From: Candidatus Scalindua sp. SCAELEC01
Lineage (GTDB): Bacteria > Planctomycetota > Brocadiia > Brocadiales > Scalinduaceae
Assembly (NCBI GenBank): GCA_004282745.1
Contig: SHMT01000010.1
Location: 1-64,000 of the forward strand
Direction of reading: 5' to 3'
Length of the DNA: 64,000 nucleotides
Shown here: positions 1 to 64,000 of the stretch, one piece after another
How the letters are laid out: every line of letters begins with the position of its first letter
Position numbering within the stretch: position 1 is the first letter of the stretch
The notes under the pieces: model-generated
What the model was told of the DNA's origin: nothing
Seen by the model: the letters and a program-made list of their open reading frames with translations, nothing else
The model's database searches: none
Made by a program: the position numbers and the translations under genes

Positions 1-108
1 AAAAAGAAGGAAAAGGAGAAAATAGAAGAAAATATTTTTTATTTACTTTTTTTTAAGAAGATGTTCGGGTAGAGAGTGCAATTTTAACTCGCCAGATTTA
101 AGACATTT

Positions 109-660
109 TCAGAACGCTGGTGACACAGAGCGGGGAGTTCCAAGTTCTAAGATTGCATTCATACCATTACGACAAAGTTTCATGTCTTCTTGTCGCTGTT
201 CTTCTTGATCGAAACGAGGAAAACCATCAAAATCTGAATAAGACTCTCCAATGATGGCTGCATTTTCACTAAACGTAATAACTGAGAGAACTCCGTTATT
301 GAATTCGACTCCTTGTCTTTGTTCCCCGACCCAAACCAACCTATCTCCTGTTAAGGCTCGCCAGATATTAGGTCTTTTAACAATTTCTCCTGGCTGATAG
401 CCTGAGTCGAGCTTACTCTGCATCCAATAAACTAGTGAGCCGGATACTTCAAGCGGATGCAACTCGAACCAGCACGGTAAATCAACTTGCCTATTTGTGA
501 TCGTAACAAAATCACCATCTGTTAATTGCCAGGTATCATTGATTTTGTATTGATCGTATTCAGGTGAAAATATGCCCTTGAAGCCGAACCACGACAAATA
601 ATCCCCCGTACGACAAGACAGTCTAATTGTTGTATCTTTCCCAAATATCGTATGTTCCAT
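109..660 (-). CDS. Hypothetical protein, integron cassette gene
   Basis: A 183-residue protein with no signal peptide and no membrane segment, rich in Trp, Phe and acidic residues. I do not recognise the family. It is the last cassette gene in the window, starting 20 bases after the GTTAGGC core of the attC at 680-753. The matching 3' core (GCCTAAC on the - strand) is not seen between the stop codon and base 1, where the sequence becomes an A-rich tract, so the cassette's own attC is eroded or lies outside. Reality as a gene rests on its length, start position relative to attC, and orientation matching the array. Confidence 0.6.
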   Translation of the reverse strand: MEHTIFGKDTTIRLSCRTGDYLSWFGFKGIFSPEYDQYKINDTWQLTDGDFVTITNRQVDLPCWFELHPLEVSGSLVYWMQSKLDSGYQPGEIVKRPNIWRALTGDRLVWVGEQRQGVEFNNGVLSVITFSENAAIIGESYSDFDGFPRFDQEEQRQEDMKLCRNGMNAILELGTPRSVSPAF

Positions 661-679
661 GTGTGTTTCTAATTTATTT

Positions 680-753
680 GCCTAACGTCAAAGTGAGGCA
701 CGAAGTGGAGTGCGGAGCGCGTAACGGAGTTGTCCTCCACTGCCTTGTTCTAC
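680..753 (-). other. attC site (74 bp)
   Basis: Read on the - strand it runs from GTAGAAC (747-753 on +) to GTTAGGC (680-686 on +). The inner arms AGTGAGG and CCTCCACT pair with one extrahelical base, a hallmark of single-stranded attC hairpins. The GTAGAAC core complements the GTTCTAC core at the 5' end of the same cassette (1389-1395). Confidence 0.8.
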
Positions 754-755
754 TT

Positions 756-1073
756 TCATTTTCTGAATCGGCTGAATACTTCTCCAGCTCCACCGATTGC
801 TATCGCAATAATGTAAATAATGTATGGCCAACAGAACAACGTGATGGCTGCCATCGGTGACCAACCGAAAGATTCAATCGCCCCCATAATACCCACAACA
901 GTTCCAAGGATTGGTATGTATGCGATTGGGAAAGCGATAAATATAGCAATCCACCAAGGCCACCCCCACCAATTTTCAATGCCTCCAAGGATGGCAACCA
1001 ACTGAACCAAACCCATCAGCAGGTAAACAATCTGAAACAAGCATCCAAAGAACCCAGCAACTTTTTCATTCAT
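756..1073 (-). CDS. Small membrane protein, integron cassette gene
   Basis: A 105-residue very hydrophobic protein with three likely membrane helices (about residues 8-30, 38-62 and 74-95) and a short basic tail (FSRFRK). It shares the MNEK start with its upstream neighbour and overlaps it by 8 bases, so the two genes are translationally coupled and travel in one cassette. The stop lies 3 bases from the attC core at 747-753. Function unknown; the pairing of two small membrane proteins suggests they act together. Confidence 0.65.
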   Translation of the reverse strand: MNEKVAGFFGCLFQIVYLLMGLVQLVAILGGIENWWGWPWWIAIFIAFPIAYIPILGTVVGIMGAIESFGWSPMAAITLFCWPYIIYIIAIAIGGAGEVFSRFRK

Positions 1074-1386
1074 TATTCTTTTTTCCTTTCAGCTTAAAAA
1101 TTGAGGCTATGGCTATCCCGATCGTAACAACGTTCACAACAGACCAAATATCTCTTCCAAGATGCATCCGAAAGAACGGATTGTAGACCGCTGCCGTGAT
1201 GCCTAAAACCCAAACCCATTCCTTCTTTTCTTGTTCGAGAGCTTGAAAAGCCAAAAATGCAAAGATACCACAAACGACCCAACGCAGCAGCACATAGTAT
1301 CCGTATGGGTTTTCTGGATTCAAGGCCGCAAGCAACATGATTGATGCAATGGCTTGGGGAGTCCAGATGGTTTTCTTTTCATTCAT
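1066..1386 (-). CDS. Small membrane protein, DUF6804-like, integron cassette gene
   Basis: A 106-residue protein with hydrophobic segments at about residues 12-24, 28-50, 55-75 and 84-98. The pattern NPYGYYVLLRWVVC followed by a short loop and a second hydrophobic block resembles the small membrane family DUF6804; this is recalled, not searched. The start codon is only 3 bases from the GTTCTAC core at 1389-1395, so the gene fills its cassette from the very first bases. It is followed by the overlapping gene at 756-1073. Function unknown. Confidence 0.65.
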   Translation of the reverse strand: MNEKKTIWTPQAIASIMLLAALNPENPYGYYVLLRWVVCGIFAFLAFQALEQEKKEWVWVLGITAAVYNPFFRMHLGRDIWSVVNVVTIGIAIASIFKLKGKKNNE

Positions 1387-1388
1387 CC

Positions 1389-1473
1389 GTAGAACGTCTA
1401 GTATGAGCTGGCCGGCTGATATGTCAGAAAACCGGATAGGTGTTCACCGGTCAGCTCGATACTATTGTTATGT
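1389..1473 (-). other. attC site (85 bp)
   Basis: On the - strand ACATAAC (1467-1473 on +) to GTTCTAC (1389-1395). The inner arms GTATGAGCTG and CAGCTCGATAC pair with one unpaired G, typical of attC. A second inner stem (CCGG with CCGG) is present. Its ACATAAC core complements GTTATGT at the 5' end of the nuclease cassette (2319-2325). Confidence 0.88.
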
Positions 1474-1476
1474 GTT

Positions 1477-2286
1477 TTATAGTATATCTTTTCTAATTTT
1501 ATTCAAGGTAAACGATAGGTTGTATTCAAACAACTCAACATATGAAAGACTTGAAGAAGCAAGTTTTAAATCTTCTGAGATGTTGTTTGCTACTATTACA
1601 CCTCTTACTGTTTGTCCTTGTTCGGCATGATTCTTTTCTATCCATGCCACATAACGCAATAGTTGTCCTATTGTTTTATCATAGCCACGAGAAACCTTAA
1701 GTTCAATAACTACAAAATTGTTGTTTCTATCAATTGCAAGAATATCTATAAATCTGCCACCAACAGGAAATTGAATACCATTTATTTCTTCATCTTCATA
1801 TAATTTCAAACCATCTTCAATTTCATGTAGATTTTTAGATAAATAATTTTGTAAATCTTTTTCATATGCAAATTGTTTTGATTCCTTTTCTTCTACATCA
1901 TCATCATCATCGTCGTCGTCTATTGTAGGTGGATTTGTAATATTATCTTTTTTGTAAATTGGTTGAGAATCTTTTTCTTTATCATAAAGACGAAAATTAG
2001 AACTATCAATTTGAAATAATAAATCATGTTCTCCTGTTGATTTTATTTTATAGTGAACCCTACTTGGAGCATTTGTCGATAATGCTATTAAGTGTGCGGT
2101 TATTGTTCCTTTCTTAATTTTGGGATAATTATCATTAAACCAAGAAACAATTTCTTTACGACTAAAGTGTCCACCTTCAGTGATTTTTTTTCGTTCAATT
2201 AATCCGAAACCTTGTTTTGGTGGAATAGGAAAATTGTCAATAAACTCTTTAATCAATTCTTTTGTTGGTTTACTGTATATTGGCAT
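1477..2286 (-). CDS. NucS/DUF91-like endonuclease with N-terminal winged-helix-like domain, cassette gene
   Basis: A 269-residue protein in three parts. Residues 1-110 resemble the DUF7669-type N-terminal domain (KKITEGGHFSRKEIVSWF). Residues 123-131 are a run of Asp encoded by a CATCAT/CGTCGT microsatellite. Residues 140-262 look like the C-terminal nuclease domain of NucS (DUF91): GRFIDILAID supplies the metal-binding Asp and FVVIELKVSRG the E-x-K pair, followed by GQLLRYVAWIEKN. NucS enzymes cut mismatched or branched DNA. As a cassette gene this could serve DNA repair or defence; substrate is unknown. The stop is 4 bases from the attC core. Confidence 0.82.
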   Translation of the reverse strand: MPIYSKPTKELIKEFIDNFPIPPKQGFGLIERKKITEGGHFSRKEIVSWFNDNYPKIKKGTITAHLIALSTNAPSRVHYKIKSTGEHDLLFQIDSSNFRLYDKEKDSQPIYKKDNITNPPTIDDDDDDDDVEEKESKQFAYEKDLQNYLSKNLHEIEDGLKLYEDEEINGIQFPVGGRFIDILAIDRNNNFVVIELKVSRGYDKTIGQLLRYVAWIEKNHAEQGQTVRGVIVANNISEDLKLASSSLSYVELFEYNLSFTLNKIRKDIL

Positions 2287-2318
2287 AATATTACTCTATC
2301 AACAATTTATGGTAAAAA

Positions 2319-2446
2319 ACATAACGTCTGAGGTGAGGTGCGCCGTATGGCGTATAAAATAATGGGGAAAAAATAAAATAAGCAAAGAATATAAAAACTC
2401 AAAAATCGCAAGAGATAAAGGCGTCACCTCCAATGACTGGTTAGAT
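2319..2446 (-). other. attC site (128 bp), VCR-like length
   Basis: On the - strand ATCTAAC (2440-2446 on +) to GTTATGT (2319-2325). The outer part AACGTCTGAGGTGAG is shared with the attC at 3033-3159 and pairs with the CACC/CCAATGACTGG side; the centre is AT-rich and long. Its similarity to the next attC suggests both cassettes come from the same host-lineage attC family. Confidence 0.9.
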
Positions 2447-2563
2447 TTTTTCTATTTAACAAATATAAAGAAAAGACACTCATTCTGCACTTGCTATTCT
2501 TGCACTGGAAAAAGTGTTCATAGATTTCCCTTCTTATTAGAAGTTGTGTTTTTATCAGAACTA

Positions 2564-2983
2564 TTATTTACCTAAACAATTTTTAATATGTTCTGGATCA
2601 GAAAAAAAAGATTTACATTTTGATTCACTAAACTTTTTTCCAACAAAACTATCTGTGATCCAGCCTATTTTAGAATTTACTATAGACTTTATCTTAAGAA
2701 AGGTTCTTCCTTTAAATTCCCTTACTTCCAATGTTCTAACAACTGCCCCTTGACACTTCAGCCCGTGATCTTCTCTGCCATCTCCAGATAATTTTCCCAC
2801 AACTTTTGCACCAGTAAGAAGCCCACCTGGTTTACTCCACATATTTACTACCGGTACTAATAATTCTCCATTTTCACACCCAGTAACATGAAATAAATCG
2901 CCTGATTTAACTTCCCATGCTTCTACAGAACCAAACAAGATAAATACTGTAAATGGGATTAAATAAATAAAATACTTTTTCAT
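2564..2983 (-). CDS. Exported hypothetical protein, integron cassette gene
   Basis: A 139-residue protein with a clear signal peptide (MKKYFIYLIPFTVFILF, cleavage likely after VEA near residue 22). The mature part has WEVKSGDLFHVTG, SKPGGLLTGAKVVGKL and FLKIKSIVNSKIGWI, a small beta-rich pattern resembling bacterial SH3-like domains, and four Cys that may form disulfides (two near GCENGE and GLKCQG, two near the C-terminus). A good ribosome site (GGAGGCAACAA) precedes the start. The family is not recognised; a periplasmic or secreted role is inferred. Confidence 0.72.
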   Translation of the reverse strand: MKKYFIYLIPFTVFILFGSVEAWEVKSGDLFHVTGCENGELLVPVVNMWSKPGGLLTGAKVVGKLSGDGREDHGLKCQGAVVRTLEVREFKGRTFLKIKSIVNSKIGWITDSFVGKKFSESKCKSFFSDPEHIKNCLGK

Positions 2984-3032
2984 TTGTTGCCTCCTTATTC
3001 ATATGAGCATTGTTGGAATTGTACGTCTTGTA

Positions 3033-3159
3033 ATCTAACGTCTGAGGTGAGCACCCCCGTTTGGCAAATAAAACAATAGATAAAAATAAGATAAACAAAG
3101 AGCCTAAAAATAATCGAATCGCAAATGGCAGAGGGGTTGGCTCCACTGATTTGTTAGGC
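3033..3159 (-). other. attC site (127 bp), VCR-like length
   Basis: On the - strand GCCTAAC (3153-3159 on +) to GTTAGAT (3033-3039). Arms such as TGAGGTGAG and the CCACTGAT/AGTGGAG side are imperfectly complementary, and the element shares its outer sequence and length with the attC at 2319-2446. This is the clearest full attC in the window. Confidence 0.92.
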
Positions 3160-3203
3160 TTTTTTTATTTGTCAAAGATAAAGAATTGACCCCATCTCCA
3201 TCT

Positions 3204-3962
3204 TTATCTGTATTGAGAAGCCGATTCCAGAATATTGAGACATTCTTCATTCAGAGAGATTTGGAGCATTGAACTCTCAAACTGTGAAAGTTTGCCTTCT
3301 CTTAATGCCCCAAAAGAATAATATTGCAGTATAAGTTGTCCCACGAGAAATCGAAATCCACAAGCAGGTGCAAACTTCATAACAGATGCTAAATCCAATA
3401 GGCTTTTAATGCGCTTATGAGGATTGTCTGCCGTTAACTCTGCATATTTCAGTAGTGTGTCGCCATATTCAAGATGTTCACCCACTGCCTCTGCTACTGC
3501 AGTATCAATTGGGAAATAAGCTGCTCTGGTACCAGAGACAAATTCTGGACCGTCTTTGGGGTTGAGGCATTTCTTGGCTTCCGAAAAGAACTCCTCTACG
3601 ACACTCAGATTGTAATTTGAGTGTTCGGTTGTTTCATCTTTTCGGAATTTTTGATGACGTTTCATTAGTGCTTCATCTGCTTCCGGTTTCAATTTTATCT
3701 TGCCAGATTTAACTGCCAGATAAGTAAATACATCATTATGATGCTGAGAATACTCATTTTGAAGCATATCCATAATAATTTTATACCCCTTATTACCATT
3801 CGGACGAGTTGCCAAGTCATCAAGAACGAGACATATTGACAAGTATTCTGCATCAGTTCGTGTACGACCTTCATCCTTTTCAATCATGTCTGCGTTATGC
3901 TCAACAAGCTCAAGAAGCATTTTCTTATCCTTCTTTCCAAACAGTGAATCTAAAAACCCCAT
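3204..3962 (-). CDS. Hypothetical protein, integron cassette gene
   Basis: A 252-residue, mostly alpha-helical soluble protein beginning MGFLDSLFGKKDKK, a start seen in many phage or defence-island proteins. No catalytic motif is evident. The start is supported by GAGGAGATAAGCA just upstream and by the attC core 21 bases before it. Residues 130-200 contain LNPKDGPEFVSG and a helical AVAEAVGEHLEYGDTLLKYAE stretch. The family is not recognised. The cassette's 5' core (GCTACGC) no longer matches its 3' core (GCCTAAC), so this junction has drifted. Confidence 0.65.
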   Translation of the reverse strand: MGFLDSLFGKKDKKMLLELVEHNADMIEKDEGRTRTDAEYLSICLVLDDLATRPNGNKGYKIIMDMLQNEYSQHHNDVFTYLAVKSGKIKLKPEADEALMKRHQKFRKDETTEHSNYNLSVVEEFFSEAKKCLNPKDGPEFVSGTRAAYFPIDTAVAEAVGEHLEYGDTLLKYAELTADNPHKRIKSLLDLASVMKFAPACGFRFLVGQLILQYYSFGALREGKLSQFESSMLQISLNEECLNILESASQYR

Positions 3963-3982
3963 TGCTTATCTCCTCTTTTTAA

Positions 3983-4041
3983 GCGTAGCGCCGCGAATCA
4001 GGGGCCAAGGTACGAGATCCCTCTAGATTCGCTTGTTATGC
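3983..4041 (-). other. attC site (59 bp) with a mutated R' core
   Basis: On the - strand GCATAAC (4035-4041 on +) to GCTACGC (3983-3989). The inner arms GCGAATC and GATTCGC pair perfectly and AGGG/CCCT extends the stem with the bases CTA unpaired. The TAA stop of the upstream cassette gene lies inside the GCATAAC core. The R' core departs from GTTRRRY at the cleavage T, so recombination here may be impaired. Confidence 0.8.
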
Positions 4042-4692
4042 CTTCTCTTCAAAATCAAATACTGGCTCATCAATACCCATAGCCTGAATGAGCTTAAAAA
4101 AGCCATTTCCAACCTGCCTTTCAAATATGGCAGGACCAACGTTAATGATAGCGTCAGCGACAATCGTATAGAAATCTTTTGCAAAACTGAAGAAAGCTTC
4201 AAATTCATCATGAGAGGGTAAAGAGGTGATCTTTACTTTAGATTCACTGTGCGCTCCAATTTTGTCCCTGTATTTCTTCATCCTTTCGAATGTCACAAAA
4301 TGCATACCCGTAAACAAACCCAAAGTCCCTTTGAAATATGACTTTGGGTCAGTGAGTTTAGATGAATTCCCATATCGCATGCCAAATTCAGTTAACTTTT
4401 TATGCTGTCCAACTGTAAGCTTCAATGCTCGCAGCGATTCAATGATAGAAGGGATAGAATCCAATTCGTTCCGTTTAGGATCTTCATATATTTTGCAAAT
4501 GCAAACAGCAATAGATCCGAGAGCCAAATTTTGTATGTGCCCAAGAAGTGAGTTGCTGATATCGCTCTTTTTCAATGCCTTGAGATTCAAACCAATTAGA
4601 CGATGTAAGTCAATATCGTTACGAAGCTGCTGAATTCGCTTAGCTAAAGCAATATTCTTGTTGTCTGTTTTGGTATTTCTCATCCTGGGCAT
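4036..4692 (-). CDS. HEPN-like protein (AbiU2-type), first integron cassette gene
   Basis: About 218 residues if started at the ATG at 4690-4692; alternatives are a nearby ATG at 4681-4683 and TTG codons up to 4719 inside the palindrome GGCCGCCA/TGGCGGCC. The all-helical protein carries RDKIGAH near residue 144, fitting the Rx4-6H ribonuclease motif of HEPN domains, with an upstream helix LALGSIAVCICKIYEDPK as in AbiU2-like HEPN proteins. HEPN proteins act as RNases in abortive infection and toxin-antitoxin systems; that role here is inference. As the cassette nearest the cassette promoter it should be the most expressed one. Confidence 0.72.
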   Translation of the reverse strand: MPRMRNTKTDNKNIALAKRIQQLRNDIDLHRLIGLNLKALKKSDISNSLLGHIQNLALGSIAVCICKIYEDPKRNELDSIPSIIESLRALKLTVGQHKKLTEFGMRYGNSSKLTDPKSYFKGTLGLFTGMHFVTFERMKKYRDKIGAHSESKVKITSLPSHDEFEAFFSFAKDFYTIVADAIINVGPAIFERQVGNGFFKLIQAMGIDEPVFDFEEKA

Positions 4693-4748
4693 TGGCCGCC
4701 ATTTTCTGGCGGCCAACAAGTTATTCTACAGTTTCTGTATAGTTATGG

Positions 4749-4776
4749 ATTCTATAAAATCTTTGACAAATGTCAA
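4749..4776 (-). promoter_or_regulatory. Candidate cassette promoter Pc
   Basis: On the - strand TTGACA (4771-4776) and TAGAAT (4749-4754) with 16 bases between: a strong sigma70-type promoter pointing into the cassette array. Confidence 0.65.
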
Positions 4777-4791
4777 GTATGTTTTTATACT
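4763..4791 (+). promoter_or_regulatory. Candidate intI promoter
   Basis: TTGACA (4763-4768), 17-base spacer, TATACT (4786-4791), 41 bases before the intI start. Its -35 box forms a perfect 14-base palindrome (TTGACAAATGTCAA) with the -35 box of the opposing cassette promoter. Confidence 0.7.
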
Positions 4792-4832
4792 TACCTAACT
4801 GTATAGTATGTTTTGTATAACGTTATTTTACA

Positions 4833-6164
4833 ATGATAACTATTCCATCAGAAGTATCTGTTCGTTTCAATTCTGCTTTGGCAAAAAACAGAATTTCTAA
4901 AGAGCACCATAATCATTATAGAAAATGGTTGCAGTACTATCTTGATTTTTGCCAAAAGTATCATTTCCAAAGTATTCAACCTGAAAGCCTCCAGAATTTT
5001 CTGAGAAAGTTGGGGGAAAAACGCCAGACACGGGAACAGCAAAAGCAGGCTTCTCATGCAATTTCTCTTTACTACTCTATTGCTCACACCGTAGCGGATC
5101 CTGTTGAGAAATTACGGTCAGGTAGGATTCAGAATGAGCGTATTTCTCCAGGGAATAAGGATTTATCTGATGAAGGCATGGAATGGCAAGCCGCGCTTGG
5201 TAATCTTTCATCAGAAATTAAGATACGGCACTATTCACCGAAAACACTAAAGGCGTATACCCTGTGGGTCAGGCAATTTCAGGCCTTTACACGGAAAAAG
5301 GAGCCACAGCTATTGTCTTCAGCCGAGGTAAAAGAGTTTTTAACTTTTCTGGCCATAAAGCGAAAGGTCTCTGCCTCAACACAAAACCAGGCTTTTAACG
5401 CCCTCCTCTTCTTTTACCGACATGTCATCAAAAAGGATTTTGAAAATTTAAAGGATACTCCCAGGGCCAAGAGGACACGTTATATACCTGTTGTCCTGTC
5501 TCGACCAGAAATAGACGAAATATTTATGCATCTATTATATCCATATGATTTAGTCTCTAAGCTTCTCTATGGGTGCGGACTGAGATTGTTTGAATGCTTG
5601 AACCTCCGCGTTCAAAATTTTAATTTTGACACATCTATTCTCACGATTCATGATGGAAAAGGGAAAAAAGATAGGACGGTACCGCTACCGGAGACAATCG
5701 TGCCTGATTTAAAGGCACATCTTGAACGGGTAAAGAACCTCCATCAAATGGATCTGGACGCAAATTATTCCGGGGTTTTCCTGTTTGACATGTTGGATAA
5801 AAAATATAGAAATTGTGCAAAGGAGCTGATTTGGCAGTGGTTTTTCCCCGCAAAGACGTTGACTTTAGTTCCGGAAACAGGAGAATTTAGGCGGTATCAT
5901 CTCCATGAATCGCATGTGCAGAAGGCCATAAAACGGGCGGTTGGAAAGTCAAAGATAGCTAAGCGCGCCTCAGCACATACGTTCCGCCATAGCTTCGCCT
6001 CTCATCTATTACAGGCCAATTATGACATACGTACTATTCAGGAACTGCTGGGGCATAGTGATGTCAGGACCACGATGATTTATACCCATACGATAAAGAG
6101 TCAGACAGTAAAAGAGGCAAAGAGTCCTCTCGATTTCTCATCTGAAACGATCCACAGAATATAA
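4833..6164 (+). CDS. intI: Integron integrase IntI with an extra N-terminal domain
   Basis: A 443-residue tyrosine recombinase. Catalytic residues are visible: Arg251 in GCGLRLFE, Lys in GKGKKDR, His382-x-x-Arg385 in HTFRHSFASHLL, His in ELLGHSD and Tyr417 in TTMIYTH. The insert FPAKTLTLVPETGEFRRYHLHE before the HTFRH box is the extra segment that separates IntI from other tyrosine recombinases and binds extrahelical attC bases. Usual IntI proteins have about 320-340 residues; here residues 1-105 add a second SAM-like core-binding domain ahead of the normal one (about 113-200, SPKTLKAYTLWVRQF, VSASTQNQAFNALLFFY). It integrates and excises cassettes at attI/attC. Confidence 0.95.
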   Translation: MITIPSEVSVRFNSALAKNRISKEHHNHYRKWLQYYLDFCQKYHFQSIQPESLQNFLRKLGEKRQTREQQKQASHAISLYYSIAHTVADPVEKLRSGRIQNERISPGNKDLSDEGMEWQAALGNLSSEIKIRHYSPKTLKAYTLWVRQFQAFTRKKEPQLLSSAEVKEFLTFLAIKRKVSASTQNQAFNALLFFYRHVIKKDFENLKDTPRAKRTRYIPVVLSRPEIDEIFMHLLYPYDLVSKLLYGCGLRLFECLNLRVQNFNFDTSILTIHDGKGKKDRTVPLPETIVPDLKAHLERVKNLHQMDLDANYSGVFLFDMLDKKYRNCAKELIWQWFFPAKTLTLVPETGEFRRYHLHESHVQKAIKRAVGKSKIAKRASAHTFRHSFASHLLQANYDIRTIQELLGHSDVRTTMIYTHTIKSQTVKEAKSPLDFSSETIHRI

Positions 6165-6191
6165 GCAGAGGGTAACAACATCCCCCTGAAT

Positions 6192-6207
6192 CCCCCTTCA
6201 AAGGGGG
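6192..6207. terminator. Short GC-rich hairpin after intI
   Basis: CCCCCTT and AAGGGGG face each other across two bases, 27 bases after the intI stop. There is no long T tract, so it may be only a repeat remnant of the common CCCCCTTCAAAGGGGG kind. Confidence 0.4.
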
Positions 6208-6237
6208 ACTTTGATTTTAGTGGGGTAAATTTACATA

Positions 6238-6385
6238 GTGCTTGAATGGAACCCCCTGTGGTTGAACGAGAACTGCCCAGATGTACTCATTAGAAAAAGA
6301 TTTATAGAATTTCTGGGCAGGAGTTTACTTGAAATTTTGATTTTTCGATTGAACAAAACCGGCGGCTTAGTAATACTTAGGACCC
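6238..6385. repeat. Long direct repeat, copy 1 (left of hicBA)
   Basis: This segment and 7330-7475 align over about 150 bases (GTGCTTGAAT, CGAGAACTGCCCAGAT, GAATTTCTGGGC, CTTGAAATTTTGATTTTTCGA and CTTAGTAATACT shared; roughly 78 percent identity by eye). Its left end equals the outer end of family A elements, and TACATA (6232-6237) before it fits the TANNTA target. It runs into a family B end (TAGGACCCAGG) at 6384. Confidence 0.75.
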
Positions 6386-6434
6386 AGGAAAAAATAATTT
6401 ATCATTCCCGCATCTCATTCCTCTTGCTAAATTT

Positions 6435-6662
6435 TTACACCAATTCAAGAAACCTATCGACTGAAAGCCGAGCCTGTTTCAATATATGCGACAAGGTGGA
6501 TCTTTTGATGGGACTGTGGGCAGGAATTGTCAGTTTAAGAACTTCGTCTTGTAAATGCTTCTGAAGTCTAATATGGCTTCCCTTCTGACGGACAACTACC
6601 CATCCATCCCGTTGCAAAGCCTTTCTTACCCTTTCGTATCCTAAACTCGGCACCTTTGTCAT
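6435..6662 (-). CDS. hicA: HicA-type mRNA interferase toxin
   Basis: A 75-residue protein of the HicA/YcfA family. The small double-stranded RNA-binding-like fold is signalled by LGYERVRKALQRDGWVVVRQKGSHIRLQK, with the catalytic His in GSH, and by LTIPAHSPIKRSTLSHILKQA. HicA cleaves mRNA and is blocked by HicB. It overlaps the upstream hicB by 4 bases (ATGA), so the toxin is translated only after the antitoxin. The pair lies between two long direct repeats and next to the integron, in keeping with a mobile toxin-antitoxin module. Confidence 0.92.
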   Translation of the reverse strand: MTKVPSLGYERVRKALQRDGWVVVRQKGSHIRLQKHLQDEVLKLTIPAHSPIKRSTLSHILKQARLSVDRFLELV

Positions 6663-6862
6663 ACGGCGATTTCCACAATTTCATGGTCCGGGGATAAGGT
6701 AAGATCGTCTTCTACCGGGTCTAAATACAGTTCAATGGCTTCTTTGATATTGGCCATGACCTCTTCTTTGGTGTCTCCCTCACTGATACAACCAGGGAGG
6801 CTTGGCACATAAACTGTATACCCCCCCTCATCACTGGGTTCGATAACAATTTTTAATTTCAT
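6659..6862 (-). CDS. hicB: HicB-type antitoxin
   Basis: A 67-residue protein with the partial RNase H-like fold of HicB: IEPSDEGGYTVYVPSLPGCISEGDTKEEVMANIKEAIEL fits the family signature. The start at 6860-6862 is chosen because GGAGGG sits 8 bases upstream; an earlier in-frame TTG (6875-6877) would overlap that ribosome site. This short form lacks a C-terminal DNA-binding domain, so autoregulation through HicB alone is not obvious. The order antitoxin-toxin with a 4-base overlap is one of the two usual arrangements. Confidence 0.92.
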   Translation of the reverse strand: MKLKIVIEPSDEGGYTVYVPSLPGCISEGDTKEEVMANIKEAIELYLDPVEDDLTLSPDHEIVEIAV

Positions 6863-7115
6863 AGCTTTTCCCTCCAAATTGAAGAAATATAACGTTAAAT
6901 GAACTGCGACTATAATATCACAATTATACAGACGCAGCCTATCGTAAATACCATAGCCATGTTTATATTACTTTAAAGCACTTTTCAAGTGAAATTTCTC
7001 ATAAATTTGCGAAAACGCTTGTTTTTACCTATCATTAAAAATAGCTCTTTATAATTTTAAGTGGGTAAGTAGTGTATAATCCTAGAAAACATACATATTT
7101 TAGGAGGAAGTAGAT

Positions 7116-7169
7116 ATGATAAATTTTGTGAATGAGTTAGTGCTTCGACAAAATTATTGTACTTTATAA
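7116..7169 (+). CDS. Possible 17-residue peptide ORF
   Basis: ATG preceded by AGGAGGAA at a 7-base distance, giving MINFVNELVLRQNYCTL and a TAA stop. A TATAAT box lies 36 bases upstream and a strong terminator about 90 bases downstream. It could encode a small peptide, a leader, or just mark a small RNA gene. No homology can be claimed. Confidence 0.3.
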   Translation: MINFVNELVLRQNYCTL

Positions 7170-7256
7170 TGTGTGATAAATACATAATGCAGAGAACTGA
7201 TACAATCCTATCAATGCTCGTTTTTCCCCAAACGAACACACTGATATTCATATCAG

Positions 7257-7295
7257 GCAAAATAGAGGCTGTTTGGGAAACAGCCTCTATTTTTC
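7257..7295. terminator. Strong bidirectional terminator hairpin
   Basis: ATAGAGGCTGTTT and AAACAGCCTCTAT pair perfectly around GGG, with AAAA before and TTTTT after: a textbook intrinsic terminator usable from both sides. Confidence 0.85.
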
Positions 7296-7329
7296 ATGCA
7301 CACGAATCGCTTAATTTGGGTTAAATTTA

Positions 7330-7475
7330 CAACGTGCTTGAATAAAACCCAGTGGTTGTACGAGAACTGCCCAGATATACCCATTACAAAATGATTTTTG
7401 GAATTTCTGGGCCGGAGTTTGCTTGAAATTTTGATTTTTCGACTGAACAATACCAGAGGCTTAGTAATACTAAGT
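7330..7475. repeat. Long direct repeat, copy 2
   Basis: Diverged direct copy of 6238-6385 (shared GTGCTTGAAT, ACGAGAACTGCCCAGAT, CTTGAAATTTTGATTTTTCGA, GGCTTAGTAATACT). The pair flanks the hicBA genes. Shorter fragments of the same type occur near 16820-16850 and 35612-35650. Confidence 0.75.
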
Positions 7476-7550
7476 CGAGGATGTTGTGATTGAGAAAAAT
7501 GTAAAGTTCGGGTGAAATCGGGCTCAGAAAACCGAAAATCATTTTGTGAT

Positions 7551-7656
7551 GGGTATTTAAGGCGCGTAAAAATTCTGGAACCGGAGCGTACTCAAGTACG
7601 TGAGGATTACAGAATTTTTATAGCAACGAGTAGGTGGGTAGTTATCGTTCAACCAC
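7551..7656. repeat. Family A relative (degenerate)
   Basis: Contains AAGGCGCG, GGAGCGTACTCAAGTACGTGAGGATTAC and GTAGGTGGGTAGTTATCG, the core of family A, with an end CAACCAC. It stops 6 bases before the fabI stop codon, where its stem could act as the gene's terminator. No clean target duplication. Confidence 0.75.
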
Positions 7657-7662
7657 CAGCCG

Positions 7663-8430
7663 CTAGATGCCTATCATATGGTACCCCGAATCAACATGCA
7701 CAATCTCCCCGGTCACACCCTTTGCCCATTCACTACAGAGGTAGACAGCGGTATTTCCCACATCGGTTGGATCTATATTACACCGTAAAGGGGCCTTCTC
7801 CTTGGTAAGTTCATACATAACCATAAAATCTTTTAAGCCTCTTGCCGCGAGGGTCCTCATGGGACCTGCCGAAATAGCATTTACACGGATCTTCTTCGGT
7901 CCTAAATCGGCCGCTAAATAGCGAACGCTTGACTCAAGTGCCGCTTTTGCAACTCCCATTACATTATAGTTCTTGACAGCCCTCTCCCCACCAATATAGG
8001 TGAGTGCCGTTACTGCCCCACCATTCACCCCTAAGAGAGGAAGCGCCCCTTTGCATAAGGCAATCAAAGAGTAGCAGCTTATGTCCAATGCGAGCTTAAA
8101 TCCATCCCGGGAAGTATCAACAAAATTACCGGTAAGATCTTCCTGTTTGGCAAAGGCGGGCGTATGGATAAGCCCATCAAGCGCATCGACTTCACTGCCC
8201 AACCGATCAAAAAGTTTCTTTATGTCATCATCCGATGTAACATCACATTCTCCAACGTCAATTGAATCCAGGGGACTGAACAAACTTCTCACTTCAGTAC
8301 CAAATCTTTCGTTCTGATACGTATACGCAATCCTCGCACCCTGTTTCGATAGAGACTGTGCTATCCCCCAACCGGTACTCCGTTTACCGGAAATGTTAGC
8401 AATGAGAATTGTTTTCCCTTGAAGAATCAT
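7663..8430 (-). CDS. fabI: Enoyl-[acyl-carrier-protein] reductase (NADH)
   Basis: A 255-residue short-chain dehydrogenase-type reductase that performs the last step of each fatty acid elongation cycle. The FabI-specific nucleotide motif IANISGKRSTGWGIAQ replaces the usual GxxxGxG. The catalytic Tyr155 and Lys162 are spaced Y-x6-K in NYNVMGVAKAALE, with the second conserved Tyr145 in LTYIGGERAV; this spacing is diagnostic for FabI. SAGPMRTLAARG and the C-terminal GEIVHVDSGYHMIGI fit the family. Length is normal (about 260). Upstream it is separated from rsmA by an intact family A element. Confidence 0.97.
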   Translation of the reverse strand: MILQGKTILIANISGKRSTGWGIAQSLSKQGARIAYTYQNERFGTEVRSLFSPLDSIDVGECDVTSDDDIKKLFDRLGSEVDALDGLIHTPAFAKQEDLTGNFVDTSRDGFKLALDISCYSLIALCKGALPLLGVNGGAVTALTYIGGERAVKNYNVMGVAKAALESSVRYLAADLGPKKIRVNAISAGPMRTLAARGLKDFMVMYELTKEKAPLRCNIDPTDVGNTAVYLCSEWAKGVTGEIVHVDSGYHMIGI

Positions 8431-8516
8431 GTTTCGTACTCCTTAACACTTAAAAAATTAATTACTTGATTATCAACTGCACAGTAGTATCACTCGTACA
8501 CGTTTTTTCCATTTGT

Positions 8517-8673
8517 TAACTAGTGCTTGATCGGAAACCCTGTGTTTCAACCAAAACTGCCCAGGTACAAGGCGCGCAACAAGTTCGCAACCGGAACGTA
8601 CCACTGTACTCGATGATTACGGAATTGTTGCAGCAACACTGTAGATGGGTAGTTTTCGTTCAAACACTAACTA
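8517..8673. mobile_element. Family A element, intact 145 bp with 6-bp duplication
   Basis: Element 8523-8667 begins GTGCTTGA and ends CAAACAC. TAACTA flanks it on both sides (8517-8522 and 8668-8673). It is the most diverged of the four intact copies and lies in the opposite orientation. It fills most of the 302-base gap between fabI and rsmA. Confidence 0.9.
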
Positions 8674-8732
8674 GAGTATAATATTTTCGCTTGGAAGTTT
8701 CTCATTTATAATCTTCCTTGTCAAGCATATTA

Positions 8733-9713
8733 TCACCTGACTGGCAACAACTCATTTGAGAGTTCAATCAGTTTCTCAACGTCCAACTCTTCCCCCCTCC
8801 TGTTAGGTTCTATCCCCACTCTCTCTAAAGCAGCAATTACCATCTTTCGAACATCCTCGTGCGACTTCCTTTTGGAAACCGGATCTGCTTCTCCTGAAAC
8901 CTGAGCATCATCAGCCCGCAGATATAACGACAAAAGACTGTTCAATAGTGTCTTACGCCTTGAAACATAGATGGCATTAACAATAGCACTAAACCTGCGC
9001 ATGTCCTCAATAGCTGCAGAATATTTGTTTGCCGTAACCTCCATCTTAACAATTGCAGAGACGATGTGGGGAGCAGGCCAGAATACATCGGGTGGTAATT
9101 TTTTTAAAACCTTGACATCTGCATATAATTTGGTAAGGATGCTTAACCGACCAAAATCTTTTGTAGCAGGTCTGGCAACAAGCCTGTTAGTAATATCTTT
9201 TTGAAGCGTCAGAATCATTGAACTTATTGGTAATTCTCCCTGCAACAGATCTATAATCACCGGAGTACTAATATAATAAGGCAGGTTAGCTACCACTTTA
9301 AAATGCGGTCTAGCGAAACCTTGACTATGTGATTGTATATACTCACGGATTTGTTCAACTATTTCAGGATGAATGTGGTGCTTTGACTTCAAGATATCAC
9401 CATTAATTAACGTCACATTGGTAAAGTCTTGTAGGGTTTCAGACAAGACCTCAAAGAGTTTGCGGTCGATCTCAACCGCAAACACATGCTGCGACCTCTC
9501 TGCCAGCATCCTCGTCAAAGAGCCTGTACCAGCCCCTATCTCAAGCACAATATCATCACTGCTCAATTCTGAAGATTTTACAATGTATTGTAATATATTC
9601 TGGTCTATTAAGAAGTTCTGGCCCCACCTTCTCTTAAGGCGTATGTCTCGTTCGCTTAAAAGGACTTTAAGCATGGATTTTGTATGAGGCACATTCAAGG
9701 GAAACGTATACAT
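8733..9713 (-). CDS. rsmA: 16S rRNA (adenine1518/1519-N6) dimethyltransferase
   Basis: A 326-residue KsgA/RsmA enzyme that dimethylates two adenines in the 3' end of 16S rRNA during late 30S assembly. Visible motifs: RRWGQNFLID at the N-terminus, the SAM-binding VLEIGAGTGSLT, AVEIDRKL, GDIL, and the catalytic NLPYYIST. The C-terminal domain (PPDVFWPAPHIVSAIVKM) is typical. It is about 50 residues longer than E. coli KsgA, mainly by an insertion around SHSQGFARPH and a C-terminal extension. AGGTGA 5 bases upstream supports the start. Confidence 0.96.
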   Translation of the reverse strand: MYTFPLNVPHTKSMLKVLLSERDIRLKRRWGQNFLIDQNILQYIVKSSELSSDDIVLEIGAGTGSLTRMLAERSQHVFAVEIDRKLFEVLSETLQDFTNVTLINGDILKSKHHIHPEIVEQIREYIQSHSQGFARPHFKVVANLPYYISTPVIIDLLQGELPISSMILTLQKDITNRLVARPATKDFGRLSILTKLYADVKVLKKLPPDVFWPAPHIVSAIVKMEVTANKYSAAIEDMRRFSAIVNAIYVSRRKTLLNSLLSLYLRADDAQVSGEADPVSKRKSHEDVRKMVIAALERVGIEPNRRGEELDVEKLIELSNELLPVR

Positions 9714-9745
9714 AAATCACCTAAGGGCTCAAAAAAAATGAAACA

Positions 9746-10189
9746 CTATTGTAACTTCTCCCCTAAGGCCTTACCGTAATCCTGGCACGCCCGCATACCT
9801 TCACTCGATCCAACGTTTTGTTCCTCAAGGAGAAAGGAACCCAATTGTGTCATGTCCATTTTAAAAACATGCTCCATAGTATCAAAAATATATTTCGGTG
9901 CATCACCGCTATGGGTAAAGGCACCAAAAGCACCTCCTACTTTCCCTTTCAACTCCGCTTTTTGTGCTAAAAAGAGAAAAGTCTTCATGTTCGCCGTCAT
10001 ATCTCTATGGTAGGTTGGGCATCCAAAGGCAAAACCATCAAATCCCTCTAAATCTTTTTCACTTTTAATATCAGAGATCTTTTTTATCTCCGCACCATTT
10101 GCACTAAACCGTACACCCTCGGCAATATATTCTGCCATCTTTTCGGTATTACCCGTTCTGCTGTAGTAAGCGATTAATACATTTTTCAT
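9746..10189 (-). CDS. Flavodoxin-like FMN protein
   Basis: A 147-residue protein with the FMN phosphate-binding loop SRTGNTEKMA near the N-terminus, the flavin-contacting GCPTYHRDM and GAFGAFTHSGDAPKY segments, all as in short-chain flavodoxins and flavodoxin-like NAD(P)H quinone reductases. It carries electrons in the cytoplasm; the partner is not shown by the neighbours (pdxA upstream, rsmA downstream). The ribosome site GGGAGGTTCGGTTATG... precedes the start at short distance. Length is normal for the family. Confidence 0.88.
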   Translation of the reverse strand: MKNVLIAYYSRTGNTEKMAEYIAEGVRFSANGAEIKKISDIKSEKDLEGFDGFAFGCPTYHRDMTANMKTFLFLAQKAELKGKVGGAFGAFTHSGDAPKYIFDTMEHVFKMDMTQLGSFLLEEQNVGSSEGMRACQDYGKALGEKLQ

Positions 10190-10217
10190 AACCGAACCTC
10201 CCTATCATTTTTATTTT

Positions 10218-11252
10218 TTAATTAAAAATCACCGATTCCTTCACCATCATAGTAGCGGTCTTAATTGCCTCAATCATTGAGCCGGGATTTGCAACTCCTT
10301 TTCCGACTATATCATAGGCAGTACCATGAGTTGGAGAAGTTCTAATAAAGGGTATACCCAATGTTATGTTTACCCCTGAATCAAAGGCGCACAATTTAAT
10401 CGGGATCGCCCCCTGATCGTGGTAGTGTACCACAACAACGTCAAAGTCTCCATTAATGGCCCGGTTAAATACCATGTCTGCAGACAGTGGTCCGCTACAA
10501 TCGATCCCCGTCTCCTGGGCCTGCTTAATGGCTGGTATAATGAATTCACTCTCCTCGGAACCAAAACGACCTCCGTCACTGCAGTGCGGATTAAGCCCAC
10601 AAACCGCAATCCTTGGTCTTTCAAGATGAAAAAATCGTTTCAGTCCCATTGCCGTTATCTTCACTGTTGAAAATATACTTTCCTGATTGATAAAAGAGGG
10701 AATATCCTTAATTGCAAGATGGGTGGTAACAAAAGCAACCCTGAGTTTTCCTCCAACCATCATCATGACAACCTTTTCTGTGGACGTCATCTCCTTAAGT
10801 AATTCCGTATGACCAGTAAATTCAAATCCCGGCAGCTTTATGGCTTCCTTATTTACAGGAGCCGTTACCAGGGCATCTATCCCTCTATCCATGGCGAGAT
10901 TTATGCCCTTTTGTATATATTCTACCGAAGCCCTTCCGCTCTCCGACAGCGCTTTCCGAGAAGAGAGGTCCCAGTCAGAAATATTGTCTAGATCCAACAC
11001 ATTGATACCCGCAGTTGCCCCCCTCACCATATTTGAGAAACCTCTATCAAGGCGTAAAGAATATATTTTTACCTTTAAACCGAGATTCTCTGCAACACGG
11101 CTCAAGACCCTTTCACTCCCTATTACGATAAAGTCAACCTCATCACCCACTCTCTGTGAAGTCAACGCCTTCAGGATCACCTCTGGCCCTATCCCACAAG
11201 GATCACCCATGGTTATGCCGATTCTGTTTCTCTTATTCCTGTTATGATCCAT
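10218..11252 (-). CDS. pdxA: 4-hydroxythreonine-4-phosphate dehydrogenase
   Basis: A 344-residue PdxA, which oxidises 4-phosphohydroxy-L-threonine in the DXP-dependent route to pyridoxal phosphate. Family motifs: ITMGDPCGIGPEVILKAL at the N-terminus, VTAPVNKEAI, GHTELLKEMT, the metal-binding His in VVHYHDQGAIPIK, and the C-terminal GTAYDIVGKGVANPGSMIEA. Length fits (about 330). Two copies of the 16-base tandem AACCTTATCTAAAAAA stand directly upstream (11250-11286), followed by a family A relative that separates pdxA from ribE. Confidence 0.97.
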   Translation of the reverse strand: MDHNRNKRNRIGITMGDPCGIGPEVILKALTSQRVGDEVDFIVIGSERVLSRVAENLGLKVKIYSLRLDRGFSNMVRGATAGINVLDLDNISDWDLSSRKALSESGRASVEYIQKGINLAMDRGIDALVTAPVNKEAIKLPGFEFTGHTELLKEMTSTEKVVMMMVGGKLRVAFVTTHLAIKDIPSFINQESIFSTVKITAMGLKRFFHLERPRIAVCGLNPHCSDGGRFGSEESEFIIPAIKQAQETGIDCSGPLSADMVFNRAINGDFDVVVVHYHDQGAIPIKLCAFDSGVNITLGIPFIRTSPTHGTAYDIVGKGVANPGSMIEAIKTATMMVKESVIFN

Positions 11253-11291
11253 TTAACCTTATCTAAAAAATAACCTTATCTAAAAAACCCC

Positions 11292-11417
11292 GTGGTTGAA
11301 CCAAAACTGCCCAGATACAAGGCGCGTAATAATTTCGTAACCAGAGCGTACTCTAGTACGTGAGGATTACGGAATTATTACAGCGACGCAGTAGATGGGT
11401 AGTTTTCGTACAACCAC
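11292..11417. repeat. Family A relative with GTGGTTG/CAACCAC ends
   Basis: Runs from GTGGTTGAACCAAAACTGCC to GTAGTTTTCGTACAACCAC with the family core AAGGCGCGTAATAATTTCG and ACTCTAGTACGTGAGGATTACG. It ends 3 bases before the ribE stop. No target duplication is evident; it is an older variant of the family. Confidence 0.8.
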
Positions 11418-11420
11418 AAT

Positions 11421-12065
11421 CTACAAAAACCCCTTTTCGACTAACATCTCTTCCGTTATCCCAGACCGGGTACTCTTTGGTGTTGTTAATATCCTCTTTA
11501 CCCACTTACCAAACATGTCGGTTTCGATATTGACCCTCTCTCCAACCTTTTTGAAACCCAATGTTGTCGCATCGAGCGTGTAGGGAACAATTGCAACAGA
11601 AAATAATTTGTCTGTTAGATCTACTATTGTCAAACTGATACCATCTATCGCCACAGACCCCTTCTTAATCATCATGTTACTCAACTCTTCATCTACCGTG
11701 ACCACCAGGGTACATTGCCCTTTTCCGGTCCCCTTCTTGCTGATTACGCCAACCCCATCAACATGGCCAGAAACGAAATGTCCTCCAAGTTTGTCGCCTA
11801 CTTTCAATGACCTTTCAACGTTTACCTTATCAGATACCCTTAATTCACCAATGGTTGTTTTCCGTAATGTCTCACCCGACACGTCAAAACTCACCACTTT
11901 GTCCCTCGTTTCTGTCACCGTTAAGCACGCCCCATTCACCGCTATACTATCTCCCAGGCCAACATCGCTTGACAACCTTCCTGTATCAACAATAATCGTA
12001 GCAGAATTTATGTGCCGCTTGATCCGCTTAACCTCCCCTAGATGTTCAATGATACCCGTAAACAT
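11421..12065 (-). CDS. ribE: Riboflavin synthase, alpha chain
   Basis: A 214-residue protein made of two similar lumazine-binding barrels: MFTGIIEHLGEV opens the first, GGHFVSGHVDGVG the second. Conserved VNGACLTVT and VAIDGISLTIV occur at matching positions in each half. It dismutates two 6,7-dimethyl-8-ribityllumazine molecules to riboflavin. Length is normal. It stands alone here; other rib genes are not in the window. A family A relative lies right after its stop and may end the transcript. Confidence 0.97.
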   Translation of the reverse strand: MFTGIIEHLGEVKRIKRHINSATIIVDTGRLSSDVGLGDSIAVNGACLTVTETRDKVVSFDVSGETLRKTTIGELRVSDKVNVERSLKVGDKLGGHFVSGHVDGVGVISKKGTGKGQCTLVVTVDEELSNMMIKKGSVAIDGISLTIVDLTDKLFSVAIVPYTLDATTLGFKKVGERVNIETDMFGKWVKRILTTPKSTRSGITEEMLVEKGFL

Positions 12066-12150
12066 AATTTATGTATAACGTTTATAATAGCAAGAATTTC
12101 AGATTTACGATTTGGGATTTACGATTTTTTTTTTTGATATTTTTTATGCA

Positions 12151-12336
12151 TCAATGAAATAGAGAAACCAACTCATTCGCTTCTTTAATCAAATCCTTTA
12201 ATACCTTCTTACCCGACAGAACTGCTTTGTCCGGTTGGTGAATGAGTTCTAAATCCTCAATATATTCCAACCAAAATAGAGACTCATCTGCTTCCTCATC
12301 AGCTACTTTTAAATTGAGTAATTTTGTAGCTGCAAC
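12151..12336 (-). pseudogene. 3' remnant of a four-helix-bundle (IVS/S23-type) protein gene
   Basis: The - strand reads KVADEEADESLFWLEYIEDL and then VLKDLIKEANELVSLF before a TGA at 12151-12153. This matches the C-terminal half of the small four-helix bundle proteins (ADESxFWLE and KEAxEL are their hallmark). The 5' half is gone: the reading frame ends within 6 bases of the truncated family A element at 12342. An insertion followed by deletion is the simplest explanation. Known members were first noticed within rRNA intervening sequences; their function is unclear. Confidence 0.78.
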
Positions 12337-12341
12337 CTTGA

Positions 12342-12411
12342 GGTTACGAAATTATTACGCGCCTTGTACCTAGGCACTTTTCATTCAAACACAGAGTTTT
12401 CGTTCAGACAC
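12342..12411. repeat. Family A element, right half only
   Basis: From GGTTACGAAATTATTACGCG to CAGACAC, almost identical to the right half of the copies at 22976 and 56509. The left half is missing where the adjacent gene remnant begins. TATGTA follows the end, fitting the TANNTA target. Confidence 0.85.
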
Positions 12412-12584
12412 TATGTAGGCCTATCACATGATTAAAAAAGCAACCTTAAACCAGCAGCTTCAATGGTATATAATATAAAATCGCTCAATTTAGCTTTAAT
12501 TAAAAATCGTAAATCGTAATTTTTTGGCAACGCTTGACCCTGTATGTTTGGAACAGAGATAGGTCAAAATATTTTTTTAAAGTC

Positions 12585-13247
12585 CTAATCCCTCTCTCTT
12601 AATACCCCCAACACCGTAGTACCGGCGGAGACACTTTCACCTTCCTTAACGGCTAATTCAAAATTTGCATCTTCTGGAATATACACCTCCAGCCTTGATC
12701 CAAATTTAATCATCCCAAACCTCTCACCCCGAACAACCGTTTGACCAACAGTACAGTCGCAGACTATTCTCCTTGCAACCTTTCCAGCAACCTGCTTTAT
12801 CATAATCTTCGTTTTTCCATTAGAGGTGAGAATGCCCATCATATTGTGCTCATTCATTTCGGAAGAGTCTTGTGATCGGGCATCGAGAAATTTCCCGGGA
12901 ACGTGTTTTATAAATTCAACCATACCGCTGAACGATATTCTGTTCACGTGGACACTAAACAGTGACATAAATATCGCTATTTTGAGGGTCTTACACTTTA
13001 AATAGTTCTCCTCATCTACGTGTATAATTTCAATGATCCTCCCATCAGCAGGCGAAATGAGTTTGTCGTCTCCCTCGGGAACTACTCTGTTCGGATCTCT
13101 AAAAAAATAGAGGATAAAAAACATACAGAAACAGATAAAAATGCTGAACCATGGATAAAAAAAGAGGCTCATGATGAGGGCAACAAACAGAAGCATCCCA
13201 AAAAAGGAGATCTCTTTCGAACCATATTCAGCAAAGGGTAATCGCAT
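12585..13247 (-). CDS. psd: Phosphatidylserine decarboxylase proenzyme
   Basis: A 220-residue short (type II-like) PSD. Two hydrophobic segments at residues 13-30 and 32-50 place it at the membrane. RDPNR, ISPADGRI, SVHVNRISFSG and KVARRIVC are family signatures. Self-cleavage to form the pyruvoyl group is expected at Gly183-Ser184 in KFGSRLEVYIP. It makes phosphatidylethanolamine. The gene is divergent from eno with a 362-base intergenic region; the frequent partner pssA is not adjacent. Confidence 0.95.
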   Translation of the reverse strand: MRLPFAEYGSKEISFFGMLLFVALIMSLFFYPWFSIFICFCMFFILYFFRDPNRVVPEGDDKLISPADGRIIEIIHVDEENYLKCKTLKIAIFMSLFSVHVNRISFSGMVEFIKHVPGKFLDARSQDSSEMNEHNMMGILTSNGKTKIMIKQVAGKVARRIVCDCTVGQTVVRGERFGMIKFGSRLEVYIPEDANFELAVKEGESVSAGTTVLGVLRERD

Positions 13248-13399
13248 ATCTATGTACGCCTTTCATTGGGTAATTTGTTGCTGTTTTGTTTTATAAAAAC
13301 AACAAAATAGATAAAATAAATTGTAAATGACCAGCATTTTTAGCATATAACTACCTACATGTCAACATATAGTGTAGAGTTATTTTTTGCCGAAACCTT

Positions 13400-13449
13400 A
13401 TGTCAACATCGAAAAATAATTGACATATACAACAATTATTTGCTATAAA
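13400..13449 (+). promoter_or_regulatory. Operator-like inverted repeat overlapping a promoter, psd-eno region
   Basis: TATGTCAA (13400-13407) and TTGACATA (13420-13427) are perfect complements around 12 bases. The right arm contains a TTGACA -35 box, followed after 18 bases by TATAAA (13444-13449). A regulator bound to the repeat would cover the promoter. Target is eno, 160 bases downstream. Confidence 0.45.
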
Positions 13450-13553
13450 AGCGCTGGTAAGTTCACACATATTTAGTTTCTTGCCTCACCACGATCAATG
13501 GTTTTAAGAAGTTAACAGACGGGGATAAGTAAGAGAAACAGACCCCGTATACT

Positions 13554-13581
13554 TTGACAAAATAAACTTTCCAAATAATAT
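13554..13581 (+). promoter_or_regulatory. eno: Candidate eno promoter
   Basis: TTGACA (13554-13559), 16 bases, TAATAT (13576-13581), ending 28 bases before the eno start codon. Confidence 0.45.
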
Positions 13582-13591
13582 TTATGGCTAA

Positions 13592-14890
<1,299 letters not shown>

Positions 14891-15002
14891 TTTGTGGTTA
14901 AAATAAACCTCCCAACTGGAGCGTTGCCGTTAGAATGACGCAGCCCTCAAGCCCTTAAATGCGCAAGTGGTCGGGAACCCTGAACTATAGGAACATCTGA
15001 AT

Positions 15003-15434
15003 ATGTTACAACGTTTCCTCATCACATTCTGTATCGTGGTTTCACTCGTCATTGTCTTTTCCGCAATTGTGACCCAAAAACGTGAGAAAAGGAGGAGTCT
15101 TGAATCACAACTAAAGACTCTCTCAGAAGAGGTTGCATCGGCAAAGGAAAAAAACTCTCTGCTTACTCAGGAAACTGAGGCAATCGCCAATGACCCTATA
15201 CAGGTTGAGAGAGTAGCAAGGGAGAATTTCGGGTATGCCAAACCGGGAGAAATCATCTACAAAAAATATAAATTTGAAATTTCTGAGCCCAAAGAAGAGG
15301 TTGTCAGTGAGACAAGCTTTGTAAGTAAGCTGGATTCGTTCTTATTTGACGGCCCCTTCCCCTGGCAGGTACCTTTAGGAATAATTTCGATAGCATCAAT
15401 TTTTTTACTTTTTTCGTATAAATATGCGCGTTAA
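15003..15434 (+). CDS. FtsB/DivIC-family septum formation protein
   Basis: A 143-residue protein: one N-terminal membrane helix (residues 5-22), a coiled coil (about 27-62, LESQLKTLSEEVASAKEKNS), then the family motif DPIQVERVARENFGYAKPGE. FtsB/DivIC proteins bridge early and late divisome components. Unusually, residues 122-140 form a second hydrophobic helix near the C-terminus, which ordinary FtsB lacks. It overlaps proA by 11 bases. Being next to eno mirrors the eno-ftsB pairing of many Gram-negative bacteria. Confidence 0.85.
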   Translation: MLQRFLITFCIVVSLVIVFSAIVTQKREKRRSLESQLKTLSEEVASAKEKNSLLTQETEAIANDPIQVERVARENFGYAKPGEIIYKKYKFEISEPKEEVVSETSFVSKLDSFLFDGPFPWQVPLGIISIASIFLLFSYKYAR

Positions 15435-16677
15435 AGATTATGTCAACAGAGTCGTATCAGATGCAGAAAAAGCATCGCTCTCTATAGCTACGGCCAGTAG
15501 TTCTTTGAAGAATGCCGCACTGGAACAGATAGCTCAGAATCTGATCAACGCTAAAGCCACCCTTATGAGAGAGAATGAAAAAGATATTCATGCTGCTGAG
15601 AGTGCAGGTTTATCAATGGCTATGATTGACAGGCTAAGGCTGACAGAATCCCGAATAGAAGAGATGGTAGACGGTATTCGTCAGGTCATAAACCTGAGCG
15701 ACCCTGTTGGAGAGATAATGGAAGGAAAACTTCGGCCGAACGGATTGCAGATACAAAAGGTCAGGGTGCCCATAGGCGTGATCGCCATCATCTACGAATC
15801 CAGACCAAATGTTACCGCTGATGCCGCATCGCTCTGTTTAAAGACCGGTAACGTAACCATACTTCGAGGCGGAAAAGAATCTATCTTCTCCAATCTTGCC
15901 ATCTATCGACAAATAAGTTCTGCTCTTGAACGCGTCGGCATGGATAAGAACGTTATACAGGTAATTGAAACCGCCGATCGTGAAGCCGTTAACTACCTCC
16001 TTAAGGCCGACGAATTTGTCGACCTCGTAATCCCGAGAGGTGGTGAGGGATTGATACGAAACGTGGTAGAGAATTCAACTATCCCCGTTATTAAACATTA
16101 TAAGGGGGTATGCCACACCTATGTCGATGAGTATGCCAACCTGGACATGGCACGGGATATCTGCCTCAATGCCAAGACACAGCGCCCTGGCACCTGCAAT
16201 GCGATGGAGACAATGCTGGTACATGAAAAAGTTGCAGAGAAATTCCTTCCCGATGTACACCGTGTCATGTCAGAGGCGGGTGTCGAGTTGCGAGGGTGTG
16301 GACTGAGCCGCGCAATTCTCCCCGATATACGTCCAGCCACTGAAGAGGACTGGTCAGAAGAGTATCTGGAGAAGATCCTCTCTGTGAAGGTTGTATCTTC
16401 CCTTGAAGACGCCATCAACCACATATCATCCTATGGCTCTTCTCACTCCGATGCCATCGTTACGGAGCTCATCTCACATGCAAAGAGGTTTACGGATGAA
16501 GTTGATTCTGCTGCCGTTTACGTAAATGCGTCAACACGATTCACCGACGGGTATGAATTTGGTATGGGTGCCGAGATCGGTATCAGTACCGACAAACTTC
16601 ACGCCCGAGGTCCAATGGGACTTAACGAACTCACTTCATACAAATATGTCGTATATGGTAACGGACAGATACGGTAG
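15424..16677 (+). CDS. proA: Gamma-glutamyl phosphate reductase
   Basis: A 417-residue aldehyde dehydrogenase-fold enzyme that reduces gamma-glutamyl phosphate to the semialdehyde in proline synthesis. IYESRPNVTADAASLCLKTGN, LRGGKESIFSN, VIPRGGEGLIRNV and the catalytic Cys in RPGTCNAMETMLVH are diagnostic. FTDGYEFGMGAEIGIST closes the active site. The first codons overlap the preceding ftsB-like gene. proB is not in the window. Confidence 0.97.
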   Translation: MRVKDYVNRVVSDAEKASLSIATASSSLKNAALEQIAQNLINAKATLMRENEKDIHAAESAGLSMAMIDRLRLTESRIEEMVDGIRQVINLSDPVGEIMEGKLRPNGLQIQKVRVPIGVIAIIYESRPNVTADAASLCLKTGNVTILRGGKESIFSNLAIYRQISSALERVGMDKNVIQVIETADREAVNYLLKADEFVDLVIPRGGEGLIRNVVENSTIPVIKHYKGVCHTYVDEYANLDMARDICLNAKTQRPGTCNAMETMLVHEKVAEKFLPDVHRVMSEAGVELRGCGLSRAILPDIRPATEEDWSEEYLEKILSVKVVSSLEDAINHISSYGSSHSDAIVTELISHAKRFTDEVDSAAVYVNASTRFTDGYEFGMGAEIGISTDKLHARGPMGLNELTSYKYVVYGNGQIR

Positions 16678-16854
16678 GATTCTTATCCGAGATTTCAGAA
16701 ATCCACTCCACATTTGTAGCGAGTGACAATCCATATCTAACCAGGACTAGCCAGAGCTAAACAGGAGTTAATAAATTACAAAACTCAAAATTCAAATCTC
16801 AAATTACAATGCCCCCCTCTATATTCATTACAGAAAAAGATTGTTAGATTCTGC

Positions 16855-16883
16855 TTGACATTTAAAGTAGAATGAAAGTTAAT
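16855..16883 (+). promoter_or_regulatory. Weak promoter candidate before the lipoprotein gene
   Basis: TTGACA (16855-16860) with GTTAAT 17 bases later, just ahead of the small lipoprotein gene. The -10 box matches only four of six positions. Confidence 0.3.
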
Positions 16884-16890
16884 AATTCTC

Positions 16891-17157
16891 ATGAGAATGG
16901 TACTGCCCCTCGTAGTAGTTCTAGCGTTACACTGCGGGTGTTCACCTATGAGTAGATACCGGGTCTCTTCTACACCGGTTACACAGATGAGTCGTGACGC
17001 GCTGATCAGAGATTACGCAAAGACCTTACATATCTGTATCCTGTTACGAGAGGATCTGAAAAACTTGAATGAAGAGCAGATATCAGCGTTGGTAGATGCA
17101 CAAGTAAGACTCATTGAATTAAAAAAAGAGAAATCATACAGAGGTATATATCCATAA
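16891..17157 (+). CDS. Small putative lipoprotein
   Basis: An 88-residue protein with a signal sequence MRMVLPLVVVLAL ending in the lipobox-like LHCGCS, so Cys17 (or Cys15) could be lipidated. The mature part is a short helical segment rich in charged residues (REDLKNLNEEQISALVDAQ). I recognise no family. It is isolated between proA and fumarase; a family A/C composite repeat follows. Confidence 0.6.
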   Translation: MRMVLPLVVVLALHCGCSPMSRYRVSSTPVTQMSRDALIRDYAKTLHICILLREDLKNLNEEQISALVDAQVRLIELKKEKSYRGIYP

Positions 17158-17172
17158 TTTTTTATTTTCTAT

Positions 17173-17407
17173 CAAGTTAAACTAAAGCTACCCATCTACT
17201 GCGTTGCTGTAATAATTTCGTAATCCTCACGTACTTGAGTACGTTCCGGTTACGTCATTATTACGCGCCTTGTATACTAAAACCGATTTGGTTTTAGGGT
17301 TTAAAAAAAACCAAAGCTTGGTGAAGGTATACTCGCTCAATTTTATCTCGGATATTATCCGAAAACTATTATGAGATGAGTATATCTGAGCAGTTTTAGT
17401 TCAACTT
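17173..17407. repeat. Family A relative split by a family C element
   Basis: Left part CTACCCATCTACTGCGTTGC through TTACGCGCCTTGTA, right part TCTGAGCAGTTTTAGTTCAAC. Joining the parts restores the family A order GCGCCTTGTA-(C/T)CTGGGCAGTTTTGGTTCAA. The outer ends form CAAGTT/AACTTG. Confidence 0.85.
17275..17382. mobile_element. Family C element (108 bp) nested in family A
   Basis: Starts TACTAAAACCGATTTGG and ends GAGATGAGTA, with TA on both sides (17273-17274 and 17383-17384). Internal hairpins AAAACC/GGTTTT and CTCGGAT/ATCCGA. TA duplication is the mode of IS630/mariner-type transposases. Confidence 0.88.
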
Positions 17408-17451
17408 GAGGGTTTACGTCAAACAATAAAATTATAAGGCAAACTAGAATA

Positions 17452-19059
17452 ATGGTTGAATTCACCTACGAGGAAATGTTCCCTCTTAACAAAGATACTA
17501 CCTCTTTTCGCTTATTATCAAAAGAGTATATCTCCGTAAAAAAATTTGACGGCAACGATATCGTTGTCGTAGACCCGAGAGGCCTTACGCTACTTACGGA
17601 GCAGGCATTTAAAGATGTATCCCATCTGTTGAGGTCGGCGCATCTTAAATCTTTAACAAAGATCCTCTCGGATCCTGAAAGTTCCGATAACGATACCTAT
17701 GTGGCCCGTGAATTATTAAAAAATGCGGTTATTGCGGCGGAAGGCCTTTTCCCCATGTGTCAGGATACCGGGACCGCCATCATAATGGGTAAAAAGGGAC
17801 ACCAAATCTGGACAGGGGGTTCTGATGAACTGGCGATTTCAAAAGGGGTATTTAACGCTTACACAGAAAACAATTTCCGCTATTCACAGAATGCGCCATT
17901 GACGATGTATGAGGAAGTCAATACGGGCTGCAATCTGCCCGCTCAAATTGAATTGTATTCTACCAAAGGGGACGAATACAAGTTTCTGTTTATTGCTAAA
18001 GGGGGCGGTTCTGCAAACAAAACCTATCTTTATCAGGAGACAAAGGCGATATTAGATCCGGAAAATTTAATGCATTTTATGGAGGCTAAGATGAAGAGTC
18101 TGGGTACCGCAGCCTGCCCACCCTACCATCTTACCTTTGTCATAGGGGGATTGTCCGCCGAAATGACCCTCAAGACTGTGAAATTGGCATCTACCGGTTA
18201 TCTAGACACCCTTCCCACAACGGGAAGCCAACAAGGCCACGCATTCAGAGATGTGGAGATTGAAGATAAGGTACTAGAAATTTCCCGGACACTTGGAATC
18301 GGAGCACAATTCGGAGGGAAGTACTTCTGTCACGATGTCAAAGTGGTCCGCCTTCCAAGACACGGTGCATCATGTCCCGTTGGAATCGGCGTTAGCTGCA
18401 GCGCAGACAGAAACATAAAAGCCAAAATAACCCGTGATGGAATTTTTCTGGAACAACTCGAAACTGAGCCTGCAAAATATCTCCCTCAGGTTGAAGGTGT
18501 TGATACGAAATCTATCCCTATAGATCTGAATCAACCGATGAGTAAAATCCTGGCTACCCTTGATAAATATCCGATTGCCACCCGTCTATTACTTACCGGA
18601 AATATCATAGTAGCACGGGACATAGCCCATGCAAAACTGAAAGAACGAATTGACCGCGGAGAAGGACTACCGCACTATTTCAAAGATCATGTCGTATACT
18701 ATGCAGGTCCGGCAAAAACACCTCACGGATATGCCTCCGGATCATTCGGCCCTACCACTGCAGGAAGGATGGATACCTATGTACCTCTCTTCCAAAGGCT
18801 TGGAGGTTCCATGGTAATGCTTGCAAAGGGAAACCGCTCAAAGATGGTTTCTGAGTCGTGCAAGAAATTCGGAGGTTTTTACCTTGGTTCCATCGGAGGA
18901 CCTGCTGCCAGGCTGGGCAGAGACTGTATTACCAATATTAAGACTTTAGAGTATCCTGAACTCGGGATGGAAGCAATATTTATGATAACGGTAAAAGATT
19001 TCCCCGCTTTTATTATTATCGATAATAAAGGGAATGATTTTTTTGAAAAGTTGTTGTAA
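17452..19059 (+). CDS. fumA: Class I fumarate hydratase (Fe-S type)
   Basis: A 535-residue one-chain class I fumarase, which interconverts fumarate and malate using an oxygen-labile 4Fe-4S cluster. Cluster Cys candidates are in [19 protein letters not shown] and CPVGIGVSC. The C-terminal beta domain has [23 protein letters not shown] and [25 protein letters not shown], the signature of the fumarase/tartrate dehydratase beta part. The use of an oxygen-sensitive enzyme fits an anaerobic or microaerobic host. A repeat-rich gap lies upstream. Confidence 0.95.
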
Positions 19060-19434
19060 CAAACCTGGCCGAGTTAAAACCAAAAAGAACTATATTTCAT
19101 ATCTGTTCTTGTCTGCCCAGATTGTTAAATGAAAACCTGCACTTTCCAAACTTTCCCTTATTACGATAAAGAAAAGTAAAATATTTTTCATTCATCCAAA
19201 CAAGGTGTAAAAATAGGGATCCCTTTCTGAGTCTACGCCCTCCACTCGTACCAAGGGTGCAGGAAAAAATAACTTGTTGTTTTATCGCACTCAGGTTTAT
19301 GTCAGATTTGGTCGATCTGACCGACCAGTACCGCAGGTGTAGCTTAAGCTACAGCGAGGATGCTGCGAGTGAAGAGCGGTCGAAGGTGACCTGAAAATGA
19401 GATGCGAGAACAACAAGTTATTCTTTCCTGGGTC
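19060..19434. other. Gene-free interval after fumarase
   Basis: Nothing coding is seen up to 19254. From 19255 to 19435 it is a full-length family B element. Confidence 0.5.
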
Positions 19435-19435
19435 C
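19255..19435. mobile_element. Family B element, full length (about 180 bp)
   Basis: Ends GGTGCAGGAAAAAATAACTT and, inverted, GGACCCAGGAAAGAATAACT; the inverted repeats extend to about 45 bases including TTGTTGTT. The middle has GCGAGGATGCTGCGAGTG and GTCGAAGGTGACCTGAAAATGAG. The element at 61125-61318 shares this internal design. Its right end supplies the stop of the ORF remnant at 19435-19620. Confidence 0.78.
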
Positions 19436-19620
19436 TAAGCGTCAGTTCCCTGCCTGATTATCTCTAAGATCGACTTTTCAGCCATCGTCATGTCTCCTGC
19501 ATGGGAGGCGTCCACTCCTCGTTTGTCTCTATTGTCTAAATCCTTCTTAATAAATGGTCATAAATTCACTAGTTGCTCTCCAAAAACCACCATGAACCTA
19601 TGATGCTCCTCCTGCTTCAT
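19435..19620 (-). pseudogene. Degraded coding remnant
   Basis: The - strand from an ATG at 19618-19620 reads MKQEEHHRFMVVFGEQLVNL, an in-frame TGA, then DLDNRDKRGVDASHAGDM and EKSILEIIRQGT up to a TAG contributed by the family B end. The codon-like reading on both sides of the TGA suggests a decayed gene. No family is recognised. Confidence 0.35.
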
Positions 19621-19715
19621 TGTAGGTGTCTTTAAAATGCTGCATCGTCGAAAATATCAATAGGAAATAATCTTTTTACCTCTGTCGGAATATCGATATT
19701 CAAGCATAGGCTCTT

Positions 19716-20396
19716 TCAATCCAAACCGATCAGTCGGACGTTGCCCACGATGAGTTCTAGATCTTTTCGCCCGTTTTGCCTGCGTGGATGAAAATATCGT
19801 CGAGTGCTTCACCGCTACGGATCCTGGTTTGTCCACCGCCCACTTGGATCGACGCTTCAGTCCACTTCCCAAAAACCGGTTTGGGTATTGTTAGCGGCAG
19901 TTGTTGCCTTGGGTCATGCTGAATACGAACCTCGACTGCCCGACCGAGTGACATTGCACCCTTGTCCACCGGAATATAGACATCCACACATGTCTGGAGT
20001 CCTTTCCCGGGAAGATCCCCCCGTGAGTGCTACACGGATTTCCGGCAAACGGGCATAAAGGAGGTCGGCCAGACGACGCGTCCCATCAGAGTCCTCTTCA
20101 TGTCGGATAGATATGATGACGTCGTCCTGACGGTGTTGAGTTTTATGGTTTTCGTAAACCTTATGCAGCGTCCTGAGTTCATCGTCCTTGCCTTCAAAAT
20201 CCTTGCCAAGCATGAACGTCTGGGGTGTAAGAAGGCTGTTAGCCTGGTTCCTGGATTTCACGGGCAGGCTTCCAAGCAGGTCGTATACCTTTTTTCCTAA
20301 GACATTTGATGCCATACCGGTTCCGAAGGGAGCCCCTCCCACCATAAAACCTGTCATGATTGCAGTAAAAAGCATTCTCTCTGCTATCATGTTCAC
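19716..20396 (-). pseudogene. Frameshifted hypothetical gene (two lesions)
   Basis: Begins MNMIAERMLFTAIMTGFMVGG (hydrophobic N-terminus, perhaps a signal anchor) and continues to RERTPDMC. There the frame changes: the continuation VYIPVDKGAMSLGRAVEVRIQ is in another frame (about 19980). A second lesion near 19757 (GAAAAGATC, probably one A lost) is needed to reach DLELIVGNVRLIGLD and a TGA at 19716. All three segments look coding. The protein family is unknown. The start lies 20 bases after a GTTAGGC core, so it sits like a cassette gene of the second integron. Confidence 0.65.
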
Positions 20397-20407
20397 ATTC
20401 CTAATGT

Positions 20408-20578
20408 TTAGAGTTGCCTAACGAATAAGGTTAGATTGTGTGAGCAACGAACCACGTTAACAAACTTTTCAAAGTCTCTTAAAATATTTGCAGGCAATGG
20501 GGCCCGTCCTTTTACAGACTTAATAATAACACTTTCTACTTTTCCCTCTTTAATTATTAATTCTGCCTTAGACTCTTT
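20408..20578 (-). pseudogene. Gene fragment after the TPMT gene
   Basis: An open stretch of 57 codons without a good start reads ESKAELIIKEGKVESVIIKS and GRAPLPANILRDFEKFVNVV before TAA at 20408-20410. It overlaps the end of the methyltransferase gene in a different frame and crosses the short attC-like junction at 20416-20436. Probably the 3' part of a lost gene; family unknown. Confidence 0.4.
20416..20436 (-). other. Very short attC-like junction
   Basis: On the - strand ATCTAAC-CTTATTC-GTTAGGC: R''-like and R'-like cores only 7 bases apart, without the usual stem. ATCTAAC complements the GTTAGAT at the 5' end of the TPMT unit (21730-21736). Confidence 0.55.
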
Positions 20579-21254
20579 CCCTTAATATTTGCCATGGACG
20601 TGAAGCGGTTCGATAAGAGTCATTTAATAGCAACCAAACATTCTCTTTTGCCGCGCATATTCCCTTCAAGCCGCCAGCAACATCCGCGTTCTCAATGCAG
20701 CTCAAATGATAGACGCCACTATAATGCTGATTGACTTCTTTGGCGTCTATTGAAAAAGGAGGCCCTGCCATCAATTTTTGGTCGTACTCGAAGCAAATGA
20801 CAAACTGCGGCGCTCTATTCGTAATCTGCATCAAGTGACTTGTATATTGTCGCCGCATGACTTCGGGCAGTGCCACAAGGGCTGCTCGATCGTAGATAGC
20901 ATCTACCGGCCCAAGGATAGTTGCTGATAAATCAAAGATATTGCCAACAAAAACATCGATGTTATTCCCGGTGTAATGCTTCAATTTTCCAGCTTCCGTT
21001 ACCTCGGGCTTCATGCCAAGTTCAAGAAATAATTCCTCAATGGCAATTTCGCTTAGTTCAGTCCCAGCCACACGATAGCCATTCGAAAGCAGCCAAGCGA
21101 TATCAAGTGTTTTCCCACACAACGGCAGAAAAACACGACTGCCTCGCTCCAAGGAAAGCTCTTTGAAACATTTCACCAGTAATGGGTTGGCTTCCGTCTG
21201 ATGGAAGGCAATATCCTTAATCTGCCACTTTTGAAGCCAAAAATATGGATCCAT
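20568..21254 (-). CDS. tmpT: Thiopurine S-methyltransferase family protein
   Basis: A 228-residue SAM-dependent methyltransferase of the TPMT family. Characteristic are WLQKWQIKDIAFHQTEANPLL at the N-terminus, RVFLPLCGKTLDIAWLLSNGY (SAM-binding, with the family-typical PLCGK), GTELSEIAIEEL, YDRAALVALPEVMRRQY and a C-terminal CFEYDQ/GPPFSID region. Bacterial members methylate thiols, selenium or tellurium compounds. It fills a cassette-like unit of the second integron; family A and a 21-bp inverted repeat lie between it and brnA. Confidence 0.92.
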   Translation of the reverse strand: MDPYFWLQKWQIKDIAFHQTEANPLLVKCFKELSLERGSRVFLPLCGKTLDIAWLLSNGYRVAGTELSEIAIEELFLELGMKPEVTEAGKLKHYTGNNIDVFVGNIFDLSATILGPVDAIYDRAALVALPEVMRRQYTSHLMQITNRAPQFVICFEYDQKLMAGPPFSIDAKEVNQHYSGVYHLSCIENADVAGGLKGICAAKENVWLLLNDSYRTASRPWQILRERV

Positions 21255-21269
21255 ATCTACACCTTGACC

Positions 21270-21636
21270 AATCGGGGGACACCATACCTATTTAGTGTTT
21301 GAACGAAAACTACCCATCTACGGCGTTGCTGTAACAATGACGTAATCCTCACGTACTTGAGTACGCTCCGGTTACGTAATTATTTCGCGCCTTGTACCTG
21401 GGCAGTTTTGGTTCAAACACTGAGTTTTCGTTCACGCACTATTTATTTGTTTTTCATGGGTTTTCGTCCTGATTTTTTAAGCTTGAGAAACACCCCTCTA
21501 TAGATTTCTCAAGGCGGGCCAAAAACTAACATTACTAAAAACGTCTTTTGTCCACGGTTTTCCCTTTGTGTTATACCAAAATATTTAGCTTTTGTATCCT
21601 TATATGTCAATTAAGTAGGTATGGTGTCCCCCGATT
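21270..21636. repeat. Perfect 21-bp inverted repeat pair, 367 bp apart end to end
   Basis: AATCGGGGGACACCATACCT at 21270 is repeated inverted as AGGTATGGTGTCCCCCGATT ending at 21636. Such GGGGACACCATACC repeats look like the ends of a lost insertion sequence or REP-type element; the segment between contains no transposase now, only a later family A insertion. Confidence 0.8.
21289..21445. mobile_element. Family A element, intact 145 bp with 6-bp duplication
   Basis: Element 21295-21439, GTGTTTGAACGAAAAC to TTTTCGTTCACGCAC, flanked by TATTTA at 21289-21294 and 21440-21445. The left duplication overlaps the final bases of the 21-bp inverted repeat, showing it inserted at that repeat's edge. 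Confidence 0.92.
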
Positions 21637-21729
21637 AGTAAGCCACGAAAAATAGTAGTAGTTGAGTACGATGTCACGACATCATGAAACTCTGAGAAAG
21701 TTGCAACCTCACTCTTTTTCATAATATTG

Positions 21730-21748
21730 ATCTAACACGGAGTTAGCC
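21730..21748 (-). other. Very short attC-like junction
   Basis: On the - strand GGCTAAC-TCCGT-GTTAGAT. The TAA stop of brnA lies in GGCTAAC, as in ordinary cassettes. GGCTAAC complements GTTAGCC at 22374-22380. Confidence 0.58.
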
Positions 21749-22045
21749 GGCTTTTTTTATTGCAATTTTTTTGGTGGCCTTAGATTTTTTGGCCATGGTT
21801 TGTTCCTTTTGAATACCCTTTTCCAACAATAATTTAATTGTTGCTTGATATGGAATATCCAAATTAGTGGAATAAGCCCTTATGTTATTATACAATTCTG
21901 TTGGAAGCCGTATACTGATTACTTTTGTCGGTGCATCCTTTGGTAATTTAATACCCAAATCTGATAATTTTTTTGGTTTATTTTTATCAATATATTCAGA
22001 AGTATCATTTACATCGTATTCAGTGATTTCTTTTTTATTCTTCAT
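21743..22045 (-). CDS. brnA: BrnA-type antitoxin
   Basis: A 100-residue protein starting at the ATG 22043-22045 (an upstream in-frame start would lie deep in brnT). VISIRLPTELYNNIRAYSTNLDIPYQATIKLLLEKGI is a ribbon-helix-helix motif typical of BrnA/CopG antitoxins, preceded by an acidic, disordered toxin-binding region (YDVNDTSEYIDK). A Lys/Ala-rich tail follows. It overlaps brnT by 11 bases. BrnA neutralises BrnT and represses the operon as a complex. A typical stabilising passenger of integron arrays. Confidence 0.9.
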   Translation of the reverse strand: MKNKKEITEYDVNDTSEYIDKNKPKKLSDLGIKLPKDAPTKVISIRLPTELYNNIRAYSTNLDIPYQATIKLLLEKGIQKEQTMAKKSKATKKIAIKKAG

Positions 22046-22316
22046 AAATCTTCCTCTCCTTTTTCGATGCTTTCCTGGCTGAAATGATTCTGATTTTTTT
22101 ATTTCTCTTTGTAAATGCAATCATCAATATTTGGTTATACCCACTTTTACCAAAACAAATCCACCTTTGTTCTTTTTTTGTGCTGTGCTTTAAATCATCA
22201 AATATTTTTAAATTTTCATCGAAAAAGGTCGATTCTGCTTCTAAAGCCGAAATTCCATGTTTTTCCTCATTTTTTTGGATATTCCATTGATCCCAATCAA
22301 ATTGCAATTCATCCAT
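22035..22316 (-). CDS. brnT: BrnT-type ribonuclease toxin
   Basis: A 93-residue BrnT: FDWDQWNIQKNEEKHGISALEAESTFFD is the signature start, and ISARKASKKERKIYEE the signature end with the conserved Arg and Glu. BrnT is a RelE-like RNase that stops translation under stress. Toxin-first order with an overlapping brnA is the usual arrangement for this system. It lies directly after the GTTAGCC core at the start of the second integron's array. Confidence 0.93.
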   Translation of the reverse strand: MDELQFDWDQWNIQKNEEKHGISALEAESTFFDENLKIFDDLKHSTKKEQRWICFGKSGYNQILMIAFTKRNKKIRIISARKASKKERKIYEE

Positions 22317-22373
22317 TTCTACAATTTACATTATTTATATTGTAGTGTCAAGCGCTACGGTTTTTTTTAGTCC

Positions 22374-22391
22374 GGCTAACATGAATTAGGC
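22374..22391 (-). other. Attachment-like junction next to the truncated intI
   Basis: On the - strand GCCTAAT-TCAT-GTTAGCC. GTTAGCC is the complement of the 3' core of the brnTA unit, so this is probably the attI/first-cassette junction. Confidence 0.5.
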
Positions 22392-22398
22392 GTACTAA

Positions 22399-22463
22399 TA
22401 GCCGTCTTATTTTACGGCTACTAGTAGATCTAATACGCTTGTAGGCTACTTATTATACGGCTA
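22399..22463. promoter_or_regulatory. Two related palindromes upstream of truncated intI
   Basis: TAGCCGT-cttatttt-ACGGCTA (22399-22420) and TAGGCTACTTATTATACGGC (from 22442) are similar inverted repeats about 40 bases apart. They could be integrase-binding sites of an attI or an operator. Confidence 0.4.
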
Positions 22464-22601
22464 TATGGGCATATAATAACGTTTATTGACCGGTTGCCGA
22501 TAGAGCAATAAGTAGCTGTCAAAAAATATTAATTTTTAACCTTAATGAGTGAAAACTCTTCTGTCAAGAGGAAAAAAATTGCTAAAAAAGAGGCATGATC
22601 T

Positions 22602-22946
22602 ATGGACAAACCTAAAATCCTTGACCAGGTGCGTGACGCAATTCGAGTAAAACACTATAGCATGAGAACCGAAGAGGCTTACGTTTATTGGGTTAAACGT
22701 TTTATCCTTTTTCACGAAAAACGGCATCCATTACAGATGGGAGAACCTGAAGTCAGTAAATTTCTTTCTCATCTTGCCGTTGTGGGAAATGTATCTGCTT
22801 CTACTCAGAATCAGGCATTAAGCGCTCTTTTGTTTCTCTATCAAGAAGTTCTTAAACAAGAAATTGGCTGGATTAACAATGTAAAGAGGGCAAAAAAGCC
22901 CTCTCATTTACCGGTTGTTCTTACCAAAAAGGAAGCAAATGGGTAA
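22602..22946 (+). pseudogene. intI: Truncated integron integrase (N-terminal part only)
   Basis: 114 residues match the core-binding domain of IntI: VRDAIRVKHYSMRTEEAYVY, HLAVVGNVSASTQNQALSAL, then PVVLTKKE, where the catalytic domain should begin. The ORF ends 4 codons later, and a family A element starts 30 bases further on. No catalytic Arg, His or Tyr remains. It is a normal-type IntI, without the extra N-terminal domain of the integrase at 4833. GAGG upstream supports the start. Confidence 0.92.
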
Positions 22947-22969
22947 AAAGTACACTGGATGGAATTTGA

Positions 22970-23126
22970 TACTTAGTGTTTGAACGAAAACTACCCATCT
23001 ACTGCGTTGCTGCAATAATTTCGCAATCCTCAAGTACAATTGTACGTTCCGGTTACGAAATTATTACGCGCCTTGTACCTAGGCACTTTTCATTCAAACA
23101 CAGGGTTTTCGTTCAGGCACTACTTA
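22970..23126. mobile_element. Family A element, intact 145 bp with 6-bp duplication
   Basis: Element 22976-23120 flanked by TACTTA on both sides (22970-22975, 23121-23126). Nearly identical to the copy at 56509-56653 (one difference seen in 145 bases), so both are recent. Confidence 0.94.
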
Positions 23127-23159
23127 TAATATGATGATGTGCAATACCACAATATTGTA

Positions 23160-23324
23160 TACTCATCTCATAATGGTTTTCGGATAAAATCCGAGATAAA
23201 ATTGAGCGAGTAAAGTCCTCGGCGTCTTTTGTCCGGGGATACCTTCACCAAGATTTGGTTTCCAACCCGCCCGGCCTGTTAGCCGTTCGGACGGGTAAAA
23301 CCGAAAACCAAATCGGTTTTAGTA
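23160..23324. mobile_element. Family C element (165 bp)
   Basis: TACTCATCTCATAATGGTTT to GGTTTTAGTA, TA at both sides (23158-23159, 23325-23326). Contains inverted arms CCAAATCTTGG-type and a GC-rich middle with CCGCCCGG. Opposite orientation to the copy at 17275. Confidence 0.85.
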
Positions 23325-24052
23325 TATTTGAATGGTGAATAGTAATGGACTCATATGATATTATGTTAAGGGCATTACATTTTAAAATCGTACCTTATTA
23401 CATGACCATTGTATGTAATCCCCTATCCACCTAACATTTGAATTTCTTTATCAAATACCAGGTATTCTGATGTCACCTTTCGACAAACATCCGGCGTTGA
23501 CACTATTTCTTCGAGTCTGAGAGATCCTCGAAACACATCAACACAAGGTCTATTTTTTTCCTTAATATGATTATTGACTTAAATAGAAACGAATTATACA
23601 GTTTACAGGCAATATCTACTATTACGGGTTTATCCTCATCTCTTACGATCAAATACCGTACCTAATAGAGATGAACCCCATATTACCATCTGTGCTTTCG
23701 TAAAACCCTTCCAAAATCAACACCCCCTTCCATTGCTTTACCAGTAGATTTCATTTCCGTCCCCAAAAGAGTATCTGTTCGCTGACATCTTATAAAGGGA
23801 AACACAGCTTCTTTCACTGCAAATTTAATATTGATCAGACCAAGTACATTTAGTTCTCAAGATAACGCTTGTGTTTGTGACTTTATATTATCTATAATCT
23901 CCTCATTCCATAGAATGAGGTGGTAATATCAGCGAAGCTTTTTAATAAAAATTAAAGCCAATCCTTTCATGAAAGGAAAGTTTGTCTACCAACAATTTAA
24001 ATCTATTATACACATTTTTCTATCTAATAAGAATTTAAGAAAGAACTTAAAC
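23325..24052. other. Interval without an intact gene
   Basis: Between the family C element and the CHAT gene. Contains the carB remnant (23575-23853); the rest shows short open stretches on the - strand such as SLRLEEIVSTPDVCRKVTSE (ending TAG at 23423-23425), too short to assign. Confidence 0.5.
23575..23853 (-). pseudogene. carB: Remnant of carbamoyl-phosphate synthase large subunit gene
   Basis: The - strand reads [20 protein letters not shown], then [20 protein letters not shown], both strong CarB signatures (VKEAVFPF and GPEMKSTGEVMG in intact proteins). LINIKFAVK runs straight into EAVFPF, so about 50 residues that separate these motifs in CarB are deleted. A frameshift near 23695 leads to [16 protein letters not shown] and another to VRDEDKPVIVDIACKLY, again in CarB order. 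It is a decayed C-terminal fragment with one internal deletion and two frameshifts. Confidence 0.85.
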
Positions 24053-26965
24053 ATGAAAATAATTACCCTAACCTTATCATTCTATTTGTGTGTCTTGTTT
24101 ATTTGTCCACTTATCTCAGCCCAAGAGCATCAACTGGCAGATGAGTATCGGCATAAAGCTCAAGATTTAGAGGAGCAGGGTCTCTATCTTGAGGCGGCAC
24201 AGTTGTATGAAAGGTCTTTACAGGGAGAAAGGAAAAGTCCTGGTCCTCGAAAGGAAAAGCTGGTTACCGAAATAAGTCAGACCGGATACTACTACTTTTT
24301 GGCTGGTCAATATTGCAAGGCAGTTACGTTTTTTGAAGAGGCAATGGCTAAAGCAAAAAAGCTGGAAAAAAAGGACCAAGTTGCCAACTGCCTCAACTAT
24401 TTTGGTCTCGTTTACACGTCCGTGGGTCAGTATGAAAAGGCCATCAAATTTTATGAAGAGGCAATAGCGATAGAGAGAAAATTGGGAATGGATGATAAGA
24501 TTGCCATTCTGACCAACAATATAAGTGAAGCATACATATCCTGGGAAAAGTATGATAAGGCCATCGAGTATCTTGAAGATGCAATAGAGATAGATAGGAA
24601 GTTGGGAATGAAAGAGAAGGTCGCTCTTCGACTCAACAGAATTGGGGAGATTTATCACACCCGGGGTCACTATAAGATGGCAAGCGAGTTTTATGATGAG
24701 GCTTTAACTATTCAGAGAGAACTACCTCATGAAAAAAAAATGCCCTCTTTTCTAATTAATCTTGGCAGAGTTTACGAAGACCAGGGTCAATATGAGAAAG
24801 CCAACGAGTATTACGGAAAGGCTTTAACCTTAAACAGAGAACAGGGGCAAGAAGGTAAAGCCGCCACCTGCCTCAACAATCTTGGGAGAATTTGTGAAGT
24901 CCAAGGTCAATATAAAAAGGCCATCGGGTTTTATGATGAGGCTTTAACCATCAATAGTACTCTGAGGAAAGGAGATCAAGTTGTTGCCTCTTTTAATAAT
25001 CTTGGGAGAGTCTCTGAAATCCGAGGTCACTATGAGAAGGCCCGTGTCTATTATAACGGCTCTTTAACGGTAAATAGAGCGTTGAAACGAGAGGAAAATG
25101 TCGCCGTAAGCCTGAATGCTCTTGGAGATGTTTACCAAGCAGAGCAACAATACGCCAAAGCCATTAGGAGTTATGAGGAGGCTTTAGATATAGACAAAAA
25201 ACGGGGAGAAGAGGCGGATGATGCCAAGACTTCAAAAGAACTTGATATGGTTTACACCTTTTACTGGAGCAAACATGATAAGGTAATCAAACCTTATGAA
25301 GAGGTTTTCGCTTTTAAGAGCAAACTTAAGTGCGATGCTCAAATCATTAACGATCTCAACAACCTTGGCAGAGTTTATCTATTGCAAAAAGAATATAAGA
25401 TATCAATCAAATATTTTTTAGACTCTCTCGCCATAATAGAAAAACTATCCAAAACAAAAACGTTTAAGAAAACAGCGCGAGAGATACGAAAGAACTTTCT
25501 TGCAATCCAGCTAGACACGTATCAATGGCTGGTCAATGCTTATATATCTGACAACGATATTTTTCCCGCCTTACAGACGGTTGGACTCAGCAGGGCCACA
25601 ATCCAGGCTGAAAGATTTTCCATCAAGAAAGGGTCAATAAGACTTCCCGAGATAAAACAGATACAGCAAACACTTGGGGAAGATGCCATAATACTGGTTT
25701 ATGCGTATGTCAACGTAAGAGATTTTCTCCTTTTTACGATTACACAGAAAAAGGTTTTATGCAAAGTGGTGTCATGCGGCCCTTTTATCCAATCGTTTCT
25801 CGATACATACGAGACAGAAATAGAAACCTTATTAATCAACCAGCGAAGTTTAAGTGGAAACAAGAGTGATTTAGATAATATTGTCAATTATTACGGATCT
25901 TTATTAAGGGGTCCTTCATTACAAAATACCCCCCCCCTACAGACAAGTAGTGATAACGTTAGAGCAAACCACGATGCAAATGCCAGGAAAATTGGAAGAG
26001 ATTTATATGGATTACTTATCAAGCCGATAGAGACACAATTGGATGGCAAAAACAACCTCGTTATTATTCCAGATGGTATCCTGGCCGCTATACCTTTTGA
26101 GACCCTTTTTGACGGCAATGGACGGTATCTGATAGAAGACTATAACATTAGTTATATTCAATCGCTGTACACGCGTGAACTCGTTAAGAAACGAAAATAC
26201 CGTGAAAAACGTAGACCATTGCTGGCATTTGGAGGGGCCACTTACAATGAAGGAACCTACGAAGTTGATGTAATAGAGAACGATGCCCAGTTGTCCTTAT
26301 TGAAAAAAAGTATCTATTCTGATCTTGAAAATGAGATCTCTTTAAGGAGCTCTTATGGTGCTCTCGGTATTGGTCCATGGGCTGATCTACCCGACACATT
26401 GAATGAGGTCAATAATATCAAGAGGGTAGCCGACAAGTCAAATTTCTTTACCGGAAGGAATGTCACGGAAAGGCACGTAAAAGATCTCTCCAGAAATGGA
26501 ACTTTAAATAATTACAAAGTACTCCATTTTGCAACACATGCCCTCGTTGTACCGGAGGTGCCAGAACTCTCGGCTTTGGTTTTATCACACGTTGAAAAAG
26601 AGCGTGAAACAGAGGATGGTTATTTGCGTATGGGGGAGATTGCAAAGCTGGAACTTCAGGCAGACTTAATAAACCTATCTGCCTGTGAGTCAAGTTTAGG
26701 TAATGTCTTCGGAAGCGAGGGGTTTCTAGGGCTCACCCAATCCTTTCTCTTTGCCGGAGCTAAAGCTGTATCAGTATCATTATGGCGAGTATCAGATGAA
26801 GCTACTTCGAGGTTTATGGTGAAAACATATGAAATGGTTCAAAACGGAGACATCAGCTATGCAAACGCTGTCGTATCTGTAAAACGACAATGTATCAGTG
26901 GTAACTTAGGAGAGAAATACAGATCTCCCTATTACTGGGCACCCTTTGTCTATTATGGGGATTAG
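24053..26965 (+). CDS. Exported TPR-CHAT domain protein
   Basis: 970 residues when started at the ATG at 24053, chosen because MKIITLTLSFYLCVLFICPL then forms a signal peptide ending at ISAQ; an earlier start at 23969 would add 28 residues. Residues 30-440 are about ten TPR units (GQYEKAIKFYEEAIAIER type). The C-terminal 330 residues are a CHAT caspase-like domain: VIIPDGILAAIPFETLF, HFATHA with the predicted catalytic His829, and LSACESS with Cys878, then FLFAGAKAVSVSLWRVSD. CHAT proteins are proteases or scaffolds; a periplasmic role is inferred. Confidence 0.9.
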   Translation: MKIITLTLSFYLCVLFICPLISAQEHQLADEYRHKAQDLEEQGLYLEAAQLYERSLQGERKSPGPRKEKLVTEISQTGYYYFLAGQYCKAVTFFEEAMAKAKKLEKKDQVANCLNYFGLVYTSVGQYEKAIKFYEEAIAIERKLGMDDKIAILTNNISEAYISWEKYDKAIEYLEDAIEIDRKLGMKEKVALRLNRIGEIYHTRGHYKMASEFYDEALTIQRELPHEKKMPSFLINLGRVYEDQGQYEKANEYYGKALTLNREQGQEGKAATCLNNLGRICEVQGQYKKAIGFYDEALTINSTLRKGDQVVASFNNLGRVSEIRGHYEKARVYYNGSLTVNRALKREENVAVSLNALGDVYQAEQQYAKAIRSYEEALDIDKKRGEEADDAKTSKELDMVYTFYWSKHDKVIKPYEEVFAFKSKLKCDAQIINDLNNLGRVYLLQKEYKISIKYFLDSLAIIEKLSKTKTFKKTAREIRKNFLAIQLDTYQWLVNAYISDNDIFPALQTVGLSRATIQAERFSIKKGSIRLPEIKQIQQTLGEDAIILVYAYVNVRDFLLFTITQKKVLCKVVSCGPFIQSFLDTYETEIETLLINQRSLSGNKSDLDNIVNYYGSLLRGPSLQNTPPLQTSSDNVRANHDANARKIGRDLYGLLIKPIETQLDGKNNLVIIPDGILAAIPFETLFDGNGRYLIEDYNISYIQSLYTRELVKKRKYREKRRPLLAFGGATYNEGTYEVDVIENDAQLSLLKKSIYSDLENEISLRSSYGALGIGPWADLPDTLNEVNNIKRVADKSNFFTGRNVTERHVKDLSRNGTLNNYKVLHFATHALVVPEVPELSALVLSHVEKERETEDGYLRMGEIAKLELQADLINLSACESSLGNVFGSEGFLGLTQSFLFAGAKAVSVSLWRVSDEATSRFMVKTYEMVQNGDISYANAVVSVKRQCISGNLGEKYRSPYYWAPFVYYGD

Positions 26966-27168
26966 TTTAAGAGGTCAGAGTGTATCAACTTGCTTTTTCC
27001 CGGACCCTTTGGGGTTAATAGATCCCTTACTTTTAAAGACAGTTTCGGTTCAGGCGTTATGGAGAGAAGCTACATCAAAAACAACAGATGATCGATTAAT
27101 ATGATAAAAGATCGATATTTCTTGAGAAATATATTGAAACTGCCGTTTTCTCAAAGTATAGTTATTTT

Positions 27169-27627
27169 ATGAATAAAAAGAGAAAACCAGACAAAGAAGA
27201 TGTTGTGGCCATCAGGAATCAACTATTAGATTTTGCATGTACCAAGCACGATTTCAAGCTTGAAAAAGAGGAGTACCACCAAGAGGGTGATTGGAATGGG
27301 GTATTTATTGTAAAGTTTAGAGATGATCCGCAGGAAGACCGATTACATTGTCATACACCATTCGGTGAACAATTTATCACATTTGGACTGGATTTAGACG
27401 TTGACGAAGAGGTATGGAAAAGTGAAAGTGAGAACATCTTTCGCGTGGCTTCACGTTACGATATAGCCATTTACGTGTCACCAAGAAAGGAAAACGGTGA
27501 GAGACGACACTGTCGGCTCTCATCAAGGGCATGGATACCCAATTTTAGTCAACGCATCTTCGGGTTGACTTTTTCCAATCTTATGGATTGTAAGGGATCC
27601 ATTTTGCTCATGCTTGCTGATACATGA
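27169..27627 (+). CDS. Hypothetical protein coupled to PEP mutase
   Basis: A 152-residue acidic/basic mixed soluble protein ([20 protein letters not shown] at the start, [20 protein letters not shown] in the middle). No signal peptide or membrane segment. Its stop overlaps the start of the PEP mutase gene by 4 bases (ATGA), which implies one transcript and coupled translation. An inverted repeat TTGAGAA/TTCTCAA (27122-27128, 27149-27155) lies just before the gene. Family not recognised. Confidence 0.65.
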
Positions 27628-29231
27628 ATAAGACTACCAAATTAAAACAGATGCTGCAAAGCCCACAATTGGAATTTCTGATGGAGGCACATAGTGGCAT
27701 ATCAGCAAAGATAGTAGAGGAGGCCGGATTTAAGGGTATTTGGGGAAGCGGCCTTGCAATTTCTGGCTCCTTGGGCGTTCGTGATAATAACGAGGCGAGT
27801 TGGACTCAAGTCTTAGAAGTAGTAGAGTTTATGAGCGATGCCACCACGATTCCCATTCTGATTGATGGCGATACCGGGTATGGTAACTTTAACAATATGC
27901 GCCGTCTCGTCAAGAAGCTTGAACAGAGGGATATTGCAGGAGTCTGTATCGAAGACAAGCTCTTCCCGAAAACGAACAGCTTTCTCCGAGAAGGAGCTCA
28001 ACCGCTGGCCGACATTGATGAGTTTTGTGGGAAAATCAAGGCGGGAAAAGATATTCAGAAGGACGACGACTTTGTTATTGTCGCACGTGTTGAAGCGTTT
28101 ATTGCAGGTTGGGGACTTCAGGAAGCATTGAATCGGGCAGAAGCGTATTGTAATGCTGGAGCGGACGCAATCTTAATACATAGCAAACTATCGAATGCAA
28201 GTGAAGTTTTCGACTTTATTAAAGTTTGGGGTGACCGTTCACCTGTTGCGATTGTTCCAACTAAGTACTACACAACCCCTACCGATGAGTTTCGAAAATA
28301 CCAAATCTCCCTTGCCATCTGGGCAAACCAAGTTTTCAGGGGTTCCATTCAAAAAATGCAGGAGGTCGCACAACAAATCTATCGAGAGCAGAACCTGCTG
28401 AGTGTAGAAGACTCGATTGTATCGATCAAAGAGGTCTTCCGTCTGCAAGATGATAAGGAACTCGCGCTCGCAGAAGAGCATTACTTGTGCCCAAAATCTG
28501 GTAACCAAAGGAGTGCTATCATCCTTGCATCGACGCGCGGAGAACAACTGGGACAATTGACTCAGTCAATTCCAAAAACCATGATCAAGATTGGAAAAAA
28601 GAGTATCCTGGAACGAGCAGTAGAGCATCTGAATGAATATCACATCAAAGATATTTCGGTAGTTGCTGGATACAGGAAAGAGGCTATTAATCTACCCAAT
28701 TTAAAAATTATTGGGAATGATGATTACAAAACAACTGGAGAACTGGTATCCCTCTCCAAAGCAATTGATACCGCCCAAGGAGAATCAATTATTTTATTCG
28801 GGGATATCCTCTTCAAAAAGTATTTCCTCAGCATCATCCTGGATGATCCTGCAGACATTGTCATCATCGTTGACACCGTCTATTCCCTTGAGCAGAATTA
28901 TCAATCAGATTTTGTTCACGTTTTTCAAGCTGAAGAAGCATCTCTATTTCCAGGAGATAATTACCATCTCAAAACGATTTTCTATGATCAACCTCATGCA
29001 GATTATTACGGTGAATGGATTGGAATGATGAAGTTGACTACCAAAGGTGTAACAATAGTAAAAGATTTTATTCAAGAGTTTAGAAATCAACCAGAATTCC
29101 AAATGATGGATATTCGGGATATGTTCAACCAATTTATCAAACGAGGGATTAAGATTAAGATTCAAACAATTTCAGGTCACCGGATCGACGTAAACAATAT
29201 TGAAGATTTTTCCTTAGCCGGTGAATTTTAA
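27624..29231 (+). CDS. aepX: PEP mutase fused to a nucleotidyltransferase domain
   Basis: 535 residues. Residues 1-290 are a PEP mutase of the isocitrate lyase superfamily: [27 protein letters not shown], and the diagnostic [11 protein letters not shown] that separates mutases from lyases. PEP mutase makes the C-P bond of phosphonates (PEP to phosphonopyruvate). Residues 297-535 are an NTP-transferase domain ([27 protein letters not shown]), as in proteins where the second domain activates 2-aminoethylphosphonate with CTP (PntC type). The first loop has T where G is usual (LASTRG). No phosphonopyruvate decarboxylase or transaminase is in the window. Confidence 0.9.
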
Positions 29232-30784
29232 TCTTTTTTCAAGCGCACATAAAAGTTTATAGCTGCAAATAATATGGCAAAAGAACAATAGCCAATCGAA
29301 AAATCAGCTGCAGCTCCGAAACCAAACTTACTCATTACTCCATTTGGCGTTAGTTCATACGCATGAATAATACCAACATATGATAAAAATGCCGCTCCAA
29401 GTGACCAGAAAGATGCCTGCAAGAATTGCCTCTCAATCAAATAGACCGAAATTGAGGCAAGTATCATGGAGGTAAAGATGAAGCCTCTTTCCAGTGATAT
29501 CATTCCGTCAATGGCAATCGTGTTTTTAAACGCATCTTTTCCCACAATAAAAAGAGTCGTTCCTGCTGACCGCAGTGCACCGTCCACCATTAACAACCCC
29601 CACGCGGCGATAGCGGGGAAGAGACCTATGGCAACGGCCATGGCATGATGTTTCGGTGTTTCCTGAAATGCCTGTGCAACGATTACGATCCCGATCCATA
29701 ATAGAATTCCTATACCGGCCTCTATCGGTACCAATCTAAGAATAATGGTTATGACTCCAGTAAAACATATTGCGGTCATAAAGAACCCGTTTAAGATTGA
29801 ATACCCCCTCCTGGCACCCATCGCTTTCCAACCAGGATGTCCTATATATATGGTTGTAGGAAAACAACTACCGAACAGTGAAGCAACAACAGAACCAATT
29901 CCATTTGCTAAGAGAGAGGAGAATGTGTTGTATTTGTCCCCGGCCGCCTCAGCACTCTCGATATTCTGTAATGATCCGACAACGTTGAATACCCCCATTG
30001 GAACAATCACTGAAATATATCGAAGCATATATTCACTCTGTACCAGATCAATAATATCTCCTCCGCAAAAATGCGGCAGAGACAAATGAAATACACCGTC
30101 TGAGGTCACAATACTTTCATCTCCCATATACCCCAATAACCAGGCCAACCCGGTACCAACTCCTATAGCAATCAAACCTCCCGGCAATCCCAAAGGAAAT
30201 CTTATTTTTGAGAAATATTGGACAAGAATAAATGCCAGAGGAACGAACGCAATAACCGGTTTTTCAAATATTTTCAATGCAAAGTCCATAGAAATAAACG
30301 TAATGGCTATTCCTGCAAGCGTTGACAGCAACGCTGCCCGAGGAGTAATACGCCTGAGGCTTTCCCCAACCAATGCTCCTAACATCTCTATCACTCCACT
30401 CAAGAAGCAGGCAAGCATGCCCATCTTCCATACTAAATATGGATCTTTTGTGTCACGGTAAACCGGGTGCATGATAAAAAAAATGAAGGCGAAAAGACTC
30501 ACCGTGTTAATTCCATAGGGTAATGCCGTTATATCATCTCTGTTTGACTTGGTTGCCAGTATCTTTGCTTGCCATGCATAGAAAATATTTCCCGAGAGTA
30601 TTGAAATCGCTGCTCCCGGAAGTATTACCCCAAAGACAAGTGCATCGGGCATACCGCAGAGCACCTTACAAAAACTTACGATAAGTATTAACTGAATAAG
30701 ATTATCGATTGCAAGGCCAAAAAAACCATCAATATCTCTCTTGACAAATAGAGGATACCTCACTTTTTTTCCTTTGTTTTCCAC
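29228..30784 (-). CDS. NCS2-family (AzgA-like) permease
   Basis: A 518-residue polytopic inner membrane protein with 12-14 hydrophobic helices. [20 protein letters not shown] at the start, [18 protein letters not shown] (helix 3 region) and the later [23 protein letters not shown] resemble the COG2252 branch of xanthine/uracil/adenine permeases. It would import a nucleobase or related compound with protons; the substrate is not readable. It converges on aepX with a 4-base overlap of the two stop regions. Confidence 0.85.
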
Positions 30785-31155
30785 TACTCTTGTTATGTAT
30801 AGTAATAATACTACGATACAGGAAATCGATCTTATAGAAAGCTGTGTAATGTATTAGCGCGTGAAGAAGAATGAAGGGCCCAGGAAAGAATAACTTGTTG
30901 TTTTTTTCTGCACCCTAAGCTCTCAATACATTACCGACGACATGAATTCCCTTGAATACTTTTATGGATTACCTGAAAATGAAACAGATCCAGCAGAAAT
31001 GAGTGTAACGAATCATGATACACAAAGAGACAAAAATATGGTAGAGAATTTAATATAGTACCGTTATAAAAACAAGAAAAATGGGCGGTAAAATATCATC
31101 TACCTATCTTTTTTACACTTGCTTTCCTTTTTGATAGTTCTTATAATCAGCGATC
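30785..31155. other. Interval without an assured gene
   Basis: Contains a single family B end (30876-30911, GGGCCCAGGAAAGAATAACT) and a 38-codon open frame (30942-31058, MNSLEYFYGLPENETDPAEM) that lacks a ribosome site and may be the tail of a lost gene. Confidence 0.45.
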
Positions 31156-31398
31156 ATGATCAAGAAAAAACATCTTATTGATACGCTCTTCAAGGCTTTG
31201 GAATTTGAAGAAGAGGCGAGCGTTCACTTCCACGGGTATACCATCAATTCTCTTAAATATTATAAATGGCTAAGTGATGAAAAAAGGGAAAAGATAAAGG
31301 ATATCATAACAAAGCTAGGAGACGATTCACAGAGGCACAAGGTCATCGTTGAAAAGCTCATTGAACGCGTACAGGAGAGTAAAAAAAATGTATTCTAG
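31156..31398 (+). CDS. Ferritin-like half-bundle protein 1
   Basis: An 80-residue two-helix protein. The first helix has ALEFEEEASVHFHGY, the second DSQRHKVIVEKLIE, giving E-x6-(Y/H) and a later H, as in one half of a rubrerythrin or ferritin di-iron bundle (E...ExxH). Two such chains would be needed for a full site. It overlaps the next gene, a related protein, by 11 bases. Encapsulated-ferritin-like small proteins are the closest idea; iron binding is inference. Confidence 0.62.
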   Translation: MIKKKHLIDTLFKALEFEEEASVHFHGYTINSLKYYKWLSDEKREKIKDIITKLGDDSQRHKVIVEKLIERVQESKKNVF

Positions 31399-31615
31399 TG
31401 AAGCACTTTCCACTATATTCCAAAGGATTGTTCAGTTTGAAGAAGATGTCAAGACTCTGTATGACGACTGTATTGACAAACTTGACGACACCATAATTGT
31501 TGAAATTTTACAATCAATCAGCAATGAGGAAAAGGGGCATATTGAGCTTGCAAAAAACCTCATGACAATAATACAAGAGGATTTTCTCAAAGAGGCACGT
31601 GAAAAAGAGGGATGA
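31388..31615 (+). CDS. Ferritin-like half-bundle protein 2
   Basis: 75 residues from the ATG at 31388, chosen because GGAG lies 9 bases upstream; the frame is open further upstream. IFQRIVQFEEDVKTLYDDC and SNEEKGHIELAKNL repeat the helix-turn-helix plan of its neighbour (FEE-x5-Y, then ExxH in EKGH). The overlap with the preceding gene suggests coupled, perhaps equimolar synthesis and a heteromeric four-helix bundle with a di-iron site. A family B palindrome follows as likely terminator. Confidence 0.62.
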   Translation: MYSSEALSTIFQRIVQFEEDVKTLYDDCIDKLDDTIIVEILQSISNEEKGHIELAKNLMTIIQEDFLKEAREKEG

Positions 31616-31749
31616 AGCTCTCAAAATATACGATTCCTTGGCTTCCGACCAGTAAATGTCTATGTATAAGATGGTATCTTTTTCAAGCGTAGTCTCGGAG
31701 GAAATCCGGGGGTGTAATGATTGGAAATAACTTACGGTGTGAGGAGAGC

Positions 31750-31795
31750 TTAGGATCCAGGAAAGAACAACAAGTTATTCTTTCCTGGATCCTAA
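31750..31795. terminator. Family B palindrome between convergent genes
   Basis: TTAGGATCCAGGAAAGAA (31750-31767) and its perfect complement (31778-31795) around a 10-base loop. It is an internally deleted family B element lying between the half-ferritin gene and pyrG, which converge, so it can end both transcripts. Confidence 0.75.
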
Positions 31796-31822
31796 AGAGC
31801 CAACGAATATTTTAAGAAGTGC

Positions 31823-33418
31823 CTAAACGTCTAGCGTTGCCTTGATGAAGCCTTTAAATAACGGATGTGGATCTGTCGGCTTTGATTTAAATTCAGGGTG
31901 AAATTGTACTGCCACAAACCATGGATGATCTTTCAGTTCGATTATCTCAACCAACCCCCCATCTGAGTTAAAACCGCTGAAGACAAGCCCCTGCAATGCA
32001 AAAGAATCTCTATATTTATTATTGAATTCATATCGATGTCTGTGTCGTTCATACACTAATTCCTTACCGTAGCAATCATAGGCTTTTGATGCTTTTTTTA
32101 TTTTGCACGCTTGCGCACCCAACCTCATAGTACCACCTTTCGCCACAATATCTTTCTGTTCATCTAATAAACAGATGACAGGATGCGGTGTATCCATATC
32201 AAATTCGGTACTGTTTGCATCTATCAAATTACACACATTACGAGCAAATTCGATTGTAGCACAATGCATCCCCAAGCACAGCCCAAGAAACGGGATATTG
32301 TTTTCTCTCGCGTAGGTCGCCGCCAATACCTTACCCTCAATGCCTCTTTCTCCAAATCCCCCTGGTATGAGGATCCCCTTACAGCCTCGAAGGTACTTCT
32401 CTGCACCATCCTTCTCAATATCTTCTGACTCTATTCTCCTCTCAATGACTTTCGCTTTATTACTTATACCACCATGCAGTAGGGCCTCATAAATCGATTC
32501 ATAAGCTGATTGGTGTCCGATATATTTACCAACTATTGCCACCTCAGTTTCTCTTTCAGGGTTAAGAAGAGTGTTAAGCATCTTGGTCCATTCTACAAGA
32601 GAGTTCTCTTTTTTCTCAAGATGCAGCTTTTTTAAGATTATTTCATCCAGCCCTTGGTCGACAAGAAGCAGTGGTATCTCATAAATGTGAGACTTAACAT
32701 CCTGCTCTTCTATTATTGACTCTTTTTCTACATTACAGAAGAGAGACAGTTTCTCTTTAATGCTGGTAGAGAGCGTTTTTTCCGTTCTGCATATTAATAT
32801 ATCTGGTTCTATCCCCGCCTGACGTAACACTCCCACACCATGTTGTGTCGGCTTGGTCTTCAACTCATCTGCCGCTCTTAGATAGGGTATGAGCGTCAAA
32901 TGGATGAACAGAACATTTTCTCTTCCTATCTCCTGGCCAAACTGTCTTATGGCCTCCAGAAATGGTTGACTTTCAATATCTCCAACAATGCCCCCTATCT
33001 CTGTTATGACAACATCCGTGTCGGAATCGGCCAATTTTCTTATGCAATCCTTGATCTCATTTGTTATATGGGGAATTACCTGTATTGTCTTCCCCAGATA
33101 TTTCCCCTCACGTTCCTTTGTGATTACCGAGTAATAGATTGAGCCAGTTGTGAAATTGCAGTCCTTATTTGTTACCGCATTGGTAAACCTCTCATAATGT
33201 CCTAAATCAAGATCAGTCTCCGCACCGTCATCCGTAACATATACCTCACCGTGTTCATAAGGACTCATCGTCCCCGGATCTACATTAACGTAAGGATCGA
33301 GCTTCTGCAAGCGTATGCGCAAACCATGGTTTTCCAGAAGTAAACCGATTGATGCAGCATTTAATCCCTTTCCAAGTGAAGAAACAACTCCACCAGTAAC
33401 AAAAATATGCTTTGCCAT
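31823..33418 (-). CDS. pyrG: CTP synthase
   Basis: A 531-residue glutamine-dependent CTP synthase. The N-terminal synthase domain begins [20 protein letters not shown] with the P-loop and has [19 protein letters not shown] and [10 protein letters not shown]. The C-terminal glutamine amidotransferase has [15 protein letters not shown], the nucleophile in LGLCLGMH, and the His-Glu pair in [12 protein letters not shown]. It converts UTP to CTP, here downstream of kdsB, an enzyme that uses CTP. Length is normal. Confidence 0.98.
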
Positions 33419-33560
33419 GGATTATGTCTCCAGAAAAATTATTCTCAATTCCTACACTACTGACACTCACCCCAACACAATACCACTATCTCATACATAG
33501 AGCAAAAACTTAATGAGGGATCAGGAAAAACAAGAGTGCTAAATTACTTTTCCTACGTTC

Positions 33561-34376
33561 TCAACTCTTCCTGATCCGGTATCTTTCAATGAATCGTTCA
33601 AACCCCCCAGGTGTGTCAACCCCCTCACAAGTATAAGGAGTGACAATAACCTTAATTTTATAACCATTTGAAAGCACTCTGAGTTGTTCCAATTTTTCGG
33701 CATCTTCTAATCCTGCTGAGCATAGTGAAGAAAATGTCAACAAAAAATCCCTCCGATACACATAAATGCCAAGATGCTTCAGAAAAGAAAAATTTTTTTT
33801 TGTTCCCCCTTGAATTTCCTCTTCTCTCTTCTCTTTTGTGGTAAATGCAAAACGGTCTTCATTGTCCCTAACATAGGGAATAGGCGCTCTTGAAAAATAG
33901 AGAGCATAATTATCATCATCGAGAACAATTTTAACAACGTTTGGATCCATTAATTCTTCTTGAGACGTTATTACGTTCGCCAAGGTACAGACCGCAGCCT
34001 CCTTTTCAGCATACATCGTCTCAACCAAATTATCTATCATATCGCCTCTAATGTCAGGTTCATCACCCTGGACATTTACCACGTAGTCTACATCCAAATG
34101 AGATGCAACTTCAGCAATTCTATCGGTTCCTGATTCATGATTTGAAGAGGTCATTTTAACCGTTCCCGAGAATGTATTTACCGCCTCGACAATACGTTCA
34201 TCATCAGCGGCAATAATAACCTCTTGAATTTGTTTCGCAGTTTTTACTTTTTCGTATACATGCTCAATAAGAAACTTGCCCGTATACTTCTTTGCCTCAT
34301 ATTTAATGAGCTTACCAGGAAGCCTTGTAGAAGCATATCGAGCTGGGATAATGGCTATCGTCTTGAATGTATCCAT
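33561..34376 (-). CDS. kdsB: 3-deoxy-manno-octulosonate cytidylyltransferase
   Basis: A 271-residue CMP-Kdo synthetase. AIIPARYASTRLPGKLI is the nucleotide-binding signature, and VVNVQGDEPDIRG, YFSRAPIPYVRD, HLGIYVYRRDFLL and GVDTPGGFERF are typical. It activates Kdo for lipopolysaccharide core synthesis, which argues for an outer membrane with LPS. A short insertion rich in Lys/Glu (TTKEKREEEIQGGTKK, about residues 176-192) is unusual. The gene sits between a PpiC-type isomerase and pyrG on the same strand. Confidence 0.97.
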   Translation of the reverse strand: MDTFKTIAIIPARYASTRLPGKLIKYEAKKYTGKFLIEHVYEKVKTAKQIQEVIIAADDERIVEAVNTFSGTVKMTSSNHESGTDRIAEVASHLDVDYVVNVQGDEPDIRGDMIDNLVETMYAEKEAAVCTLANVITSQEELMDPNVVKIVLDDDNYALYFSRAPIPYVRDNEDRFAFTTKEKREEEIQGGTKKNFSFLKHLGIYVYRRDFLLTFSSLCSAGLEDAEKLEQLRVLSNGYKIKVIVTPYTCEGVDTPGGFERFIERYRIRKS

Positions 34377-34467
34377 GAAACGTAATCGGAAAGGAATTGA
34401 ATAGGAACATTACTTCTCTGGAATGCAAAGCAATGTCATGGATTGAAATCTGTGTGGCAAGGATTTA

Positions 34468-35385
34468 TCAATCGGGTAAATCCTTCTTGATTTCAGCAGT
34501 TTCAACTAGGTTGAGAAGCCAGGGTCCCACTCTTTGCTGAACCTTGTTTGCTGTTACTAGTTCTCGGAGTTCACCTCTTACTTCACTAAATTTCTTCATA
34601 CTTCTCGGTACCCGATTTTCGATTTTCAAGATATGGTACCCTTTATCAGTCTTGATGATATCGCTTATTTCACCTTTTTTTAAATCCTTAACTGCAATCC
34701 CAAGAACTCCATGAGAACCAAATGGCCGCATTTGACCCCCACGTGAAGCAGAATTCCTATCGACTGAATCCTTTTTGGCCAACGCTTCAAAGTCAGCCCC
34801 GGTTTTGATTCTACTCTCTATTTTTTCTGCATCCCGCATCGTGCGAAGTACAATCTGTCGTGCTATCACCTTCTCTCCGTATAGTTCCTCATAAGCCGTA
34901 CGCAGCTCTTCATCAGTTACCTTGACTGTCTTCCTAATAATTTTTTCCGCCATCAGTTCCGCTTCTACCTGATCTTCCGTGAGTCTAAAAGCCTGGACGA
35001 TATTATCCCGATACTTTTCCATAGTGACACCTGCCTTTTCAAGTTCTTGGGAAAACTCCTTATCGTCCTTCAGTCCGGCTTTCTGCATTTGTCGCTTTAT
35101 CTCTCCGTCAACCAGTCCATCAATCCTTGTCTTTATCTCTTTTTTCGCCACTTTAACGTTACTTCTTTCTGCTTCCTGCCTTACAAGGGTCCTTCTTATC
35201 AACTGTTCCAGACCTTCTCTTCCGTACGTTTTGATAAGCAAATTTGCAAGGTCATCGCGACTAAGCTCTTGTCCATTTACCACCGCACATATATTTTTAT
35301 CCGCCTGAACGAAAAAAGGGAATATCATGCTATAAACGGTCAGTGTTAAAAACAGGGTACTGATGATGACAAATCTGTTCTTCAT
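34468..35385 (-). CDS. PpiC/SurA-type peptidyl-prolyl isomerase, exported
   Basis: 305 residues with a signal peptide (MKNRFVIISTLFLTLTVYSM) and a mature N-terminal helical chaperone part (ELSRDDLANLLIKTYGREGLEQ). Residues 170-270 form a parvulin domain: IARQIVLRTMRDAEKIES, GADFEALAKKDSVD, RGGQMRPFG and DKGYHILKIENR. Such proteins fold or escort exported and outer membrane proteins in the periplasm. It heads the run to kdsB and pyrG (gap 91 bases). Confidence 0.92.
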   Translation of the reverse strand: MKNRFVIISTLFLTLTVYSMIFPFFVQADKNICAVVNGQELSRDDLANLLIKTYGREGLEQLIRRTLVRQEAERSNVKVAKKEIKTRIDGLVDGEIKRQMQKAGLKDDKEFSQELEKAGVTMEKYRDNIVQAFRLTEDQVEAELMAEKIIRKTVKVTDEELRTAYEELYGEKVIARQIVLRTMRDAEKIESRIKTGADFEALAKKDSVDRNSASRGGQMRPFGSHGVLGIAVKDLKKGEISDIIKTDKGYHILKIENRVPRSMKKFSEVRGELRELVTANKVQQRVGPWLLNLVETAEIKKDLPD

Positions 35386-35690
35386 AATTTACAATTTCCT
35401 AAAAAATATTTGTTCTGAAGATGGAAAATAAACGATAAAGACAACCGATAGCGCAACAACTTGCAGATCCTCATCACACCGTAACGAGGGACGGGGCGAT
35501 GAATAAAGCGTTTCGTTAAAGACGTACAATACCATGGTATAACTGTAGTGTCAACTGCATTTTATACTTGGTTTTCCACCTTGGTAGGCACCGCTGTGTG
35601 TGAATAAAAATCGCATTATACCCAATGCAAAATGATTCTTGGACTTTCAATGAAGGGGTTTGTTTTAAAAGAGAGTCTTCAGTGTAAACC
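35386..35690. other. Interval without a gene
   Basis: No coding signal. ATACCCAATGCAAAATGATT near 35612-35650 resembles the interior of the long direct repeat at 7330-7475. Confidence 0.45.
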
Positions 35691-36047
35691 TCACGGAACT
35701 CCTCTTAGATTAAATAATATCTCAAGTTTTTTACAAAATTTTAACGCAACACCGCACCTTTGCTCGTCCTGAGAACTCTCTACGATAACGTTTCTAATAA
35801 CTTCTCCACTGCCACCAAGCCGAATAGTCCTACTTGGGATCATCGGGGAAGAAGTTTTTGCCAATATTTCAAAATCAACCTTCTCACCCAGTTGTAATTG
35901 TTCTCTATTTTTCGTTATGATCTCAAAATAGACACCGGTAGAACTGATATTCTTTGATTCAACTTTTTTATTAAATAACATTATTGGAAGAGAGAGACTC
36001 AATCTTCTGTAATGACGTTTCTCTTCACCTTCAAAAGGTTCTGTCAT
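35691..36047 (-). CDS. PilZ domain protein
   Basis: A 118-residue single-domain protein. RHYRRLSLSLPIMLF carries the c-di-GMP-binding RxxxR motif (RHYRR) and SKNISSTGVYFEI the second motif (D/N)xSxxG. The rest follows the six-stranded barrel pattern (LGEKVDFEILAK, GSGEVIRNVIVES, RCGVALKF). It probably senses cyclic di-GMP in the cytoplasm; its output is unknown as it stands alone. Confidence 0.88.
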   Translation of the reverse strand: MTEPFEGEEKRHYRRLSLSLPIMLFNKKVESKNISSTGVYFEIITKNREQLQLGEKVDFEILAKTSSPMIPSRTIRLGGSGEVIRNVIVESSQDEQRCGVALKFCKKLEILFNLRGVP

Positions 36048-36772
36048 AATTTTTTTCTTTCAAAATTCTTGGTTTTATCGATTAAAAAGTATTTATTGCC
36101 TTCAAACAGTAAAAGCACTTTCTCCGTAGCTTGAATTTAATCCTAGAGAATACGGTAATAGATCAATCAATCAGGGTTTGTATACCAGACAACTTTCATG
36201 CCACAGAATCCAATTTTTTAAATAATCGCATAACGTATTACTGTGTTGTGCTTTGTATATATTTTTATTTAGGAAATGTTAAGATGAAAGGTGTGGTATG
36301 AATAAATAGTGTTAACTAAAACGAACTCTAAAACCGTAACAACCCTCGGTTAAGGCTTAAGAATAATCAAGGATTGGGTTTATGAAAATTTGAAAATATT
36401 GATTTCGCAGAATCTGAATTCAACGAAAGCTGACATGAGTACGATACATCGAGTGGTTTTGAGAAAAATAGTAAGAAATGTCATAGCTGTTCACGGTCAA
36501 TCTATGACATTTTTATGACTGCCTGGATAGACGTGTTATGGTAAAGTTGCTGAAGAAGTGGAAAGATATGGTGAAAAAAAGCATGGGAAGATCAAGACAC
36601 ATGAGGGACTCGATAAATCAGTATTGATCGGTCCAGCTGTTGCTGAACTGTCTACCGTTCTGGTCCACCACTTACACTCCTTGATAGTGGTTATACTCAT
36701 CTAATAATGATTTGCTGTAGATTTGGTTCATCCTCTGGGTTTTGGTTCAAACACAAGGTGTTCGTTCAATCA
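36048..36772. other. 725-base interval without an intact gene
   Basis: Contains a possible decayed frame on the + strand (about 36538-36715, VAEEVERYGEKKHGKIKTHE then SVLIGPAVAELST), the start of a family C element (TATACTCATCTAATAATG near 36694) and the right end of a family A element (36737-36772, followed by TAGATA) touching the nitroreductase stop. No intact gene. Confidence 0.5.
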
Positions 36773-37402
36773 CTAGATATACCCCACACCGTACTTTTCA
36801 AGATACATCAACTTGTCTATATGTAATCTCGGCCTCGGATGCGGGTCCTCATCCGGAACACCAAGAGGTAAAAGTGCCATAACTTCAACAAATTCTGGAA
36901 TTTCAAGGATCTCTTTCACTCTGCTGTCGTCATACCATCGGACCCAGCAAGTACCCAGACCCAACTCAACGGCTCTAAGGACAATATGTTCGACAGCTAT
37001 CGCAACATTTGTCGCCCCTGCCGTAACAAGGTCCTCTTTTTTAACGGTACGCATACCCTTCTCTAAATAGGGAACAAATTTCTCCTTCGTCTGTACCGGA
37101 AGCGCCCCTGATTCTATCAATTCATCCACCCGAACTGAAAATTCTTTAAAAGCGCTCAAGTCCGCACAACACGCAATGATGACAGGAGCTCTTCTAATGT
37201 ATCTCTGGTTGTATGCCGCCTTTTGCAACTCCTTTTTAGTTCTATCATCCTTTACTATGACAAATCGCCATGGCTGTGTATTTGTTCCAGACGGGGCTAA
37301 CCGGGCAGATTCAATTAATTCCTTGATTTTTTCATCAGGAATAAGATCAGGTTTAAATTTTCTTATGCTCCTCCGTCTTTTTATGGCCTCACTTACGTCC
37401 AT
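36773..37402 (-). CDS. Nitroreductase-family FMN protein
   Basis: A 209-residue protein from the ATG at 37400-37402, preferred over a GTG four codons upstream because GGAG stands 5 bases before it. DVSEAIKRRRSIRKF is the N-terminal FMN phosphate-binding signature, then ESARLAPSGTNTQPWRFVIV and the C-terminal ALLPLGVPDEDPHPRPR. Such enzymes reduce nitroaromatics, quinones or flavins with NAD(P)H; the substrate is unknown. The stop codon lies within a family A fragment. Confidence 0.92.
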   Translation of the reverse strand: MDVSEAIKRRRSIRKFKPDLIPDEKIKELIESARLAPSGTNTQPWRFVIVKDDRTKKELQKAAYNQRYIRRAPVIIACCADLSAFKEFSVRVDELIESGALPVQTKEKFVPYLEKGMRTVKKEDLVTAGATNVAIAVEHIVLRAVELGLGTCWVRWYDDSRVKEILEIPEFVEVMALLPLGVPDEDPHPRPRLHIDKLMYLEKYGVGYI

Positions 37403-37640
37403 GATATCTCCCACATAAAAATCAACGCTTCTCTGTTACCAACAAGATGAGAAATAAATAAGCGGTTTTCTCTGTTAACTTGAAAACAGAAAATTTTTAC
37501 CACAAACATCAAGGTTGACTATTTTAAGGGATAAAATATAATAATCAATAAATACTTGTTTTTCCCCTCTTAAGAAAAAACAGGCTCCATTTTGCACTCG
37601 ATGGTTTAAACATACGACTTAATACGGCACCGGTTCAGAG

Positions 37641-39110
37641 ATGATATGTATCCCAATTACAGCCCGAAGCACCGAAGAAGTTCTCCTTGAAATGGAAACG
37701 GCACAGAAATATGCCGACATAATAGAACTTCGCCTTGATTTTTTTTCGGACAAACGAGATGCGGAAATATGTCTGGAGAAAGTATCAAAAAAGCGTCCCA
37801 AACCCATAATCATAACCAATAGACCAAAAAGGGAAGGGGGGAGATATACCGATAGCGAAGAGGAGAGAATTAGATTGCTCCAGAGGGCTATCGATTTGAG
37901 ATTCGAATATGTTGACGTTGAGCATGACTCAATGATGCATATTATCAGGAGGGATTACTCAAAAATTATTGCCTCCTACCATAATTTTCAGGAAACTCCC
38001 CATGGCATAAACCAGGTTTATGATAAAATTTGTCAGTGCAAACCGGACATTGTAAAGATTGTCACGTACGCACATGATATCACAGACAATATTAGGATTT
38101 TTGAACTTTTAAAGAGTGCACACCTCCCCATTATATCGTTTTGCATGGGTGAAAATGGTCATATAAGCAGGATTCTTACCAGAAAATTTGGAGGATTTCT
38201 AACGTTTGCATCACTCAGCAAAGGTAAGGAATCTGCTCCAGGGCAGTTAACGTTTCAGGAGCTCACCGATACCTATCATTTCAAAAAGAGCAACAAAGAG
38301 ACAAAGGTATACGGTATCGTTGGAAATCCTGTTTCCCACAGCATGAGCCCGGCAATTCACAACAGCTCGTTCATCGAAAAAGGCCTCAATAGTATTTATG
38401 TCCCTCTAAAGGTTGTGGACATTGGCTCCTTTGTTCGGGAGTTTAGAAAAATCAATATCGAGGGGTTTAGTATCACTATACCGCATAAAGAGTCCATCGT
38501 ACCATTCCTGGATGATATAGATTGTACTGCTGAAAAGATTGGGGCAATTAATACTGTGGTAAATAGTAGTGGCAGATTCAAAGGTTACAACACCGATAGC
38601 TTAGCGGCCTTACAAGGATTAGAAAATGGTATGAACCACAACGAAAAGGCGCTTAATACAGTTGCCATTATTGGAGCGGGAGGCGCGGCGAGGGCAATAG
38701 CGTATGGTCTCAAAGATGCGGGATATCATATTACCATTTATAACCGTACTAAAGAACGCGGCATTAAATTATCACATGACATTGGGTGTACCTATAAGGG
38801 TTTTGAAGAAATTTCCCAAGTTGAAGCCAACATCCTCATAAACTGCACCTCTATTGGCATGTTTCCTCACATTGAAAACTCCCCTGTTCCGAAAGATAAG
38901 CTGAAACCAGGTATGGTTGTATTTGATGCTGTGTATAACCCTATAAAAACGAGACTCCTCCTTGATGCGGAAGAGAGAGGGTGTTGTGTCGTAAATGGTC
39001 TCACCATGTTCATAAATCAAGCTGCTGAACAGTTCAGGCTCTGGACGGGAATTGAACCACCAATAGAGTTAATGAGAAACGTAGTATTGGGCAAATTGTC
39101 CGCTCAATGA
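37641..39110 (+). CDS. aroDE: Bifunctional 3-dehydroquinate dehydratase / shikimate dehydrogenase
   Basis: A 489-residue fusion. Residues 1-220 are a type I dehydroquinase: IIELRLDFF, KRPKPIIITNRPKREGGRY, YVDVEHDS, IIASYHNFQETP, the Schiff-base Lys in DIVKIVTYAH and the C-terminal SAPGQLT. Residues 225-489 are AroE: YGIVGNPVSHSMSPAIHN, GFSITIPHKESI with the catalytic Lys, INTVVN, GYNTDSLAALQGL and the NADP-binding VAIIGAGGAARAIA. It performs steps three and four of the shikimate pathway. Such fusions occur in plants, chlamydiae and some planctomycetes. aroK follows 84 bases later. Confidence 0.96.
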   Translation: MICIPITARSTEEVLLEMETAQKYADIIELRLDFFSDKRDAEICLEKVSKKRPKPIIITNRPKREGGRYTDSEEERIRLLQRAIDLRFEYVDVEHDSMMHIIRRDYSKIIASYHNFQETPHGINQVYDKICQCKPDIVKIVTYAHDITDNIRIFELLKSAHLPIISFCMGENGHISRILTRKFGGFLTFASLSKGKESAPGQLTFQELTDTYHFKKSNKETKVYGIVGNPVSHSMSPAIHNSSFIEKGLNSIYVPLKVVDIGSFVREFRKINIEGFSITIPHKESIVPFLDDIDCTAEKIGAINTVVNSSGRFKGYNTDSLAALQGLENGMNHNEKALNTVAIIGAGGAARAIAYGLKDAGYHITIYNRTKERGIKLSHDIGCTYKGFEEISQVEANILINCTSIGMFPHIENSPVPKDKLKPGMVVFDAVYNPIKTRLLLDAEERGCCVVNGLTMFINQAAEQFRLWTGIEPPIELMRNVVLGKLSAQ

Positions 39111-39194
39111 AAACAGAGTTATGAGCACACGGAGACGCCCCCACCGTGCAAAGAAAAACAGAATGAGTCTTCTACCGAAGGGAGCTAACTTTTT

Positions 39195-39749
39195 ATGAAC
39201 ATCGTCTTAATTGGCTTTAGAGGTACTGGCAAAAGCTCCATAGGCAAACTTTTGTCAAACCAGCTAAAAAGAGACTACATAGATACGGACGAATATATTG
39301 GAAACTCCACAGGAAAAACTATCAAAGATATTTTTCTGGAAAAGGGAGAAGAGGTATTTCGTACTATTGAGGCAGAAGCTGTCGCTACCGTAAGCAAAAT
39401 GGACAATCAGATTATCGCCACGGGAGGTGGCGTTATCCTAAACAACAAAAATGTTACAAATCTCAAGAGCAATGGGACTCTTATACTCCTAGAAGCCTCT
39501 CCCGAAATCATCCATTTGCGTCTATCACTTGACGACAAGACGGCAGATCAGAGACCTTCCTTAACGGGAAAAGAGGCCTTTGAAGAGATCAAACACCTTC
39601 TAGATAAAAGGCTTCCTCTTTACAATAAAGCCGCTGACCACACGATAAATACATCACTCAAATCGCCAGAAGAGGTCGTTGATGAGATAATTATGTTCAT
39701 AGAGGATTCACAAAAGAGCAACAAGAGCGTAAAACCACATATCAAATAA
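39195..39749 (+). CDS. aroK: Shikimate kinase
   Basis: A 184-residue kinase with the P-loop GFRGTGKSSIGK, DTDEYI (Mg and shikimate binding), the FRTIEAEAV motif with the shikimate-binding Arg, and the ATGGGVIL loop. The lid region is ADQRPSL. It phosphorylates shikimate, the step directly after AroDE, and shares its transcription unit. Converges with the TPR gene 34 bases downstream. Confidence 0.96.
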   Translation: MNIVLIGFRGTGKSSIGKLLSNQLKRDYIDTDEYIGNSTGKTIKDIFLEKGEEVFRTIEAEAVATVSKMDNQIIATGGGVILNNKNVTNLKSNGTLILLEASPEIIHLRLSLDDKTADQRPSLTGKEAFEEIKHLLDKRLPLYNKAADHTINTSLKSPEEVVDEIIMFIEDSQKSNKSVKPHIK

Positions 39750-39783
39750 ACCCTTTGATGCAGCAACAAAAGTGGAAAAGCAC

Positions 39784-40878
39784 TCAATTCTGCTCTGTTT
39801 TCACCTCTAAATAATCAAGGAACTCTTGTTCAACGGGATATCCCAATTCACGCGCCCGCTTCACATGTTCCATAGCAAGGTCAAATTGCTTGGTCTCTTT
39901 GTATGTCTCAGCCAGACGATACTGTATTTCCGGATCCATATTGTTTATGGATAACGCCCTGTTAAATTCTAAAATAGCCTTATCATATCGCTGTTTGCGA
40001 AAATATGCCTCACCGAGATGAAAATGCAGGTAGGTATTCTCAGGATTCTCCATCGATGCATTTTTGTATAATAGCAGAGCTTCGTCTATTTGGTCAAAGT
40101 CCATATATAACATTCCAAGTTCAAGATTGGCATCTATATGTGCAGGATCAAGATCTATCACCTTTTCATATTGAGAAATAGCTTCCTCAAACATCTCTTT
40201 ATCCACATAGACCTTCCCCAGATTGAAATGTGCATCCAGATCATCTTCGTTAACCTTAAGTACCTCCTGAAATTCACTGATAGCTTCATCTAGCATACCA
40301 TTATTGTAATATTCAATCCCACGTGCCAGGTGTTCACTCCCTAAAGATTCCGAAACTGTTTCATCCGTTTCTGACAACTCTAACTCTGCCTCACGATCTG
40401 TACTCTCCGTTGTTTCAACCAATTCGACATCTTCTTCCGATTTTACCATTTCGGTTTCTCGAACTTCAACAAACTCACCTTGTTGCTTCAATAAATCGTT
40501 GTAGATAGCAAACTCGCTCTTTGCCAATTGAATCTCCCCCTCTTCCCGCAAAGCAAATCCCAGGTTATAGTGGGCATAGGCATGATTAGGCTTTATCTCT
40601 ATAGCTTTTTTACAAACGGTAATCGCTGTTTTGTATAACCCTGTCCAATTGTATACATGCGCAAGTGCAACATATACTTCTGCTACCATCTTTTGGTTTT
40701 TTTCTTTTTTAAACAGAGGCAGGGCTTTTTTAAATTCAGTGAGCGCCTTCTCACCAAGTCCTGTTTCGAGATACCCCAAACCTCTCTGATAATGCTCTTC
40801 GGACTCTTTAGAAATACAAATCTGAGATAAAAAAATTATCATCAGCAAAAGATACACCGTTATTTTTAATGTTTTCAT
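39784..40878 (-). CDS. Exported TPR-repeat protein
   Basis: A 364-residue protein with a signal peptide (MKTLKITVYLLLMIIFLSQICIS) and two TPR blocks: residues 25-135 (GLGYLETGLGEKALTEFKKA) and 190-350 (LARGIEYYNNGMLDEAISEF, then three further 34-residue units). A Glu/Thr/Val-rich linker (residues 140-190) joins them. It probably serves as a periplasmic assembly scaffold. Partners are not shown by the neighbours. Confidence 0.88.
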   Translation of the reverse strand: MKTLKITVYLLLMIIFLSQICISKESEEHYQRGLGYLETGLGEKALTEFKKALPLFKKEKNQKMVAEVYVALAHVYNWTGLYKTAITVCKKAIEIKPNHAYAHYNLGFALREEGEIQLAKSEFAIYNDLLKQQGEFVEVRETEMVKSEEDVELVETTESTDREAELELSETDETVSESLGSEHLARGIEYYNNGMLDEAISEFQEVLKVNEDDLDAHFNLGKVYVDKEMFEEAISQYEKVIDLDPAHIDANLELGMLYMDFDQIDEALLLYKNASMENPENTYLHFHLGEAYFRKQRYDKAILEFNRALSINNMDPEIQYRLAETYKETKQFDLAMEHVKRARELGYPVEQEFLDYLEVKTEQN

Positions 40879-41038
40879 AAACTAATTTTCTCCGTTTACT
40901 AACGAAAATGACTTACCACACAATGGGTCAATAAGTGGTGGTTTATAGTAATCTCTTTACTCAAAATACTAAACAGAAAAGATCAAATCCGAAGAGTCTT
41001 TTCCCTTCCGGAAAATACTGCGAAAAGAGGACTTTCAA

Positions 41039-42772
41039 CTATATCTTTTTTATCCTCTCATTTAAAGCATTTAAAAGGTCATCAATTTGAACCGGGTGTA
41101 TCTTTGTCGCCTGTTCAACCGTAAACATTTTAGCTATCGTCCTCCTTGCAACAGGATTACTCAACTGCTTAAATCCAAATTGAAGGAACACCTCCAAGGT
41201 TTCAGGATACTGATCAACAACATCTGATATTTTTGTATTTTTAGTAATTTGACTTAAGCTCCCCCCAGGGACTTCTTCCACACCTTCTTCTGCATTCATC
41301 GTCCTCCAAACATTATATCCAAACATACCTATTGCCACGAGTTCAATCCAACCTGAAATACCTATGATAGAGTAGTAGAACTCACCCTTGAACCCAATCA
41401 TCACCTGAGTTGAAACCCTCAAAAAGCACCCGAGATTCAAGAGTACAAAGCTTAGGTTAGAGAGACAGAGACTGGACATATTTATTCCCTTAAACGTAGG
41501 GATCATCTTTGATGCGTATCCCATAATCATCATAGTAACAAACCCTACTGTAAGCGCATGATTCGCCGCACCGTGGAACAGATACTGCTGTTCGGAAAAT
41601 GGTCTGAAAAAGGTCTTGGCTCCAAGGATAAGTACCCCAACAATCAGCCAAACATAAGCAGCCCTAATTGTTTTTGCGTAGCTTCGGTCCATCACAATAT
41701 CATCAAGCTCCTTCGTAGATTTTTCGAATACCCTGATACCAAAGACAAAAAGCAAGAGAGAGAACGCTACTAGATAGGTGGCAAGATATGAAATCTTTAG
41801 TAGTGAGGGAAAACGGTAGATTAAGGAGTTAGAGACAAAATAGACAGGAATCGTTATATTTAAAAGCCAAAACGTAATATTCACGGCAGAAACCCTAATC
41901 GTCCTGACATCCAGGAAAGCATAAACGGTCCTAATATTTACGGCAAATATGAACATAAAGACAAAACCAAGCAGAAACACGTGGACAAAAGGGCTATAAA
42001 CCGCGCTTGGTATCTCATGAGTGTTTGTAAAAAACAGATAGACATCCATGAAAAAATTCATGAAGCCGGAGAGCAGGAACCAAATTACACCTGCCATAAT
42101 AAATTTATCATAGACCTCGCTCTTCTCCTTGCTTGCGAGCACGGTACTGAATATGATGAATGCGAAAGTGAGAATTGCGGCACATTCTAACAACCCGGAA
42201 ATTGGCAGGATAACGTTTATGGTCTCATTTGAAAAGGGTTGGGCCACTATTCTTAAAATATTACCGATTATCATCAACCAAAAGCTCGTCGTGGTCAATT
42301 CACTATGGTTCAGTTCTGTATTTTTCACCCGTGGGACAATATAATAGGCAAAACCAATAATACACAGGCCTACCCACCCAAACAGCTGCGCATGACCATG
42401 CACCTGAACTATCGAATGAAATCCGGTTTGAAAATCTTTTTTCATACCGATATGTGTTAAAAGGGCAGCGCCAAAGGTAACGCCTATTGTCAAGGTCATC
42501 AGGATGGCTGCCTTGAGAAATTTCTCATACACCTTGTCTTCCTTTAGCTCGACTACCTCTGTGCTATCATCTACCCCCTTCTCGATAGCCTCTTTTAGTT
42601 CCCTCGCGATCTCATCATAATCAACCTCATGTGCCTTAGAAAAGAATGCTAGAGGTTCATTAGGCCCCCTAACACCTCCCGCAACAACTAAATTATACTT
42701 CCTAAAGACCGCTAGTGTCTCAGGGTGTTTCTTAACAATATCCTTAATGATCGTATTTCTGTTTATTTCCAT
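41039..42772 (-). CDS. NnrS-like membrane protein flanked by two DUF1858 domains
   Basis: 577 residues. Residues 3-65 (TIIKDIVKKHPETLAVFRKYNL) and 508-575 (KISDVVDQYPETLEVFLQFG) are two DUF1858-type domains, found in proteins of nitric oxide and iron-sulfur stress. Between them lie about 12 hydrophobic helices with HGHAQLFGWVG, SPFVHVFLLGFVFMF and FHGAANHALTVGF, the His-rich pattern of NnrS, a haem/copper membrane protein of NO metabolism. An NO-related function is inferred from family. It ends the run manC - this gene with 20 bases spacing. Confidence 0.82.
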   Translation of the reverse strand: MEINRNTIIKDIVKKHPETLAVFRKYNLVVAGGVRGPNEPLAFFSKAHEVDYDEIARELKEAIEKGVDDSTEVVELKEDKVYEKFLKAAILMTLTIGVTFGAALLTHIGMKKDFQTGFHSIVQVHGHAQLFGWVGLCIIGFAYYIVPRVKNTELNHSELTTTSFWLMIIGNILRIVAQPFSNETINVILPISGLLECAAILTFAFIIFSTVLASKEKSEVYDKFIMAGVIWFLLSGFMNFFMDVYLFFTNTHEIPSAVYSPFVHVFLLGFVFMFIFAVNIRTVYAFLDVRTIRVSAVNITFWLLNITIPVYFVSNSLIYRFPSLLKISYLATYLVAFSLLLFVFGIRVFEKSTKELDDIVMDRSYAKTIRAAYVWLIVGVLILGAKTFFRPFSEQQYLFHGAANHALTVGFVTMMIMGYASKMIPTFKGINMSSLCLSNLSFVLLNLGCFLRVSTQVMIGFKGEFYYSIIGISGWIELVAIGMFGYNVWRTMNAEEGVEEVPGGSLSQITKNTKISDVVDQYPETLEVFLQFGFKQLSNPVARRTIAKMFTVEQATKIHPVQIDDLLNALNERIKKI

Positions 42773-42792
42773 TATATTTTGAGCTTTATATT

Positions 42793-43869
42793 CTAGAGAT
42801 AGCCATTAAGCCCTTTTTCCTTTAAAAGATCAATCAACTTTTTAATATCCTCTGCATTCTTTTTATCACAAACCAGAGTAACATCTTTTGTGTTGACAAT
42901 AATCAAATCAGATACATTTACCGTTGCAATTAAACGTTCCTGATCCCCAACAATAATATTTTCCGTCGAATCAAGACCACAATATTTCCCCAAAACCGTA
43001 TTTTTCTGTTGGTCAACGCCGTTTAATCTCTCTACCGCAAGCCAAGAACCGACATCATCCCAGGTAAAATCAGCCTCAATCATCTTTACATTTGAAATCT
43101 TTTCCATCACTCCATAATCTATCGATACAGAATCAAACCCCTCATACTCATTACGAATCACCTCTGTCTCTTTAGAAGAATCCAATGCAGCACTAATTCT
43201 CGTCAAACCAGCGGCTAATGTTGGCATGTATTTCTCTATTCCTCCCAAGATTGTACTTACCGACCAAACAAAGATACCGCTATTCCAATAATATTTCCCG
43301 CTCTGTACAAAACTCTCAGCAGTAGCACGGTCCGGTTTCTCCGTAAAGGCCTTTACATCAAAAACCGAAAAACCATCAACACTCTCTCCTTCTTGACTCC
43401 TCTCGATATAGCCGTAATTCACCGATGGAGTATCAGGCTTGATCCCAAAGGTAACAAGGACCCCTGTTTTCATCGCAAATTTTTCTGCACAACGTAACCC
43501 TCTTAAAAAAACATCGGAAGGTTCAATGATGTGATCTGCCGTCATCACCGCCATTATTGCATCAGCATCTTTTTTACGTATTACTGTTGCCGCAAGACCG
43601 ATACATGCAGCAGTATTGCGGCCAAACGGTTCAGAGATAATGTTTCGTTCAGGCAACATTGAGAGCTCTCTCTTGATACTTTCTGCCTGAGAAGAGGCCG
43701 TTACAACATAAATATTTTCCAAAGGTATTTCAGAGACAACCCGATCAACGGTCTGCCTAATCATGGTATCTTTCCCGGTAATTTTCAAGAGCTGTTTCGG
43801 TGTTTGTTGCCTACTCCAGGGCCAAAACCTGGTACCGGAGCCTCCAGCCATAATCACAGCATAACACAT
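42793..43869 (-). CDS. manC: Mannose-1-phosphate guanylyltransferase
   Basis: 358 residues from the ATG at 43867-43869; an upstream in-frame ATG would add 11 residues that do not fit the family. MCYAVIMAGGSGTRFWPWSR is the pyrophosphorylase signature, with TPKQLLKI, MTADHIIEP, YGYIER, FTEKPDRATAE, WNSGIFVWS and FTWDDVGSW in order. It makes GDP-mannose for surface polysaccharides. Single-domain (GMP type), without the isomerase domain of some ManC. Confidence 0.95.
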   Translation of the reverse strand: MCYAVIMAGGSGTRFWPWSRQQTPKQLLKITGKDTMIRQTVDRVVSEIPLENIYVVTASSQAESIKRELSMLPERNIISEPFGRNTAACIGLAATVIRKKDADAIMAVMTADHIIEPSDVFLRGLRCAEKFAMKTGVLVTFGIKPDTPSVNYGYIERSQEGESVDGFSVFDVKAFTEKPDRATAESFVQSGKYYWNSGIFVWSVSTILGGIEKYMPTLAAGLTRISAALDSSKETEVIRNEYEGFDSVSIDYGVMEKISNVKMIEADFTWDDVGSWLAVERLNGVDQQKNTVLGKYCGLDSTENIIVGDQERLIATVNVSDLIIVNTKDVTLVCDKKNAEDIKKLIDLLKEKGLNGYL

Positions 43870-43928
43870 ATTAGATACCCAAAAAAAACAGCTCACGGTC
43901 AATCCATAACCGTAAATATCGACTACAC

Positions 43929-44663
43929 TCAGTTAAGATAATGATAAGAAAGTATAGAGGAGATGGCAATGGCGGCTGTTTCCACCCGAAGAATCTGTTT
44001 TCCCAAACTAACAAATTGACAGCCTGCATCCAGTGCAATACTCAACTCCCTTGTCGTAAATCCCCCCTCTGGTCCAATAAAACCTATTATACTATTTACT
44101 TTTTGATGCTCTTGCAATATATTTTTCAAATTATCTGCTTCAGACTGGGAAGTTGCAACAAGAGAAAGGTCATAATCTCCAACTCTTTTCAGGATATCCT
44201 CAAAATCAACGGCAGCCGTAATCTCTGTAATTACATTACGACCACACTGTTTTGATGCTTCAATTACTATCCTCTTCCACTTATCAATTTTGTCTGAACA
44301 ATCAGACTTCATCCTCACTACACTACGTTCAAAATGTATGGGTATTAACCTTTGAACTCCTAACTCTGTACATTTCTGAATGAGGAACTGAGAATGTCTC
44401 CCTTTAGGAATTGCAAATGCAATGTCAATTCCTACATTCCCCTCCCTGCTAATAGCCTTGATCGTGCCTATTTCCACTCTTGCTCTTCCCCTTTTTATCT
44501 CAACAATCTTGGCATCACATTCATCGCCCACGCCGTTAAACAACACAATTATATCACCAACACTCACTCTTTTCACATGGAGTAAGTGGTGTGTTTCTGA
44601 GTAATCCAACCACAAATCTTGTAGATCAGATTGGAATGGAGCATAAAAACGATTGATACTCAA
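43929..44663 (-). CDS. rsmE: 16S rRNA (uracil1498-N3)-methyltransferase
   Basis: A 244-residue SPOUT-class enzyme. The N-terminal PUA-like part has HHLLHVKRVSVGD; the catalytic part has FLIQKCTELGVQRLIPIHFERS, KRIVIEASKQCGRN, and the knotted SAM site IGFIGPEGGFTTRE with LGKQILRVETAAIA. It methylates U1498 of 16S rRNA. Normal length. It lies between ilvB and manC on the same strand. Confidence 0.96.
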   Translation of the reverse strand: MSINRFYAPFQSDLQDLWLDYSETHHLLHVKRVSVGDIIVLFNGVGDECDAKIVEIKRGRARVEIGTIKAISREGNVGIDIAFAIPKGRHSQFLIQKCTELGVQRLIPIHFERSVVRMKSDCSDKIDKWKRIVIEASKQCGRNVITEITAAVDFEDILKRVGDYDLSLVATSQSEADNLKNILQEHQKVNSIIGFIGPEGGFTTRELSIALDAGCQFVSLGKQILRVETAAIAISSILSYHYLN

Positions 44664-44897
44664 CTCGACTACCTAAAAAAGAGAAAAAAGTAATTGATGA
44701 TTTTACCGCGGGCTCTGGAACGAAGAGTTTGACACACTCCCGGAAGGAGAGAGGCACATACTTTCAGATAAAGGCCTCAATCATACTGAATTGCAAACTG
44801 CGAAAACTTCTAAGGGGGGACACAAAATCAATCAGACGGTTATTCCCGTGTTATCCTGTTACTATCGTAGCACAGTGAAGGATGGAGAAACACAGGA

Positions 44898-46571
44898 CTA
44901 TGCCATCCCCCCGATCATCTGATGGACAGCCCCACCAGCTGGTATCATGGGAAACACATTTTCTTCTGCTGAGACCCTGAAATCGATTACCACCGGCCCT
45001 CCGACAGCAATCGCTTTCTCAATGATGGGTCTGACATCCTCTTTTCTCTCAACCAAAAAGCCCGTAGCACCATACCCCTCAGCCACCTTTACAAAATCAG
45101 GACTACCCGTAAGGCGTGTCTGAGAATATCTCTTATCATAAAACAGCTCTTGCCACTGCCGGACCATACCGAGAAACCCATTATTCAGAATTGCTACGAT
45201 TACGGAAAGGTTGTAATTTACAGCAGTACTTAGCTCCTGAATATTCATCTGAAAACTCCCATCACCCGCTATGTCGATGACGATCTTATCTGGACAGCCC
45301 AGCTTGGCCCCTAAAGCAGCAGGAAAACCAAACCCCATTGTACCGAGACCACCTGAGGAGAGAAAGCTTCTTGGCTTTGTATAGGTGTAAAACTGTGCCG
45401 CCCACATCTGATGTTGTCCCACTTCAGTTGTGATTATGGCCCGATCTTTGGTTACCTCACAAATTTGCTCAACTACATACTGAGGCTTTATATCGTCCGT
45501 ACTGTTATCATATGACAACGGATATTTTTTTTTCCACTCCAAGATACTTTCTAACCACTCTTTCCGTTCCACATAGCTAACGTATTTAATTAATTCTACC
45601 AATATTTTTTTCGCGTCACCGACAACCGGAATATCCACCTTTTTATTTTTACCAATGGATGTGGGATCAATATCAATGTGAATGACTATCGCATTCGGGG
45701 CAAAAGTCTCCACTTTCCCCGTAATCCTATCATCAAATCTTGCACCAACAGCGATAAGCAAATCAGATTCATGAACCGCATAATTAGCATAGGCAGTCCC
45801 ATGCATACCAAGCATACCCAATGAGAGGTCGTCATCTTCGGGAAAGGCGCCCATTGCAAGCAGTGTTGTATTGACAGGTAGATTTGCCTTTCTAGCTAAC
45901 TCCACGAGTTGTTCTGAACCATTCGAGGCTATTACACCACCTCCGGCATAAATTACCGGTCTTTTGGCCCTGTTGATTGCCTCCGCCGCTATCTTTATCT
46001 GTCGCAAATTACCTTCATATACCGGCTTATATCCCTGAAGATTTACTTTCTTTGGGATCTCACCATCCCAGGTATCCGTTGTTACATCAACGGGTAAATC
46101 AATCACCACAGCACCCGGTCTCCCCGTCGAGGCAATGTAAAAGGCTTCCTTAACAATCCGGCCCAGATCTTTAATATCCTTAACCAGATAGTTGTGCTTT
46201 GAGATCGGGCGTGTGATACCCGTAACATCCGCTTCCTGAAATGCATCATTGCCTATCAATTGGGTCTTAACTTGTCCGGTGATGGCCACCATGGGCACAG
46301 AATCCATATTTGCCGTAGCTATGGCAGTGATGAGATTTGTTGCACCAGGACCCGATGTAACAATGCACACCCCCACCTTACCCGTAGCACGAGCATAACC
46401 ATCAGCGGCATGGCCAGCACCCTGCTCATGACGCGCCAAGATGAATTTAATATCAGAATCCATCAAATGATCAAAAAGGGGTATTACCGCGCCACCTGGC
46501 AAACCGAAAACGTATTCAACATTTTCCTGTTTTAATGCATCTATGAGTATCTGAGATCCTGTTCTAGCCAT
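44898..46571 (-). CDS. ilvB: Acetolactate synthase, large subunit
   Basis: A 557-residue thiamine diphosphate enzyme. [19 protein letters not shown], the catalytic Glu in [33 protein letters not shown], the FAD-domain [12 protein letters not shown] and GARFDDR, and the ThDP-binding [16 protein letters not shown] followed by [12 protein letters not shown] are all present, which identify the anabolic enzyme of branched-chain amino acid synthesis. The small subunit gene is not adjacent on either side. A 298-base gap without a gene or visible attenuator lies upstream. Confidence 0.96.
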
Positions 46572-46869
46572 TGTTTACTTACGATGATAAAGATAATGAT
46601 GAAATCACTGCACTGCTTCACTTTCTCTTACCACAAGAGAGAGAAACCGTTCATGCAAGCAATCTTGTGTTTAATGGACCTTCCTTCACCCTGCAATACT
46701 AAACAAGAAACATAACATATGCTATGAACCCTGCAGAAACTAAAGGTCTTAAGATCGATAAACAATTTTACAAAAAACTCCATTTCTTTAATAACAAAGC
46801 ATTCGTGGATTTGCCATTTTCCTGATCTGTTATTTTTGAATTGAAATAGTTAGGAGTGAAAAATACTTA

Positions 46870-47346
46870 TCAGGGATGTTCCTCTCCATACCGACTTTTT
46901 AAAACCCCCTCATCGGAAGCATAATCATCGTCATCTGGTTCTTCCATCTCAGGTGGAACATATCCTGGTTCTTGAGACTTTGCGGATTCCTCTTTATAGG
47001 CATCAAGTACCTTTTGCTCTATTTCATCTCGACATTGAGAATTTATGGGATGTGCGGTGTCTGCATACAGCTTAAATTTTCCTTTTGACTCTCCTGATGC
47101 GCGATTTACGTCAAGCTTGTTCCCGCAATCATTACAAAATCGAGCACGAAGATGATTTTTACAACCGCACTTAGAACACTTGTCCGTCAACTTTCTACTG
47201 GGCATAGCAACAAAGGCCCCTTTGTAGCCCTCAATAATCTTCAAATCTCTCACGACAAAGTCGTTATCGATCGTAATGCTACAAAATGCCTGTAATCGAT
47301 TCTTCTTTGCATCAGTTAGTTTGACTCTTACTTCAGTTATATTCAC
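46870..47346 (-). CDS. spoVG: SpoVG-family protein with inserted zinc ribbon
   Basis: 158 residues from a GTG at 47344-47346 (VNITEVRVKL), the position where SpoVG proteins begin; a longer frame would run into ispE. NRLQAFCSITIDNDFVVRDL and FVAMPSRK match SpoVG, as does ADTAHPINSQCRDEIEQ. Between PSRK and ADTAHPINS is an extra segment with CSKCGCKN and CNDCGNKL, a CxxC-x13-CxxC zinc ribbon. An acidic tail follows. SpoVG binds nucleic acid and regulates expression. The order ispE-spoVG is conserved in other bacteria. Confidence 0.9.
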   Translation of the reverse strand: MNITEVRVKLTDAKKNRLQAFCSITIDNDFVVRDLKIIEGYKGAFVAMPSRKLTDKCSKCGCKNHLRARFCNDCGNKLDVNRASGESKGKFKLYADTAHPINSQCRDEIEQKVLDAYKEESAKSQEPGYVPPEMEEPDDDDYASDEGVLKSRYGEEHP

Positions 47347-47380
47347 AGTAAAAAATCCCCCTTCCAGCTTATCTTGTAGT

Positions 47381-48271
47381 CTATGGTAACACAGCATTCG
47401 TAACCACAAACACCTCTCCCTTACCAATCGAAGCAATCTTATCCCTATTAAGCACCGCCTGCTCTCTACTACTGCACAAACCAACGATAGATGACCCGCT
47501 TCCAGAAACCAACAAACCGCAAAAATCGAATTGCTTTAAAAAAGATTTCAACTGCAATAGATTTGGGTATAGCGAAAAAACAGGTTCCTCAAGTCGGTTA
47601 AAGAGCAACTTGCCAACGCTCTCAGCGTTACCCCGCTCTATTATATCGAGGAAAAAACTAACATCTTTTCTATTTTTTGTCAAGCCAATTTTCAGGTTTT
47701 TGTAGATCGTAATAGTGTCGATTCTTATGTGGGGAAAAATGAGAAGATAGTTCAATTTGTTCTTTACTTCTATTGGATAGATTATCTCTCCTCTCCCTTT
47801 ACACAAGGAAGTCTTACCTTTGATAAAGAAAGCAACATCAGAGCCTAGCTTTGCGGCAAAGGCCATAAGCTCCTCATCAGTAAGGCCCACTCTCCAGAGC
47901 ATATTTAAGGCTTTCAGTGTCGCAGCAGCATCACTACTCCCGCCACCTAGACCTGCGCCAACGGGGATATTCTTTTTCAGGCTTATGTTAACCCCCTTTT
48001 TTATACCACACTCTTGGATAATAAGATTTGCAGCCTTACATACCAGATTCTCCTCACCGCAAGGAATACTCTTATCATCACAATCAAGACTCACCCCCTC
48101 TTCAGTTTCTTTAAATGTGAGATTGTCAACGAGGTCGATCTCCTGCATTACCGTTTCAAGATCATGATACCCATCTTCTCTCTTCCTCACTACCTCCAGA
48201 AAGAGATTTATTTTTGCTGGTGCACAGATCCGAACCTCATTACCCATTTGGTTAATATCCATCATTGCCAT
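47381..48271 (-). CDS. ispE: 4-diphosphocytidyl-2-C-methyl-D-erythritol kinase
   Basis: A 296-residue GHMP kinase of the MEP isoprenoid pathway. CAPAKINLFLEVVRKREDGYH is the N-terminal motif, VPVGAGLGGGSSDAAATLKAL the ATP-binding loop, KLGSDVAFFIKG the conserved catalytic stretch and GLLVSGSGSSIVGL the third GHMP motif. Normal length. rsmD is 26 bases upstream and spoVG 34 bases downstream, so the three are likely co-transcribed. Confidence 0.97.
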   Translation of the reverse strand: MAMMDINQMGNEVRICAPAKINLFLEVVRKREDGYHDLETVMQEIDLVDNLTFKETEEGVSLDCDDKSIPCGEENLVCKAANLIIQECGIKKGVNISLKKNIPVGAGLGGGSSDAAATLKALNMLWRVGLTDEELMAFAAKLGSDVAFFIKGKTSLCKGRGEIIYPIEVKNKLNYLLIFPHIRIDTITIYKNLKIGLTKNRKDVSFFLDIIERGNAESVGKLLFNRLEEPVFSLYPNLLQLKSFLKQFDFCGLLVSGSGSSIVGLCSSREQAVLNRDKIASIGKGEVFVVTNAVLP

Positions 48272-48297
48272 TCACCTTCCACACACCCTGTAACCTA

Positions 48298-48888
48298 TCA
48301 CTCTTCAATAGTTTTTGTCCTGAGAAACGTAAGACCTGTGTTACCATAAGCTCTCTGATCCACAACATGCAAACGGGTAAAATCGGAATTTGTCACCAAT
48401 TGTCCTTTATGATGCTGAAGCATCATAATCCCCTTCTCGGCTAAGATGCCTCCAGAGCTACATTCATCAAGAAAGGCAAAAATTTTCCCTCTCTCTTTAC
48501 ACTCTTTATCCAATAATTTGTACGGGGGGGTTACAAATATCAGATCAAATTTTGTTCGGCCGCTTTTCAGGAATGGTAATAAAAACAAGACATTTTTTTT
48601 CAAAACCCCCCCACTCTCGGAAAGTTTGGTATTGGCAAGGTTCTTATGGATCACCGCAATTGAAAGGGCACTGTTATCAACAAACAGACATCGTTTCGCA
48701 CCACGGCTCAAGGCCTCTAACCCGGATGTTCCGGTACCAGAAAAGAGATCAAGAACCATGCTCTCTTTGACCTGATCTCCCAAAACATTGAACAGAGACT
48801 CCTTCACGCTGTCCAGTATCGGACTCGTCCTCTCGTTACGCAACACACACAACCGAACACCCTTCGCCTTGCCTGAAATTATACGCAT
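48298..48888 (-). CDS. rsmD: 16S rRNA (guanine966-N2)-methyltransferase RsmD
   Basis: A 196-residue methyltransferase: MRIISGKAKGVRL, RTSPILDSVKESLFNVLG, and the SAM loop VLDLFSGTGTSGLEALSRGA are typical of RsmD. The catalytic (D/N)PPY motif reads TPPY (DLIFVTPPYK), with Thr replacing the acidic/amide residue; the codon lies beside a run of seven C. Family membership is clear, activity less so. First gene of the rsmD-ispE-spoVG cluster. Confidence 0.9.
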   Translation of the reverse strand: MRIISGKAKGVRLCVLRNERTSPILDSVKESLFNVLGDQVKESMVLDLFSGTGTSGLEALSRGAKRCLFVDNSALSIAVIHKNLANTKLSESGGVLKKNVLFLLPFLKSGRTKFDLIFVTPPYKLLDKECKERGKIFAFLDECSSGGILAEKGIMMLQHHKGQLVTNSDFTRLHVVDQRAYGNTGLTFLRTKTIEE

Positions 48889-48907
48889 GAGAACCTAACT
48901 CCTTGTA

Positions 48908-49062
48908 TACAAAAACCGTTTCGGTTTTACCGGAAACCAACCCTTGGTTACCTGCCCGACACGTTGCCCAGACGGGCCGTTATCCCCGGACGAAAGACAT
49001 CCGAGGATCGTACTCGCTCAATTGATCTCGGATTTTACCCGAAAACCAATATGAGATGAGTA
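48908..49062. mobile_element. Family C element (155 bp)
   Basis: TACAAAAACCGTTTCGGTTT to AATATGAGATGAGTA, TA on both sides (48906-48907, 49063-49064). Contains AAAACCG/CGGTTTT and a GC-rich centre. It begins 19 bases upstream of the rsmD start. Confidence 0.85.
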
Positions 49063-49512
49063 TAAATCCAGAAAAATCCTAACAGATACAATTTTCGAGT
49101 GCAAGAGATTTTACCTTTGATTGTACACCACGATAATAGACCCTATTTGAGTTAAAAACAATTTGACTTTAATACATTCATAAACTATAATCCTCCCGAG
49201 AGTTAGGGTTCAGGAGAAAATAACTTTGCAATTTATGGCCCATGTAAATGGCTGATAGACCGGGAGGGTATGCGTGTAAAGTTGTTTTTTCTTGAACCCT
49301 TAATTAATATCTTTTGCGGAAAACCGTTTTTCGTGCTGGAGGTGCAGAGTACAACGTTAACCACCTGGTACCCACCCAAACGGGTAATCTATTACCTGCA
49401 AGATTATCTCATTTATGCAAAGGATCGAAAATGCCGCTTTATAATATCCGGTTTTATATTTTCGAAATAGGTACTCTGTACATATTTTTTGAGCCTTTCG
49501 GAGAGGATTGGA
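49063..49512. other. Interval without a gene before prfB
   Basis: Holds a family B element (49203-49303). Open frames here overlap the prfB start and look non-coding. Confidence 0.5.
49203..49303. mobile_element. Family B element, short form
   Basis: TTAGGGTTCAGGAGAAAATA at the left and, inverted, TTAAGGGTTCAAGAAAAAAC at the right; arms of about 29 bases with few mismatches enclose a 42-base middle. Confidence 0.75.
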
Positions 49513-50614
49513 ATGAATAATGACATTGAAAAACAGCTGAATCCATTGAGAAGTCGCCTGATACATTTAAGAGACTCTCTTTGACTTAGACACAAAAGAG
49601 CACGAACTGGAAAACCTCGAAAAAGAGTTAGCAAATGCAGATATCTGGGACGATAAAGAGAAGGCCCAGTCCACGATAAGCAGGCTCAAGAGTCTGAGAG
49701 AGTTAACTCTGCCTTTTCAAGAGCTACAAAAATCATTTGACGATTTAGTAGACTTGGTGGAACTGGCGGAAGGTGAAAATGACGAAGAGATTGAAAAAGA
49801 GATTTTAGGTGATTTGGAGTCCTTTTCAAAAGGGTTAGGAAAACTTGAGCTTCGCATGATGCTCAGCGGGAAAAATGACCATAAAAACGCGTACCTCAAC
49901 ATACATGCTGGCGCTGGTGGTACGGAATCGTGTGATTGGGCATCGATGCTTTTACGAATGTATAGTAGGTGGGCTGAAAGCAATAACTACACGATAAGCC
50001 TCATCGATATATTGCCAGGTGAAGAAGCGGGGATTAAGAGAGTTACCGCCCTCATTAAAGGCCCTTTTGCTTTCGGGTATTTAAAGTCTGAAGTTGGAGT
50101 TCATCGCCTGGTTCGGATCTCACCATTTGATTCTAACAGCCGTAGACACACTTCTTTTGCTGCCATTGACGTAATCCCTGAGCTCGATACCGACATAGAG
50201 ATAGAGGTCAACGAAAAAGACCTGAAAATAGATACGTACCGTTCGTCAGGAGCCGGGGGTCAACATGTAAACAAGACCGATTCAGCAGTCAGAATTACCC
50301 ATCTACCCTCTGGAATCATTGTACAGTGTCAGAATGAAAGATCTCAGCATAAAAACAGAAGCATGGCCCTGAAGATGCTAAAATCAAAAATGTGCCAACT
50401 AAAAGAACAAGATCAGGAACAAGAAATTGCCGATGCACATGATGAAAAAGGAGATATTGCATGGGGCCATCAGATACGTTCGTATGTCCTCCAGCCTTAT
50501 GCAATGATCAAGGATTTACGAACAGGAATGGAGACAGCGAAGACCCAATCGTTCCTTGATGGCGAGATAGATGGTTTTATTACCTCGTATTTAAAATGGA
50601 AAATCGGTAAATAA
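49513..50614 (+). CDS. prfB: Peptide chain release factor 2 with programmed +1 frameshift
   Basis: Frame one runs from ATG 49513 for 23 codons to CTT TGA C (TGA at 49582-49584). Shifting +1 after CTT gives CTT GAC and an open frame of 343 more residues, total about 366, the normal RF2 length. This is the classic autoregulatory frameshift at the in-frame UGA. VRISPFDSNSRRHTSF contains the SPF stop-codon reading tripeptide and SSGAGGQHVNKT the GGQ catalytic motif. The upstream SD-like stimulator is weaker (AAGAGAC) than the AGGGGG of E. coli. glyA follows after 73 bases. Confidence 0.95.
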
Positions 50615-50687
50615 GTATTTCCAAACAATCTAATAGTTTTTTATTAACTCATTTTAAATCTATCAATAATTAAGAAGGTATAATAGC

Positions 50688-51926
50688 ATGGACATGTTAA
50701 AGCAGACAGACCCCGATGTGTATCGAATAATTCAGGAAGAGATAAAAAGACAACAAAACAACATTGAATTGGTTGCCTCAGAAAACTATTGTAGTAAGGC
50801 CGTACTAGAAGCACAAGGCTCCGTTATGACAAACAAATATGCGGAAGGTTATCCTGATAAACGGTGGTATGCTGGATGTGGAAACGTTGACGACGTTGAA
50901 AAGCTTGCAATCGAACGGGCCTTAGACATCTTTGGCGCAGAACACGCTAACGTACAACCGCACTCAGGGTCCTCAGCAAATATGGCCGTTTTCTTTGCTG
51001 CGCTCTCACCAGGACACAAGATACTCTCCATGGATCTCTCGCACGGTGGACACCTCACCCATGGTTTTGAAAAGAATTTTTCAGGGCAATTTTATCAAAA
51101 AATTACCTACGGTGTAAAACAAGATACCGGACGAATCGATTATGATGAAGTGCGGGAACTTGCAAAAAAAAGTTCTCCGGACCTTATCATTGCTGGAGCC
51201 AGCGCCTACCCAAGAGAACTCGATTTTGCCAAATTCAAAGAGATAGCAGATGAAGTTGGTGCACTACTCTTAGCAGACATCGCTCACATTGCAGGTTTGA
51301 TTGTAGCAGGTGTGCATCCAGACCCTGTTCCCCACGCAGATTTTGTTACAACTTCAACCCATAAGACGCTTCGAGGGCCGAGAGCTGGACTGATCTTATG
51401 CAAGTCAAAGTATGCATCTAAGATCGACCAGCTTGTTTTTCCCGGTATCCAGGGTGGTCCACTCATGCACATAATAGCAGCTAAGGCTGTAGCATTTAAG
51501 GAGGCAAAAACTGAGGATTTTAAGGATTATCAAAGACAAATTTTAAAAAATGCGAAAACCTTGTCAAATGCGTTAAAGGACAAGGGGTACACCTTAGTAT
51601 CCGGTGGAACGGACAACCATCTCTTCCTTGTTGACCTTTCCAATAAAAATGTTAAGGGAATAGAGGCTCAAAAGATTTTGGAAAAGGCGGGGATTAGTCT
51701 CAACCGGAACATGATACCTTTTGATGGGGCTTCAGCATTCAATCCCAGTGGAATACGAATTGGAACTCCATCAGTAACGACCCGGGGCATGAAAGAGTCG
51801 GAGATGATTAAAATCGCAGACTGGATCGATCTTGCAATCAATACTCCCGATGATCAAAACTTGGCGTTAATTAAAGGTAGGGTTACCGAATTGTGTGCTG
51901 ATTTTCCCCTCTATAAAGATTATTAA
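50688..51926 (+). CDS. glyA: Serine hydroxymethyltransferase
   Basis: A 412-residue PLP enzyme converting serine and tetrahydrofolate to glycine and methylene-THF. [60 protein letters not shown] and the PLP Lys in [17 protein letters not shown] are all present. AAGAAGGT lies upstream of the start. It is in a + strand run with prfB and gpsA (30 bases to the latter). Confidence 0.98.
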
Positions 51927-51956
51927 TATCGTGCTTTATGGTAAAGATGTTTCACT

Positions 51957-52979
51957 ATGACCAAGGAAACAGAGAGCAGAAAAATTTCGGTATTGGGTAC
52001 GGGGGGATGGGGCACAGCTCTGGCAATATTGCTTCACGAGAAGGGACACCGTGTCACACTCTGGGGGGCAACGCCTGACTATGTTGATCTCCTCAGACAA
52101 AAACGAGAAAACAGTAAATATCTTAAAGGTTTTACGATCCCCACTGACTTAACCATAACTTCAAAGATTGAAGATGCTCAGTGCGAAGCAAATATAATCG
52201 TAGTTGCAATACCAACTCCCTATGTAAGAAGCATTCTTGAAAAAGGGAAAGATTCCTATATCCCTGGAACCCCCCTTGTCAGTGTTATCAAAGGAATAGA
52301 AAATGAAACACTCATGCGTAGCAGCGAGATTATTATTGATGTCCTTGGCAAACAACCCGTTATCCTACTCTTCGGGCCAAGCCACGCAGAAGAGGTTGCA
52401 AAGAGACTCCCTACAACCGTTGTCGTCGCATCTGAAGATGATGAATTGGCAAGAGAAACCCAAAATATCTTTATGACAAACCGTTTCCGTGTTTATACCA
52501 ACCCTGACGTAATTGGTGTGGAATTGGGAGGTTCGCTGAAGAACGTTATTGCCATTGCTGCAGGCATCTGTGAAGGTCTCGGCTTTGGAGACAACTCCAA
52601 AGCCGCCTTATTAACACGCGGACTATCTGAGATCATTCGTCTTGGTGTAGCGATGGGAGGCCGGAGAGAAACCTTTTCAGGGTTAACGGGTCTGGGAGAT
52701 CTGATAACTACCTGCGTTAGCCCGTTCGGAAGAAACCGCTTTGTTGGAGAACAAATTGCAAAAGGGAAAAAATTGTCGCAACTACTCACAGAGATGAATC
52801 AAGTCGCAGAGGGGATACGAACGACAAAGTCGGTCTGTAAATTGGCAAAAAAGTTCCATGTAGAGATGCCCATTACCAGTGAAATCTATAAGGTACTTTT
52901 TGAAGACAAAGACCCAATGACGGCAGTAAATGAACTTATGGTTCGAGAACCAAAATCAGAAATAGAATTTTTACCGTAA
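51957..52979 (+). CDS. gpsA: Glycerol-3-phosphate dehydrogenase [NAD(P)+]
   Basis: A 340-residue soluble GpsA. The NAD-binding ISVLGTGGWGTALAILL, then VIKGIENET, GPSHAEEVAKRLPT, GVELGGSLKNVIAIAAGICEGL with the catalytic Lys, ALLTRGLSEI and FSGLTGLGDLITTC are the family signature. It makes sn-glycerol-3-phosphate for phospholipids. Converges with rfbC, leaving 4 bases between stops. Confidence 0.97.
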   Translation: MTKETESRKISVLGTGGWGTALAILLHEKGHRVTLWGATPDYVDLLRQKRENSKYLKGFTIPTDLTITSKIEDAQCEANIIVVAIPTPYVRSILEKGKDSYIPGTPLVSVIKGIENETLMRSSEIIIDVLGKQPVILLFGPSHAEEVAKRLPTTVVVASEDDELARETQNIFMTNRFRVYTNPDVIGVELGGSLKNVIAIAAGICEGLGFGDNSKAALLTRGLSEIIRLGVAMGGRRETFSGLTGLGDLITTCVSPFGRNRFVGEQIAKGKKLSQLLTEMNQVAEGIRTTKSVCKLAKKFHVEMPITSEIYKVLFEDKDPMTAVNELMVREPKSEIEFLP

Positions 52980-52983
52980 GTTA

Positions 52984-53544
52984 CTAGGTGAAAAGGGGTA
53001 AGTGGTGAGAGGGTATTTCTCTCAATTCCGAATACTGCCTGTCCTTATCAGAAACATTTGGTTTTATAACCGGCCACTCTATACTCATTGTTTGATCTGA
53101 CCACATAATCCCATACTCATCATCTGGCTTGTAGACATCGGTACATTTATACAATACATCGGCACTTTCACTCAGTACACAGAACCCATGGGCAAACCCT
53201 TCCGGTATGTATACCTGTCTTCTATTTTCAGACGAGAGAGTAAAACCTCCCCATTGCCCAAAGGTAGGTGATCCGTACCTAATATCAACGGCAACATCAA
53301 ATATCTCACCCGTAATAACATAGACTAGTTTACCTTGTGGATGTTTAAGCTGATAATGGAGGCCCCGAAGGGTCCCCGAACTGGAATGCGAATAGTTATC
53401 CTGCACAAAATCTTGGTCTATCCCCCCTTCCTCATACTTTCCTTTATGGAAGGTCTCCATAAAGAAACCGCGGGAGTCCTTAAAAACCTTAGGTTCAATC
53501 AACAAAACTCCGGGAAGGGAAGTTTCCTGGATCTTTAGAGACAT
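52984..53544 (-). CDS. rfbC: dTDP-4-dehydrorhamnose 3,5-epimerase
   Basis: A 186-residue cupin-fold epimerase. [37 protein letters not shown] with the catalytic His, [31 protein letters not shown] and the second-half YKCTDVYKP are conserved. Third step of dTDP-L-rhamnose synthesis. The start overlaps the end of rfbA by 10 bases. Confidence 0.97.
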
Positions 53545-54425
53545 CTGCTCTTCCCCTCCTTTTCGTTTAACAAACCCATGAGATATTTTCCATACTCATT
53601 TTGCAACATGCCAGATGCCAACCCTTCAAGCTGCTGTTTATCTATGTAGCCAAGATGAAAGGCAATTTCCTCAACACACGAGATCTTCAGCCCCTGTCGT
53701 TCTTGTATGGTCTGAACATAGATAGCCGCCTGTTGAAGAGAATCATGGGTTCCGGTATCGAGCCACGCAAATCCGCGCCCCAGAAGTTCCACCCGTAGCT
53801 CTCTCCTCTCCAGATACGCTAAATTAACATCCGTAATCTCCAGTTCTCCCCGTCCCGAAGGCTCAAGATCCTCAGCAATAGAGACGACACTATTATCATA
53901 AAAATAGAGCCCGGGGACCGCATACTTTGATTTCGGTATTTTGGGTTTCTCCTCCATTCCGAGCACATATCCATTTTGATCAAACTCTACCACCCCATAC
54001 CGTTCTGGATCACTCACCATATACCCAAATATCAAACCCCCTTTTGTGAGGTTCACCGCCTCCTTTAAAATCCCCTGGAGGCCATGACCGTAAAATATAT
54101 TATCACCTAATATCAGGGCAACAGAATCACTGCCAATAAAGCTCTTTCCTATGATAAAGGCCTCAGCCAACCCATTTGGATGCTGTTGTTCTGCATAGGA
54201 GAAAGAGAGGCCCCATTGCGAACCATCACCCAGAAGGTCCTGAAATCGCGGAAGATCATGAGGGGTAGAAATGACCAGTATCTCCCGAATCCCACCCATC
54301 ATTAAGACCGATAGAGGGTAGTAGATCATCGGCTTATCATAAACGGGGAGAAGCTGTTTGCTCACAACCCTCGTAATCGGAGAAAGCCTGCTCCCCGCCC
54401 CTCCGGCTAATATTATTCCTCTCAT
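53535..54425 (-). CDS. rfbA: Glucose-1-phosphate thymidylyltransferase
   Basis: A 296-residue enzyme starting [20 protein letters not shown], with [61 protein letters not shown] and [15 protein letters not shown]. It forms dTDP-glucose, the first step of dTDP-rhamnose synthesis. Same-strand overlap with rfbC; the rfbB dehydratase is missing from this window and rfbD lies apart at 57897-58778. Confidence 0.97.
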
Positions 54426-54514
54426 ATCAACATCTCCATAATCCCGCTATTGTGATTGAACACTCTGTAAAATACAAGCGCCTTATTAATGGTAACAATA
54501 ATTTCATCTAAAAT

Positions 54515-55687
54515 TTACCGTTGGAAGCGGTCAACGAGATATCTTTTTCCTTTATGAAATAGCTTGGCCTGATTGACGATCTTCTCTTCTGACTCTTGAT
54601 GGGTCATCTCTAGGGTCTGCCGATAAAAAGATGCAGCCCTTGCAAAATAGACAGGTTTCAAGGCCTCTATTATGGCCTCTCTATTTTCAGATATTTCATA
54701 CGCATGGATAAAATCATAGAGAATCTTTGTCCACAACCGGGAACTGATATTCCATCTACCCGTAGCATGCATCTTTTTTACTATATTGTAATGGGGTAAA
54801 GGGAGAATTGAAGAGAGCAGCCTCTCCTCTTTAAAAAAGCCATCAATACCCTTTCTCTTCAGCTCCTTATAGTCAATGGGAAGTCCCTGAGGCTCTTTAT
54901 AGCTTAATTGGCCGAATATCTGGCACTCTTTACGAGCCTTTCCGTTGATCCATGTATCCTGAAACCTTGAGATATTTGAAAAAAGGGTCGAAACTACCTG
55001 GGTAAACATTGGTCCAAGTTTTGGTGCACTGGGTTTATGTACCTTGGACCCGAGAACAACCTGGCCCACCTTAAATCCATTTAAGAGTGCAGAAGTAGTC
55101 ATGAATATGTCGATGCCATATTGCCTTGTACTCTCTTCCCACTCCATATCCAGCCATTTTGTCGCCATCCGCGGAGAGAAGGAGAAATCGCCACCAATGG
55201 GTTGTCGAATATTTGCCTTAAAAAGGGAGTATATGAGGGGATAGGTTATGTGATTTGTAATCGTTCCGTCATACTCATTTCTAGAATATAAAGGAGCGAT
55301 ATAATCGTTCCCCTCCAGAATGGGTGTGACAAATATCTTGACCCATTCCGGCGTAATACTTTTCAGATCTGCATCTACAACCATTACCGCCTTTGCCCTC
55401 TCTTTTACAACCTCATGCAAAAGATTCCACATATTGTTGCCTTTACCAACAGTAGCTGCATCGGTACTGATATATCTCTTCGGAATATCACCGGTATCGG
55501 CACTCATAAATGCCTCCCGGGTACCATCCTTGGAATTGTTATCGACATTAATGATCAGAGCAGAGAGATGTGAAAAGTGTTCTCTCAATCCCAATGCAAG
55601 TTGCTGAGTCACAAATGCTATATTGTCCGCCTCATTCAAGGAGGGTATACCCGCAATAATATCCACACCCTCTATTACCTCATCCAT
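54515..55687 (-). CDS. Glycosyltransferase, GT2-like (GT78/GT81-like)
   Basis: A 390-residue GT-A fold protein. DIIAGIPSLNEADNIAFV opens the Rossmann part, VDNNSKDGTREAF binds the nucleotide, VMVVDADLKSITPEW has the metal-binding DAD, and RQPIGGDFSFSP resembles the acceptor motif of mannosylglycerate and glucosyl-3-phosphoglycerate synthases. Those enzymes make compatible solutes or glycolipid precursors. No membrane segment. The exact donor and acceptor cannot be read. Confidence 0.82.
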   Translation of the reverse strand: MDEVIEGVDIIAGIPSLNEADNIAFVTQQLALGLREHFSHLSALIINVDNNSKDGTREAFMSADTGDIPKRYISTDAATVGKGNNMWNLLHEVVKERAKAVMVVDADLKSITPEWVKIFVTPILEGNDYIAPLYSRNEYDGTITNHITYPLIYSLFKANIRQPIGGDFSFSPRMATKWLDMEWEESTRQYGIDIFMTTSALLNGFKVGQVVLGSKVHKPSAPKLGPMFTQVVSTLFSNISRFQDTWINGKARKECQIFGQLSYKEPQGLPIDYKELKRKGIDGFFKEERLLSSILPLPHYNIVKKMHATGRWNISSRLWTKILYDFIHAYEISENREAIIEALKPVYFARAASFYRQTLEMTHQESEEKIVNQAKLFHKGKRYLVDRFQR

Positions 55688-56502
55688 TGAAATCCTCCCT
55701 AAAACTTTATATTTGAAATATCTGTGACGATATCAGTTTTCGTACTCTTTCTCAAAACTACTAAATTTATAGGTTCAATAACCCTTTTTTTCAAAGCACT
55801 ACATATATTTCCTCTTTATTCTTTCCTGCAATTCCAGTGGATCAAGCTTAGTGTTTGCAAGTTTCACACCAAAGTGTTTAAAAAAAGCCCAACCTGTTTC
55901 CATCACTCTTTACGTCGCCCAGATTATACCGCTTGCTACAGAGGCAGTCAAAAAAATATCGGCATACGCCGTTAAAACCTTTGATACTACTAAAAATATA
56001 CAGCAGTGCGTTTCATGCACCAAGCTCTCTTATTTCCTCACGCACCCGTCCGAACGGCATTGCCGGGCAGGAAGCAGCGAAGAGCGCAAAGAGAAAAAAA
56101 AGGCAGATCAACTATTCTCCTTAGCGATCTTTGCGACTTTGCGTGATCACCGGTTTTCATTCCTATTCTCCTTTAACCCTCGGTGCCTTTGTGTGAGTCA
56201 AAGATCAACTCTTTTCATTCCACATATTGCGGTGCGTAAAACGCACCCTACGTTAGAAAAACAGCAATTTATTCACGCTATTTGGTACTTGTCCGATTAA
56301 TTTCTTCAGCCGGGTGTTCTTCCGAATATCAAAACTTGATTTTGAAATACCCGTACGTAAACATGATAGTAACAAACCTGTCAATGGGACAAACTATGAC
56401 ACACCTACAAAAGAATAAGAGCCATTTATACTCCAACCGCCATGAGTAGAACACCCACAAGTTTCCCGCCAGAAATAACCTCTTAAATACTCTCTTTTTA
56501 AT

Positions 56503-56659
56503 TAAATAGTGTTTGAACGAAAACTACCCATCTACTGCGTTGCTGCAATAATTTCGCAATCCTCAAGTACAATTGTACGTTCCGGTTACGAAATTATTAC
56601 GCGCCTTGTACCTAGGCACTTTTCATTCAAACACAGGGTTTTCGTTCAGACACTAAATA
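56503..56659. mobile_element. Family A element, intact 145 bp with 6-bp duplication
   Basis: Element 56509-56653 flanked by TAAATA at 56503-56508 and 56654-56659. Same sequence as the copy at 22976-23120 apart from one base seen (CAGGCAC versus CAGACAC at the end). Confidence 0.94.
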
Positions 56660-56668
56660 GTGACTTAG

Positions 56669-56706
56669 GGTCCAGGAAAGAATAACTTGTTCTTCTTTCC
56701 TGGACC
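56669..56706. repeat. Family B palindrome
   Basis: GGTCCAGGAAAGAA (56669-56682) and its perfect complement (56693-56706) around a 10-base loop. It follows the family A element by 9 bases and precedes the aldolase gene. Confidence 0.75.
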
Positions 56707-56892
56707 ATGATTACACGAGAATTTGATTACCACAATTTTTGATGTTCACGTTTCAAGGCTTGTATTTCTTCTCTTATTCTTCTATAATCGCAGGTTAGTG
56801 AGTTCATCACAACTCTTTTTCAGGTTGGTAGTCTTGCATTATGAAAACTATCAGATTCAACATTACAAATATTTAACAAGCGGGGAGATTTG

Positions 56893-57900
56893 ATGATAAG
56901 TTATAAAGATTTAGGGTTGGTTAACACCAGAGAGATGTTTAAAAAAGCCATTGAGGGCAAGTTTGCTATTCCTGCATACAATTTCAACAACATGGAGCAG
57001 CTCCAGGCAATTGTAATGGCCTGTGCTGAATCTGATTCACCCTTTATCCTTCAGGTATCGAGCGGGGCACGTAAATATGCCAACCAGTTTCTTCTCTCCC
57101 ATATGGCGAAGGGTGCAAGTGAAATGTTAAAAGAGTTAAACCCCCATCTGAAATTTGCCCTCCACCTCGACCATGGGGACACCTTTGAACTCTGCAAATC
57201 GTGCATCGATTCAGGCTTCTCTTCCGTAATGATTGATGGCTCTCATCATCCGTTTGAAGAGAACATTAAACTAACAAAACAGGTCGTTGCGTACGCTCAC
57301 GAACATGATGTGACCGTTGAAGGTGAACTTGGCGTCCTTGCCGGTATCGAAGATGACGTAGTTGCCGAAAAATCGACCTACACCCAACCCGGTGAAGTGG
57401 AAGAGTTCGTGCAGAAAACAGGCGTTGACTCACTTGCAATCTCAATCGGGACTTCCCACGGCGCTAACAAGTTTAAACCCGAACAGTGCACAAGAAACGA
57501 AGAGGGTGTGCTTGTCCCTCCTCCATTAAAATTTGAAATTCTTGAAGAGATTGAAAAGAGAATTCCCGGTTTCCCGATAGTGCTCCATGGGGCCTCTTCA
57601 GTTGTCCCTAAGTATGTGGATATGATTAACAGCCATGGCGGAAACGTCATGAACGCGGTTGGTATTCCGGAAGAACAACTGAGAAGAGCAGCAAGATCTG
57701 CGGTATGTAAGATTAACATCGATTCAGACGGGAGACTTGCAATGACAGCTACTATACGTAAGGCTTTCGCTGACAATCCGGCCGAATTTGACCCTCGGAA
57801 GTATCTTGGTCCGGCAAGGGATGAACTCAAGAAAATGATCATGGACAAGAATACAAACGTTCTTGGCTCAGCTGGGAAGGGTAAGGAAATTTTTTCTTAA
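56893..57900 (+). CDS. fba: Class II fructose-bisphosphate aldolase
   Basis: 335 residues from the ATG at 56893, with GGGGAG 5 bases upstream (a TTG directly before it is a less likely start). FAIPAYNFNNMEQLQAIV, HLDHGDTFELCKSCIDSGFSSVMIDGSHHPFEEN with the zinc-binding His residues, VEGELGVLAGIEDDV and GTSHGANKF, then VLHGASSVV fit the class II family (long type). Cleaves fructose-1,6-bisphosphate in glycolysis and gluconeogenesis. Converges with rfbD with a 4-base overlap. Confidence 0.96.
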   Translation: MISYKDLGLVNTREMFKKAIEGKFAIPAYNFNNMEQLQAIVMACAESDSPFILQVSSGARKYANQFLLSHMAKGASEMLKELNPHLKFALHLDHGDTFELCKSCIDSGFSSVMIDGSHHPFEENIKLTKQVVAYAHEHDVTVEGELGVLAGIEDDVVAEKSTYTQPGEVEEFVQKTGVDSLAISIGTSHGANKFKPEQCTRNEEGVLVPPPLKFEILEEIEKRIPGFPIVLHGASSVVPKYVDMINSHGGNVMNAVGIPEEQLRRAARSAVCKINIDSDGRLAMTATIRKAFADNPAEFDPRKYLGPARDELKKMIMDKNTNVLGSAGKGKEIFS

Positions 57901-58778
57901 CGTAAACCCCACTCTTTCAACAAGTTGTCCTTATCTCTTTCAATAAATTGATCAATTCCCGCCTGCCAGTGAGGCATGAGGTTGCACCCCTGCTCCTTTA
58001 ACCTCCTGTTTTCAAGAATAGAGTTGCGAGGTCTGACGGCCGGGGTTGGATAGTCGTCAGTACTACAGGGGATGAGGTTGTGTCGTACCGCCATCTTGTC
58101 CAGAAAATATGTTGCCAACTCATACCACGTACAATGCCCCTCAGAGGTCGCATGAAATACGCCTTGGCCATCCATTTCAATTAATCTGTTGATTTGCAGT
58201 GCTAGATGGTACGACCAGGTAGGAGAACCAAACTGGTCGTTCACCACAGTTAATTCCCTTTTAGGATCTTGTAACACCAGCCTAAGTATGGTCCGTAAGA
58301 AATTATACCCGTGTAGGCCGTACACCCAGGACGTCCGAACAATTATGTGATTACGGTTCGCCCTTCGTACCACCAATTCCCCTTCAAGTTTTGTTTGACC
58401 ATAATAAGAGAGGGGACACACTTCATCATCCTCCACATACGTTTCAGGAAGTTTTTTTCTCCCATCAAAGACATAATCGGTAGAGATGTGGATCAGTTTG
58501 CTCCCGTATTCAGAGGCACGTAAGGCCAGCGCTTGAGTACCGTCTACATTGACTCTCCAAGCCAGATCCCTCTCCGATTCACAGGCATCCACTTTCGTAT
58601 ACGCCGCGCAATTGACAACGACATCGGGTCTGTTTTCCCTGAAAAACTCAGTAACTTCCAGCTGATTAGCAATATCCAGATCCTTTGAGTTGCGGGCAAC
58701 AACATCATGCGAACGTTGTAGAACCTGTTTACAATCACTACCCAATTGTCCAGTACTTCCCGTTACCAGGATTTTCAT
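57897..58778 (-). CDS. rfbD: dTDP-4-dehydrorhamnose reductase
   Basis: A 293-residue short-chain dehydrogenase of the RmlD family. MKILVTGSTGQLGSD at the N-terminus, PDVVVNCAAYTKVDACE, the catalytic region HISTDYVFDG and Y-x3-K in YYGQTKLEGE, IVRTSWVYG and GSPTWSYHLA. It completes dTDP-L-rhamnose. It is separated from rfbC and rfbA by 4 kb. Confidence 0.96.
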   Translation of the reverse strand: MKILVTGSTGQLGSDCKQVLQRSHDVVARNSKDLDIANQLEVTEFFRENRPDVVVNCAAYTKVDACESERDLAWRVNVDGTQALALRASEYGSKLIHISTDYVFDGRKKLPETYVEDDEVCPLSYYGQTKLEGELVVRRANRNHIIVRTSWVYGLHGYNFLRTILRLVLQDPKRELTVVNDQFGSPTWSYHLALQINRLIEMDGQGVFHATSEGHCTWYELATYFLDKMAVRHNLIPCSTDDYPTPAVRPRNSILENRRLKEQGCNLMPHWQAGIDQFIERDKDNLLKEWGLR

Positions 58779-58907
58779 AATTTCAACCTCAATACCAAGT
58801 GAAGGCGGGCGGAAGCCTCATGAGATAAGTATATATTGTGAAACTTTTGTAGGGAAGATCTTTACATGAAAGGGGACAAGAAAAATCTATCATGAGACTA
58901 TTACGGT

Positions 58908-59663
58908 CTACCGATCTTTTTCATCTATATCGATATCCGGCTTTGCCTCTTTTCCTGTGTTAGGCTCCTCTAGCTCATCTAAAAATTTGTGTATGTCAAA
59001 GTCCTCGTTATACTCCACGTTCTTTCCCTTCTCAATCTTTCGGCCACCCTTACCCGGTACCACACCAAAAACATCTTTTGCCTCTTCTTTTTTATTTCTC
59101 TGCGGCAGCTGATTTCCCATCTTTGGTTTCTGTTTTTTTGTCTCGGGTTGATTTTTCGTTTTATTCGTTTTTACGTTTCTTGGTAATTCCCCCACCTCTT
59201 CACCCAGACTATCAATTCTATTCAAGATCTCTTTAAATCTAGTTTCCATAATCGACGTCATCTTCTCTATAACTATTTGCTCTCTCTCCTCAATCTTGCA
59301 AAAAACATCTTGAAGCTTTTTCTCTATCTCAGCATCCAAATCTTCTTTCGAAATTGACAGGGTCCCTTGAAGATCAGAATTAGGCTCTGTCCCTGAATTC
59401 AAGCCTTGGTCAATTTTACCGCCTTTAACGCTCTCTTCCCTTTTTGCCTCCTCTTTTTCTTTTGGTTTACATCTATCCGGTGATGTTCCTTGGGTAATCC
59501 CATTTCTCCCTTTAAGATCTTCTGCCCGGGCGATCTTCTTGCCCCCCTTCTTTCCGGTGGCCCTTTTGAGACGGAAGTAAAAAATAACGACGCCCGTTAC
59601 AATGAATAGTGCAAAAATGATAATCAATCGGACATTATTCATGAAACTAAAATGATCTTCCAT
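58908..59663 (-). CDS. Membrane-anchored charged protein
   Basis: About 251 residues from the ATG at 59661-59663 (a start 5 codons upstream is possible). One N-terminal membrane helix (VRLIIIFALFIVTGVVIFYF) then a cytoplasmic, highly charged region with a coiled coil at about residues 100-165 (DLDAEIEKKLQDVFCKIEER, FKEILNRIDSLGEEVGEL) and Lys/Glu/Asn-rich linkers. No enzyme motif. It may be structural or a scaffold. No known family is recognised. Confidence 0.65.
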   Translation of the reverse strand: MEDHFSFMNNVRLIIIFALFIVTGVVIFYFRLKRATGKKGGKKIARAEDLKGRNGITQGTSPDRCKPKEKEEAKREESVKGGKIDQGLNSGTEPNSDLQGTLSISKEDLDAEIEKKLQDVFCKIEEREQIVIEKMTSIMETRFKEILNRIDSLGEEVGELPRNVKTNKTKNQPETKKQKPKMGNQLPQRNKKEEAKDVFGVVPGKGGRKIEKGKNVEYNEDFDIHKFLDELEEPNTGKEAKPDIDIDEKDR

Positions 59664-59987
59664 CTTCCATCTCCCCACTTTTAATTTGTTTGAAAGATTT
59701 AGGGTTCAGGGACACAAACCCAAACGTCACTCCGCACAACCGATCCACCCTTACCTTTTTCTCACTTTCTTGGAAGGCCCCAACCATCATCTGTGCAAAT
59801 ATGTTGTAATTTTAAACAGACACGTTATGAAAATCAATCAGGAAATTTCATCAATCTTGCCCTTGCTTTTCCTTTCAATATGTCTCATAATAGAAAAAAA
59901 ATGTTTATCTCTTCTATCTCCATACAATTCAGGAAAGTTTGAAAACTGTAGGCTTTCTCCAAATTTCTCAAAAGAAAGTGAACTCTT
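59664..59987. other. Interval without a gene
   Basis: AT-rich region between divergent genes; only a fragment TTAGGGTTCAGGGACAC resembling a family B end is seen. Confidence 0.45.
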
Positions 59988-61127
59988 ATGATTAGGAAAC
60001 CATTCCTTCTCAAGATTTATGAAGCTGCCAGTATGCAAAGGTGGAATGACCAGATACGTCCTGTAGAACTAACAGAATTAGATAAACAGGCACACAAAAT
60101 GATAATCACATACGTCTTAGGGAAATGTGAAGAGGAGAATAATAATCCAGATTTTGACTGGGTCGAGATTATTGAAGGTGGAATTTTCGAATTCTTACAA
60201 CGCATTATACTTACCGATCTAAAGCCACCGCTATTTCATAAGATAAAAGAAAACAGGGAAAGGTATCTTCAACTCAATGAGTGGGTATATGAAAGAATCA
60301 GCTCGGTGATCTCACCATTCGGAGAGGGATTTTGCAAGCGGTTTAAAGAGTATCTTATGGAAAGTGAAGATAACATAAACAGCAGAATTCTCAACGCCGC
60401 CCACTTTTACGCAACAAAGTGGGAGTTTGATATAATAGAACGCTCCAATCCTAATGGGTACCTCATTGAAGAGATAAAGATCGATATTCAAAACAAACAG
60501 AAAAATTATCGTGATTTACCCTGTACCCAAAAACTGTCAGCCTTACCTCGATTACAAGATTTTCTCAACATTTGCGGTCAATTACGTTTTCAGATACGCT
60601 GGAGCCACCTGCATAGGGTACCAAAGACGTCTGTCTTGGGACATATGTTAATTGTTGCAATTTTTTCTTACCTATTTTCGTTACAACTGAATGGAGAAAA
60701 ACAGAGGTGCGTCAACAATTTTTTTACCGGTCTATTTCACGACTTGCCCGAAGTACTCACACGAGACATAATCAACCCCGTGAAGAGATCTGTTGAGGGG
60801 TTAAAAGACTTAATCACTGAGTATGAACGCGAAGAGATGGAGAGGAAAATTTACCGATTAATGCCAGAGAAATGGCTTCCTGAAATGAAGACCTTTACGG
60901 AAAATGAATTTACCAAGATAGTCTCCCCTGAAGGTAAAATAGTGAGAGATGGAGAGTTGCTTAAGGCGATAGATGATCTATCCGCTTTTATTGAAGTATA
61001 TTTAGCCTTGAAAAATGGAATACATAGTGAATCACTCGAAGGTGCTAAGTACTCAATCATAGAACAATATAGGCAGCGAAATATATCTGGTATAAATTTC
61101 GGTCAAATTTACGCTGATTTTGATTAA
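59988..61127 (+). CDS. HD-domain phosphohydrolase-like protein
   Basis: A 379-residue protein. The C-terminal half has VLGHMLIVAIFSYLF and FFTGLFHDLPEVLTRDIINPVK, giving H...H251-D252...E, the metal-binding pattern of HD-domain enzymes of the YfbR/5'-nucleotidase kind. Residues 1-190 are helical and family-unknown. A second conserved Asp may be that in AIDDLSAF. Probably a cytoplasmic nucleotidase or related phosphohydrolase. The stop codon TAA coincides with the start of a family B element. Confidence 0.78.
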   Translation: MIRKPFLLKIYEAASMQRWNDQIRPVELTELDKQAHKMIITYVLGKCEEENNNPDFDWVEIIEGGIFEFLQRIILTDLKPPLFHKIKENRERYLQLNEWVYERISSVISPFGEGFCKRFKEYLMESEDNINSRILNAAHFYATKWEFDIIERSNPNGYLIEEIKIDIQNKQKNYRDLPCTQKLSALPRLQDFLNICGQLRFQIRWSHLHRVPKTSVLGHMLIVAIFSYLFSLQLNGEKQRCVNNFFTGLFHDLPEVLTRDIINPVKRSVEGLKDLITEYEREEMERKIYRLMPEKWLPEMKTFTENEFTKIVSPEGKIVRDGELLKAIDDLSAFIEVYLALKNGIHSESLEGAKYSIIEQYRQRNISGINFGQIYADFD

Positions 61128-61318
61128 GGGTTCTCGAAAAAATAACTTTACACTTTTTTGCGCTCAGTTTTTGGTCATGATTAGGACAATTCAAAGAATT
61201 ACGAGGCAATTTTCCAAATTGCCCTGATGAGAGCCGGACTGCGAGCGTAGCCTTCGCGACGACGAGGATTTAGCGACTGAGGAACGATCAAATATGGTCT
61301 GAAAATGAGAGGTGGGGA
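61125..61318. mobile_element. Family B element, long diverged form
   Basis: Left end TAAGGGTTCTCGAAAAAATAACTT; interior GACGAGGATTTAGCGACTGA and GATCAAATATGGTCTGAAAA match the design of the element at 19255-19435. The right end is degraded. It overlaps the HD gene's stop codon. Confidence 0.6.
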
Positions 61319-61415
61319 GTGTCGAGCCATTTTTTTGCGGACCTCAAGAGCAAAATGTAGCAATGGGTCCGTTTTTACTGTATACTGTTTCCATTTTAAT
61401 AAGGAGGAATGTGGT

Positions 61416-61652
61416 ATGGCTTATGACCGAGAATTGGACAAATGCCTCTTTTCCAAATCTGAGGAAAAAGAGTCGGAACGGTTAATCGTGGGTATTTATT
61501 CTTATAATGAAGGTAAAAAAAAATTACAAATTTCGAGAGAAAATAAGGATAACCAGGGGAATTTCAAGTTTGCAAAACTTGGGAGGTTAACCAAGGAAGA
61601 GGTCGACCTTCTGCTCCCCCTAATACAGGAAGCAGCAAAACAGATGGATTAG
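61416..61652 (+). CDS. Small hypothetical protein
   Basis: 78 residues from the ATG at 61416, with a near-ideal AAGGAGGAA upstream (an upstream in-frame extension would run into the repeat). MAYDRELDKCLFSKSEEKES, then VGIYSYNEGKKKLQISRE and LGRLTKEEVDLLLPLIQEA. Small, charged, soluble; the pattern suggests a beta hairpin then helix. No family known to me. Confidence 0.68.
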   Translation: MAYDRELDKCLFSKSEEKESERLIVGIYSYNEGKKKLQISRENKDNQGNFKFAKLGRLTKEEVDLLLPLIQEAAKQMD

Positions 61653-61969
61653 TAAAGAGAATTTACTGCTCCTAAACGAGAATTTATTTCATTCGGCAAC
61701 TCAGTCATGATCTGTACGCATTTCTGAGTTGCCCCACACTATTGATTTACCTCCTGAAGATATACGAAGACCGATTATGGTAAAACCACCCGTTTACTGT
61801 CATACCCATTGCTATAATTTCTCTGTCAAAGAAGTTTGAATGGAAAGGCGTGTTCTTGACTAAATCAAATTATCGGAAATGCACACAGATATGAAAAGTT
61901 TAGAAATGCTCTCAAAAGCCGATAAAGAGAGAGAACATTTATTACGTAATTGGGATACCGGTATTACCT
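61653..61969. other. Interval with a hairpin and a short leader ORF
   Basis: GGCAACTCAG (61695-61704) and CTGAGTTGCC (61724-61733) form a perfect 10-base stem with a 19-base loop, a possible terminator without T tract. A 28-codon ORF occupies 61891-61977. Confidence 0.5.
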
Positions 61970-61977
61970 ATGATTAA
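61891..61977 (+). CDS. Possible 28-residue leader peptide overlapping the peptidase gene
   Basis: ATG 61891 to TAA 61975-61977, MKSLEMLSKADKEREHLLRN and a short end. Its last codons overlap the first eight bases of the TPR-peptidase gene (start 61970), the usual geometry for translational coupling. The ribosome site is weak. Confidence 0.35.
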   Translation: MKSLEMLSKADKEREHLLRNWDTGITYD

Positions 61978-63241
61978 GAACTTTTTTCTCTCTGTTGGAA
62001 TGGTGCTCATTATCGGCACATGTATTGCCAATTCATTTGCTGATACCACGTTTGAGTTTAATGAAGCCGGTGTCAAGTATATGGATTCACATGAGTATGA
62101 GTTAGCAATAGAGTCATTCCAAGAAGCCTTTGAACTCAATCCTGAGAGTGATACAATCAAAAAAAATCTCATCCACTCCTTTGCCGCTCTCGCTAATAGC
62201 AATGCCCAACAAGGTGATTGGGAAGCAGCTATCGATACCATTATTAAAGCGTACGAACTAGATAGTAACAACGCCGTTGTTCTGCATAATCTATCAGTTT
62301 TTTACACAAACTTCGCGTACGAACAAATGAAGCAAGGCCTTTCCAATAGCGCTCATGACAATCTAAAAACAGCGTTACAATATGATACGAACAATTGGGC
62401 AGTCTATGTTTCTCTTGGCAGATTAATGTATAATAAAGGGGACATTAAAGAGGCGGTGAGATACTGGAGAGAAGCGGTAACACTTAATCCAGCGCTTAAT
62501 GAAATAAAAACACGACTTGAAATGCTTGAGAATGAAATCACCATTGAACAGAAATTTAGAAATAAGCAGTTTATGTATTTCGACGTAAAATATGAGGGAT
62601 ATGAAAGAAACAATTTAGCCTGGAAAGTTGTTGAGATTCTCCGTGAAGCATATACCCAGCTGGGTCATGATTTTAAATACTATCCGCAGCAGAAGATTCC
62701 CGTAATCATATACACAAAAGAACAGTTTCAACAAGCGACAGGAACGCCCGATTGGATTGGAGGTTTATATGACGGAATTATTCGGGTTACGGCTTCTACT
62801 ATTGAGGGGAAAACAAAACATTTGGAGACTACCCTCTATCATGAGTACACTCATGCCTTATTACATCAAAAAACAGGAAATAATCTTCCCCTTTGGTTAA
62901 ATGAAGGGTTAGCCCAGATTATGGAACCGGGCAACAGTAGTAACAGAAGGAACGAAATTACTTTTCTGAAAAGATGTCTCGACGATGGAAGCTTCATAAC
63001 CCTTTCCGATTTAAATAAGGCCCTCATACAACGACAGAACAGAGAACAGTTAAAACTTGCTTATCTTGAAGCAAAGAATCTTTTGCAATACATAAATGAG
63101 AGGTACTACTTTTACCGAATCGTTTTAATTTTAGATGGGCTCATTGACGGTAAAACTATTGAAGAAGCGCTAGAAGAGACACTTTTTGTTGATACGAAAG
63201 CTTTGGAAAACAGCTGGTTACACTGGTTACATTCCAAATAG
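61970..63241 (+). CDS. Exported TPR protein with MA-type metallopeptidase domain
   Basis: 423 residues. Signal peptide MIKNFFLSVGMVLIIGTCIANS, cleavage near FAD. TPR units cover residues 28-185 (MDSHEYELAIESFQEAFELN, YNKGDIKEAVRYWREAVTLN). The C-terminal domain has HEYTHALLHQ (His291, Glu292, His295) and Glu312 in PLWLNEGLAQ, the HExxH plus downstream Glu of gluzincin/MA-type zinc peptidases. Likely periplasmic or surface peptidase; substrate unknown. Confidence 0.88.
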   Translation: MIKNFFLSVGMVLIIGTCIANSFADTTFEFNEAGVKYMDSHEYELAIESFQEAFELNPESDTIKKNLIHSFAALANSNAQQGDWEAAIDTIIKAYELDSNNAVVLHNLSVFYTNFAYEQMKQGLSNSAHDNLKTALQYDTNNWAVYVSLGRLMYNKGDIKEAVRYWREAVTLNPALNEIKTRLEMLENEITIEQKFRNKQFMYFDVKYEGYERNNLAWKVVEILREAYTQLGHDFKYYPQQKIPVIIYTKEQFQQATGTPDWIGGLYDGIIRVTASTIEGKTKHLETTLYHEYTHALLHQKTGNNLPLWLNEGLAQIMEPGNSSNRRNEITFLKRCLDDGSFITLSDLNKALIQRQNREQLKLAYLEAKNLLQYINERYYFYRIVLILDGLIDGKTIEEALEETLFVDTKALENSWLHWLHSK

Positions 63242-63339
63242 AAAATAAGTAACGGTAACGTATGAATTATTATCAAGGAGTGTGCTCTCCCTGCACCGTT
63301 AGAACCTCATCGAAGAGAGAAATCAACCTCCATTATCCA

Positions 63340-63469
63340 GTGGTTGGACCAAAGCTGCCCGGTTGCAAGGCGCGCTGATTTCGTAGTCGGAACGTACGGG
63401 GACTGAGGTACTTGATGATTACGAAATTATTGCAGCAACACAGTAGATGGGTAGTTATCGTTCAACCAC
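63340..63469. repeat. Family A relative with GTGGTTG/CAACCAC ends
   Basis: Starts GTGGTTGGACCAAAGCTGCC, ends TAGTTATCGTTCAACCAC, core CAAGGCGCG and TTGATGATTACGAAATTATT. It lies between two convergent genes and ends 4 bases before the stop of the DCC gene. Confidence 0.78.
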
Positions 63470-63472
63470 TCT

Positions 63473-63856
63473 TTATCTCTTCTCTTTCATCAGTGGCGCT
63501 ATAGTTCGAGAGATAACAAATCTGTTATTCGCAATACATCGATAAAGAGCATAGGGAAAGAGATTAATTACGGGCATTCTAAAAAAAATTGAGAACCATC
63601 TAAAATAGCGAAGCCGGCAAAGTATTTCAGGTAATGATTTTTCGCCTAGCAGAATTTTCTTATCAGGTAACACCACATGTAAATATTCCAAACAACCTGT
63701 TTCATCTATTTCCGGAAATCTATTTTTTCGTTCATCAGACTGGCAAGGAATAAATTCAAAGAGACTCTTCCTTATGGCATGTAATTGAAGCCAACGCATG
63801 CATCCGCAACACAAACTGCACCGGGCATCATAAATGATAATAACAGATTCTAACAT
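63473..63856 (-). CDS. DCC-family thiol-disulfide oxidoreductase-like protein (DUF393)
   Basis: A 127-residue protein starting VIIIYDARCSLCCGCMRWLQ; the family normally has YDGxCPxC, so the CxxC is present (CSLC) but the Gly and Pro are changed and extra Cys follow. LEYLHVVLPDKKILLGEKSLPEIL and the C-terminal NLFPYALYRCIANNR, RYRIS-type end fit DUF393. Redox function inferred. Confidence 0.82.
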   Translation of the reverse strand: MLESVIIIYDARCSLCCGCMRWLQLHAIRKSLFEFIPCQSDERKNRFPEIDETGCLEYLHVVLPDKKILLGEKSLPEILCRLRYFRWFSIFFRMPVINLFPYALYRCIANNRFVISRTIAPLMKEKR

Positions 63857-63984
63857 TTAGCTTGCTCTCTTAAAATAGTGCTTCATACGAGAATCGACAT
63901 TTCCCCCATGTAGCGAGAAAATTATTACTCTTGTATCTGCTTTACATTTTTTAATTGAACCTCCATGAAACGATTCTCTGGCAT

Positions 63985-64000
63985 ACTAAAACCGATTAAA
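63985..64000. repeat. Start of another family C element at the window edge
   Basis: TACTAAAACCGATTAA matches the first bases of the element at 17275; the rest is beyond the window. Confidence 0.5.

Follow-up and report, generated by a model that had tools for sequence, protein, structure and literature searches.

The small hairpin repeats BOX, RUP and SPRITE of pneumococci have been reported to insert into one another (PMC3049150). One of them, RUP, is ~107 bp long, is thought to be mobilised by IS630-Spn1 and targets TA (PMC2229807). Nesting of such repeats has thus already been reported, and the case described here is a tidy, ordinary example rather than a new kind of element. It concerns two repeat families, termed A and C, in an uncultured bacterium that, judging by the names of the genomes nearest to it, probably belongs in or near the anammox order. 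The window, i.e., the whole stretch of DNA analyzed, comprises 64,000 nucleotides (C22:1-64000) of a genome of 4.59 Mb in 104 contigs (G000). The sole other genome of the genus compared is G001, and the fumarase adjoining the locus shares 87% identity with its G001 counterpart and 79% with the one in the nearest named genome, Candidatus Anammoxibacter OFTM134.

Results

To the base, as the original prediction had it, the family A repeat is interrupted at a TA by an element of 108 bp running TACT...AGTA. On the forward strand, the left arm of the host (17171-17274) ends with the first copy of the TA target (17273-17274), where the nhmmer match to the A left arm also stops. The family C core follows (17275-17382, two hairpins, z = -8.2 for the fold of a solo relative), then the second TA (17383-17384) and the right arm of the host (17385-17429, aligned with C88 and full A copies). 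The junction accordingly reads TTACGCGCCTTG-TA-[TACT...AGTA]-TA-TCTGAGCAGTTTTAG, and family C with both TAs occupies 17273-17384. The nested stretch first proposed, 17173-17407, is real, but the host is slightly longer, with ends estimated at ~17171 and ~17429 by alignment to full A and uninterrupted A2 copies.

Removal of C together with one TA restores family A, as had been claimed: the flanks joined at a single TA give GCGCCTTGTA|TCTGAGCAG, matching uninterrupted paralogues (G000:C88), and the full joined host reads GCGCCTTGTATCTGAGCAGTTTTAGTTCAA. The uninterrupted paralogue G000:C88:98429, among the closest intact copies in the genome, reads GCGCCTTGTATCTGGGCAGTTTTAGTTCAACTTG. While the common form of family A is TACCTGGGCAG, this paralogue carries TATCTGGGCAGTTTTAGTTCAACTTG, the form of an older subfamily, A2, which is the better comparator because one apparent mismatch vanishes with it. 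Judging by this alignment, the host in the window is a degenerate copy of A2, a subfamily older than the common A form. A blastn search with the nested stretch returned 45 further matches in G000 (46 including itself), so the nesting in the window is not due to chance; among the best 40 of the 46 matches, eight span A, C and A. The window also holds an uninterrupted family A copy with the intact GCGCCTTGTACCTGGGCAG order (21291-21443, approximate ends, forward strand) and, outside A, a solo family C copy (23158-23326, reverse strand) whose 169 bp include an extra hairpin module.

Several other features were observed in the neighborhood. A short ORF at 22602-22946 (+) encodes just the SAM-like N-terminal domain (PF13495, E 2.7e-32) of a tyrosine recombinase and looks truncated, since it stops just ahead of a family A copy starting at ~22969. 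An ordinary toxin-antitoxin pair, consisting of a BrnT-type toxin (PF04365) and an overlapping CopG-type antitoxin ORF (PF12441), lies at 21743-22316 (-), and a TPR-CHAT protein of 998 amino acids, combining TPR repeats with a CHAT domain at the C terminus (PF12770, E 1e-62), is encoded at 23969-26965 (+). A further dispersed palindrome family of ~40 bp, CTTAGGRTCCAGGAAAGAA...TTCTTTCCTGGA, is found at 6376, 19392, 30872, 31749 and 56664, the last copy lying just past a family A copy. A search of positions 15000-25000 against Rfam matched nothing meaningful.

Full family A copies without C are 149 bp long in 30 of 32 cases, carry the terminal inverted repeats TAGTGNNTGAACGAAAAC at both ends and fold as a single long hairpin (z = -6.3). 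Identical TANNTA sequences flank 35 of the 38 full copies, composites included, on both sides. Being short, non-coding and of high copy number, with terminal inverted repeats and a 6-bp TANNTA duplication, family A behaves as a MITE. Allowing up to three mismatches, the intact A junction GCGCCTTGTACCTGGGCAGTTTT is found at 301 places in G000 and 10 in G001, and A-part matches in the order, scored at the best places per genome, were confined to these two genomes of one genus. An end-pair scan of 1.2 Mb of the genome revealed no convincing transposase between A ends that could serve as an autonomous partner.

The basic form of family C measures ~112 bp including both TAs and comprises the same two hairpins, and some copies bear additional hairpin modules. 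Covariation in the hairpins is weak, with 3 of 20 pairs changed on both sides, and the only structural claim is the folding. The ends read TATACTAAAACC/GATGAGTATA, and their terminal match is limited to TATACT/AGTATA, ~6 bases. Solo copies have a TA at each end and unrelated flanks. The second hairpin gives 171 matches in G000 and 112 in G001 with up to two mismatches, and within the order C is present in four genera, in 14 of 62 genomes. Since it occurs without A in other genera, C is independently mobile. Where C in the window is flanked by two TAs, the uninterrupted paralogue of its host has a single one. Thus, family C, which is short, non-coding, dispersed and of high copy number and duplicates TA, likewise behaves as a MITE, and the mobility ascribed to it in the original prediction holds. 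A solo C with identical flanks was found at G000 C18:132498 and G001 C26:230827; this copy was either inherited from the common ancestor or exchanged.

We searched G000 for an IS630-family element with matching ends and found none; an IS630 origin of C is not supported, and C is therefore not classed among the IS630-derived MITEs. The three IS630/Tc1-type DDE_3 matches in this genome are all fragments, their fetched flanks hold neither A nor C, and no DDE_3 or Y1 transposase bearing A or C ends turned up in the searches. A copy of C lies near each of two Y1 loci, L254 and L257, but with ~170 C copies in the genome this proximity is not evidence.

At least 13 C-in-A nestings at the same TA were counted in G000, nine in one orientation (the window, c1, c14, c18, c44, c99, c101a, c101b and c101c) and four in the other (c16, c28, c41 and c101d). 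A further nesting, c18b, is truncated and has the orientation of the window group. G001 has one nesting, likewise at this TA, oriented as in the group of four and adjoined by a local deletion. The hot spot is not absolute: at G000:C18:117305, C occupies another TA of an A copy, close to its right end. A pattern match at G000:C57:5971 was discarded, as it sits outside A. The copy counts derive from sequence patterns and ~1 Mb of fetched stretches, and the nesting searches were guided by the composite and its junction, so that rarer positions are possibly under-counted. At G000:C101:121146-123572, three composites lie within 2.5 kb, two pointing one way and one the opposite way.

A target profile of C was built from 50 solo C sites, all nested sites being excluded (leave-one-out AUC ~0.74). 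With 6 bases per side, all six A copies scored had the nested TA in first place among their 8-17 TAs, and it stood at the 96-99.8th percentile of the TAs of the window. This TA came first in five of six A copies with 4 bases per side and in four of six with 12 bases per side, where it ranked fourth of 14 in one copy; the lead of this TA thus narrows as the flanks widen. The chance of seven of eight independent events falling on one TA of ~12 is ~2e-6, the number of events itself being estimated. As the profile of solo sites ranks this TA first, the hot spot is largely explained by the ordinary preference of C together with the abundance of A.

Six intact composites (c44, c99, c101a, c101b, c101c and c1), at separate sites, have kept the full A ends and are surrounded by TANNTA duplications, four exact and two one base off. 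All of these except c1 share a derived C end, GAGTGTA, and the matching stem change TACACTC; the exact C-end 30-mer ending in GAGTGTA occurs five times in G000, every time in a composite. The simplest reading is that the composite with the shared end was amplified through the ends of A. Within these five composites, near-identical C copies sit between A arms of different A subgroups, and recombination between copies therefore probably also occurs. The C copies of c1, c14 and c18b form another related group. Taken together, some composites appear to have moved as units, outside the lineage of the window. The original prediction had named the composite as one conserved unit at unrelated sites in many genomes as the observation that would speak against it; the six composites do represent such units, but in one genome and in lineages other than that of the window.

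The presence of both C orientations at the same TA requires more than one insertion. Had a single C-in-A composite arisen once and given rise to all nested copies, that of the window included, one could readily account for the derived C end exclusive to five composites, for the six intact composites flanked by their own TANNTA and for the second related group of c1, c14 and c18b. However, besides the two orientations, the tree of 74 C copies, a short alignment in which many forks are left open, rejects the nested copies as a single clade (p-AU 7e-6), rejects the one-orientation subset as well (p-AU 7e-4) and contains at least seven nested/solo switches. Identity between the window C and the solo copy C9:67938, with which it groups with support of 100/98, is 98.2%, versus 90.2% at most with any nested C. 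Placing it with just the five composites that share a C end gives a borderline result (p-AU 0.053). Orientation and tree largely refute the single origin, which we regard as very improbable. Since the nested copies do not form one clade and the window C is nearest to a solo copy, we infer about seven or more independent insertions at one site, i.e., at least about seven separate C insertions at one TA of A in this lineage; the nesting in the window is most likely an independent insertion into a pre-existing A2 repeat.

Two further explanations were weighed against repeated insertion. The near-identical C copies between A arms of different subgroups in the five related composites would fit a process in which recombination or gene conversion of the arms, and not transposition, shuttled C among A copies, but this process cannot place C in opposite orientations at one TA, nor can it bring into A the kind of C that, like the one in the window, is otherwise found solo, and we consider it a poor candidate with little chance of being correct. 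Alternatively, the composite could be ancestral and the uninterrupted A copies could have arisen through precise loss of C, given that interrupted and uninterrupted forms differ by exactly C and one TA, as excision would leave. The ~301 uninterrupted junctions versus 13 nestings, the two orientations of C and the presence of C without A in other genera all argue against such a loss, which seems extremely unlikely.

According to the original prediction, the nesting proved C to be a later arrival than this A copy and gave a relative age for both. The locus does look like an insertion into an existing A2 repeat, but nesting alone is no proof of the order here, because the target duplication of the host is degraded and G001 offers no clean empty site. 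The window C differs by 1.8% from its nearest relative, and the host A by 16% (84% identity) from its nearest uninterrupted relative. If both mutated alike, C would have come later than the host A at this locus. As C is present in four genera and A in one, the nesting dates events and not families, and the breadth of the families across the order, wider for C than for A, is opposite to the order at the locus.

An uninterrupted A copy at the same locus in a relative, which the original prediction had proposed to look for, did not emerge. The proA-fumarase interval of G001 measures 4.7 kb, differs in gene content and contains neither A nor C nor a homologue of the small upstream ORF, and in Ca. 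Anammoxibacter OFTM134 proA is not at the corresponding place. For c41, the second nesting in an A2 copy, no unique flank was found when the orthologous site was sought in G001.

Discussion

Our results strongly favor an explanation in which A and C are unrelated MITE-like families, C inserted repeatedly at one TA of A, the nesting in the window is independent and some composites were amplified; we consider it highly probable. The nesting itself, the TA duplication, the two orientations, the polyphyly of nested C and the target duplications around composites are shown by the sequences. Family A (~149 bp, one long hairpin) duplicates a 6-bp TANNTA target, and family C (~112 bp, two hairpins) inserts at TA and duplicates it, both probably being moved by transposases acting in trans. 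C lands repeatedly in A at CTTG-TA-YCTGG because this is the best match within A to its preference and because hundreds of near-identical A copies are available. At the window locus, A had presumably settled before C arrived in a single independent insertion into an old A2 copy, whereas elsewhere the interrupted A probably remained movable, and a composite of ~260 bp was amplified via the ends of A.

It is conceivable, though we put it forward tentatively and with some doubt, that A acts as a genome-wide landing pad, with one preferred TA in every copy collecting C, and that some of the filled copies spread as mobile double elements, taking C with them. If this were true, new compound repeat families would keep arising. 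Independently of this idea, the locus provides a worked case in an uncultured bacterium in which the target preference of solo copies predicts where an element lands within another repeat, and in which independent insertion can be separated from later amplification of composites. It also shows that the order of nesting at a single locus is no guide to the age order of families.

Among described systems, BOX, RUP and SPRITE resemble A and C in the mutual nesting of small hairpin repeats, and differ in their sequences and host; the passages considered mention neither recurrent insertion into a single TA of the host repeat nor amplification of composites (PMC3049150). The best functional match for C is RUP, with ~107 bp, TA ends and targets, short terminal repeats and no ORF (PMC2229807). 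C is unlike RUP in that no matching IS630-type element was found in G000, and in its two hairpins, optional modules and terminal identity of ~6 bp. The Correia/NEMIS repeats of Neisseria are, like A and C, small TA-flanked repeats, known both as a short form and as a form carrying an internal insert; the insert in Correia is a 50-bp internal sequence (PMC2229807), whereas that in A is an independently mobile element.
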